Source of the DNA: an uncultured Bacilli bacterium
GTDB lineage: Bacteria; Bacillota_I; Bacilli_A; RFN20; CAG-826
Length of the DNA stretch: 38,705 bases
Direction of reading: 5' to 3'
Assembly: GCA_944375905.1 (NCBI GenBank)
Contig: CALWAS010000016.1
Location: 1 to 38,705, forward strand
The notes beneath the pieces were generated by a model. The model searched no databases. It was not told where the DNA came from and saw only the letters and a program-made list of their open reading frames with translations. Position numbers and translations under genes: made by a program. Position 1 is the stretch's first letter. Each line of letters starts with the position of its first letter. Positions 1 to 38,705 of this stretch are shown here, piece by piece.

Positions 1-165
1 ATGAGCGAAATCTCCTCGGGGGAATACGATTTTCTGGACATGAGAAAACCTCCAATCACATTGTAATCGGAGGCAATCTTTTGGTCGTGGTTTTTTCTAG
101 ACTGTCCGAATTACGGGGTCCAGTTTAGCCCGGTGGCAGGCCGCTTCTCTTTTTCCTTCTCGTTT

Positions 166-375
166 TTATTGGGGCAAATAGGCGTAGCCCGAGCCCATGA
201 CGGCATTCATGAGCGACTCCTCGCCCACGAAGCCCTCGGCCTCGACTTTTCCGAGCCCGGTTTCGAGCGAAAGCTCGACTTTCTTGACGCCCGGGACGGC
301 CTTGAGGGCGGCAATCGTCTTGTTGAGGCAGCCCTCGCACCTCATACCGACGACCTTGAACGCGAATTCCTTCAT
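166..375 (-). CDS. Heavy-metal-associated (HMA) domain protein, copper-chaperone-like
   Basis: A 69-residue protein made of a single HMA ferredoxin-like fold. The metal-binding loop GMRCEGC (a variant of GMxCxxC, two Cys) sits about ten residues in, as in CopZ-type cytosolic chaperones that hand Cu(I) to P-type ATPases. No membrane segment or signal peptide. I chose the ATG at 373-375 because AAGGAAGG lies about 7 nt upstream; an earlier in-frame ATG has no such site. It is divergent from the CBS-domain gene and no copper ATPase is in the window, so the metal and partner are unknown. Zn or another soft metal is possible. The family call is firm; the metal specificity is inference. Confidence 0.88.
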   Translation of the reverse strand: MKEFAFKVVGMRCEGCLNKTIAALKAVPGVKKVELSLETGLGKVEAEGFVGEESLMNAVMGSGYAYLPQ

Positions 376-488
376 TTTCGACCTTCCTTTCGCTTGCCAT
401 GATAAACCCATTTCGACAAAAAGGCGTCTACGACGCTTAAAAAGCGAAAACCACGTTTAACTCCTCCTATGGAGAAGGGAGGGGCGTT

Positions 489-505
489 TATAATGGGAGT
501 GTATG
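489..505 (+). promoter_or_regulatory. -10 box directly before the CBS gene start (leaderless candidate)
   Basis: A consensus TATAAT at 489-494 is followed by only 8 nt before the ATG at 503, so transcription should begin at or next to the start codon. The purine-rich GGAGAAGGGAGGGG at 471-484 lies upstream of the predicted transcript and cannot act as a ribosome site. No good -35 box is visible. Confidence 0.55.
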
Positions 506-904
506 AACGTGCTATTCTTACTGACCCCCAAGAAAGACGTCGACTATCTTTACGGCGACTTCACCATCCGCCAAGCCATCGAGAAGATGAGGGAGCATCG
601 TTACACGATGATCCCGGTAATCGATAGGAAGACCGGCAAATACCTCTACTCGATGAGGGAAGGCGACTTCTTCTACTACCTAATGGAAAAGCGGCTTTCC
701 TTCGAAGACCTCGAAAAGCACCCCCTTTCGGCGATTCTTCCTTCTAGGAGCATTCGTCCCGTTACGATCGAATGCGAAAGCGAGGAGCTTTACAGCACCC
801 TCGCCCTTCAAAACTACGTCCCGGTCGTCGACGACCAGGGAACCTTCATCGGAATCGTCACCCGAAAAGCGGTGATGAAGGACCTTCTAGGCACTTCCAA
901 ATAG
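503..904 (+). CDS. Stand-alone paired CBS-domain protein
   Basis: The 133 residues form two CBS motifs (about 8-65 and 70-130) and nothing else, i.e. one Bateman module. Hallmarks are the sheet-helix segments around TMIPVIDRKTGKYLYS and YVPVVDDQGTFIGIVTRKA, the latter a classic CBS end. Such proteins normally bind adenine nucleotides (AMP, ATP, c-di-AMP, SAM) and act as cytosolic sensors. The GH3 glucosidase follows after 31 nt on the same strand, so the two are probably co-transcribed. The start is supported by conservation of the MNVLFLLTP type N-terminus in this family, although there is no Shine-Dalgarno. The ligand and regulated target are unknown. Confidence 0.85.
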   Translation: MNVLFLLTPKKDVDYLYGDFTIRQAIEKMREHRYTMIPVIDRKTGKYLYSMREGDFFYYLMEKRLSFEDLEKHPLSAILPSRSIRPVTIECESEELYSTLALQNYVPVVDDQGTFIGIVTRKAVMKDLLGTSK

Positions 905-935
905 GAAGCGCCTTCATTGCTCGGAGCACCTCAAA

Positions 936-3404
936 ATGGAACAATGGGAAAAAAGCATCGTCGCTTCCTGGCCGCGGAGCGAACTTGAAAAGGAAAACGC
1001 CGAAGTCGCATACCGGGCGGCCCTTGGGGGCATCGTCCTCCTCGAAAACCGGGGTGCGCTTCCATTAACAAAGGGAAAGATCGCCCTCTACGGAATCGGG
1101 GCCCGCGTTTACGAAAAGGGCGGCACCGGCTCGGGCGACGTATACACCAGGGAGCCGCTCTCCTTGAAGGAAACCCTCGAAAGCGAGGGCTACGAAATAA
1201 CGAATGCTTCCTATTTGGACCGCCTTTCCTCGTCGATTTCGGAGGCCGAAGAAAAAAGGGACGAAGAGATCATAAAGCGGGGAAAGAAACATTCGGCTTT
1301 CGACGTGGCTGGGCTCATGGGGCTTCTCTCGCTCCCCGCGGCCGCGCCCGAGGAGCCGCTTCTAAAGGAAGACGACCTTCCTTCCGAACGCGGGACGGCG
1401 CTTTATTTCATCCGCCGGCAAGCCGGGGAGGGCCGCGACCGCGAGGAAGTGCCGGGGGATTACCTCTTGAGCGAAGTCGAGAAGAAGAACCTGCTTTTCC
1501 TCAAGTCCAGCTTTGAAAAGCTGATCGTCGTCATCAATTCCGGTTCGCCGGTCGATCCTTCTTTCCTAAAGGGACTCGAGGCGGGCGCCCTCGTCTATCT
1601 CGGGCAAGCCGGAAGCCAAGGCCCGAGGGCCCTTGCCGCTTTGATAAGCGGCCGCGAATCATTCTCGGGCCACTTGGCCGTCAGCTGGCCCCTCTCTTTG
1701 TCCGATCTTCCCTCTACTGCCCACTTCTCGAGCCGCGGCAGCCGGGAGAAAGAGGAATACATAGAAGGGATTTACGTCGGATATCGCTTTCACGACAGCT
1801 TTGGAGTGCCGGCTGCCTATCCCTTTGGCTACGGGCTTTCCTATGCTTCCTTCAAGGCTTCCTATTCCTATTCCCTTAAGGGGGACGAGGTCAAAGTCGC
1901 TGCTTCCGTCGAAAACGTCTCTTCGCTGAAGGGCCGCCCCCTTATCCAAATCTACCTTAGCTGCCCTTCGGTCTCCCTTCCTAGGGAATACCAAGGATTG
2001 GCTGCCTATAAAAAGGGAAAGGAACTGGCCCCAGGGGAAAAAGAGAGCCTCGAGATGAGCTTCTCGCTCCGCGACTTCGCTGCCTATGACGAAGAAACTT
2101 CCTCTTATCTCCTCGAGGAGGGCGAATACCTCATAAGGGCCGGCTTCTCGAGCGTCGACGCCGAACTCATCGGCTCGATTCGCCTATCGAAGCGGGTGCT
2201 CGTCGAGCGGAGCTTTCCCCTCGTAAAGGGGAAGCGGGTCCATGAAATCGCCCCCCTGAGCAAGAAAAAGGCCGAAACCGCCCCTTCTTATGTCAGCTTG
2301 GACCCTTCCTCGATCATCCCGCTCTTCCACGAAAGGAAAGCGGAAATCCCGGATGCGGAAGCCCAAGGCTATCTGGCGAAGCTGACGCATAAAGAAAAGC
2401 TCTCCCTCCTTTATGGAGATCTCGACCTGACATCCGGGAAAACGCTTTCCATCCCCGGGGCGGCCGGGGAACTCAACAAGGACGCCCTTCGGAAGATGGG
2501 CCTCCATACGCTCGCGATGGCCGACGGTCCGGCTGGGTTACGCATCCGCCCGGTCAGCTATGCATCGAGAGGAGGCAAAGTCAGGGCCCCGGGAAGCATT
2601 CCCTATGAACTGAGAAAGGCAAAAGCGCTTTACCGCCTTGTCGACAAGCTCATGTCGTCTCCGAGGAAGGGCGATAGGATGGTCGTTCGCGTCGCGACGG
2701 CCTTCCCGACGGCTTCGCTCATCGCTTCGAGCTTCGACGACGGCCTCGCAAGGGAAGTGGGGGCTGCCGTCTCGAAGGAAATGGAGGCGTTCGGGGTAGA
2801 CATTTGGCTGGCCCCGGCCCTAAACATCGTGCGTCATCCCCTTTGCGGAAGGAACTTCGAGTACTTCAGCGAGGATCCGCTATTGAGCGGGCGGATGGCT
2901 GCCGCGATCGTCGAGGGAGTCGAATCCGAGGGCAGAGGGATGACGACAGTCAAGCACTTTGCCTGCAACAATCGCGAAAACGAGCGCACGACTTCCTCAA
3001 GCGAAGTCAATGAAAGGGCTCTTCGCGAGATTTACCTAAAGGCATTCCGGTATGTCGTCAGCAAAGCGAAGCCGTCTTGCCTCATGACCTCATACAACCT
3101 GATCAACGGGGTCTATGCCAATAGCGATCCCAATTTGATTACGCGTCTTCTCCGGGAAGAATGGGGCTACGAAGGCTACATCATGACCGATTGGTCATCG
3201 TGCGCGAAGGGACAAGCCAAGAGCGAGGACGTCATCCTGGCCGGCGGCGACATCGTCATGCCCGGCGACAAGTACGAGCAAAGGGAAATCCTCCTTGCCG
3301 CGAAGGAAGGCAGGCTTCCGCCGAGAACGATCGATCGGTCTTGCGAAAGGGCGGTTCGGCTTGCCATCAAGGCGATGAAAAATCGCCATATCAACGAAAA
3401 ATAG
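936..3404 (+). CDS. Glycoside hydrolase family 3 beta-glucosidase, permuted domain order
   Basis: An 822-residue cytosolic enzyme (no signal peptide) that should release terminal beta-glucose or related sugars from short oligosaccharides. The GH3 domains are in C-to-N order: the alpha/beta GH3_C domain and a fibronectin-III-like domain fill roughly residues 20-420, and the (beta/alpha)8 catalytic barrel lies at about 460-815. The barrel carries KHFACNNRE (substrate-binding Lys-His), GRNFEYFSEDPLLSG and the nucleophile motif GYIMTDWSS with Asp752. This reversed order is known from Ruminococcus albus and Butyrivibrio beta-glucosidases. It lies 31 nt after the CBS-domain gene, with GGAG weakly placed before the ATG. 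Exact sugar and linkage cannot be read from sequence. Confidence 0.92.
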   Translation: MEQWEKSIVASWPRSELEKENAEVAYRAALGGIVLLENRGALPLTKGKIALYGIGARVYEKGGTGSGDVYTREPLSLKETLESEGYEITNASYLDRLSSSISEAEEKRDEEIIKRGKKHSAFDVAGLMGLLSLPAAAPEEPLLKEDDLPSERGTALYFIRRQAGEGRDREEVPGDYLLSEVEKKNLLFLKSSFEKLIVVINSGSPVDPSFLKGLEAGALVYLGQAGSQGPRALAALISGRESFSGHLAVSWPLSLSDLPSTAHFSSRGSREKEEYIEGIYVGYRFHDSFGVPAAYPFGYGLSYASFKASYSYSLKGDEVKVAASVENVSSLKGRPLIQIYLSCPSVSLPREYQGLAAYKKGKELAPGEKESLEMSFSLRDFAAYDEETSSYLLEEGEYLIRAGFSSVDAELIGSIRLSKRVLVERSFPLVKGKRVHEIAPLSKKKAETAPSYVSLDPSSIIPLFHERKAEIPDAEAQGYLAKLTHKEKLSLLYGDLDLTSGKTLSIPGAAGELNKDALRKMGLHTLAMADGPAGLRIRPVSYASRGGKVRAPGSIPYELRKAKALYRLVDKLMSSPRKGDRMVVRVATAFPTASLIASSFDDGLAREVGAAVSKEMEAFGVDIWLAPALNIVRHPLCGRNFEYFSEDPLLSGRMAAAIVEGVESEGRGMTTVKHFACNNRENERTTSSSEVNERALREIYLKAFRYVVSKAKPSCLMTSYNLINGVYANSDPNLITRLLREEWGYEGYIMTDWSSCAKGQAKSEDVILAGGDIVMPGDKYEQREILLAAKEGRLPPRTIDRSCERAVRLAIKAMKNRHINEK

Positions 3405-3434
3405 TCGCAAATCCTCAATCAAATATAAAAAAGA

Positions 3435-3456
3435 CCCGGAATTTGACGGTTCCGGG
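3435..3456. terminator. Bidirectional intrinsic terminator between GH3 and Mrp genes
   Basis: Stem CCCGGAA / TTCCGGG with an 8-nt loop. There is an A run on its left (about 3427-3432) and a CCTTTCATT tail on its right, so it serves both convergent genes. Confidence 0.85.
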
Positions 3457-3463
3457 CCTTTCA

Positions 3464-4318
3464 TTAGAGACTTTCGATGGCGGCAATCGACTTGGAAAGT
3501 TCCTCGCCTTCGTATTCGTCGGCCTTCCCCTGGTCGATGAGGGAGGAGAGGTCCTTCTTGATGGGAAGACGGTCAAGGGGCTCGATGCCGAAGTGGCTGG
3601 CCACTTCCTCGAGTTTGCTCTCCCCAAAGGGGTAAATTTTTTCTCCGCAATGGGGGCACTCGACGTAGGACATGTTCTCGACGAGGCCGAGGAGCGGGAT
3701 GTTCATCATCTTGCACATGTTGACCGCCTTCTCGACGACGAGCTCGACGAGTTCCTGCGGGGTCGTGACCATGATGGCCCCGTCGATGTGGATCTGCTGG
3801 AAGACGGTAAGGGGGACGTCGCCGGTTCCCGGCGGCATGTCAATGAATAGATAGTCGCAGTCCCCGTATTCAACCATCGAGTACATCTGGGAAACGAGGT
3901 TGGAGACGAGGGTGCCGCGCCAGATGATCGGGGCAGCGGGGTCGTCCATGAGAAGGTTTGCGCTCATGAGGCGGATGCCGTTTTTGGTAAGCGCCGGCTC
4001 GATGCCATCCTGGCTTCCGGTTGCCTCATAGCCGCCGAAGCCGAAGGAACGCGGGATCGAGGGGCCGGTGACGTCGGCGTCGAGGAAGGCCACTTTCTTC
4101 CCAAGGCTTGCCATCTTCGAGGCAAGGAGGGTGGAAACGAGGCTCTTTCCGACTCCGCCCTTGCCCGAGAGGACGGCAATCGTCTTTTTGAAGGAAGTTC
4201 CTTCGTGGGGCTTGAGCATTTCGATGCCCTTGCGCCCCGGGCAGTTTTCGACTCCGCAGCTCGCGCAGTTGGAGTCGCAGTTTTCCTGGTTGACTTCTTT
4301 TTCGCTCATGGAAGGCAT
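3464..4318 (-). CDS. mrp: Mrp/NBP35/ApbC-family P-loop ATPase (Fe-S cluster carrier)
   Basis: A 284-residue cytosolic scaffold/carrier that delivers [4Fe-4S] clusters to apo-proteins. The deviant Walker A GKGGVGKS is near residue 54, with FLDADVTGPSIPR (switch I) and FIDMPPGTGD (Walker B/switch II) downstream. An N-terminal Cys cluster (CDSNCASCGVENCPG) like that of NBP35 and a C-terminal CPHCG, the Mrp cluster-bridging pair, are both present. Start ATG at 4316-4318 is chosen because AAGGGG precedes it by about 6 nt; a longer frame lacks a ribosome site. It is divergent from the heavy-metal exporter, and the two share a short intergenic region with an inverted repeat. Confidence 0.93.
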   Translation of the reverse strand: MPSMSEKEVNQENCDSNCASCGVENCPGRKGIEMLKPHEGTSFKKTIAVLSGKGGVGKSLVSTLLASKMASLGKKVAFLDADVTGPSIPRSFGFGGYEATGSQDGIEPALTKNGIRLMSANLLMDDPAAPIIWRGTLVSNLVSQMYSMVEYGDCDYLFIDMPPGTGDVPLTVFQQIHIDGAIMVTTPQELVELVVEKAVNMCKMMNIPLLGLVENMSYVECPHCGEKIYPFGESKLEEVASHFGIEPLDRLPIKKDLSSLIDQGKADEYEGEELSKSIAAIESL

Positions 4319-4347
4319 GATACACCCCTTCTTGGAAAGTTGCCTCA

Positions 4348-4371
4348 AACTTGCTTATGGGCGAGCAAGTT
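4348..4371. promoter_or_regulatory. Perfect 8-bp inverted repeat, candidate operator
   Basis: AACTTGCT and AGCAAGTT are perfect inverted arms separated by 8 nt, between divergent mrp and the heavy-metal exporter. The position, just upstream of the exporter's -35 zone, fits a dimeric regulator site. The regulator is unknown. Confidence 0.4.
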
Positions 4372-4396
4372 CCTACCAAGAACCCCGCGAAGCGCC

Positions 4397-4411
4397 TAAA
4401 ATCTAGCCGTG
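4397..4411 (+). promoter_or_regulatory. -10 box 6 nt before a GTG start (leaderless candidate)
   Basis: TAAAAT at 4397-4402 is followed by CTAGCC and then GTG at 4409. The same CTAGCC hexamer separates a GATAAT box from the ATG of the uridine kinase gene. No Shine-Dalgarno is present; no convincing -35 is visible. Confidence 0.4.
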
Positions 4412-5332
4412 TTTTTGCATGCTGCCGCGGAAATGACATACGGGAGCGTCCTCCTCGACTCCCTCATCGATGCCGCGAAGATATTCGCCTTCGCCTTCGT
4501 CATCTACTTCGCCCTTTCCTTCTTCGAAGGGAAGATCGCCTCGCTTTTATCGAGAAGCAAGCGCCTTTCCCCGGTTTACGGATCGCTTTCCGGGGCGATT
4601 CCCCAGTGTGGGGTCTCGGTCGTGGCGAGCGACATCTACCTCCAGGGCAAGATAACGGCCGGTACGCTCGTCGCGGTCTTCCTGGCTTGTTCGGACGAGG
4701 CTCTCCCGGTTCTTTTCAGCGACTTCTCGGCCGAGCGCTTCTGGTATCCCTACGCCGTGCTCGGCATCAAGATCGTCTTCGGCATCCTGATGGGCTACCT
4801 CGTCGACTGGATCTGGCGGGGGCACATGGTCCCGAATCCGATCGACGATCCTTCGCTCAGCCGCCCGAAAGGATGCTGCGGACACGATATCTGCGGGGAC
4901 GAGGAAGAAGGGCACGACGACGAGGAAGGGAAATTCCGCCATTTCGCGAAGGAACACCTCTTCCACCCTCTCGTCCATTCCTTCAAGATCTTCGTCTACA
5001 GCTTTCTCATCTCGGCCTTCTTCTCGATGCTTTTCTATTTATGGATCGGCGAAGAGGCGATGAGCGCTTTTCTTACGGAAAACGTTTATTTAGCTCCTCT
5101 TTTCGCGGCCATCGTCGGCCTCATACCTTCCTGCGCCTCCTCGCTTCTTATTGCCGAGCTGAGCCTCGAGGGGCTTCTTCCCTTCGGAGCCCTCATCGCC
5201 GGATTGGCCGTCAATGCCGGGCTCGGGCCCATTTCCCTCTTCCGGAAAGGGCACCTCAAGGATTCGCTCATCATCTACCTCATCGTTTTCGTTTCGGGGC
5301 TTGCAATTGGATATGCCTTCATCTTCATCTAA
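4409..5332 (+). CDS. Putative multi-TM heavy-metal exporter (ArsP_2 / PF11449-like)
   Basis: A 307-residue integral membrane protein with about eight to ten hydrophobic segments in two halves. The halves are separated by a hydrophilic loop rich in Cys/His/Asp/Glu (GCCGHDICGDEEEGHDDEE, about 150-170), which is a likely metal-binding or sensing loop. Each half has a helix-breaking conserved motif: GAIPQCGVSV and GLIPSCASSL, both I-P-x-C. This layout matches the 'putative 10TM heavy-metal exporter' family, annotated as arsenic or manganese efflux elsewhere; substrate is not established. The GTG at 4409 follows a -10 box by 6 nt; ATG 4433 is an alternative start. The next gene overlaps its 3' end by 20 nt. 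Confidence 0.75.
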   Translation: MFLHAAAEMTYGSVLLDSLIDAAKIFAFAFVIYFALSFFEGKIASLLSRSKRLSPVYGSLSGAIPQCGVSVVASDIYLQGKITAGTLVAVFLACSDEALPVLFSDFSAERFWYPYAVLGIKIVFGILMGYLVDWIWRGHMVPNPIDDPSLSRPKGCCGHDICGDEEEGHDDEEGKFRHFAKEHLFHPLVHSFKIFVYSFLISAFFSMLFYLWIGEEAMSAFLTENVYLAPLFAAIVGLIPSCASSLLIAELSLEGLLPFGALIAGLAVNAGLGPISLFRKGHLKDSLIIYLIVFVSGLAIGYAFIFI

Positions 5333-5849
5333 GGAAAAGGAAGCCCGCGCCTATATCAAGGACCGGGTCAATTCCACTCTCTATTTCCTTTTCGTCGTCC
5401 TTATCGGGATCTTGGTCCTCGTGGGTCTAGGGATGTCGCTTTATGCCTTCCTTTTCCCCTATCTAAACGGGAACAACGATGTTCCGGGGCTCGCTTCCCT
5501 CATCCTGGCTTCGCTTTCTTTTGCCCTCTATCTCTCTTTCCTTAGCCTCGAGTTCATCTATAAGCGGGGGAGAACGCCTTTCATCCACATCGCGATGTGG
5601 ACGATTCGCCTCCTTTCGCTTCTTTTCCTCCTCGCTTCCTCTTTGGGCCTGATCGCCTCGTCTTTTCTCATGGACGAAGGAAGCCATTCGTTCCTATTTA
5701 GCGTCTCCCTCGTCCTCGCGGTCCTTCTTTTCCTTTTCTCCCTCGTCGATCTCTACTTCCTCCTTTGGAGGCTCAACAACAAGGAAAGGTACCTCTTCCC
5801 GGGAAAGGGAGAGGAAGAGAAAGGCAACGTTCCCGTCAAAAGGAAATAG
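5313..5849 (+). CDS. Four-TM membrane protein of unknown function
   Basis: A 178-residue protein with a charged, Ser/Lys-rich N-terminus, four clear hydrophobic helices (about 22-50, 60-85, 100-120 and 130-155) and a basic cytosolic tail ending VPVKRK. I recognise no family. Its ATG lies inside the last codons of the exporter gene (20-nt overlap, different frame), so expression is probably translationally coupled to it. It ends 8 nt before the convergent uridine kinase gene, with no terminator between. A role linked to the exporter is inferred from position only. Confidence 0.7.
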   Translation: MPSSSSKEKEARAYIKDRVNSTLYFLFVVLIGILVLVGLGMSLYAFLFPYLNGNNDVPGLASLILASLSFALYLSFLSLEFIYKRGRTPFIHIAMWTIRLLSLLFLLASSLGLIASSFLMDEGSHSFLFSVSLVLAVLLFLFSLVDLYFLLWRLNNKERYLFPGKGEEEKGNVPVKRK

Positions 5850-5857
5850 ACGGGGAA

Positions 5858-6469
5858 TCAAAGGCTTTTGAGCAAGGCGTAGATCTCTTCGATGAGGCTT
5901 GCCTCGTCGGTCGGGCGAAGGTCGCTCCTGACGAGGAAGGTAGCCTCCTTTTTCGTCGGCTCGACGTAGCGTTCGTGCATCGGGCGGACGGTCGAAAGGT
6001 ATTGGAGGACGATCGACGATGAGGTGCGTCCCCTCTCTTCCTCGTCCCTCAGTATCCGCCTGGCGAGACGGATGTCGCTCGGACAGTCGACGAAGATGTA
6101 GGCATCGTAGACTTCCTTCGGGTTCGGAAGCTGATAGGCGAGGACGCCGTCGACGATGACGAAGGGTTTCGGCTCGACGTGATGGGTCTCCTTTTGCCGT
6201 TCGTGGGTGGCGAAGTCATAGACCGGGGCCTCGATCGGCTGCCCGCTCTTGAGCTTCTTCGCATCCTCGAGGAAAAGCTTCGCGTCGATGGCCTTGGGCT
6301 CGTCGTAGTTGGCCCTGGCCTTTTCCTCCTCGCTTTCCCCCTTCCGGTCGCGGTAATACCAGTCGTAGGAAAGGATGGCGATTTCGTCTTGATGGGCGAG
6401 CATGAGGTTGCGGGCGAGGGTGCTTTTCCCGGATCCCGAGCCTCCCCCGATGGCAATGAGCTTGGACAT
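5858..6469 (-). CDS. udk: Uridine kinase
   Basis: A 203-residue P-loop kinase that phosphorylates uridine (and usually cytidine) with ATP or GTP in pyrimidine salvage. Visible motifs: Walker A GGGSGSGKST at residues 8-17, SYDWYYRD (base and Mg site), NYDEPKAID, PVYDFATHER (the nucleoside-binding PxYDFxxH signature), RDEEERGR (lid) and PMHERYVEPTK near the C-terminus. Length is normal for Udk. The ATG at 6467-6469 begins the P-loop strand, as in homologues. There is no Shine-Dalgarno; instead GATAAT lies 6 nt upstream, suggesting a leaderless transcript. Confidence 0.93.
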   Translation of the reverse strand: MSKLIAIGGGSGSGKSTLARNLMLAHQDEIAILSYDWYYRDRKGESEEEKARANYDEPKAIDAKLFLEDAKKLKSGQPIEAPVYDFATHERQKETHHVEPKPFVIVDGVLAYQLPNPKEVYDAYIFVDCPSDIRLARRILRDEEERGRTSSSIVLQYLSTVRPMHERYVEPTKKEATFLVRSDLRPTDEASLIEEIYALLKSL

Positions 6470-6475
6470 GGCTAG

Positions 6476-6505
6476 ATTATCCTCTTCGGGCGGCGCGGCT
6501 AGCAA
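6476..6505 (-). promoter_or_regulatory. udk promoter with leaderless start
   Basis: On the minus strand TTGCTA (6500-6505), an 18-nt spacer, GATAAT (6476-6481), CTAGCC, then the ATG at 6467-6469. A transcript from this box would begin at the start codon. Confidence 0.6.
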
Positions 6506-7328
6506 GAGGCGGGGTCAGGCAGCGGAGAGGCCGATAGGTTAAGGCCGATAAAAGCGGAGGATCATTGTCGGTTGCCCCGTAGTGGATATCTGGCGTTTCG
6601 GCTACGATGTCGAACGAATTCCCATCGATCCGCCTTCTTCGGCTCGATTGGGAGGGAAAACGAAGCCATCCTAGCAGAAGGAAACATGGCCGAAAGCGCA
6701 AACCCCATAATCGGTAGGGCCATCGATGGCTGGTTCCATAAAGGACTTCCTATTTTTCGATGGTCAGCGGAAGGGCTATGGCCGAGGCGACGGCCACCTG
6801 GTCCAAGCAGTGTTTCCTCTCCTATCTTCTCTAGGGCGAAAAACCGTTCCTTTTGCCGGGATTGTCGACGTAGACATCAGCAATTGGGCTTTTCGCGTCG
6901 CCGTTTTCCCCGTTGTTTTCATGATGCTCGCCATAGCACGGGAAAGGTTCTTCTCATGGAACTCGTTGAAAGGCTTTTGGCTGAACAAGTTACATATCCA
7001 TTTTTCAGGCGAACCCATGGTTATCGATTTAGGTTTTTCCCTTGACGATTCACGCTTTTTCACTTCCTTGGGTGAAAAGAAAACGGCAACCGGCATTTAG
7101 CAGGCGAATAGGAGAAAACGCCTTTTCGCTTTTAAGGAGACGGGCTGAAAAATAACCCCAGGCTGAAAGGCGCTGGAGACTCGCCGCCGATGAAAATCGG
7201 CCGATGGAAATTTTCATCGAATTTTTGCAAAAGAATGTTATCGTAGCGAGGCAAACTGAGGCACGATCAAAACCTCGCGGTGAACGATTTCTCGAAGCAC
7301 GGTTCGCTTGCTATGCGGTTCGAAAAGA
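6506..7328. other. Long gene-poor stretch, apparently decayed sequence
   Basis: No open frame here has a ribosome site, recognisable motif or continuous family match. Several medium-length overlapping frames occur on both strands (for example 6726-7100 plus and 6776-7096 minus); none reads as a known protein. The stretch looks like remnants of one or more genes broken by frameshifts. It contains one hairpin (7188-7219), listed separately. Confidence 0.5.
7188..7226 (+). terminator. Hairpin with T run inside the decayed stretch
   Basis: Perfect 10-bp arms CGATGAAAAT / ATTTTCATCG around a 12-nt loop, followed by AATTTTTG. It is AT-rich for a terminator but has the right form. It could be the end of the decayed plus-strand gene. 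Confidence 0.35.
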
Positions 7329-8621
7329 CTAGATGAGCGTCCTCGCCTTGGCCGCTAGATAGAGGGGAATGTTGGTTATTTCCCCGTCCTTTCGATAGCC
7401 CATCCGCGAGAAGCGGATGGCTGCCTTCGGATGAGCCCCGGCGATGTAGCGCTTGAAAGAAGGCGCGCTCTTATCATCCCCGGCCTTGACCTCGACCGGG
7501 ATGACGTCCATTCCGTCTTGGAGAACGAAATCCAGCTCGCCCTTCTGGTCGGAATAGTAACGGGGGGCCACTTCGAATTGGGGCAGGAGCTGTTCGAGGA
7601 CGTAGTTCTCGGCCAAAGGGCCTTTGAACTGGAAGTCGTAATTCAAAATGATGGCGCGGTTATCGACCCCGGCCATGCTCTTCAAAAGGCCGACATCGAA
7701 GAAAAATAGCTTGAACTGATCGAGTTTGTCGTAGGCCGGGAGCGGTTGTTCGATCTTCGAGAGATTGTGGATGCGAAGGACAAGTCCCGAGGCGACGAGC
7801 CACTCGATGGCCCGCTCGAATTCCCGGGCCCGGGCTCCTTCCTTGACCGCGCCATAGACGAATTTCTCGTTTGGCTTTGCTAGTTGCGATACGAGGCTTC
7901 GATAAACGAGGAAAATGCGTCCGGCATCGATTTTGCCGTTGTGCTTTCCAATGTCGTTTTCGTAGAGGGAAAGAAGGTCTTTCTGAACGCGGTAAACAGC
8001 GTCGGGATCATGGAACTCTATCCACGAGGCAACGGCTTCGGGCATTCCCCCGATGATGAGATAGTCGTCGAAGGCTTCGAGAAGGCGTTTATGGAAGATG
8101 TCCGGGATGGACGAACCTTTCCTGACGGTTTGGTAGTAGGAGTAGAGAGAGGGATTTGCCGCCTCCAAGAACTCTTCGAAGTCCAAAGGCCCGAGGTTAA
8201 CGACGTTGACCATCCCGACGGGGAAGGACTTCGGCTCGGCCAAAGGGCCGCCGAGAAGACTTCCCGCAACCGCGATGTGGTATTCGGGGGCCTTCTCCTT
8301 GAAATACTTGAGCGAATTGAGGGCTTCCGGGCATTCCTGTATTTCGTCAAAGACGATGAGGGTTTTGCCGGGAAGGATGCTCTTTCCGGCAATCATTGAA
8401 AGGAGATCGATGATCCGGTTGGGATTTTTGCTCGATTCGAAGACTTGCTTGAGATCATCATCCTCGTCGAAGTTGAAATAGACGAGATTCTCGTAGCTCG
8501 CCTTTCCGAATTCCTTCAACAGCCATGTTTTTCCAACTTGCCTAGCTCCTCGGAGGAGAAGGGGCTTTCTTGCCGGGCTATCTTTCCATTCCTTCAAAAG
8601 ATCCAATGCTTTTCTTCTCAT
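7329..8621 (-). CDS. AAA+ ATPase with DUF4143 C-terminal domain
   Basis: A 430-residue protein with an N-terminal AAA domain (P-loop GARQVGKTW at about 25-33, Walker B LIVFDEIQECP, sensor VAGSLLG) and a C-terminal DUF4143 domain. The latter ends in ELDFVLQ..IPVEVKAG, an acidic/ExK arrangement resembling a PD-(D/E)xK nuclease core. These proteins are widespread, often multicopy and accessory; their function is not settled. ATG start is supported by AAGGAGG 8 nt upstream. Upstream lies an AT-rich region with palindromic TTACAC/GTGTAA boxes overlapping the -10 box, so the gene is probably repressor-controlled. Confidence 0.9.
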   Translation of the reverse strand: MRRKALDLLKEWKDSPARKPLLLRGARQVGKTWLLKEFGKASYENLVYFNFDEDDDLKQVFESSKNPNRIIDLLSMIAGKSILPGKTLIVFDEIQECPEALNSLKYFKEKAPEYHIAVAGSLLGGPLAEPKSFPVGMVNVVNLGPLDFEEFLEAANPSLYSYYQTVRKGSSIPDIFHKRLLEAFDDYLIIGGMPEAVASWIEFHDPDAVYRVQKDLLSLYENDIGKHNGKIDAGRIFLVYRSLVSQLAKPNEKFVYGAVKEGARAREFERAIEWLVASGLVLRIHNLSKIEQPLPAYDKLDQFKLFFFDVGLLKSMAGVDNRAIILNYDFQFKGPLAENYVLEQLLPQFEVAPRYYSDQKGELDFVLQDGMDVIPVEVKAGDDKSAPSFKRYIAGAHPKAAIRFSRMGYRKDGEITNIPLYLAAKARTLI

Positions 8622-8647
8622 TGCGGAAGCCTCCTTACTAAGAACAA

Positions 8648-8730
8648 TTTACACAAAAAATGGGATAAATATAGAATGTCTTACACATTATACGTGTAAA
8701 TCTTTGTGTTAATTTACACACTTTTTGTGT
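8648..8730 (-). promoter_or_regulatory. Promoter with array of TTACAC/GTGTAA operator boxes
   Basis: The minus-strand TATAAT (plus 8687-8692) sits inside the palindrome TTACAC-N7-GTGTAA (8681-8699). A second palindrome TGTGTTAATTTACACA spans 8705-8720, and half-sites TTTACACAAAAA (8648-8659) and TTTTTGTGT (8722-8730) flank both. This arrangement fits cooperative binding of a dimeric repressor over the -10 box of the DUF4143 ATPase gene. Confidence 0.6.
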
Positions 8731-8788
8731 TTTTAGCTCCAGCGCATTAGAAATGGGAACCCAAAATGCCAGCATGGTATATGGTTGA

Positions 8789-8932
8789 TCAGCCATTCCG
8801 ATTAGGCATAAGACATTGCTCGGGTTTGCCTATGAGTGGCCATTTTTGCCCGGCTGCCTGGCCTGTCGCGAGCTTCCCGGACAGTGCCTTCTTGACGATT
8901 GATTCCACGTATGGATCCGGGATTCCCTTCAT
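8789..8932 (-). pseudogene. Truncated transposase N-terminus (helix-turn-helix)
   Basis: A 47-codon frame starts at the ATG 8930-8932 behind GGAGG (8-nt spacing). The beginning, YVESIVKKALSGKLATGQAA, resembles the N-terminal helix-turn-helix of integrase-type transposases (motif 'xxGKLxxGQAAxxLGVS'). The second half departs from the pattern and ends at TGA, so the catalytic DDE domain is absent. The frame is not in any other recognisable gene. Confidence 0.55.
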
Positions 8933-8977
8933 TGTGATTTCCTCCACCCGATATCATCCCAGCGGGAAGGAATTGGT

Positions 8978-9072
8978 TGGAAACAAATCACGTCATAACC
9001 GGAATCCCCCCAGGGGGATTGGGAGTGGAAACAAATCACGTCATAAATCGATGGAAACAAATCACGTCATAA
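8978..9072. repeat. Three direct copies of a 21-bp repeat, plus hairpin
   Basis: Identical 21-mers starting TGGAAACAAATC and ending CGTCATAA occur at 8978-8998, 9026-9046 and 9052-9072. A perfect hairpin AATCCCCC-CA-GGGGGATT (9003-9020) lies between the first two. Spacing is irregular (27 and 5 nt), unlike a CRISPR array; they are best read as transposase-binding repeats at an IS end. Confidence 0.8.
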
Positions 9073-9093
9073 CTACAAGAGATCCGTTTACCC

Positions 9094-9122
9094 TTGACCG
9101 TGTCTCCGTCCTTGACTAGAAT
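9094..9122 (+). promoter_or_regulatory. tRNA-Gln promoter
   Basis: TTGACC at 9094-9099, spacer of exactly 17 nt, TAGAAT at 9117-9122, and the tRNA 5' end 11 nt further on. Confidence 0.8.
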
Positions 9123-9132
9123 TTCAGGGCCT

Positions 9133-9207
9133 TGGGGTGTAGCCAAGCGGTAAGGCTTCGGACTCTGAATCCGACATGCACTGGTTCGATCCCAGTCACC
9201 CCAGCCA
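9133..9207 (+). tRNA. tRNA-Gln (anticodon CTG)
   Basis: Acceptor TGGGGTG pairs with CACCCCA. The D-arm is GCCAAGCGGTAAGGC, and the anticodon arm TCGGA/TCCGA has loop CTCTGAA, giving CUG. The T-arm contains GGTTCGATCC. Discriminator G and an encoded CCA (9205-9207) follow. Confidence 0.96.
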
Positions 9208-9218
9208 ACATTGATAGA

Positions 9219-9252
9219 AACCTATAGCTTCGCTGCTATAGGTTATTTTTTT
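9219..9252 (+). terminator. Intrinsic terminator of tRNA-Gln
   Basis: Perfect 10-bp stem AACCTATAGC / GCTATAGGTT with loop TTCGCT, then seven Ts. The convergent ADP-ribosylglycohydrolase relic ends inside it (its stop codon is at 9236-9238). Confidence 0.9.
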
Positions 9253-10198
9253 GCCCGTATTCCTTGAAGAACCAAGCGAAAGCTGAAGGCGTTTTGGCAT
9301 TACTTCGCCCGTCCAAGGGGAACTTGTCCGGGTATTTCTTGCAAACGTAGCTCAAGAAATACCGCACTCTCTTCTGCTCGACGCTGTACTTTGGATTATC
9401 GCCAAGAAGCAAGGGGACGATTTCCCGGTTGACGCTCTTCCAGCCATAGAAGGCCTCGGCCAGTCCGCCGGCGATGGCCCCGAGCGTGTCGGCGTCCCTG
9501 CCGATGGAGACGGTCATCTTGAGAGCGTCTTCGAAGTCCTTGCTCTCGAGGAAGCAAACCATGGCTTCGGGGACCTTGTCCTTGGCCAGCTCGGTGTAGC
9601 GATACTCCTTGTTGAGCATGGCATAGGTCAGGTTTTCGACTTCCGGATAATAGGAAAGGATGTTTTCCAGGATTTCCTCTCTTGATCCGCCATGAAGGGC
9701 CCGGTAGATGCTCGTTGTAAGGCACTCCGCCGCCCAGTAACTGTCCGGATGGTCGTGGGTGACGCTCGTGACCCGGCGGGTGAGTTCCTTGCATTCTTCA
9801 AGGGAGGAGGAGAAGTAGGGGATGGACGCTACCTTCATCGCGCAGCCGTTGCCGGCACTTTGGTTGGAAGTGTATTTAAGCTTTTCGGGGCAAATGGCGA
9901 GTCAATCGGCATTGAGACCGTTTTCCGCGATTGTCTTTCTGATCCAGCGGACGAAGCCGAGGCCCCAGCCGGCCTCCGGGTGACGGACGAAAGCGCATAT
10001 CGTCTCTTTGAGAACGAGCTGCTCGAGGGTCGCCTCCTTTTCCCAAAAGGAATTGTTCAAGGCATAGGCGACAGCTTCGGATAACCACGTGTTGTCGGTC
10101 GGAAAGCAGTCCGGCGCGAAGAGAACCTCAGGCTTCTTCCGATTGCCGGCGAACTCGAACCGCGAACCGGCAATATCCCCAAGTATGGCTCCAATCAT
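9236..10198 (-). pseudogene. ADP-ribosylglycohydrolase family protein interrupted by in-frame TGA
   Basis: Two pieces of one reading frame encode an ADP-ribosyl-(protein or dinitrogenase reductase) glycohydrolase-like protein. The N-terminal 98 codons (10198-9905) begin MIGAILGDIAGSRFEF behind GGGAGG and include PTDNTWL where active enzymes have TDDT. A TGA at 9904-9902 follows. The same frame then continues without shift through SAGNGCAMKV (family GNGSAMR) and GRDADTLGAIAGGLAEAFYG (the metal-binding DxDT) to a TAG inside the tRNA-Gln terminator. Loss of one TDD aspartate plus the nonsense codon argue for inactivation; reinitiation at 9838 would give only the C-terminal 200 residues. It is divergent from the Fic gene, 24 nt away. 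Confidence 0.75.
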
Positions 10199-10222
10199 TT
10201 TTGCTTTGCCTCCCTAGTCGAT

Positions 10223-11629
10223 ATGAACATATATTGTAAACCATCTTTTCGGTTTATAGAGGGGCTTGGAAGCTTGGGGACGCGGCCGCTTAGTCTCGCT
10301 TGCTATTTAGTTGACATAACGGTTGACCATTTTCATGGCGTCCAATATGATTTAGTTCACGGTGAGGTTGACTACATGGTTGATAATGAAAGGCTCTTAA
10401 ACTACATGATCGAGGTCAGATACTTGACTCCGAGGGAGGCCATGTACGATAGACGTTACGATTTTTGCGTTGAGCCAAATGAATGGAACAGCTTTTTAAA
10501 TTTTAAAGACGGCCAAGTATTAAGGAAAAGGAAACCGTTTAGGCTTCCCGATCTCATGTCCTTCAATGACCATCCAATTCACTACGCCGTTTCTCAAGAA
10601 CTGATTTTGTTAAACAATGAAATTTTGAAATTGGCAATCGATGACTTTAATGAAAATTCCAGTTTGGTGACGATTAGAAATTTCGACGACCTCATTAAAT
10701 CTCGAATTTATTCGGAAATTGAAAGCACTTTGTCTTTAGAGGCCGTACAAACGACGAGGAAACGCGTAAAAGAGATCGTTAGCGAACGCATAGCCCCGGC
10801 TTTCAAAAACGACTTCATCGTTCGCAACATGGCACGCGGGATTGAATTCGTTCTAAAGAGGCCAGAGTTTAACGATGAAAATCTATTTACCCTTTATTCG
10901 ATTTTAAGCGACGGACAACTAGACGAAAATTGCCAGCTTAGAGAAGGCGAGCATTATCGTTACGATGAAGTGATGGTCGACGTTTACAAAGGCGCTCCCA
11001 ATAAAACGATTGGTTCTTGTCTTGATTCTCTTTTCTCCTACGTAAACCACGTATTGCAAAAAGGCGATCCTCTGGAGAAATTTTTCCTTCCCTATATCGC
11101 TCATTACTATATTGTCTATGTTCACCCCTATTTCGATTACAATGGCCGTACAGCCAGAATGGTTTCGTTTTGGCTGAGTTTACTAACTCAGCATAACCCC
11201 TTCCTGTTTGCTTCCGAAGCCATTGACCAAACCAAAAATCGCTATTACGAAGCTTTAAGCGATAGCAGAGATTGTCATAATGACCTAACTTACTTCTTTC
11301 GCTATCTGCTTCAAATTTCTTTTGACTATTACAATTGCTACAAAAACATAGAGTATGTTGATCAGATTCTTAAAAACAGAGGCATCGTTCTGACTGATGG
11401 CGAAAGGGCCTACATCAAGAAAATCCTCATTTCGAGCAAAGGCGCCTTTGTTTATGGCGACTTCCTCAAGTGGACGAAAAGCGACATGAGCAAGCAAGCC
11501 GCCTTCAAGATTCTCAATGGATTCGTCAGGGATGGCTTCCTTCTTACCCGCGAGAGCAGTTCGAAAAACAAGCTTTTCGAGGTCAATTCGGAATTTGTTC
11601 CCTATCGCATGAAGCATTTCAACGAATAA
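10223..11629 (+). CDS. Fic-domain protein (putative AMP/NMP-transferase) with C-terminal winged helix
   Basis: A 468-residue protein. The catalytic motif HPYFDYNGRTAR starts at His301, matching HxFx(D/E)GNGRxxR but with Tyr in place of Gly before NGR. An inhibitory-helix-like segment T169-x3-E173 (TLSLEAVQTT) lies N-terminal, as in class II Fic enzymes whose Glu blocks the ATP gamma-phosphate. The C-terminal ~90 residues look like a winged helix-turn-helix. Fic enzymes usually transfer AMP from ATP to a Tyr/Ser/Thr of a target. Base composition is markedly AT-richer than the neighbours, suggesting transfer. It starts 24 nt from the divergent ADP-ribosylglycohydrolase relic; no clear ribosome site precedes the ATG. 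Target unknown. Confidence 0.87.
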   Translation: MNIYCKPSFRFIEGLGSLGTRPLSLACYLVDITVDHFHGVQYDLVHGEVDYMVDNERLLNYMIEVRYLTPREAMYDRRYDFCVEPNEWNSFLNFKDGQVLRKRKPFRLPDLMSFNDHPIHYAVSQELILLNNEILKLAIDDFNENSSLVTIRNFDDLIKSRIYSEIESTLSLEAVQTTRKRVKEIVSERIAPAFKNDFIVRNMARGIEFVLKRPEFNDENLFTLYSILSDGQLDENCQLREGEHYRYDEVMVDVYKGAPNKTIGSCLDSLFSYVNHVLQKGDPLEKFFLPYIAHYYIVYVHPYFDYNGRTARMVSFWLSLLTQHNPFLFASEAIDQTKNRYYEALSDSRDCHNDLTYFFRYLLQISFDYYNCYKNIEYVDQILKNRGIVLTDGERAYIKKILISSKGAFVYGDFLKWTKSDMSKQAAFKILNGFVRDGFLLTRESSSKNKLFEVNSEFVPYRMKHFNE

Positions 11630-11716
11630 AGAGACCTTTACTGCCAAAAATCCTTGTAAAACGCCCATATTTATTCAGATCTTCTTTTTCTTTTTCTTTC
11701 TGGCCGATGGTCATTG

Positions 11717-12591
11717 ATGGTTATCGTCGGCTGCCTCGTCGACACCATCACGGTGCTGCTTCTTGTCTTTGTCGGGCCATATGGCTGGATCTACGTCTGC
11801 GTCATCCTCTCGGTCGAACGGGTCGGGAAGGCCATCAAGAAACCAGCTAATGACACCGTCCTTTCCTTCGCGGGCAAGGAGGAGAAGGTGTGACGTCCTT
11901 CGCCCTTCAAGAAATTCTCGACCAGATCGTGACCTTCCTCGGCCCCCCTCTTTCTTTTCCTCATCACGCTCCTCAAGAGGAACGACAATAACTTTGATAC
12001 TTATGATCTTTGCTTTTTTGACGCTTCTTGTCCCGGCCCTTCTTACCATTGGGCTTCTTTCCTCGCCTACTATAAGTTCCAGCATCCCGATACCTCCGAG
12101 AAGAAAGAAAGATATCCCCTTTAAGTTCGGGAAGAACTTTCTCTTTTACATGGCCGGCATTGCCATCTCTTTCGTCGACTGTTTACTCGTGAGTATGCAC
12201 GTCCCCATAACTTTGCTGAGTTTTCCTTCCTAAGCGATGAGGCTCTGACCCTTCTATATAGCTACGCTACGCTCGTCGATACTCTCCCGGCCCTTTTCTT
12301 CGACCGTCTATTTGACCGGAAAGGTGTCCTTTCCCTCACAATCGTGGCCTTCATCTCTTCTTTCTCGAGTCTCTTAGTTTTCGACTTCTCCTTGACTCGG
12401 CCTATCTTCCTCGGAGTCTCCCTTCGGGGAATCGGGATGAGGCTGAGGAGTCGGTCCTCAAGGCTATGGTCAGTTCGACTCTCCCAGGCTTTCTCTATGA
12501 GTGGTCGCTTCTTGCTCATCTCGTCGTCTCGACCGTCTCCTCGATTTCCTTCTATTTCCTCTCAGTCCATTTTCAAACGAAGGAACGGTAA
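11717..12591 (+). pseudogene. Frameshifted multi-pass membrane protein
   Basis: Pieces of one hydrophobic protein run in order through changing frames. They are MVIVGCLVDTITVLLLVFVG to a TGA at 11891-11893, then a segment with LTLLVPALLTIGLL and LAYYKFQHPDTSEKKERY, then FYMAGIAISFVDCLL. After these come ATLVDTLPALFFDRLFDRKG followed by LTIVAFISSFSSLLVFDF, and finally LVVSTVSSISFYFLSVHF ending at TAA 12589-12591. At least three or four frame changes are needed, so it cannot be translated as one product. Five or six membrane helices are implied. I do not recognise the family. Confidence 0.6.
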
Positions 12592-12659
12592 AAAAGCGGT
12601 AAGAAAAGACGATCCAAGTCTGGAAAAAAGGCGAGAAAAATCAATCGAAAACAAGAAAA

Positions 12660-12690
12660 GCCGGGAAGTCAACGCTTCCCGGCTTCTTAT
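12660..12690. terminator. Intrinsic terminator downstream of pepT (and of the pseudogene)
   Basis: Stem GCCGGGAAG / CTTCCCGGC with a 6-nt loop (12660-12683). The plus-strand tail is TTCTTATTT; on the minus strand a CTTTTCTTG tail follows. Confidence 0.85.
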
Positions 12691-13905
12691 TTAGTCGACG
12701 GTCAATATCTTCTTCACGAGCTCGATCATTTCCTCGTAATCGCGGAGGGATAGGTACTCGCGTTCGCCATGGTGGTTGTAGCTTCCAGTCCCGAGGTTCG
12801 GGGTCGGGCAGCCGAGGAAGGAGAAGGTCGCTCCGTCGGTTCCACCGCGGATCGGGTCCTGCCTCATCTTGATCCCGGCCGCCTCGAAGGCCTTCTTCGC
12901 GTGCTCAAGGGCGCGCGGGTCCTTATCGATGATTTCCTTCATGTTCCGGTAGTCGTCCTTGATATGGACGTCGATCTTGGCCTTCGGGTACACCTCGTTG
13001 AGGGACTTGGCCTTGTTAATGAGCTCTTCCTTCATGGCCTCGAACTTGGCCCGGTCATGCTCGCGGATGAGGTAGCGGGCCTTGAGGGAAGCGCTGTCGC
13101 CCTCGACGGCGATGAGATGGTAGAAGCCTTCGTAGAGCTCGGTCGCCTCCGGACGCCTCGAGATCCCGAGCGAGAGGTCGAGCTGCTCGAGGAGGGAAAT
13201 GGCATTGATGAGCTTGCCCTTGGCTTCGCCCGGATGGATGGCAAGCCCCTCGATTTCCACGTCGGCATGGGCCGCGTTGAAGTTCTCGCATTCGATGAGG
13301 TCGCTATCGGCCCCGTCGATCGTATAGGCGAAGTCGGCCCCGAACTTCTTGCAGTCGAAGTGCTCGGGCCCGCGGCCGATTTCCTCGTCGGGGGTAAATA
13401 AGACCGAGACGGGGTGGTGGGGGACTTTTTCGGCAATCAGTTCCTCGATGGCGTTCATGATGATGGCGATTCCAGCCTTGTCGTCGCCCCCGAGCAAGGT
13501 CGAGCCGTCGGTCGTGACGATGGTGTCGCCTTTATGGGCGGCCAGACGCGGGAAATCGGCGACCTGGATGGAGATTCCGGCCGGGAGTTCGATGTCCTTC
13601 CCGTCGTAGTTCTCGTGGATGATCGGCTTCACGTCCTTGCCCGAGGCTTCTCCGGCGGTATCGACGTGGGAATTGAGTCCGATCCTCGCCCAGCCTTCCT
13701 CGCCGCCTAGATGGGCGTAGAGGCGGCCGTATTGGTCGATTTCCGCGTCCTCGAGCCCAAGGGCGAGGAGTTCCTCCTTGAGAAGGTTCAGGAGGTCGTA
13801 TTCCTTCTCGGCGGAGGGAGTGAGATTGCTCCGCTCGTCGCTCTGGGTATCGATCCTCACGTAGCGGAGGAACTTATCCAACCGCCTTTTGCTTCTTTCT
13901 TCCAT
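12691..13905 (-). CDS. pepT: Peptidase T (tripeptide aminopeptidase)
   Basis: A 404-residue M20-family metallopeptidase that removes the N-terminal residue from tripeptides in the cytosol. Zn ligands and the catalytic set are in place: H80-x-D82 in HVDTA, the bridging Asp141 in GGDDKAG, Glu174/Glu175 in TPDEEIG, and a late His in SYNHHGE. Length matches PepT (about 405-410). The ATG at 13903-13905 is preceded by no Shine-Dalgarno but by AT-rich TTTAGATATATAAGC and a GGGAC-AGA-GTCCC inverted repeat (13921-13933), so the transcript may be leaderless or very short-led. Confidence 0.94.
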   Translation of the reverse strand: MEERSKRRLDKFLRYVRIDTQSDERSNLTPSAEKEYDLLNLLKEELLALGLEDAEIDQYGRLYAHLGGEEGWARIGLNSHVDTAGEASGKDVKPIIHENYDGKDIELPAGISIQVADFPRLAAHKGDTIVTTDGSTLLGGDDKAGIAIIMNAIEELIAEKVPHHPVSVLFTPDEEIGRGPEHFDCKKFGADFAYTIDGADSDLIECENFNAAHADVEIEGLAIHPGEAKGKLINAISLLEQLDLSLGISRRPEATELYEGFYHLIAVEGDSASLKARYLIREHDRAKFEAMKEELINKAKSLNEVYPKAKIDVHIKDDYRNMKEIIDKDPRALEHAKKAFEAAGIKMRQDPIRGGTDGATFSFLGCPTPNLGTGSYNHHGEREYLSLRDYEEMIELVKKILTVD

Positions 13906-14061
13906 GCTTATATATCTAAAGGGACAGAGTCCCAATCCTTTCCGGGTGGATTTTAGCCCTTTTCTTTCTTTCCTTGAATTGGATAGCCCTTTCCTGAGCA
14001 AACATCCTTTCTTTTCCCACCGAAATGGGAATGATGCGATGTGGAAAACGCCTTGCCGGAC

Positions 14062-14090
14062 TTGATTCTCTCTCTCTCTCTCTCTATGCT
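14062..14090 (+). promoter_or_regulatory. Promoter with TC-repeat spacer, candidate phase-variation switch
   Basis: TTGATT (14062-14067) and TATGCT (14085-14090) are separated by exactly 17 nt, and that spacer is a pure CT dinucleotide repeat. Slippage by one unit would change spacing to 15 or 19 nt and shut the promoter off. It drives the first surface protein after a ~150-nt leader. Confidence 0.6.
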
Positions 14091-14160
14091 TAACGCGTGC
14101 GGGAATCCTGGGAAGAGAAAAAAGCGACAGGCCTCCGAAGCGTGAGTTCTCGGTCGTTTA

Positions 14161-14180
14161 GGGCCTAATGGCCCCTTTTT
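14161..14180 (+). terminator. Attenuator-like hairpin in the leader of surface protein 1
   Basis: GGGCC-TAAT-GGCCC followed by CTTTTT, located between the TC-repeat promoter and the ATG at 14245. A second hairpin CGCGCC-CCGTCT-GGCGCG (14212-14229) ends just before the AGAAGGAG ribosome site. Confidence 0.5.
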
Positions 14181-14244
14181 CGCTTTCTCTCCTTCGTTCT
14201 TCCCGACCGGACGCGCCCCGTCTGGCGCGGAAAGAAGGAGTTCT

Positions 14245-15969
14245 ATGTATTCAAAGCTGAAACGTCCTCTACTCATGAGCCTAGGCGCAGTGGCGGCCTT
14301 CGGACTTATTGCTGGCACCGCAACGGCACTTGGTGGAAAGACCAGTAAGGTTAATGCGACAAGCGCTACCACTATTGACGATGTCTTTACTGTGACATCT
14401 TTTAAACCAGCGAAAGGTGATTCCTATGGCTCGACCCCGAATCTAGTTGGAGAAAGCGGCGCCGTCTATAAAGCCTATTCCAGATATGGCGATAGCGGGG
14501 ATATTCAGCTTCGTTCAAGTGACTCCCAAAGCGGAATTGTAGTGACGTCCTCCTCTTCAAAACTTGTCGGCATTAGCGTTGAATGGTCGTCCACTGTTAA
14601 GGACACCTGGGAACTTTCGGTCTATTTGTCATCTGACCCTTTTGTAGATACGAATGATTTGTATCAAGGGGGGACCGCTGACTACACATTAAATAAGTCA
14701 ACTACTTCGATTTCGTTTGATGCCGCCAGCCAGCAATCGTATGTTGGCGTACGGTCACGTAGTGGCACGATTTATCTAAAGTCCATCACGTTCACTTGGG
14801 CAGTTCAAGCTGTCGGAACGCTTGAATCGATCGAAGTCGACACGACAAACGCCAAGCTCGATTATTATGTTGGTGATTCTTTAGACTGGAGCGGCCTTTC
14901 AATAACGGCTTTCGATACTGAAGGAAGTCAAGTGCCACTGACCGCATTCTCAAATGGAGTTTCGATTGACCCCGCACATGGAACAGCCGCAACCGAGGTT
15001 GGCGAATTCGATGCCACTGTTTCTTATACTAGCGGAGACATAACGAAAAACTCGACCTTCAAATATAGGGTCACGGCTCCAACTTCGACCGCTTTTTACA
15101 AAGTTGATCCAAGTTCAATTAAAAACATTCTTCTTGGAAGCAAAGGCATTTTAGCCTACGGCACCATGGTTTCGGGAGCCTTGGAGGGAAAGATTCTCAG
15201 CGCTGTAAGTCTTGAACTTGATGGGGAATCCGATGTTAGCTCTCTGGACGAAATTACATTGTTCGAAAATAGCGGTGCAGCGCCTTTCACCATTGGCCTT
15301 GGATACCTTGACGAAACATTGTCCTTCTACTTTGAAAACGATTATCAGCCTGGTTATTTGAATGCGGCCGGAGAAAAGAACTTGTCAATCGTTTCGGAAA
15401 GAACTTCAAATTTCCGCGACACTACTTCTTTCGCCGTTTCTGCCAGTGCGGATACAGAAGGTGCCTTGAGCATTAAAAGTAACACCACGACTCCGTACTA
15501 TCTCAGATATAACTCAAGCTCTCCGAGGTTTACTTTGTATAAGTCTGGACAGAACGACCCCTTCATGTTTGTGTCCACTCCAACTGCGGACGAACAAGTT
15601 CATGAGTTGGCTGCTTATATCATGGCTTGGGAGGACACCAATCAGTGTGTAACACACTACTGGACTGCAAAAGACGCCTTCTTCAATAACCTAGACGAAA
15701 ATGCGAAGGAGATTTTCAAAAACACGAATGGTGATGCTTCTGAAGAAGCTGATATCGTCGCGCAAGCCAAGGCTCGTTATGACGCCTGGGCCATTAACCG
15801 CGGAGACTATGAAACTCGCTTCGATGGCAATGCCCCAAGCGGCGCAGCCATTGTGAAGGACGATGCCAATGACGATATGGGCATCTATGTTGGCGCCCTT
15901 GCAATCGTTTTGGTGGGCCTTGGCGTTGGAAGCGCTGTCATCATCGAAAAACGTAAATCCCGCATTTGA
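14245..15969 (+). CDS. Surface protein 1: signal peptide, Ig-like domain, C-terminal membrane anchor
   Basis: A 574-residue secreted protein. A Sec signal (basic MYSKLKRP then a hydrophobic run) is followed by a beta-rich, Ser/Thr-rich domain (about 40-190) and a bacterial Ig-like domain (about 195-280; SIEVDTTNAKLDYYVGDSLD...DWSGLSITAF type). A middle beta-rich region and a helical module (about 450-525) follow; the module has one Cys (NQCVTHYW) and ends in AKARYDAWA. The last 30 residues are a membrane helix from MGIYVGALAIVLVG to a KRKSRI stop-transfer tail. No LPxTG. AGAAGGAG precedes the ATG. It is the first of three paralogues; ligand unknown. Lower GC than housekeeping neighbours. Confidence 0.85.
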   Translation: MYSKLKRPLLMSLGAVAAFGLIAGTATALGGKTSKVNATSATTIDDVFTVTSFKPAKGDSYGSTPNLVGESGAVYKAYSRYGDSGDIQLRSSDSQSGIVVTSSSSKLVGISVEWSSTVKDTWELSVYLSSDPFVDTNDLYQGGTADYTLNKSTTSISFDAASQQSYVGVRSRSGTIYLKSITFTWAVQAVGTLESIEVDTTNAKLDYYVGDSLDWSGLSITAFDTEGSQVPLTAFSNGVSIDPAHGTAATEVGEFDATVSYTSGDITKNSTFKYRVTAPTSTAFYKVDPSSIKNILLGSKGILAYGTMVSGALEGKILSAVSLELDGESDVSSLDEITLFENSGAAPFTIGLGYLDETLSFYFENDYQPGYLNAAGEKNLSIVSERTSNFRDTTSFAVSASADTEGALSIKSNTTTPYYLRYNSSSPRFTLYKSGQNDPFMFVSTPTADEQVHELAAYIMAWEDTNQCVTHYWTAKDAFFNNLDENAKEIFKNTNGDASEEADIVAQAKARYDAWAINRGDYETRFDGNAPSGAAIVKDDANDDMGIYVGALAIVLVGLGVGSAVIIEKRKSRI

Positions 15970-15995
15970 CATTGTCTGAAAATTTATAGAGAAGG

Positions 15996-16024
15996 GAAGT
16001 CCTCGAAGAGGACTTCTTTTCTTT
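15996..16024 (+). terminator. Terminator after surface protein 1
   Basis: Stem GAAGTCCTC / GAGGACTTC with a GAA loop, then TTTTCTTT. Confidence 0.9.
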
Positions 16025-16143
16025 ATAAGCATTTTTATATATTTAGACAGTGTATAGAAAATCTTAATTTTGGATGATTTAATGGCCACTTTTCCATTTT
16101 CTTGACACCATACCTATATAGTCAGCACCATAAAAGCGTTTGT

Positions 16144-16240
16144 AGGGGGATAGACCCCTTCTTCGTCTTGTAACCTCATCCGACGACGATGGATCGAACC
16201 GGGCACCCGGTCCTGCCTAGGGAGGCATAAAGCAGGAAAT
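16144..16240 (+). promoter_or_regulatory. Structured leader of surface protein 2
   Basis: Three hairpins stand in tandem: GGGG-ATAGA-CCCC (about 16146-16158, followed by TTCTTC), ACCGG-GCAC-CCGGT (16198-16211) and TGCCT-AGGG-AGGCA (16214-16227). Then AGCAGGAAAT precedes the ATG. A TTGACA stands at 16102-16107, but no well-spaced -10 follows, so the promoter is uncertain. Confidence 0.45.
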
Positions 16241-18859
16241 ATGAAGAAAGCGATTCTTGGGGGCATTGGCTTTGCTCTGTTTGGATTGGCCCTTTCTGGC
16301 ATTTATATTGGCAACGACGCCATCCAAGTTTCAGCCGCCGATGAATATTCGGTTACGTTCGATTGTACTAATGAAACTACATTTACTTCGATTAATAACG
16401 GTTTGACGAGCACAAGTCAGGGAGTCAAAGTTGATTTTTTGAAAAGCTCTTCACCCAATGCCCCCGTTTATAACAAAAAGAGCGCTGAAATCCGTATGTA
16501 TTCAGGCGGAAGCGTGCTCAATATTTCCTCACTGGATGGGTTAGAAATTTCCTCTGTTAGCTTCGTTGGAAGTCAAGACAGCGGAAGCAATAAAATTTCT
16601 TGGGCGAATAATTTTTCATGCAGCAATAACGACTTCGTTAAGGATTCTTCTGGCAAAAAATGGACATGTGAATCGGGGAGCTATTCGTCAATTTCTTTTT
16701 CAACGTCTGGTTCTTCCGGGCACCTCAAATTCCATGAAATAACCGTTAATCTAATGGATCCTTCAAGCGGCGCCGCAATTTCATCATTTGAAGCTACTAC
16801 TTCCGATGACGCCTACGCTTCTGGCCAGACGCTTTCTGAAGAAGACATAATTGTAACTGGCGAAAAAGTTGATGGCAGTGAAATTGAAAGGTCAGACTAT
16901 TCTCTTGAAATCGGTTATCTGGAGGAAGGCGAATTTCTCCCCGAAGATCAATTTGTGTGGGGCGAAACCCCGCTTGATCCTATTTACAATAATGTTAGGG
17001 TAACTTCGCTCCTCCCGACGACGGAAGGCGGCAGCGAATTCTTCGTCGTCGACGTTCCCGTTAATGTCGTCGAACCTGAGTCGATCGAAATCCATGGCGA
17101 CATGACCATAAAGGATTACACGTCGCTATCTACTCAGTGGGATTTTACAGGCCTTAGTGTCGTTGCTATGCCCGGTGAAATTGATGTAACCGATGAAGCA
17201 GAATTCCTTGGCGATCCGGAAGTTCCCTCTGTCGGCACCGATAATTTACTTGTTTATGCTTTCTTCGGCGATTTCGATGCTCAAATTGAAATCGATGGAA
17301 TTGTCGTAAAGGAGCTTTTGAAGGTAAGGGAATCCTTCGAAATGACATTTGCTAGCCTCGCAACGCAGAGCACAAGCGAGGCAACATGGGCCGATTCCAC
17401 AGGAAACATCAATGTCGAGTGGCTTAAAAATGGCGGGAGCGCGATTGCTGATTACGATGAAATTCGTTTTTATGCGAAGCATACAATGAAATTCACTTCA
17501 CAAAGCGGATATGAGTTGGAATATATCTCGCTCGATCTTGCGAGCAGCAACAATGACTATGCCAACGGCATTAACTACAATGGCTCTGAACTTGACGGCT
17601 CTTTAGGGAAGGATGACGTGAGGGTCTATCCTAACGATGAAGGATTGATTTCTCTTGAAGCTAAAGAACAAGTTAGATTCGATAAAATCACCGTTTATTA
17701 CTTCCACTACGAAGAGAAAATTTTCTATGATCGTATTGAGGTAACAAAGCTGCCGACGAAGACGGCTTTCGTTGTCGGTGACACGTTTGATTGGAGCGGA
17801 ATCGAGGTCACTGCCTTTGGGAGCGGCGCAGAGAAGGTCTATTCGGAAAGTGACCTGGTTATCGACCCGGCTGATGGAACGAAAATCGATGAATCTTTCA
17901 TAGGTGAAGGAAAGACCGCGACGGTGAAACTTGCTGACTATGGTGATGAGCTATCCACCACGTTCGATTATTCGGTTTCTGAGCCTAGCTACATAACTTT
18001 CAATGCGATAGATGACGAGAGTGAGCTCATGATTGGAGACCATGTCGTCTTTTTGGAACCTGATGGCGAATACTACACGATGCAGTATGACTCCGAATCT
18101 AATAGGCTTCCAGGGACTAGTAATACTGGTTCTATGGTCTCTGACAGCGGTTTGACCCTAATGGAGCCGTTAAACGGAGCGCCGTTTGTCGTTTCCGCCG
18201 GGTCGGAAGTTGGCACGCTCTCTTTCTACTGTGAAGGCGAGGGATATCTGGCTTTAGGCGGAAAAGGGAAGATTTCCTTTACCGATATGCCGAACGAGTC
18301 TTCCTCTTGGGTACTGATGCCAAAAGAAGACTCCGACAAGTTTGAAGCCTTCGAAATGGCGCCTGTTTCAGATTCCGATTGGCGCCTGCAGTGGAATGAC
18401 AACGGCCATTATCTTGCTTCTTATGAGAATACGCAAACGAATGTCTCGATTGCCAAACTCGATGCAACGCCGAATGAACAGATTGCGACTTTTGCCGATT
18501 ACATGAATTCTTTCAACCTTCCTGAAGGCGAAAATACATGCGGAAAATACTTCCCAATTGCCAAGGATGTATATCTGAATCGTTTAAGCGACGAGGCCAA
18601 ATCCCTTTGGTTGGACATTGACGTGGCTGAAGCTGCTGAAACCGATCTTGGCCAAGCCAAGCTTCGTTATGAAGCCTGGGCCCGAGCCCTTGGCAAAAAT
18701 CCCTACGATGAGATTTCCTCTAGTGGTGCCGCGCTTGTTCCTGACCAGGGGAATGATGACGTTGTCATCTACGCTCTTGCTGCGTCTGTTGCTCTTCTAT
18801 CCATCGGCGGGGCAGCCTTAGCCGTCTCTAACCGCAGGAGAAAGGGAACACATATCTAA
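16241..18859 (+). CDS. Surface protein 2: largest paralogue, Ig-like domains, C-terminal anchor
   Basis: An 872-residue secreted protein with a signal peptide (MKKAILGGIGFALFGLALSG...) and a beta-rich N-terminal domain. A second similar beta-rich domain lies at about 370-490. A clear Ig-like domain follows at about 500-585 (RIEVTKLPTKTAFVVGDTFD followed by WSGIEVTAF, the same pattern as in proteins 1 and 3). The helical module (FADYMNSFNLPEGENTCGKY..., one Cys, LSDEAKSLW, ending AKLRYEAWA) is at about 750-810. The C-terminal helix VIYALAASVALLSIGGAALA has the basic tail NRRRKGTHI. No sortase motif. Adhesion or glycan binding is plausible but unproven. Confidence 0.85.
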   Translation: MKKAILGGIGFALFGLALSGIYIGNDAIQVSAADEYSVTFDCTNETTFTSINNGLTSTSQGVKVDFLKSSSPNAPVYNKKSAEIRMYSGGSVLNISSLDGLEISSVSFVGSQDSGSNKISWANNFSCSNNDFVKDSSGKKWTCESGSYSSISFSTSGSSGHLKFHEITVNLMDPSSGAAISSFEATTSDDAYASGQTLSEEDIIVTGEKVDGSEIERSDYSLEIGYLEEGEFLPEDQFVWGETPLDPIYNNVRVTSLLPTTEGGSEFFVVDVPVNVVEPESIEIHGDMTIKDYTSLSTQWDFTGLSVVAMPGEIDVTDEAEFLGDPEVPSVGTDNLLVYAFFGDFDAQIEIDGIVVKELLKVRESFEMTFASLATQSTSEATWADSTGNINVEWLKNGGSAIADYDEIRFYAKHTMKFTSQSGYELEYISLDLASSNNDYANGINYNGSELDGSLGKDDVRVYPNDEGLISLEAKEQVRFDKITVYYFHYEEKIFYDRIEVTKLPTKTAFVVGDTFDWSGIEVTAFGSGAEKVYSESDLVIDPADGTKIDESFIGEGKTATVKLADYGDELSTTFDYSVSEPSYITFNAIDDESELMIGDHVVFLEPDGEYYTMQYDSESNRLPGTSNTGSMVSDSGLTLMEPLNGAPFVVSAGSEVGTLSFYCEGEGYLALGGKGKISFTDMPNESSSWVLMPKEDSDKFEAFEMAPVSDSDWRLQWNDNGHYLASYENTQTNVSIAKLDATPNEQIATFADYMNSFNLPEGENTCGKYFPIAKDVYLNRLSDEAKSLWLDIDVAEAAETDLGQAKLRYEAWARALGKNPYDEISSSGAALVPDQGNDDVVIYALAASVALLSIGGAALAVSNRRRKGTHI

Positions 18860-18870
18860 ATTGGTGAAAG

Positions 18871-18896
18871 GCCGCCTTTTGGGCGGCTTTCTATTT
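18871..18896 (+). terminator. Terminator after surface protein 2
   Basis: Stem GCCGCC / GGCGGC with a TTTTG loop, then TTTCTATTTG. Confidence 0.85.
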
Positions 18897-18999
18897 GTTT
18901 GGAGGAATTTAATTCTAAGAAAGGCAAAGCAAGGTTTGATCTCTGAAGCGGTGGAATCCATCCCTCAGAGTTGAGACAAGTTGACCCGACATCCGGCAG

Positions 19000-19089
19000 G
19001 GGCTTACGCCCGGGCCGCAACAATGTGACGACCTTCTTCTCGAGAGAAGGCGGGATCGCCTCCCGAACAAAAGGCACGGAGGAAAATTA
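19000..19089 (+). promoter_or_regulatory. Structured leader of surface protein 3
   Basis: Tandem hairpins GGGC-TTAC-GCCC (19000-19011), CTTCTC-GA-GAGAAG (19036-19049) and GGCG-GGAT-CGCC (19049-19060) precede CACGGAGGAAAATTA and the ATG. The layout parallels the leaders of surface proteins 1 and 2. Confidence 0.45.
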
Positions 19090-20817
19090 ATGAATGCAAA
19101 AAGCAAGCTCTTCCTAGGAGCAGCCATTCTAGGAATAGCGACTGCCGGCGCGGCGTTATCCATTGGGGAAACGGGCGCGGTTAAGGCCGATGCAGCCGGA
19201 GCCGTGTCGTACACCTACGATTTTGTTACAAATTTTGGAAGCTATGCTAGCAGCTGGAGTACCAGTTATGGCGAGCACATTGTCTCGTCTACTGTTTTAG
19301 GCAATGATCTACCTGCGGCAGAAGTTAAATTTGGGTCTGCAAATAAGCAGTCTAGCAATACTGCCATTGCGGATCGCCCTGTTTCTAAAATATCCGATAA
19401 CACTTTTACTCTTGACCCTGACACTGATTTACAGATTGCTTCTTTCACCCTCGTTTGCGCTCAGTGGAAAGAATTATCTGCAAGTTTCACGGTGTCAACT
19501 GCTACAGGGAAGGTTTTGACCCCGTCTTCATCCGATTCTTCTGCAATATTTGAAGAATCAGGAATTACTTGGGCTGTTGACGACATCGGTGTTCAATCGA
19601 TCAATTTTAACCAGACTAAGAACAATCAGGTTGGGTATTCAAAGATTGTTGTTTCGCTTGAGCCGTTAGAAACCATTGATTCTCTTGATCACATTTCTGT
19701 TTCTGCTCTTCCTACTAAAAATGAATACCAAGTCGGTGAAGCTTTCGATCCTTCCGGCATTTCTGTAGTTGGATATTCTGGAGCTGATGAAGAAAGCTCG
19801 GCATCATTTGTTCTTTCTGACCTCACATACAATCCTGCTGCCGGCTATGTCTTTGGCGAAGAAGATATCGGAAACAAGGAAATAGAAGTTACCGCCTCAT
19901 ACAATGGCCAAGAATATAAGACGACCTTTGATGTAAATGTAATTAGCGGCCCTGCGATTTCTCTTTTCTTTGGAAACGATGCCGGTCACGCCTTTCCTGG
20001 CACCGCTGACTATGTCTCTTCCTACAATGCATCGCGCGATTTCGAGGGCACTAGGACCAGCCTAATTGCATATGCGACCGGAAAGTATACATTCAAGGTG
20101 TATGACTATGATGATTGCATGACCATCGGGTCTTCCAGCAAATATGCTTCCGGCGTGCGTTTCAAGACCGGCATTCTTGCCGCAAATGGCAATGTTTTGA
20201 TTGAAAGGGTGGATTTACATGCCGCTAGCAATAACAACGGTGGGCATTCCAAACTAACAATTAAAATTGGCGATCAAGAATCCGACCAAATGAGCATTGA
20301 AGGCAATACTGAGCAAATTCTTTCCTTTACTCCTTCCAAAGAGTCCGTCGGCTCAGTTGATATCGTCTTTACTAATATTTACCAATCGATAAACATTTAT
20401 GGTATTGAGGTATGGCTTAAGCCGAGTAGCGATTCCGACGTTACAGCTGCTTATTCGTTCGCTCACGATCTTGAGCTTGTCGATAGCTGCAACAGCGAAG
20501 AATACGCCGCCATACTTGATGCCTACGATAAGTTGAGCCCGGCCCAGAAGAAAATCGCCAATGAAATCCTTCTCGACGACTATATCGATGACATGAACAG
20601 CCGCGAGACGATTGGAATTGGGTCGACCACCGTCCTTGAAAAAATCACTGCTATCGACAGCCGTCAGGCAACCGGCGCGAACGGATCGTTCATTCCCAAT
20701 GAATCGACCGCCGACAACACGCTCTATATTGTCCTTGGTACTGCTCTTGGCGCAGCCGCCCTCGCCATTGCCGCGGCCGTGATCATCAAGAAACGCGAAG
20801 CCAAGGCTAGCAAGTAA
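19090..20817 (+). CDS. Surface protein 3: signal peptide, Ig-like domain, C-terminal anchor
   Basis: A 575-residue secreted protein. Signal peptide MNAKSKLFLGAAILGIATAG, then a beta-rich domain (about 35-190), the Ig-like unit (about 197-285: HISVSALPTKNEYQVGEAFD then PSGISVVGY), and a second beta-rich domain. A C-terminal helical module contains one Cys (LVDSCNSEEY) and LSPAQKKIANE. The final helix TLYIVLGTALGAAALAIAAA has a KKREAKASK tail. GGAGG lies 7 nt before the ATG. It shares domain plan and C-terminal module with surface proteins 1 and 2, indicating a tandem family expansion; no function can be named. Confidence 0.85.
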   Translation: MNAKSKLFLGAAILGIATAGAALSIGETGAVKADAAGAVSYTYDFVTNFGSYASSWSTSYGEHIVSSTVLGNDLPAAEVKFGSANKQSSNTAIADRPVSKISDNTFTLDPDTDLQIASFTLVCAQWKELSASFTVSTATGKVLTPSSSDSSAIFEESGITWAVDDIGVQSINFNQTKNNQVGYSKIVVSLEPLETIDSLDHISVSALPTKNEYQVGEAFDPSGISVVGYSGADEESSASFVLSDLTYNPAAGYVFGEEDIGNKEIEVTASYNGQEYKTTFDVNVISGPAISLFFGNDAGHAFPGTADYVSSYNASRDFEGTRTSLIAYATGKYTFKVYDYDDCMTIGSSSKYASGVRFKTGILAANGNVLIERVDLHAASNNNGGHSKLTIKIGDQESDQMSIEGNTEQILSFTPSKESVGSVDIVFTNIYQSINIYGIEVWLKPSSDSDVTAAYSFAHDLELVDSCNSEEYAAILDAYDKLSPAQKKIANEILLDDYIDDMNSRETIGIGSTTVLEKITAIDSRQATGANGSFIPNESTADNTLYIVLGTALGAAALAIAAAVIIKKREAKASK

Positions 20818-20839
20818 TCTTGGTTCTTAGAAGGGAAGG

Positions 20840-20875
20840 GCTCTTGCCAAATCAACATGGCAGGAGCTCTTTTTT
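20840..20875 (+). terminator. Terminator after surface protein 3
   Basis: Stem GCTCTTGCCA / TGGCAGGAGC (one G-U) with an 8-nt loop, then TCTTTTTTC. Confidence 0.9.
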
Positions 20876-20963
20876 CGTAGCCGATATTCACTTCGTTATA
20901 TTATTTATAAATACTGATTTGTCATTTATTAATAAAAATCACTAATAAAATATGAGCATATCT

Positions 20964-20994
20964 TTGATAAAAATACTATTTTGGTATTTATAAT
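20964..20994 (+). promoter_or_regulatory. Promoter of ATPase/TOPRIM pair A
   Basis: TTGATA (20964-20969), a 19-nt spacer and TATAAT (20989-20994) in an AT-rich block, followed by GAAGGTGA and the ATG at 21010. Confidence 0.55.
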
Positions 20995-21009
20995 AGTGAA
21001 GGTGAATTT

Positions 21010-22275
21010 ATGAAACTTAAAGAGTTCTATATCGACGGCTTTCGAAACGTGGTGGATACGAGGCTGAAACTCGGCAATATCGTTTGCCTCGTATCGCCAA
21101 ACAATCTCGGTAAAAGCAACGTCCTAGACGGCTTTTTGTTCGGGCTCAATTTCATGCGGCGGGTCAATGAGCGATTCTCTTATTCGCCGGCCAACCAAGC
21201 AATGCCCCTTCTTAAAAGCAACTTCGGAAAGGATTTCGCCTTCGAGATGCTGCTCGAGGACGATTCGAGGGAAATAACTTACGGCTATTCGTTTTCCTGG
21301 GACAAAAAATTAAGCATCCCGAGTTCAATCAACAAGGAATACCTCAAGGTCAAAGAAGCGGGGGCCAGAAGGGCCAAGACCTATATCGATCGAGTGGAAG
21401 CGGAGCGTTTCCGCTACCTCTCGTCAAAAGACGCGAGCAAGATGAACTTCGCCCTCGTAAACAAGCAAACGTTGGCCGTCAATTTGCTATTTGGGCAAAG
21501 CAATGTCTTCTTTAACAAAATCATCGAGGAGCTTTTCAAGCCATCGGCCTTCATCGACCGGATTGGCGACCCCATTTTCTTTCCGGTGCTCGAGCTTTCG
21601 AGGCGGCCGCTCCCCGGGCAGCCCCCGCTTACCGAGCTATACAAAGGCATCGCCGATTTCATTTCCGCTTCGCCCGAGAAAAAATCCAATCTCGTCGAAG
21701 CCATTCAATCCTTCTTTCCCGACATCGAGGATATCGTGGCCGAAACCGGCGTCATGGTCTTCAACGGCTCGAATGCGCACTTCGAGAGACGGACTCCGAA
21801 TCCAGGGGAGGGCGAGATCGCCGTCGCCCAGGTAAAAAGCCGAAATCTCACGACGATGGTCGGCCTCGACATGATGTCAAACGGCTTTCGGAGGATTCTC
21901 GCGTTTTTGCTGCATGTCTTCGAGGCTCAGGACCGGGAAGGCGTCGTCCTTGCCATCGAAGAGCCGGAAAACGCAATCAATCCGTCTCTTCTATCTTCTT
22001 TTGTCGACTACATTTCGAGCATCAACGAGAACGCTTCCTTGATTCTTTCCTCCCATTCGCCGTTCATCGTCAACGGGCTCAAGCCTTCTTCCGTTTACGT
22101 CGGGGTTCCGAATGAAGACGGCACGGCTAGGTTCCGTTCGTTCAAGAAAGCCAAAGAAAATGCCCTCAACAACGATGCCGATGATTTCGACGTCGACGTC
22201 GGTACCTATATTTTCGATTTATTGGGCCGAAATGACGAAAACCAATCTAAATTGGATAGCTACCTAGAAAAATGA
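21010..22275 (+). CDS. ABC-type AAA ATPase, OLD/RloA-like (pair A, first gene)
   Basis: A 421-residue SMC/OLD-style ATPase. N-terminal FYIDGFRNVVDT is followed by the P-loop SPNNLGKSN (about 29-37). The C-terminal half has Walker B VVLAIEEPENAINPSLL and the switch His in LILSSHSPFIV. No TOPRIM or nuclease is fused to it; instead the next gene, overlapping by ATGA, encodes a TOPRIM-like protein. ATPase plus separate TOPRIM is the layout of RloA/RloB and PARIS AriA/AriB, and is a split form of OLD or Gabija GajA. These are anti-phage or abortive-infection systems, so a defence role is likely but inferred. AAGGTGA precedes the ATG. Confidence 0.85.
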   Translation: MKLKEFYIDGFRNVVDTRLKLGNIVCLVSPNNLGKSNVLDGFLFGLNFMRRVNERFSYSPANQAMPLLKSNFGKDFAFEMLLEDDSREITYGYSFSWDKKLSIPSSINKEYLKVKEAGARRAKTYIDRVEAERFRYLSSKDASKMNFALVNKQTLAVNLLFGQSNVFFNKIIEELFKPSAFIDRIGDPIFFPVLELSRRPLPGQPPLTELYKGIADFISASPEKKSNLVEAIQSFFPDIEDIVAETGVMVFNGSNAHFERRTPNPGEGEIAVAQVKSRNLTTMVGLDMMSNGFRRILAFLLHVFEAQDREGVVLAIEEPENAINPSLLSSFVDYISSINENASLILSSHSPFIVNGLKPSSVYVGVPNEDGTARFRSFKKAKENALNNDADDFDVDVGTYIFDLLGRNDENQSKLDSYLEK

Positions 22276-22871
22276 TCCGCCATAATCCACCCCACCATGT
22301 CATTCTTCTCGTCGAAGGCGAAAACGAGAGGATTTTCTATGGCGGATTGATCGATTTCCTGCGCGAGGAGAAGCGTATCGGAGAAGAAGTCAAGGTTGCG
22401 ATTCGCTCAGTGGACGGACTGCCCCGTTTCCAAAGCAAGGCAAAGGGGATCCTCAAGAATTTTGCCTTCAATAACGATGGTCGGATCGATGCTTTCCTTT
22501 GCTATGACAGCGATGCCCTAAAAGAACACGGCCTCACGTCTCAGAAAATGAAGGACCTCCTTGGTGCCTTAACGGGAATCCTAGACGGAAGGGGAAGTGT
22601 CAAAACAATCGTCGCCGAACCGAACCTCGAGCGATTTTTTCTCGAAGACCCGGAAGCTCTATCGCGCTTTCTAGGAATAAAAGCGGAACTTTGCCGGACG
22701 AACCCGGCAAGGGGACTTCGCGGAATCCAGGAACTATTCAGGAAAGCCGGCCGCTACTATGCCAAGAAATCAGCCAAAATAGAGAAACTCGTTTCCCTTT
22801 ACAACTTCGAAGGCTTCATCCGGCTAAATAGCAAATTGCTGAATCGGCTTCTCGTTTCCCTCAAAGGTTGA
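22272..22871 (+). CDS. TOPRIM/RloB-like protein (pair A, second gene)
   Basis: A 199-residue protein. The N-terminal strand ends in ILLVEGENER (Glu15) and the second acidic motif is LCYDSDA (Asp79, Asp81), the E...DxD set of a TOPRIM nuclease fold. Downstream, VAEPNLERFFLED sits where RloB proteins have the S/TNPxFExWLL signature. The ATG overlaps the ATPase stop codon (ATGA), implying a coupled two-subunit complex. Catalytic acidic residues are all present, so the protein could be an active metal-dependent nuclease. Its exact family (RloB PF13707, DUF4276 or DUF4435) cannot be decided by eye. Confidence 0.75.
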   Translation: MIRHNPPHHVILLVEGENERIFYGGLIDFLREEKRIGEEVKVAIRSVDGLPRFQSKAKGILKNFAFNNDGRIDAFLCYDSDALKEHGLTSQKMKDLLGALTGILDGRGSVKTIVAEPNLERFFLEDPEALSRFLGIKAELCRTNPARGLRGIQELFRKAGRYYAKKSAKIEKLVSLYNFEGFIRLNSKLLNRLLVSLKG

Positions 22872-22881
22872 ATCAATGATA

Positions 22882-22940
22882 TTTACTAACCCCCATTAAC
22901 TTTTATAATGGGATTGCCAATAAAGCCCCCTGAAGGGGGC
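22882..22940 (+). promoter_or_regulatory. Promoter and 5' hairpin of the ABC exporter operon
   Basis: TTTACT (22882-22887), a 16-nt spacer and TATAAT (22904-22909). Shortly after the expected transcript start comes a perfect hairpin GCCCCC-TGAA-GGGGGC (22925-22940) without a T run, then GAGGGGAG before the ATG at 22968. Confidence 0.6.
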
Positions 22941-22967
22941 GTTTATCGGTTGAGGGGAGCGTCATCC

Positions 22968-23672
22968 ATGAGCAAGATCGTCGTCAAAGAACTTACAAAG
23001 ATATACAACCAAGGCCAGCAGAACGAAGTGGTGGCCCTCAAGGGCGCGAGCTTCGAGATCGAGCCCGGTGAATTCGTGGTCATCCTTGGACCTTCGGGTG
23101 CCGGAAAAAGCACGCTTCTGAACATTCTCGGCGGCATGGATACGGCGACGAGCGGATCTTACCTCGTCGACGAAAAAGACGTCGCCAAATACAAGAGCCG
23201 GGACCTTGCGAGATTCCGCCGCCAGTCCGTCGGCTTCGTTTTCCAGTTTTACAACCTGATGCCGAATCTTACGGCACTTGAGAACGTCGAGCTTGCCTCC
23301 TCGGTCGCCAACGATCCGTTGGCCCCGCACGACGTCCTTACTTCTGTCGGACTCAAGGACAGGGAAGGGAATTTCCCGGCTCAGCTTAGCGGCGGCGAGC
23401 AGCAGCGTGTTGCCATAGCGCGAGCCATCGTCAAGAACCCCGAGCTATTGCTTTGCGACGAGCCGACCGGGGCGCTGGACAGCAAGACGGGCGGAAGCAT
23501 CATTTCCCTCCTTTCGAGCACGGCCAAGAAACTCAAGAAATCGGTCATCATCGTGACCCACAACTCGAAGATCGCCGACTGCGCCGAGCGGGTCATCCGC
23601 ATTGCCGACGGCGAGATCGTAAGCAATGCCGTCAATCCCAATCCGGTTCGCCCCGAAGACGTCGTTTGGTAA
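22968..23672 (+). CDS. ABC transporter ATPase, MacB/LolD type
   Basis: A 234-residue nucleotide-binding subunit. Walker A GPSGAGKST, Q-loop FVFQFYNLMPN, signature LSGGEQQR, Walker B LLLCDEPTGALD and H-loop VIIVTHN are all intact. The CDEPTGALD and FQFYNL wording is typical of the MacB/LolD/FtsE-like branch that works with FtsX-type permeases. The ATG at 22968 begins the MSKIVVKELTKIY strand; GAGGGGAG lies upstream. The permease gene follows after 18 nt. Likely substrates are peptides, lipoproteins or antimicrobial compounds, or the pair may do mechanotransmission; not resolvable here. Confidence 0.95.
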   Translation: MSKIVVKELTKIYNQGQQNEVVALKGASFEIEPGEFVVILGPSGAGKSTLLNILGGMDTATSGSYLVDEKDVAKYKSRDLARFRRQSVGFVFQFYNLMPNLTALENVELASSVANDPLAPHDVLTSVGLKDREGNFPAQLSGGEQQRVAIARAIVKNPELLLCDEPTGALDSKTGGSIISLLSSTAKKLKKSVIIVTHNSKIADCAERVIRIADGEIVSNAVNPNPVRPEDVVW

Positions 23673-23690
23673 TTCGAGGGGGCTTTTGCG

Positions 23691-26351
23691 ATGGAAATCA
23701 AGGGAAGCGGGGCCACAATGAAGAAAAGGAGCACGTTCTCGGTGCTCTTCAAGATGGCCCTCATGGAGTTCAAGAAGAGCTGGGCCCAGTTTTTGGCCAT
23801 CGTCGCGATCGGGGCCATTGCCGTCACCCTCTTCCTCGGCCTCCTTTCGAACGCCGAGTGCTTCGACGTCCAGCTCAATGCCACCTACGATGCCGGCAAC
23901 ATGGCCGACATCTGGGTCTACTCGATGCGCTACGACAGCGATGACGAGAGCTATCTTAGAACCCAGCTTCAGGGCGGCGATGCCATGGACGGGCGCTTCA
24001 TGTACACGGCGACCGCCAATGGACAGGGCGTCTATCTGAACATCTACCAAGACTACCCCGAGATTTCCGTTCCTTATGACATCGATTACGCCGAAGGATA
24101 CGGGCCCGAGGATACGCTGGACTTCGCCTTCGTCGACACGACGCTCATCGCCCGGGAAGGCGACAACTTCTCCCAGGACTTCACTTTGGGCAAAAACTTT
24201 ACCTTGACCCTCGACATTTCCTCTTTCCCGATAAGCGAAGAGCAGAAGACGATGCTTGCCATGTTCGTCCAGCCGGGAAAGGAAAACGTCCTGGCCAGCG
24301 GCTCCCTTTCCCTTTCCATTCCCCTCACCGGGTCGATGTCCTATCCCGAGAACATCGAGCGGAGCAATTACTCGTCATCCTCGATCGTTGTAAGCGACCA
24401 CCTGTTTGCGACGGCTTTCGACGCCTTGCTTAGGGAAAACTACGGCGACGCGTTCGTCGACATGATCTATGGTCCGATTGGCCAGGCGATGCTCGGGAGC
24501 GTTTTCGAAAGCATCGGCTGGAATCCCTCGTTCAGCGGCCCGGAAATCGAGGAAGGGGAGACCTATGTCCCGCTAACCAAGCCGAACCAGTACCTCATTA
24601 CGCTTGCCGACGATTCGCGTGCCGATGCCTTTGCCTCGACCGTCGAGACCTATTTCACCTCGATCAGGGACGCGAGCGAAAGCGGCTCGAGCGAGCTTTC
24701 CACGGCCTTCATGAGCGTCTATACCCGCTCGACCCAGCCTTTCTGCCTCACAATGAGCAGCGACCTTTCCCAAGCCTATCAGCTCACGGCCTTCTTCCCG
24801 TTCGTCTTCTTCGCGGTGGCCATCCTCGTCATTCTGACGACCATTTCGGCGATTATCGTCAAAGACCGGACCCAGATCGGGACCCTCAAGGCCGTCGGGG
24901 CGACCCAAGGCGAGATTTTCGGCTACTACATTTTGATGACCCTCTTCCTGGTGCTGCTAGGAACGCTCATCGGGGCGGTGGTGGGGCCCTTCCTCCTCCC
25001 GACCCTCATGCAGATCAAGTACACGATGCTTTATAACCTCGTGCCCCTGACCTACGTCTTCCCGTGGGGCTATGCCGTTCTGACGGCTCTCGTCTTCCTC
25101 GGGGTAAGCGCCCTCGTTACCTACCTTGTTACGAGGAAGGAAGTCCTTCTCATGCCGAGCGAGAGCATGCGCCCGGCCCCGCCCCATCTCGTCGGGAAGG
25201 GCGCGAGCAAGAAATCGAAGATCAAGACGAACGTCACCCTCCTTTCCCTCAAGATGGCCCTCCGCAACATCAAGGTGAGCCTCTTCAAGTCGGCGATGGT
25301 CGTCGTCGGGGTGGCGGGCTGCACGGCTCTCCTCGTCTGCGGATACGGCATCGAGGATTCGATCAACCACTCGGTTTCCATCGACTTCGCCAACTACATG
25401 ACGAGCGACGTCTCGGTTTCGCTCCAGGGGCCGCTTAGCAAGGAAGGCATCGACGAGGCGGTGGACCCTTTGCTTAAGTACCTGGCCGTCGACGAATCCG
25501 GCGTGCCCGAGGTGCAGGGCTACACCCGCTCGACATCGACCATTACCTTAGACGATCGCAGCTACAATAGCTTCTATTGCCTCCTCGAGCCTGATTCCTA
25601 TTCCTTCGTGAACCTCGACTTCGACCACGACAAAGTCGCGGTCTCGAGCAAAGTGGAAAGCCGGCTTGGCGTGAAAGCGGGGGATAGCATCACCTTCACG
25701 GTCGGCGTCAACCGCTACACGGCCGAGATCGCCGAGATATTCGAGGCCTTCACTTTCCACGGGGTCGTCCTTTACGGGGATGCGCCTTTCCTTGGCGAAG
25801 TTGGAACGTATACCGGCATCTATCTCAATGCCGCCCCCGACGTGAGCGAAGACCAGCTTGCCGAGGCGGCTAGCGAGACGATAAGTGGCGTTTCCTCGAC
25901 CCAGACGAGCGAGGACATGATGAGCTACGTCGGGGAGATCATGGCGAGCGCCCTTCAATTGACCGGGGCCATCAAGGCCTTCGCCATCCTCCTTGCCATC
26001 GTCGTCCTATATAACCTCGCCCTCCTTAACTTCCGGGAGCGCCAGCGCGACATCGCGACGCTCAAGGTGCTTGGCTTCTCGAGGTCCGAGATCGCCCTTT
26101 CCCTCCTTTTCGAGACGATGCTATTGACCTTGGTCGGCGTGGTAGTCGGGATGTTGCTCGGCTTCCCCTTCATGTACGGGGTCCTCATCACCAACCAGGT
26201 CGAGATTGCCCAATTCATCTACTACATCAGCCCATTGACCTACTTCATTTCCTTCTTGCTCACCTTCGTCGTGGCCTTCGCCATCAACTTCTTCTTCGCC
26301 ATCAGGAGCGAAAAGGTGAAGATGGTCGACTCCCTCAAGAGCGTCGAATGA
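23691..26351 (+). CDS. FtsX-like ABC permease, double-domain
   Basis: An 886-residue permease with two FtsX repeats. TM1 is at about 25-50 (FLAIVAIGAIAVTLFLGLL), then a large extracellular region (about 55-360), three helices (about 370-480), and a cytosolic linker. A second repeat follows, with one helix near 540, another extracellular domain (about 560-740), and three final helices containing LLNFRERQRDIATLKVLG, the FtsX coupling motif; the first repeat has IIVKDRTQIGTLKAVGAT. It forms the exporter or mechanotransmission complex with the ATPase 18 nt upstream. GAGGGGG 8 nt upstream supports this ATG; another ATG ten codons in is possible. Confidence 0.93.
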   Translation: MEIKGSGATMKKRSTFSVLFKMALMEFKKSWAQFLAIVAIGAIAVTLFLGLLSNAECFDVQLNATYDAGNMADIWVYSMRYDSDDESYLRTQLQGGDAMDGRFMYTATANGQGVYLNIYQDYPEISVPYDIDYAEGYGPEDTLDFAFVDTTLIAREGDNFSQDFTLGKNFTLTLDISSFPISEEQKTMLAMFVQPGKENVLASGSLSLSIPLTGSMSYPENIERSNYSSSSIVVSDHLFATAFDALLRENYGDAFVDMIYGPIGQAMLGSVFESIGWNPSFSGPEIEEGETYVPLTKPNQYLITLADDSRADAFASTVETYFTSIRDASESGSSELSTAFMSVYTRSTQPFCLTMSSDLSQAYQLTAFFPFVFFAVAILVILTTISAIIVKDRTQIGTLKAVGATQGEIFGYYILMTLFLVLLGTLIGAVVGPFLLPTLMQIKYTMLYNLVPLTYVFPWGYAVLTALVFLGVSALVTYLVTRKEVLLMPSESMRPAPPHLVGKGASKKSKIKTNVTLLSLKMALRNIKVSLFKSAMVVVGVAGCTALLVCGYGIEDSINHSVSIDFANYMTSDVSVSLQGPLSKEGIDEAVDPLLKYLAVDESGVPEVQGYTRSTSTITLDDRSYNSFYCLLEPDSYSFVNLDFDHDKVAVSSKVESRLGVKAGDSITFTVGVNRYTAEIAEIFEAFTFHGVVLYGDAPFLGEVGTYTGIYLNAAPDVSEDQLAEAASETISGVSSTQTSEDMMSYVGEIMASALQLTGAIKAFAILLAIVVLYNLALLNFRERQRDIATLKVLGFSRSEIALSLLFETMLLTLVGVVVGMLLGFPFMYGVLITNQVEIAQFIYYISPLTYFISFLLTFVVAFAINFFFAIRSEKVKMVDSLKSVE

Positions 26352-26372
26352 GCAAAAGCCCCGTCATTGGGC

Positions 26373-26407
26373 TACAATAGCGAACGATGAGCCCTCCCTT
26401 GAGGGCT
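26373..26407 (+). promoter_or_regulatory. pepC promoter -10 and 5' hairpin
   Basis: TACAAT at 26373-26378. The transcript would start near 26385 and open with the perfect hairpin AGCCCTC-CCTT-GAGGGCT (26390-26407), immediately followed by the AGGTGA ribosome site. No clear -35. Confidence 0.45.
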
Positions 26408-26421
26408 AGGTGAACGAACAT

Positions 26422-27771
26422 ATGGAAAAGAAAGAAACGACGCTCGGGGCCATTACCCCGTCCAGGGAGGAGACGATCCTCCGCCATTACCAAGGGGATC
26501 CGAAAAACAAGATCCTCCGCCACGCCCTTTCCCGCCACGCGGTGAGCTCGGTTCTCTACGAACCTGCCTCAATCCCGGGCGTGACGATGTCCTATTCCCT
26601 CGAACTCGAGACGATGGCGCCGATGAACCAGAAGGCCTCGGGCCGCTGCTGGATCTATTCGGGGCTCGGCTTCGTCCGCGAGATGATCGGTAGGAAGCTC
26701 GGCATCAAGACGCTCGAGCTCTCGACGAACTTCACGGCCCTCTACGACAAGATCGAAAAAGCCAACTACGCCCTCGAGAACGCCCTCTATTACGCTCCGC
26801 GCGAGAAGGACGATCGGGAACTCAAGTGGTTCCTTGCCAACCCGATCGGCGACGGCGGGCAGTGGGACATGCTCGTGAACCTCATCGACAAGTACGGCCT
26901 CGTCCCGATGGACGTCTTCCCAGATACCTACCAGTCCTCGAACACCCGGGAGACCGACTGGGTCGTCACCTCCTACATCCGCAACTTCGCCGCGAAGGCC
27001 CATGCCCTCGTCCACGAAGGGAAGGAAAAGGAGGCCCGCGAGCTCAAGGAAGAGACGATGGAGAAGATCTACCATCTCTTCCTAAATGCCTTCGGCGTCC
27101 CGCCGAAGAGCTTCGACTTCGAATACAAGGATGCCAAGGGCAAGCGCCACGTCGAAAGGGGACTTACCCCTCTCTCCTTCAAGGAGAAGTACGTCGGCGA
27201 CGAGCTCGATAGCTACGTTTCCCTCATCAATTCCCCGACCGAGGACAAGCCCTATCTTAAGAGCTACACCATCGACCGCCTCGGTAACGTCATCGAGGGT
27301 AAGATCGTCACCCACCTCAACGTGACGATGGAAAGGATGAAGGAACTCATCCTCAAGCAGCTCAAGGACGGAGAGCCCGTCTGGTTCGGGAGCGACGTGA
27401 GCTTCTACCGCGACCGCAATAGCTACGCCTGGGACGACAACGCCATCGACTACGAAGGCTCCTTCGGGCTCAGCGTCGAGATGGACAAAGCCTCGATGCT
27501 CGATTTCTCGGCCTCGGCCATGAACCACGCGATGCTCATCGTCGGCTGCGACCTCGTCGAAAACGAGCCGCGGAAGTGGAAGATCGAGAACTCCTGGGGA
27601 ACCGACAACGGCCAGCAAGGTTACTACTCGATGTCCGCGAGCTGGTTCGACAAGTTCGTCTACCAGGCCGTCGTCCACAAGAAATACCTGACCGCGGAAG
27701 AGCTCAAGGCCTACCGCGCTAAGCCGATTCTCCTCAAGCCCTGGGACCCGATGGGAACCTTGGCCGACTGA
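26422..27771 (+). CDS. pepC: Aminopeptidase C (bleomycin hydrolase family)
   Basis: A 449-residue papain-like (C1B) cytosolic aminopeptidase that normally forms a hexameric barrel and trims N-terminal residues from peptides. The catalytic triad is visible: Cys76 in QKASGRCWIYSG, His in SAMNHAMLIVG and Asn in KIENSWGTDNG. Length is standard. I chose ATG 26422 because AGGTGA ends 8 nt before it; a GTG four codons upstream is the alternative. It sits upstream of the zinc-ribbon miniprotein. Together with PepT it fits a peptide-based nitrogen economy. Confidence 0.95.
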   Translation: MEKKETTLGAITPSREETILRHYQGDPKNKILRHALSRHAVSSVLYEPASIPGVTMSYSLELETMAPMNQKASGRCWIYSGLGFVREMIGRKLGIKTLELSTNFTALYDKIEKANYALENALYYAPREKDDRELKWFLANPIGDGGQWDMLVNLIDKYGLVPMDVFPDTYQSSNTRETDWVVTSYIRNFAAKAHALVHEGKEKEARELKEETMEKIYHLFLNAFGVPPKSFDFEYKDAKGKRHVERGLTPLSFKEKYVGDELDSYVSLINSPTEDKPYLKSYTIDRLGNVIEGKIVTHLNVTMERMKELILKQLKDGEPVWFGSDVSFYRDRNSYAWDDNAIDYEGSFGLSVEMDKASMLDFSASAMNHAMLIVGCDLVENEPRKWKIENSWGTDNGQQGYYSMSASWFDKFVYQAVVHKKYLTAEELKAYRAKPILLKPWDPMGTLAD

Positions 27772-27811
27772 TTGGATCTCAACTCAACTCATAGGAAAGG
27801 AGGTTAAACGA

Positions 27812-27952
27812 ATGGCTGAACAGAAGTACCGTTGCCTCGTCTGCGGGGCGATCGTTACCCCGAACCCGGACGGCACCTGCCCGATCTGCGGTGCCCCGCG
27901 CGAGATGCTCGTCCCGGTCGACGAGAACGGAAACGACATCGAAGAGAAGTAA
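27812..27952 (+). CDS. Zinc-ribbon / rubredoxin-like miniprotein
   Basis: A 46-residue protein with strong ribosome site GGAAAGGAGG 8 nt before the ATG. Two CxxC knuckles, RCLVCGAIV and TCPICGAPR, about 13 residues apart, form a rubredoxin-like metal centre of the kind found at the C-terminus of rubrerythrins. The rest is short and acidic, ending in DIEEK. It could be an electron-transfer rubredoxin-like domain or a structural Zn ribbon. It follows pepC by 40 nt on the same strand and precedes a good terminator. Confidence 0.85.
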   Translation: MAEQKYRCLVCGAIVTPNPDGTCPICGAPREMLVPVDENGNDIEEK

Positions 27953-27970
27953 CTTGCTTCGTCTTTGAAA

Positions 27971-27994
27971 GGAGGGCTTCGGCTCTCTTTTTTT
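27971..27994 (+). terminator. Terminator after the zinc-ribbon gene
   Basis: Stem GGAGGGC / GCTCTCT (with G-U pairs), loop TTCG, then a run of Ts. Confidence 0.8.
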
Positions 27995-28038
27995 CGTTTC
28001 GATTCGGCCTTTTTAAAAGTTTCAGGGGGTTTCTGCAG

Positions 28039-28062
28039 AAAAAAGGCGCATTTCGATGCGCC
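28039..28062 (-). terminator. Terminator of the thioredoxin-like lipoprotein gene
   Basis: Perfect GGCGCAT-TTCG-ATGCGCC stem with a run of six As on the plus strand, i.e. a U tail for minus-strand transcripts. It lies just past the stop codon at 28083. Confidence 0.9.
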
Positions 28063-28082
28063 TTTGCAACATGCGATTGCCG

Positions 28083-29207
28083 TTAGGCCAGGTAGTACTC
28101 GAGGAAACCTTCGAGAAGGACGTCGTGGAAACTCGCGGCCTTGGTCGGCTTGAGGTAGTAGGCCCCTTCGCTTCCGTTCACCTCGTCAGGCGTCAATTTC
28201 GTTCCGACGATCGAGGAGGCAAGGGAATAAAGCTCTTCATGGCGGCCGTAGGTCGTGTCGGAAAGCCAAGTCAAGGCATCGATCCGAGGCTTGGAGTAGA
28301 AGCTGTCGGTTATCTCGATCGCTCCATCGACGGTTCCGACCGCGTCGTTGAAATAGACGCACATGTCGCCGACCATCGAGGAAGGCACGGCTTCGTTTGC
28401 CCCGGCGAGGTTGGGATTGTAGTAGACCCAGGTGGGGACGTATCCGACCCCATAGCCCATCTTCTTGTTATTCGCCTCGCTTAGCCCGTACTTGTCCTTG
28501 AACTCCGTCCAGGCTTCCTCGTCGTATTCGCCATTCTCGTCGTAGCGGATGCCAGAGACGTCGCAGTCGATGTAGTAGAAGCCCTTCTCGCGGGCCAATT
28601 CGCTTTCCCTAAGGAAGTTATCCTCCACATAGGAGCAATCCGAGCAGGTATTCCGCCCGAACATGACGAGGAAGGATTCGTCGCCCGCGAAAAGCGACTC
28701 GAAGGTCGATAGCGAAATTTCCTCGATCGCGGAGTAGGAGATCCTCTCGTCCATCCACGAGGAGAATACCTCGTAGTCTTCCGACCACTCGTAGCCGGTT
28801 TTCGAGATTTCCTCGTAAAGAAGCTGCCCGTCGTCGAAGAGGGCGATCGAGGCGTCTTCGGTCACCTTCATCCCGAAGAGGTCGTCCTTGTTGCGAAGCT
28901 CGTCGATCTGAATCGCGTAAAGAAGGAGATTCCTTTCCTTGAGGTATCGTTCGACGATCGGCTGGAAGCTATACCCCCAGCACGCGCAGGTGCTCTCGCG
29001 GTCATAGACGAGGAGGGCGAAGTCGTCGCCGTCGTCGACCATGCTCGAGAGCGAGACGTAATCGACGGCCTTGAGGTTCTCCTCGAAAGAGAGCGAGGAG
29101 TCGTAGCGGTGGCCGAAAAGAGGCTCGATTTTCCGGGTGCCGGAATGGGGCGAGCAGGCCCCTAGGAAGAGGGCTGAGAGCAATAGCGGGGCAACTAACT
29201 TTTTCAC
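28083..29207 (-). CDS. Lipoprotein with two thioredoxin-like domains
   Basis: A 374-residue exported protein. The N-terminus MKKLVAPLLLSALFLGAC contains a lipobox (LGAC), so it should be lipid-anchored on the outer face of the membrane. Two thioredoxin-fold-like segments follow: the first has a CxC (STCACWGYS, about residue 74) and the second a CxxC (FGRNTCSDCSYVEDNFL, about 185-200) with a later cis-Pro-like GYVPTWVYY. A role in extracellular thiol-disulfide exchange is likely; partners are unknown. It starts with GTG, 6 nt after an extended -10 (TGGTAGAAT), and has no Shine-Dalgarno. Confidence 0.8.
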   Translation of the reverse strand: MKKLVAPLLLSALFLGACSPHSGTRKIEPLFGHRYDSSLSFEENLKAVDYVSLSSMVDDGDDFALLVYDRESTCACWGYSFQPIVERYLKERNLLLYAIQIDELRNKDDLFGMKVTEDASIALFDDGQLLYEEISKTGYEWSEDYEVFSSWMDERISYSAIEEISLSTFESLFAGDESFLVMFGRNTCSDCSYVEDNFLRESELAREKGFYYIDCDVSGIRYDENGEYDEEAWTEFKDKYGLSEANNKKMGYGVGYVPTWVYYNPNLAGANEAVPSSMVGDMCVYFNDAVGTVDGAIEITDSFYSKPRIDALTWLSDTTYGRHEELYSLASSIVGTKLTPDEVNGSEGAYYLKPTKAASFHDVLLEGFLEYYLA

Positions 29208-29213
29208 GCGTCG

Positions 29214-29222
29214 ATTCTACCA
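29214..29222 (-). promoter_or_regulatory. Extended -10 promoter 6 nt before a GTG start
   Basis: On the minus strand TGG-TAGAAT (an extended -10, TGn) is followed by CGACGC and the GTG at 29205-29207. Transcription would start at the initiation codon. Confidence 0.55.
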
Positions 29223-29311
29223 CCGGAAAGCGCGTTGAAAACAGCATTTGGGCAAGCTGCCCTTTCTTTCGGCCCTCTCTAGGGAAAACCGGGCTTAAAA
29301 CATCAAAAATT

Positions 29312-29331
29312 CCCGGGGGTATACCCCCGGG
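29312..29331. promoter_or_regulatory. 20-bp perfect GC-rich palindrome upstream of the pot operon
   Basis: CCCGGGGGTATACCCCCGGG lies between the divergent lipoprotein and potA genes. On the minus strand it is followed by AATTTTTG. It may be an operator, a cruciform or a terminator shielding the divergent promoters. Potential potA promoter elements (TTGCTT-N17-TACCTA) lie downstream, near 29366-29394. Confidence 0.5.
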
Positions 29332-29445
29332 GAATGCCAACGTGTTTCCCGGGGTCAGATTTTGCTTGTTTTCGGAGGTGAAAATACCTATTGTTTGCGC
29401 GTCGAAATCCGGGGGCTATGACGCTCCCTTTTTGGAGGACGGGCT

Positions 29446-30978
29446 ATGGAACAAAACGACACCATCATCTCCCTTCGCCACGTCACGAAGCGCTTTAAGG
29501 ACGGCTTCGTGGCCGTCGAGGACTTCAACCTCGACATCAAACGCGGCGAGTTCGTTACCCTCTTGGGTCCTTCCGGCTGCGGAAAGACCACGACCCTGAG
29601 GATGATCGCCGGCTTCGACATCCCAAGCGAAGGCGAGATCCTCCTCAACGGGCAGGACATCAGCAAGCTTCCGCCTTACAAGCGTCCGGTCAACACCGTC
29701 TTCCAGCACTATGCGCTCTTCCCGAACCTCGACGTCTATGAGAACGTCGCCTTCGGACTAAAGATGAAGAAGGTGCCGGTTACCGTCAAGGACCGGCACG
29801 GCAACGAGAAAATCAAGATGAAGCACCTCTCGGCCAAGGAAATCGACGAGAAGGTCGCGCGCGCCCTTGAGATCGTCGATATGGAAGAGCTCGAGGACCG
29901 CGACATTTCCTCCCTTTCGGGCGGCCAGCAGCAAAGGGTTGCCATCGCCCGGGCCATCGTCAACGAGCCGCAGGTGCTTCTCCTCGACGAGCCGCTATCG
30001 GCCCTCGACCACAAAAAGAGGCTCGACATGCAGCTCGAGCTCAAGGAAATGCACGAGAAGCTCGGGATCACCTTCCTCTATGTCACCCACGACCAGGAGG
30101 AGGCCCTTTCGATGAGCAATACCATCGTCGTCATGAAGGACGGCGCGATCATGCAGGTCGGGACCCCGGAAAACATCTACAACGAGCCGGTGAACGCCTA
30201 CGTGGCCGACTTCATCGGCGAAAGCAACATCTACGACGCGACCGTAAGCGGCAAGAAGGAAGTCCGCTTCCTTGGAGCCAAGTGGGAATGCGTCGACGAC
30301 TTCCCCATCAATGAGAAAGTCGACGTCGTCATCCGTCCCGAGGACGTCGTCCTCGACGAAAAGGGCAAGGGCAACGTGAACGGCAAGATCGTCTCGAGCG
30401 TCTTCAAGGGCGAGGACTATTGCTACGTCGTCAAAGTCGGCAAAAGCGAGCTCGAGGTCCGCGACCACGTCGCCCGGGCGATCGGGACCGAGGTTTCGGC
30501 CCGCGTCCTCCCCGAGAACATCCAGGTCATGCACAAGGAACTCGTCGAGAACGAGTTCCGCGATTGCGAGATCGACAAGGACGGGGAACTCCTCATCGGC
30601 GACGACAGCCTTCCGTGCGACCTCACCGTCCTCCTCAAGGGGAGCGTCCTCGACGAGGAAGACCATAGCGTCATCATCGACCCGAAGACCGGGAAGAAAT
30701 ACGCCCTTGCCGGGGCCGAATGCCAAGCCCGCTTCGACTTCGACGCGGTGAGCTTCACCGACGATCTCGGCGAAGAAGGCATCGAGGCGACGGTCATCAC
30801 CTCCGTCTGGCTTGGCGACCACTATCAGATCCTTGCCCGGACCGAGGAGGAAGACGACTACATCGCCGTGACTCCCTATCAATACGCGGAAGGGGAAATC
30901 GTCCGCGTGAAGGTCGATCCGAAGAAGATCCGCCTCCGCCTCAAGAAAGGAATCGACGAATATGAGCTCCGCGACTAG
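29446..30978 (+). CDS. potA: Spermidine/putrescine ABC transporter ATPase PotA, long form
   Basis: A 510-residue ATPase energising polyamine import. ABC core at about 1-240: Walker A GPSGCGKTT, Q-loop VFQHYALFPN, signature LSGGQQQR, Walker B LLLDEPLSALD, H-loop YVTHDQ. The C-terminal regulatory TOBE region (about 285-510) is far longer than the ~120 residues of typical PotA (about 370 in total). Roughly 130 residues appear inserted between the two TOBE halves (first VIRPEDVVL, last VKVDPKKIRLRLKKG). GGAGG 7 nt upstream supports the ATG. potB starts inside its last codons. Confidence 0.93.
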   Translation: MEQNDTIISLRHVTKRFKDGFVAVEDFNLDIKRGEFVTLLGPSGCGKTTTLRMIAGFDIPSEGEILLNGQDISKLPPYKRPVNTVFQHYALFPNLDVYENVAFGLKMKKVPVTVKDRHGNEKIKMKHLSAKEIDEKVARALEIVDMEELEDRDISSLSGGQQQRVAIARAIVNEPQVLLLDEPLSALDHKKRLDMQLELKEMHEKLGITFLYVTHDQEEALSMSNTIVVMKDGAIMQVGTPENIYNEPVNAYVADFIGESNIYDATVSGKKEVRFLGAKWECVDDFPINEKVDVVIRPEDVVLDEKGKGNVNGKIVSSVFKGEDYCYVVKVGKSELEVRDHVARAIGTEVSARVLPENIQVMHKELVENEFRDCEIDKDGELLIGDDSLPCDLTVLLKGSVLDEEDHSVIIDPKTGKKYALAGAECQARFDFDAVSFTDDLGEEGIEATVITSVWLGDHYQILARTEEEDDYIAVTPYQYAEGEIVRVKVDPKKIRLRLKKGIDEYELRD

Positions 30979-31813
30979 CGAAGCGAGGCCCGGGCTCTTC
31001 TTGCGCCTCAAAGAGCACGCCCGCTTCAAGAGGAAGTACCTATCGTTCCCCTATGCGGTCTTCCTGATCCTCTTCGTCATCATCCCCCTTCTCCTCATCG
31101 TCTATTACGCTTTCTCGGACGCGAGCGGCACCCCTTCCCTCGATGCCCTCGTCTCCTTCTTCACTTCCCCGAACAAGTGGCAGGTCCTCTTCGTCTCCCT
31201 CTTCATGGGGGTCGAGACGACGCTCATCTGCCTTCTCCTCGGCTATCCGGCGGCCTACATATTGGCCAATAGGAAGTTCAACTCGAATGCCGTCCTCGTC
31301 GTTCTCTTCGTGATGCCGATGTGGATCAACTTCGTCATCCGGACGGGCGCGACCCGCGATCTCCTCGATGCCATCGGGCTATCGGGAAGCCAATATCCAT
31401 GGCCGGCCACCCTCATCGGCATGGTCTACAACTACCTGCCGTTCACGATCCTCCCCCTTTACACGACGATGCTCAAGCTCGACCGTTCCCAGATGGAAGC
31501 GGCCGCCGACCTCGGGGCATCCCCTTCGCGGGTATTCGTCTACAACGTTATCCCCCAATCGCTCCCGGGCATCGTCTCGGCCGCCGAGATGGTCTTCATG
31601 CCGGTCATGAGTTCCTACGTCATTTCCGACACCCTTTCCGAAGGGAAGATCACCCTCTTCGGGAACTACATCTACCTCGACTTCTCCAACTCGATGTGGA
31701 ACGAAGGCTCCTTCATGGCCCTCGTCATGCTCCTCATCGTCGGCATCTCGATGTTCCTCACGCGGAACGTCGACCGGAGCGAAACTAGCGCCCGGGGAGG
31801 TGGCATCTGGTGA
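30962..31813 (+). CDS. potB: Polyamine ABC transporter permease PotB
   Basis: A 283-residue inner-membrane permease with about six helices. The first is FPYAVFLILFVIIPLLLIVY, and the coupling-helix EAA loop is EAAADLGASPSRVF, contacting PotA. It pairs with PotC to form the channel. Its ATG overlaps the end of potA by 17 nt and its TGA overlaps the GTG of potC, so the operon is translationally coupled. An AAAGGA lies upstream. Confidence 0.94.
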   Translation: MSSATSEARPGLFLRLKEHARFKRKYLSFPYAVFLILFVIIPLLLIVYYAFSDASGTPSLDALVSFFTSPNKWQVLFVSLFMGVETTLICLLLGYPAAYILANRKFNSNAVLVVLFVMPMWINFVIRTGATRDLLDAIGLSGSQYPWPATLIGMVYNYLPFTILPLYTTMLKLDRSQMEAAADLGASPSRVFVYNVIPQSLPGIVSAAEMVFMPVMSSYVISDTLSEGKITLFGNYIYLDFSNSMWNEGSFMALVMLLIVGISMFLTRNVDRSETSARGGGIW

Positions 31814-32673
31814 AAAAGAAAGACCTGGCCAAGAAAATCGCGGCCAAAAGCTACATCTATCTCCTCCTCCTTCTCATGTACCTACCGGTACTAGTCCTCG
31901 TCGTCTTCTCCTTTACCGACACGACGAACCTCTTCACTTGGGACGGCTTCACCTTCCAGCTCTACGTCGACCTCTTCAAAAACGAGGAAATCATGCTCGC
32001 GATCGGGAACACCCTCCTCATCGCCCTCATCTCCTCCCTCCTTGCCGCGGCCCTCGGGACTTTCGCGGCCATCGGGGTCCACGAACTCGGGAAGAAGGGG
32101 AAACGGGCGATGGAATTCGCGAACAACATCCCGGTCGTCAACCCGGAAATCGTCATCGCCCTTTCCCTCATCATCATGTTCGTCTTCCTCGGCAACTACG
32201 TCTTCAACGGCTTCGAGAAGAGCTTCTGGACGCTCCTTGTCGGCCATCTCGTCCTCACGACCCCGTTCGTCTATCTCTCGGTCAAGCCGAAGATCCTTCA
32301 GCTCGACCCGGCCCTTTACGAGGCGGCCCTCGACCTCGGCTGCACGCCTTCCCAAGCCATGAGGAAGGTTACCTACCCGGCCGTCCTGCCCGGCGTCCTC
32401 TCGGGCTTCATGCTCGCTTTCACCCTCTCGCTCGACGACTTCATCATCACGGCCTTCCTCACGGGACCTGGCCTCCTTTCGGGCGAGGAGACGATCAAGA
32501 CGATCTCCACCTACGTCCAGGGCATCATCAAGAAGCGGCCTCTCCCGCCGGAAATGAGAGCCCTATGCACCCTCATCCTCGTCGTCGTCATCGTCGTCGT
32601 TTTCTCGATTTACTTCTTCAACCGGAAGAAGTCCACGCTTGCCAAGAAGCGGAAGGGGAGGATCTATGGCTAA
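31810..32673 (+). CDS. potC: Polyamine ABC transporter permease PotC
   Basis: A 287-residue permease with six helices and the EAA motif EAALDLGCTPSQAM followed by RKVTYPAVLPG. Conserved SLDDFIITAFLTGPG, characteristic of PotC-type subunits, is present. GTG start at 31810 overlaps the potB stop (GTGA), with GGGAGGTGG as ribosome site. The stop codon lies within the start of potD (ATGGCTAA), again coupling translation. Confidence 0.94.
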   Translation: MKKKDLAKKIAAKSYIYLLLLLMYLPVLVLVVFSFTDTTNLFTWDGFTFQLYVDLFKNEEIMLAIGNTLLIALISSLLAAALGTFAAIGVHELGKKGKRAMEFANNIPVVNPEIVIALSLIIMFVFLGNYVFNGFEKSFWTLLVGHLVLTTPFVYLSVKPKILQLDPALYEAALDLGCTPSQAMRKVTYPAVLPGVLSGFMLAFTLSLDDFIITAFLTGPGLLSGEETIKTISTYVQGIIKKRPLPPEMRALCTLILVVVIVVVFSIYFFNRKKSTLAKKRKGRIYG

Positions 32674-34459
32674 GACAATGCGTTTCGCCCTTTTTCTCCC
32701 GCTCCTATTCGCCCTCGTCTTCCCGGTCTCGGGCCCGATCATCGAGGCCAAGGCAGCCGACGACGCGACGTTGACCCTCAAAGTCTGGAACTGGGAGGAC
32801 TACATCGGCTACGAACTCGACGAAAACGGGGAAGCGGGGAGAAGCATCTACGATCTCTTCGCCGACTACGTCTACGAGACGGATGGGGTGCGGATCGACG
32901 TCCTCGAGACGACCTTCGACACGAACGAGGACATGCTGAGCCAGCTCCAGACCGGCTCGGCGGCCTTCGACCTCATCTGCCCGAGCGACTACACCATCCA
33001 GAAAATGATGTCGATGGGGCTTCTCCAGCCCTTCGCCCAAGGCGAGGAAGAGCGGCGGGCTCTATACGGCGACACCTATGAGGACTGGGCGGACGACAAC
33101 TTCATGGAATACGCCTCGCCCTATCTCATCGACTGGTTCGACAAAATCCAGGCCAAGGTCCCGAATGCCGACGGAAGCTCGAGCCTCCATCCCCTCAACG
33201 AGTATGCCCGCGGCTACATGTGGGGAACGCTTGGGATAACCTACAACCCCAATTACAGCGCCTATCTCGCGGCCGGGCTCACCCCCGAGGACGTCATGGT
33301 CCAGATGAACGACTGGAACAGCCTTTGGGACGGGGCGGCCTATTCGGGCACCTTCCAGATCAAGGACTCGATGCGCGACACCTATTCGGTCGGCCTCATG
33401 CGAGCCTTCGACGACGTCTTCTCGCTCCTCCTCGAGCTTTATAGGAACGGCACCTTCTCGACCGAGGAGTACACCGACCGCGTTAACATCGTCTTCAACA
33501 ACATCAACCACGTCGACGAGTTCAATGCCCTCATGGTTGAGCTCAACTCCATCGTCGGGCGCGAGGAATTCTCCACTTCCTACACTCCCGAGGAAATCGT
33601 CGACACGACCCAGCGTTACCTTGAGGAACTCAAGGCGCATAGCTACGGGCTCGAGACGGATTCGGGGAAGACCGACATCCAGACCGGGACCCGTTCGGGC
33701 ATTTGCCTTGCCTGGAGCGGCGACGCCATCTACTCGATGGATACCGCCGAGGAAGAAACCGGCATCGAGCTCTATTACTCGGTTCCCGATACCGGCGGCA
33801 ACATCTGGTTCGACGGTTGGGTCATCCCCGGCAATGCCGAGAACGTCGAGTATGCCAACAAGTTCATCGACTTCATCTCCCGTCCCGACATCGCCGCCCT
33901 CAACATGGACTACATCGGCTATACCCCCTTCATCGCCGGCGACGGCATCGTCGAGAAGGCGAAGGAGTGGTACGACGAGAAGACCTGGGCCATCGAAGAG
34001 GACCCGAGCCTCCTCGAGAGCGTTGCCGACTGGGATGCCTATGCCGAGGAACAAGGCTGGCTCAAGGTCGACCTCTCCTATTTCTTCGAGGGGTCGCTAA
34101 GCGAAGGCGAGGACGCGATCTTCTATACCTCCGAGATCGTCCCGGTGACCGGGAAGAACCTCGACGGGGAAGAGGAAACCGTCTACGTCGGACGCCAGTT
34201 CCTGGCCCAATACCCGACCGAGGACATGGCCGACAATCTCGACATCATCCCCGGCCTCGCGGTCATGGAAGACTATGGCGAGAATAACGATTACGTCCTC
34301 CGCATGTGGGAGAACGTGAAGGCGTCCGGCGTCCTCGAGGCGTGGATCATCGTCGTCTTCTCCCTCGAGATCGCCATCGCGGCCGGGCTCATCGCCTTCT
34401 TCCTCATCAAGAAGAAGCTCTCCCTCAAGCGGAGAAGGGAACGCCGCGCGGCGAATTGA
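32666..34459 (+). CDS. potD: Polyamine-binding protein PotD, C-terminally membrane-anchored form
   Basis: A 597-residue extracellular solute-binding protein. A Sec signal (residues ~5-30, ending IEAKAADD) has no lipobox Cys. The PotD/SBP fold follows: LKVWNWEDYIGYELDENG near the start of the mature chain, DLICPSDYTIQKM, GTLGITYNPN, and DTGGNIWFDGWVIPGNAEN. Unlike usual PotD proteins (~350 residues, lipoprotein or periplasmic), it is ~240 residues longer and ends in a transmembrane helix (IIVVFSLEIAIAAGLIAFF) with tail KRRRERRAAN. ATG 32666 is supported by GGGGAGGATCT. Last gene of potABCD. Anchoring would hold it beside PotBC. Confidence 0.92.
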   Translation: MAKTMRFALFLPLLFALVFPVSGPIIEAKAADDATLTLKVWNWEDYIGYELDENGEAGRSIYDLFADYVYETDGVRIDVLETTFDTNEDMLSQLQTGSAAFDLICPSDYTIQKMMSMGLLQPFAQGEEERRALYGDTYEDWADDNFMEYASPYLIDWFDKIQAKVPNADGSSSLHPLNEYARGYMWGTLGITYNPNYSAYLAAGLTPEDVMVQMNDWNSLWDGAAYSGTFQIKDSMRDTYSVGLMRAFDDVFSLLLELYRNGTFSTEEYTDRVNIVFNNINHVDEFNALMVELNSIVGREEFSTSYTPEEIVDTTQRYLEELKAHSYGLETDSGKTDIQTGTRSGICLAWSGDAIYSMDTAEEETGIELYYSVPDTGGNIWFDGWVIPGNAENVEYANKFIDFISRPDIAALNMDYIGYTPFIAGDGIVEKAKEWYDEKTWAIEEDPSLLESVADWDAYAEEQGWLKVDLSYFFEGSLSEGEDAIFYTSEIVPVTGKNLDGEEETVYVGRQFLAQYPTEDMADNLDIIPGLAVMEDYGENNDYVLRMWENVKASGVLEAWIIVVFSLEIAIAAGLIAFFLIKKKLSLKRRRERRAAN

Positions 34460-34471
34460 ACATAAGCCAAG

Positions 34472-34500
34472 AAGCGCGCCATGCCGGCGCGCTTTTTATT
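34472..34500 (+). terminator. Terminator of potABCD
   Basis: Stem AAGCGCGCC / GGCGCGCTT with loop ATGCC, then TTTATT. Confidence 0.92.
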
Positions 34501-34572
34501 TCGATAGAGGGGTTTTGCCGGCAATAATGAGACATTCGAGCGGCAATGTTCCAACGAAGGAAACGGCCGTTG

Positions 34573-34601
34573 TTGGAGAAGGGCAATTTATCGCTTATAG
34601 T
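34573..34601 (+). promoter_or_regulatory. pfp promoter
   Basis: TTGGAG (34573-34578), 17-nt spacer, TATAGT (34596-34601). The transcript would start near 34608, giving a ~30-nt leader that carries GAAGGAAGAG before the ATG at 34638. Confidence 0.6.
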
Positions 34602-34637
34602 TGCTTATACATACCGATGAAGGAAGAGACTAGCAAC

Positions 34638-35840
34638 ATGGAAAAGAAAGCCCTTGCCTATTTTCAGTCCGGCGGACCGACGGCCGTAATCAACTCGTCG
34701 CTATACGGAGTCATCGCCGAAGCATTCAAGCACGAGGAGATCGGCGGGGTCTACGGCTCGATCCACGGAGTCGAAGGCCTCATCGACGACTGCCTCGTCG
34801 ACCTAAGGAAGGAAGACCTCGAGCAGATCGAGCTCCTCAAGCAGACCCCGGGCGCGGCCCTCGGAAGCACGAGGAAGAAGCTCCCGGCGGTCTCAGATCC
34901 GCTTTTCGGGAAGATCATCGAGACGATAAAGAAACGGAACATCGGCTACCTCCTGGTGAACGGCGGCAACGACACGATGGATACCTGCTACCGCCTCCAT
35001 TCCTTTTTCCAAAGCGAGGGAATGGACGTTTCCGTCATCGGCATCCCGAAGACGATCGACAACGACCTCGTGATGACCGACCATTGCCCGGGCTATGCCT
35101 CGGCTGCGCGCCACGTGATGAATTTCGTCAAGATGGCGGTCGTCGACGGGGCCGCCTACCCGAAGGGAAAGGTCGTCCTCGTCGAGATAATGGGGCGGAA
35201 CGCCGGCTGGCTCACCGCCTCGAGCGACCTGCTAAAAGAAGACGAGCGGCCCGACCTCATCTACCTTCCGGAGTCCGACTTCTCGCTCGAAGGCTTCCTA
35301 AATGACGTAAAGAGGGTCTACGAGAAAAAAGGCTATGCGGTGGTGGCCTTAAGCGAAGGGCTCAACCTCCCGCGCAAAAACGCCGGGGGAACCGATTCCT
35401 TTGGGCATTCGTCCCTCGAAGGCGTATCGATCCACCTGGCCGAGGAAATCAAGGGCCGGCTTGGCATCGGGGTGAGGACGATGGAGCTTTCCCTTCCCCA
35501 GCGCGCCGATCCGATCCTGGCCTCGAAGACCGACATCGAGGAAGCCATCGTCCTCGGGAAGGAAGCGGTGAAGGCCCTCCTTAAGGGCGAAAGCGGCAAG
35601 ATGGTGGCCCTCCGCCGCCTTTCGAGCGATCCGTATCGCACCGAATTCTTCCTTGCCCCGGTCGAGGAAGTCGCGAACAAGGAGAAGTTCTTCCCGAAGG
35701 AATGGATTCTCTCGAGCGAAAGGATGGCCGATGCCTTCCGCGACTATCTCCGTCCCCTCGTCAAGACCTCGACCCATGTCCGCTATGACGAGGCGGGGGT
35801 CTTCCTCACGGCCCGGCTCCGCCTCGAAAGGGTCAAGTAA
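34638..35840 (+). CDS. pfp: Pyrophosphate-dependent 6-phosphofructokinase
   Basis: A 400-residue glycolytic enzyme interconverting fructose-6-phosphate and fructose-1,6-bisphosphate with PPi as phosphoryl donor. PPi-type hallmarks: GGNDTMDT (ATP enzymes have GGDGS) and PKTIDNDLVMTDH, where Lys replaces the Gly of ATP-PFKs; the substrate site includes IMGRNAGWL. ATG 34638 is chosen because homologues begin at MEKKALAYFQSGGPTAVIN and GGAAGAG lies ~9 nt upstream; ATG 34617 in the same frame would add seven residues. Monocistronic. It implies reversible, PPi-saving glycolysis. Confidence 0.92.
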   Translation: MEKKALAYFQSGGPTAVINSSLYGVIAEAFKHEEIGGVYGSIHGVEGLIDDCLVDLRKEDLEQIELLKQTPGAALGSTRKKLPAVSDPLFGKIIETIKKRNIGYLLVNGGNDTMDTCYRLHSFFQSEGMDVSVIGIPKTIDNDLVMTDHCPGYASAARHVMNFVKMAVVDGAAYPKGKVVLVEIMGRNAGWLTASSDLLKEDERPDLIYLPESDFSLEGFLNDVKRVYEKKGYAVVALSEGLNLPRKNAGGTDSFGHSSLEGVSIHLAEEIKGRLGIGVRTMELSLPQRADPILASKTDIEEAIVLGKEAVKALLKGESGKMVALRRLSSDPYRTEFFLAPVEEVANKEKFFPKEWILSSERMADAFRDYLRPLVKTSTHVRYDEAGVFLTARLRLERVK

Positions 35841-35880
35841 GGCGGCAGGCTCAACTTCCTCTTTATTAAGGTGCGTTCGT

Positions 35881-35889
35881 TGCTATAAT
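35881..35889 (+). promoter_or_regulatory. Extended -10 promoter of tRNA-Cys
   Basis: TGCTATAAT is a perfect extended -10, ending 9 nt before the tRNA. Confidence 0.75.
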
Positions 35890-35898
35890 AGGCGGGCC

Positions 35899-35972
35899 GC
35901 ATCCGTAGCCAAGCGGTAAGGCACGTGACTGCAACTCACCAATCACCGGTTCGATTCCGGTCGGATGCTCCA
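35899..35972 (+). tRNA. tRNA-Cys (anticodon GCA)
   Basis: Acceptor GCATCCG / CGGATGC, D-arm GCCAAGCGGTAAGGC, anticodon stem CGTGA/TCACC with loop CTGCAAC giving GCA, T-arm ACCGG-TTCGATT-CCGGT, discriminator T, encoded CCA. Confidence 0.96.
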
Positions 35973-35984
35973 GAAATCGAAATT

Positions 35985-36005
35985 CCTCCCTCGCCGGAGG
36001 TTTTT
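35985..36005 (+). terminator. Terminator after tRNA-Cys
   Basis: CCTCC-CTCGCC-GGAGG followed by TTTTTC. Confidence 0.8.
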
Positions 36006-36097
36006 CTTTGCCCCGATGCATGCCTTTCGCATTGACAAGACGTCCGCGGAGGAGGAGAAGCACTAACGGGACCAGGTTTTTAACTGCAGCCTCGAAA

Positions 36098-36469
36098 ATG
36101 GAAAAGAAAGACAAAAAGACCCGCAAAACCCTCTCGAAAGCCATGGTTTTCATCCTTCTATTCGGAGTGGTGAGCCTTCTTTCGGACATGACCCACGAAG
36201 GGGCTGCGTCGATTCAGGGATCCTATCTTTCCATCATCGGGGCCTCGGCCGCGGCCATGGGCGTGCTTTACGATGTCTCGGTTGAGGCCATGGCAATCGT
36301 TTCGATCGTGGCGGGAGTCTCTTCGATTCCTTTTTATCTGCTCTCCTTTGCGGCGGAAAGAAGGGACATCGAAAAAAAGCGGGTCGGGAAGACCATAGAC
36401 GCAAAGAGATCACTTTCCTTCTTTTACATTTCGGGCTCTTTTGAAGAAAGCCAAATTGCCGTCCTTTAG
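36098..36469 (+). pseudogene. MFS transporter with internal in-frame deletion
   Basis: The frame begins with the first helix of a 12-TM major facilitator (FILLFGVVSLLSDMTHEGAA then GSYLSIIGASAAAMG, the 'SDMTHEGA' motif-A-like start). It passes directly into what looks like the last helix and tail of the same family (GVLYDVSVEAMAIVSIVAG ... FYLLSFAAERRDIEKK). About 300 residues that should lie between are missing, with no frame change; the join is near 36262. Beyond about 36400 the frame reads antisense into the TOPRIM gene of pair B. Not functional as a transporter. Immediately downstream of tRNA-Cys. Confidence 0.65.
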
Positions 36470-37060
36470 TGACCGCAGAAGCGGAAGAACGTTCGATGCC
36501 GGGCTCTCGTGCACGTAGTCCATCGAAAGTCCCTCCGCGTTTTTCAGCATGTCATCGTAATCGTATTTCCATTCATAACTGGTTTTCATGGTTTGAAGCT
36601 GCCATTTGGCTGCTTTGTATTTCTTTTCCTCGGATCTCCCGATTTCGTCCCAATACCTATGAACAACGGCCGTATCGCGTGCCTTCACTCCTGAAATGTC
36701 CCTCGATATTTTCTCGAGCGAGTCGGCTCCGACGAGAAAAAGAAGAAGGGCATTCGGGTTCGTGCAGATGCTTATCGAGTCGATGCGAGCCTCCAAAGCC
36801 AGCACCTTTTTCAGCCCTTCCCTCACTTCGCGGTAGGATGACTTCTTCTCGAATGGCTTGTTATCGACATCGTAAACGCAATAGACGGCGTCGTAGCCGG
36901 AGTCCGACAGATAGTCTTGGAAAAGGGCGGCTATGTTGCCGGACCCTTGGGCATTGACGATTTCGAGCGATATTCTTTCCTTGTCGAGGCCGTGATCCTT
37001 GACCACTTCGAAAAAAGCCTCTTCCTCGTTTCCTTCGACGATCAAAAGCACTTTCAGCAT
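36410..37060 (-). CDS. TOPRIM/RloB-like protein (pair B, second gene)
   Basis: A 216-residue protein. KVLLIVEGNEEEAFF supplies the TOPRIM-type Glu (Glu9) and CVYDVDNKP the DxD pair (Asp64, Asp66). ISICTNPNALLLFL matches the position of the RloB S/TNPxFExWLL signature in degenerate form. The C-terminal half is charged and helical. Its ATG follows the ATPase stop directly (TGAATG), so translation should be coupled. It shares layout but little visible sequence with the TOPRIM protein of pair A. A metal-dependent nuclease or effector role is inferred. Confidence 0.75.
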   Translation of the reverse strand: MLKVLLIVEGNEEEAFFEVVKDHGLDKERISLEIVNAQGSGNIAALFQDYLSDSGYDAVYCVYDVDNKPFEKKSSYREVREGLKKVLALEARIDSISICTNPNALLLFLVGADSLEKISRDISGVKARDTAVVHRYWDEIGRSEEKKYKAAKWQLQTMKTSYEWKYDYDDMLKNAEGLSMDYVHESPASNVLPLLRSLKDGNLAFFKRARNVKEGK

Positions 37061-38323
37061 TCAGTTCGTTCCCAGGATGGATATCAGGTTGCGGACGAGC
37101 GCCGGCGAAGGAACATATCCGAAGTCGCCGTGATTGTATCTTTTCACAAGCGACTTTCCCTCCCGCACATTGGCGGAGTTTGCCTTGAAGTTCCCAATGG
37201 AAAGCAGGGTAGCGCTCATGCCTTCCCGGAAAACGAAGTAGATTTGGTCTTTGCGGAAAAGATTCTTGCAATCGATCAGCATGAGGTCGTGGGCCGTGAA
37301 GAAAAGCTGCCCTCGCTTATTTGCCATGCTGTTGAAGAGACTAACGATGGCCCGCGTCAGGCTATAGTGCAGCCCGTTGTCCAATTCGTCGATAACAAGC
37401 AGCCTCCCTTCCGTCAGCGCGTCGTAAACATAAGAGGCAATGGCCTCGATTTTCTTAGTGCCCGAGGAGTCGAAGAAAAGAGAAGGCACCTTCGTCTGAC
37501 CGTATGAGGTCATGACCTTTAGCGGCTCGATGGCGTTTTTTAGCTTGGAGAGGGCTTCTTCGCCGATTTCGCCGTTGGTATTCAGCATAAGATCGTCTTG
37601 ATAGCCGATGTCGGTTATCGAGAGGTCGGCCGCCTTGACGAAAGACCGCACGAAATCGATTTTCTTCTCGTCCCCGCTTTTGAGAAATTCGATCGTATGG
37701 CCAAGCGGTATGTTATAGAGCTCGATCGGCTCGATGAAATCGGAGCAGCGTTTCAATGCATCCTTCCATTTCTTCATGGAAGAAAAGAACCCGTCGTTGA
37801 CCTCGACGGTGGCAAGGAACGGCTTATCGAAGGGAAGGACATCCAAATAAGTCGATAAATCCTCTCCCAGTCCAGGCACCGCCAGTCTTTTTTCTTCGCG
37901 GCTGCGTTCGAAGACGACATGCATCGAAGTCGATGTCTTGTAGTAATTGACCCTGGAAAGCTTTTCATAGGGGAACGTTTTTTCCTTGGAGTTATAGGAA
38001 AACTCGTATTTGAGCCACCCTAACCCATCCATGTTGTTGAACGTGATCGAAGCATCGGTGGTTTCGCCGTCGCCGAACATATAACGATTGCACGCGAAGC
38101 TGGTTTCGGAGCGCAGAACCGCTTTCAGGATTTTAAAAAAATAAAAGACGTTGGTCTTCCCTGAGTTGTTCCCGCCATAAAGGGAAATCGCCTTGAGCAT
38201 GCTTGCTCCGTCGATTTCGAGGGAATTCGACAAAAGGTAGCGAGTCCGGCGATCGGCGCGATAGGAGATCTTGGATTCGCTTTTGAAAAGGCGGAAGTTG
38301 TTGAATGTGATTTCCAATATCAT
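37061..38323 (-). CDS. AAA_21/AAA_15-type ATPase, RloA/AriA-like (pair B, first gene)
   Basis: A 420-residue ATPase: MILEITFNNFRLFKSE (typical opening), P-loop GGNNSGKTN (residues 50-58), a helical/coiled middle, Walker B LLVIDELDNGLH and the switch His in FFTAHDLMLIDC. No nuclease domain is fused; the partner TOPRIM gene abuts it. The family is common in abortive-infection and anti-phage loci (RloA, PARIS AriA, retron and OLD relatives). The ATG at 38321-38323 has only a weak GGGGAAAAAAC upstream. An AT-rich block (about 38335-38400) precedes it and may hold its promoter. Target and trigger unknown. Confidence 0.83.
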   Translation of the reverse strand: MILEITFNNFRLFKSESKISYRADRRTRYLLSNSLEIDGASMLKAISLYGGNNSGKTNVFYFFKILKAVLRSETSFACNRYMFGDGETTDASITFNNMDGLGWLKYEFSYNSKEKTFPYEKLSRVNYYKTSTSMHVVFERSREEKRLAVPGLGEDLSTYLDVLPFDKPFLATVEVNDGFFSSMKKWKDALKRCSDFIEPIELYNIPLGHTIEFLKSGDEKKIDFVRSFVKAADLSITDIGYQDDLMLNTNGEIGEEALSKLKNAIEPLKVMTSYGQTKVPSLFFDSSGTKKIEAIASYVYDALTEGRLLVIDELDNGLHYSLTRAIVSLFNSMANKRGQLFFTAHDLMLIDCKNLFRKDQIYFVFREGMSATLLSIGNFKANSANVREGKSLVKRYNHGDFGYVPSPALVRNLISILGTN

Positions 38324-38515
38324 GTTTTTTCCCCGCTTCAAAATATCACATGCGCTATAGAATGTGCAATATATAAGCACAATACATAATTAAATAAGCG
38401 ATTTCTGATATCGGGCCTTCCCTAGGCCGGCCCGCTATACGGCGATTAAGGCGGAGCGAATGCCGACTGAAGGAAATAAGGAGCAAGGCATCGAAGGGCA
38501 ATCGCCTTTTTTCTC

Positions 38516-38544
38516 TTGCAGGGCTTCGCGTAGATGACTATCAT
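38516..38544 (+). promoter_or_regulatory. Promoter of the tRNA-Arg/tRNA-Pro unit
   Basis: TTGCAG (38516-38521), 17-nt spacer, TATCAT (38539-38544); tRNA-Arg begins 36 nt later. Confidence 0.55.
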
Positions 38545-38580
38545 AATCGGGCTATCTCCCGAGACAGGAGCGATAGCAAT

Positions 38581-38657
38581 GCGCCGGTAGCTCAGTTGGA
38601 TAGAGTATCAGACTACGAATCTGAGGGTCACGAGTTCGAATCTTGTCCGGCGCGCCA
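38581..38657 (+). tRNA. tRNA-Arg (anticodon ACG)
   Basis: Acceptor GCGCCGG / CCGGCGC, D-arm GCTCAGTTGGATAGAG, anticodon stem ATCAGA/TCTGAG with loop CTACGAA giving ACG, T-loop GTTCGAATC, discriminator G, encoded CCA. Confidence 0.96.
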
Positions 38658-38658
38658 T

Positions 38659-38705
38659 CGGGATGTAGCGCAGCTTGGTTACCGCGTCTGCTTTGGGAGC
38701 AGAAG
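38659..38705 (+). tRNA. tRNA-Pro (anticodon TGG), cut by the window end
   Basis: CGGGATGTAGCGCAGCTTGG is the usual tRNA-Pro 5' end. The anticodon stem TCTGC/GCAGA with loop TTTGGGA gives TGG. The T-arm and 3' acceptor lie beyond the window. One nt separates it from the tRNA-Arg CCA, so both are in one transcript. Confidence 0.93.

What the first reader, a model, noticed from the sequence alone, without database searches (positions are those of the whole stretch)
14062..14090. Exactly 17-nt CT repeat forms the spacer of a surface-protein promoter
A pure CT tract fills the whole gap between TTGATT and TATGCT in front of surface protein 1. Simple-repeat slippage within a -10/-35 spacer is an established phase-variation mechanism in some pathogens (e.g. 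the TA tract of Haemophilus hif genes). Here the length seen is the optimal one (ON), and one unit lost or gained would give 15 or 19 nt. The two neighbouring paralogues lack the tract, so only one of three proteins would switch.
Basis: partly seen in the sequence, partly recalled or inferred. Interest (0 to 1): 0.75.

Follow-up and report, generated by a model that had tools for sequence, protein, structure and literature searches.

The report
Slippery CT-repeat promoter of surface gene
A gut bacterium that seems to lack DNA mismatch repair has a run of nine CT repeats exactly filling the gap in a surface-protein gene's promoter, and dozens of relatives have the same kind of switch-like promoter with differing repeat numbers, so the gene is probably turned up and down by random copying slips.

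Summary
Confirmed and generalised. Window 14062-14090 is TTGATT-(CT)9-TATGCT with a 17-nt spacer. It is the only long CT tract in the 1.2-Mb genome and lies upstream of a secreted Big_3 protein (14245-15969). In 279 genomes of the order, all 67 CT tracts of 14 nt or more lie in the window's own family. Of these, 54/67 are flanked by TTGnnn and TAnnnT (0.7% at displaced sites, 0/67 on the other strand). Spacers are mostly 15, 17 or 19, with mode 17, and 38/50 first downstream ORFs look secreted or lipoprotein (background 19%). In two same-genus species the orthologous locus keeps the element (spacers 17 and 19) although flanks have diverged. Near-identical copies differ by one CT. MutS domain I is absent from all 12 tract-bearing genomes tested but present in 14/15 of other families without tracts. 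SSR-spacer phase variation is therefore the best explanation. Not shown: switching within a population, the transcription start, or that 17 nt is ON. The mechanism is known (hif, porA, opc, fetA); a lineage-wide CT-spacer set in MutS-less uncultured Bacilli appears undescribed. Side finding: in other members many such promoters carry a CIRCE (HrcA) operator on the -35.

The parts
14062..14067 (+). -35-like hexamer TTGATT
   Evidence: read directly; identical in orthologues G018 and G030; TTGnnn abuts 56 of 67 family CT tracts
14068..14085 (+). (CT)9 tract; bases 14068-14084 are the 17-nt spacer, the last T is the first base of the -10
   Evidence: length 9/9/10 units in the three orthologous loci
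14085..14090 (+). -10-like hexamer TATGCT
   Evidence: TATCCT in G018, TATGCT in G030
14091..14244 (+). predicted leader (about 150 nt)
   Evidence: -10 to ATG distance 154 here, 126-161 in ten related leaders
14161..14180 (+). terminator-like hairpin GGGCC-TAAT-GGCCC then CTTTTT inside the leader; possible attenuator
   Evidence: a T-tailed hairpin about 65-95 nt after the -10 in 10 of 11 related leaders, stronger than most shuffles; no covariation support, whole leader fold z -1.18
14235..14240 (+). Shine-Dalgarno-like AAGGAG
14245..15969 (+). surface protein 1: 574 aa, signal peptide-like N terminus, Big_3 Ig-like domain, C-terminal membrane segment with basic tail
12691..13905 (-). divergent M20-family peptidase (peptidase T-like); synteny anchor next to the tract in G018 and G030
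16241..18859 (+). paralogous surface protein 2, no CT tract
19090..20817 (+). surface protein 3, no CT tract

Best explanation
The element is a sigma-70-type core promoter for surface protein 1 whose spacer is a hypermutable CT microsatellite. Slipped-strand mispairing during replication adds or removes CT units and changes the -35/-10 distance in 2-nt steps (15, 17, 19). The assembled state, 17 nt, is the optimal spacing and so probably the high-expression state; 15 or 19 nt should be low. With no MutS protein to correct 2-nt loops, switching should be frequent and reversible, and populations should be mixed for this one surface protein while its two neighbours are unaffected. The transcript probably passes a terminator-like hairpin, so a second, attenuation-type control may act after the promoter. 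Shown here: sequence, orthologous conservation with length change, family-wide grammar, link to exported proteins, absence of MutS domain I. Inferred: promoter activity, ON/OFF assignment, switching within a population, attenuation.
For: (1) BLAST of the 471-nt region against 60 relatives hit only the promoter element, 31-35 nt, in three same-genus species. Two are the orthologous locus, divergent from the peptidase, with spacers 17 (G018) and 19 (G030); the third (G004) is TTGTTT-17-TACAAT before another exported protein. (2) Unbiased scan of the order: 67 CT tracts of 14 nt or more in 47 of 279 genomes, all in family f1. 54/67 have both hexamers abutting the tract, against 0.7% at displaced sites and 0/67 on the complementary strand; spacers 11:1, 13:3, 15:15, 16:1, 17:24, 19:9, 21:1. 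(3) First downstream ORF secreted or lipoprotein in 38/50 versus 42/219 background, p = 4e-14. (4) Pairs with 118/120 identical flanking bases differ by one CT: tandem paralogues in G122 (9 vs 8) and orthologues G017/G032 (10 vs 11, a tract without a clear -35). (5) MutS_I absent in 12/12 tract-bearing genomes including this one, present in 14/15 genomes of other families without tracts; full-strength MutS_V hits occur in only nine family genera, none with tracts. (6) Same-genus AG tracts inside a C5 DNA methyltransferase ORF show dinucleotide contingency loci elsewhere in the genus.
Against: No within-species or read-level length variation was seen, because only one genome per species was available. 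The hexamers are weak (8/12). No transcription start is mapped. 29 of 37 genus genomes have no CT tract of 12 nt or more in the scanned phase, so the switch is not universal. Spacer differences between species could be slow divergence. Secretion calls are a home-made heuristic. The MutS link is between lineages and not phylogenetically corrected.
Confidence: 0.85

Rival explanations
1. A constitutive promoter whose spacer is a CT repeat for structural reasons (flexibility or a homopurine-homopyrimidine structure), with length held at the optimum and no real switching.
For: Mode at 17 nt across loci; both closest orthologues lie within one unit of 17.
Against: 30 of 54 promoters are not at 17; near-identical copies differ by a unit; tracts occur only in lineages without detectable MutS; tracts in methyltransferase ORFs make no sense as promoter structure.
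Confidence: 0.08
2. Chance microsatellite that grew because mismatch repair is missing, with no selected role.
For: MutS domain I is absent, so microsatellites may expand passively.
Against: Only one such tract in the genome; 81% of family tracts sit exactly between promoter hexamers on one strand only; the element outlives its diverged flanks.
Confidence: 0.02
3. The tract acts by other means, such as spacing an upstream regulator from a different promoter, or in the mRNA leader, rather than as the core-promoter spacer.
For: The leader has a terminator-like hairpin at a conserved position; no transcription start is known; other known repeats act outside the core promoter (nadA, PMC2791445; sabA, PMC4081817).
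Against: Both hexamers abut the tract in most of 67 cases and no other 8/12 promoter match exists upstream of the gene on this strand.
Confidence: 0.05

Closest known systems
Haemophilus influenzae hifA/hifB (TA)9-11 promoter
   Same: dinucleotide repeat proposed to change the -10/-35 spacing of a surface-structure gene (PMC2651432, citing van Ham 1993 and Geluk 1998)
   Different: TA not CT; divergent double promoter; here single-direction, in a different phylum, and one of a family-wide set of similar promoters
Neisseria porA, opc, fetA promoters
   Same: repeat between -10 and -35 tunes expression of an outer-membrane protein (PMC2791445)
   Different: homopolymers, so 1-nt steps; here 2-nt steps
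Helicobacter pylori sabA
   Same: CT tract and promoter-adjacent repeat of an adhesin (PMC4081817)
   Different: the sabA CT tract is in the coding sequence and the promoter repeat is poly-T beside the -35; here CT is the spacer itself
Mollicute surface lipoprotein phase variation (vlp, pMGA; from general knowledge, pMGA also cited in PMC2791445)
   Same: small-genome relatives of Bacilli using repeat length near promoters of surface lipoproteins
   Different: different repeat units and positions; no homology was tested

Membership tests
SSR-spacer phase-variable promoters (hif/porA/opc class) | pure simple repeat lying between -35 and -10 hexamers | tested here: met
SSR-spacer phase-variable promoters (hif/porA/opc class) | repeat number varies, giving spacings around 17 nt | tested here: met
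   between orthologues and paralogues; not within one population
SSR-spacer phase-variable promoters (hif/porA/opc class) | controls a surface or exported product | tested here: met
   signal peptide-like N terminus, Big_3, C-terminal membrane segment; 38/50 across the family
SSR-spacer phase-variable promoters (hif/porA/opc class) | reversible length change in a clonal population with change in expression | not testable with these tools
   no reads, strains or expression data
CIRCE/HrcA-controlled promoters | TTAGCACTC-N9-GAGTGCTAA inverted repeat at the promoter | tested here: not met
   absent at 14062-14090, although present at many relatives' CT promoters
Known Rfam leader or riboswitch | match to a curated RNA family | tested here: not met
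   only tRNAs reach threshold in the window

The most novel reading that the evidence does not exclude
A whole family of uncultured gut and rumen Bacilli, in genera that lost MutS, uses a dispersed set of CT-spacer (in places CTT/AAG-spacer) promoters as contingency loci for exported proteins. In several genera these promoters are fused to a CIRCE-type HrcA operator overlapping the -35, making them stress-gated phase-variable promoters; in the window's subgroup and Ca. Alloenteromonas they are instead followed by an attenuator-like leader.
Probability: 0.5. Interest if true: 0.8.

Novelty: new member of a known kind. Interest (0 to 1): 0.62.

Why it matters
Slippage-driven promoter switching is best known from pathogens. 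Finding it as a recurrent promoter design in commensal, uncultured Bacilli, confined to lineages without detectable MutS, would make phase variation in gut communities readable directly from metagenomic reads (count CT units at named loci), and would link loss of mismatch repair to the spread of contingency loci.

Tried and rejected
Leader RNA as a conserved structure: RNAalifold on 11 leaders gave 4 pairs and no two-sided change, and the window leader folds no better than shuffles (z -1.18). Only the T-tailed hairpin by position is supported, so attenuation stays a suggestion. Rfam gave only tRNAs. CIRCE at the window's own tract was looked for and is absent. Viral contigs: no match to the promoter pattern. 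G002 and G035 encode close peptidase relatives but have an ATPase gene upstream of the peptidase gene and no tract. CTT tracts as a general family feature: the pattern TTGNNN(TCT)5 was found in only 2 of 220 genomes, so the trinucleotide form is uncommon in that exact phase. Papers linking CIRCE with repeat-spacer promoters: none found among five hits for HrcA, CIRCE and phase variation (judged from titles and abstracts).

Full report
Observation. The sequence at 14062-14090 is TTGATT-CTCTCTCTCTCTCTCTC-TATGCT, a pure 17-nt CT spacer with the last T of the ninth CT serving as the first base of the -10. It is unique in the window, the only CT tract of 16 nt or more in the 1.22-Mb genome, and far longer than expected (about 6e-4 per genome). 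The element lies 154 nt upstream of an ORF for a 574-residue protein with a signal peptide-like start, a Big_3 Ig-like domain and a C-terminal membrane segment. Two neighbouring surface-protein genes have no tract.

Is it a promoter? The hexamers match consensus at only 4/6 each, and a consensus scan with a 9/12 cut misses them; it is nevertheless the only 8/12 site on that strand upstream of the gene. Stronger evidence is comparative. Blasting 471 nt around the element against 60 relatives returned three same-genus hits, each only 31-35 nt long and covering the -35, tract and -10. Two are the orthologous position, between a divergent M20 peptidase and an exported protein: G018 TTGATT-17-TATCCT and G030 TTGATT-19-TATGCT. 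The third, G004, is TTGTTT-17-TACAAT upstream of another exported protein. The element is kept while its surroundings have diverged, and its length differs.

Unbiased family test. All CT tracts of at least 14 nt were collected from 279 genomes of the order. There are 67, in 47 genomes and 11 genera, and every one is in the window's own family, which also contains Ca. Alloenteromonas (G094 contig 7 has the length, 150982, of a named A. pullistercoris contig). In 54 of 67 a TTGnnn abuts the left end and a TAnnnT the right end. The same test gives 0 of 67 on the complementary strand and 0.7% at displaced positions. The spacers are odd except one, with 15, 17 and 19 nt making up 48 of 54 and 17 the mode. 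First downstream ORFs look like lipoproteins or secreted proteins in 38 of 50 cases against 42 of 219 neighbouring genes (p = 4e-14); the classifier is a simple hydrophobicity and lipobox rule.

A wider scan of 84,980 species genomes for TTGANT-(CT)n-TAnnnT gave 70 stretches. By record title, 38 are in MAGs named Erysipelotrichaceae, Bacilli, Alloenteromonas, Coprobacillus, Bacillales or Firmicutes, or in contigs whose lengths match genomes of this family, and seven are in gastric Helicobacter.

Does the length change? Two tandem paralogues in G122 share 118 of 120 flanking bases but have 9 and 8 units. G017 and G032 share 118 of 120 flanking bases at another locus but have 10 and 11. One methyltransferase pair has equal lengths. 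Tracts therefore change faster than their flanks. Variation within one species could not be tested.

Why would it be mutable? MutS domain I (PF01624) was found in none of 12 tract-bearing family genomes, including this one, although the control search found it in 11 of 14 reference genomes. It is present in 14 of 15 genomes from other families of the order, which have no tracts. With the ATPase domain (PF00488), hits in a 57-genome family sample are bimodal: about 277-293 bits in nine genera, none with CT tracts, and about 88-144 bits elsewhere, read here as MutS2-type proteins. All 11 tract-bearing genera lack the strong hit. Under a simple hypergeometric count by genus within the family this has p of about 0.02 (own arithmetic; not corrected for phylogeny). 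Loss of mismatch repair is known to destabilise short repeats (general knowledge).

Leader. In the TTGATT-type promoters of this genus and Ca. Alloenteromonas the leader is mostly 126-161 nt long, with a T-tailed hairpin about 65-95 nt after the -10 in 10 of 11 cases, stronger than most shuffles. Covariation is not seen on the available alignment. This suggests, without proving, attenuation downstream of the switch.

Mechanism. The best reading is a sigma-70-type promoter with a slippage-prone spacer: 17 nt high, 15 or 19 nt low, switching reversibly and independently of its two neighbours. Promoter activity, the ON/OFF assignment and population mixing are inferred. The mechanism is established for hif, porA, opc and fetA (PMC2791445; PMC2651432), so this is a new member of a known kind; the lineage-wide use and its confinement to lineages without detectable MutS appear new as far as the searched literature shows.

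Beyond the window. In other genera of the family, and in G027 of this genus, the -35 is preceded by TTAGCACTC-N9-RAGTGC, matching the CIRCE operator of HrcA. An exact search found 74 GCACTC-N9-RAGTGC-TTG sites in 40 of 224 genomes, with one hit for the reversed control. The 16 sites that could be inspected run into CT, CTT or AAG repeats or degenerate versions of them. One HrcA gene per genome, with CIRCE-like repeats (up to 4 mismatches) at its own locus, was found in 12 of 12 genomes. The window's own promoter lacks this operator.

Noticed in passing
L007, L015, L163-L170, L178-L205 and L206-L233 (upstream of the tract; many but not all of these): CIRCE-like operator TTAGCACTC-N9-RAGTGC directly overlapping the -35 TTG of repeat-spacer promoters in several genera; suggests HrcA-controlled phase-variable lipoprotein genes.
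   Followed up: partly
L210, L214, L223, L227, L229, L231, L232 (CTT) and L212, L222, L224 (AAG): Some CIRCE-TTG promoters have trinucleotide repeats instead of CT in the spacer, which would change spacing in 3-nt steps.
   Followed up: partly
L147 5370-5389 (reverse-strand coordinates), L148 5591-5610, L149 3055-3072: AG tract (10, 10, 9 units) inside a C5 DNA methyltransferase ORF in three same-genus species; N- and C-terminal parts are in different frames in all three, so the gene reads as OFF in each assembly.
   Followed up: partly
L146 around 5659-5682 (reverse-strand coordinates): Interrupted AG tract inside a second ORF resembling an N6 adenine methyltransferase (no Pfam hit), also out of frame.
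   Followed up: partly
L011 and L018 (G017, G032): CT10 versus CT11 upstream of an orthologous lipoprotein; the same tract may be coding for a divergent ORF on the other strand.
   Followed up: partly
window 14161-14180 and leaders in alignment A1: Terminator-like hairpin at a conserved position between promoter and start codon, possibly a new attenuator leader shared with Ca. Alloenteromonas.
   Followed up: partly
L079, L089, L100, L110, L112, L124, L127: Gastric Helicobacter species have TTGACT-(CT)n-TAAAAT-type promoters, four of the seven upstream of the same 128-aa protein (MFIQDLSVEQQQ...), spacers 15 to 21 nt.
   Followed up: no
L097, L101 (Spirochaetia MAG RGIG3334): TTGACT-(CT)n-TATGAT promoters (15 and 17 nt) before two poly-glycine lipoproteins.
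   Followed up: no
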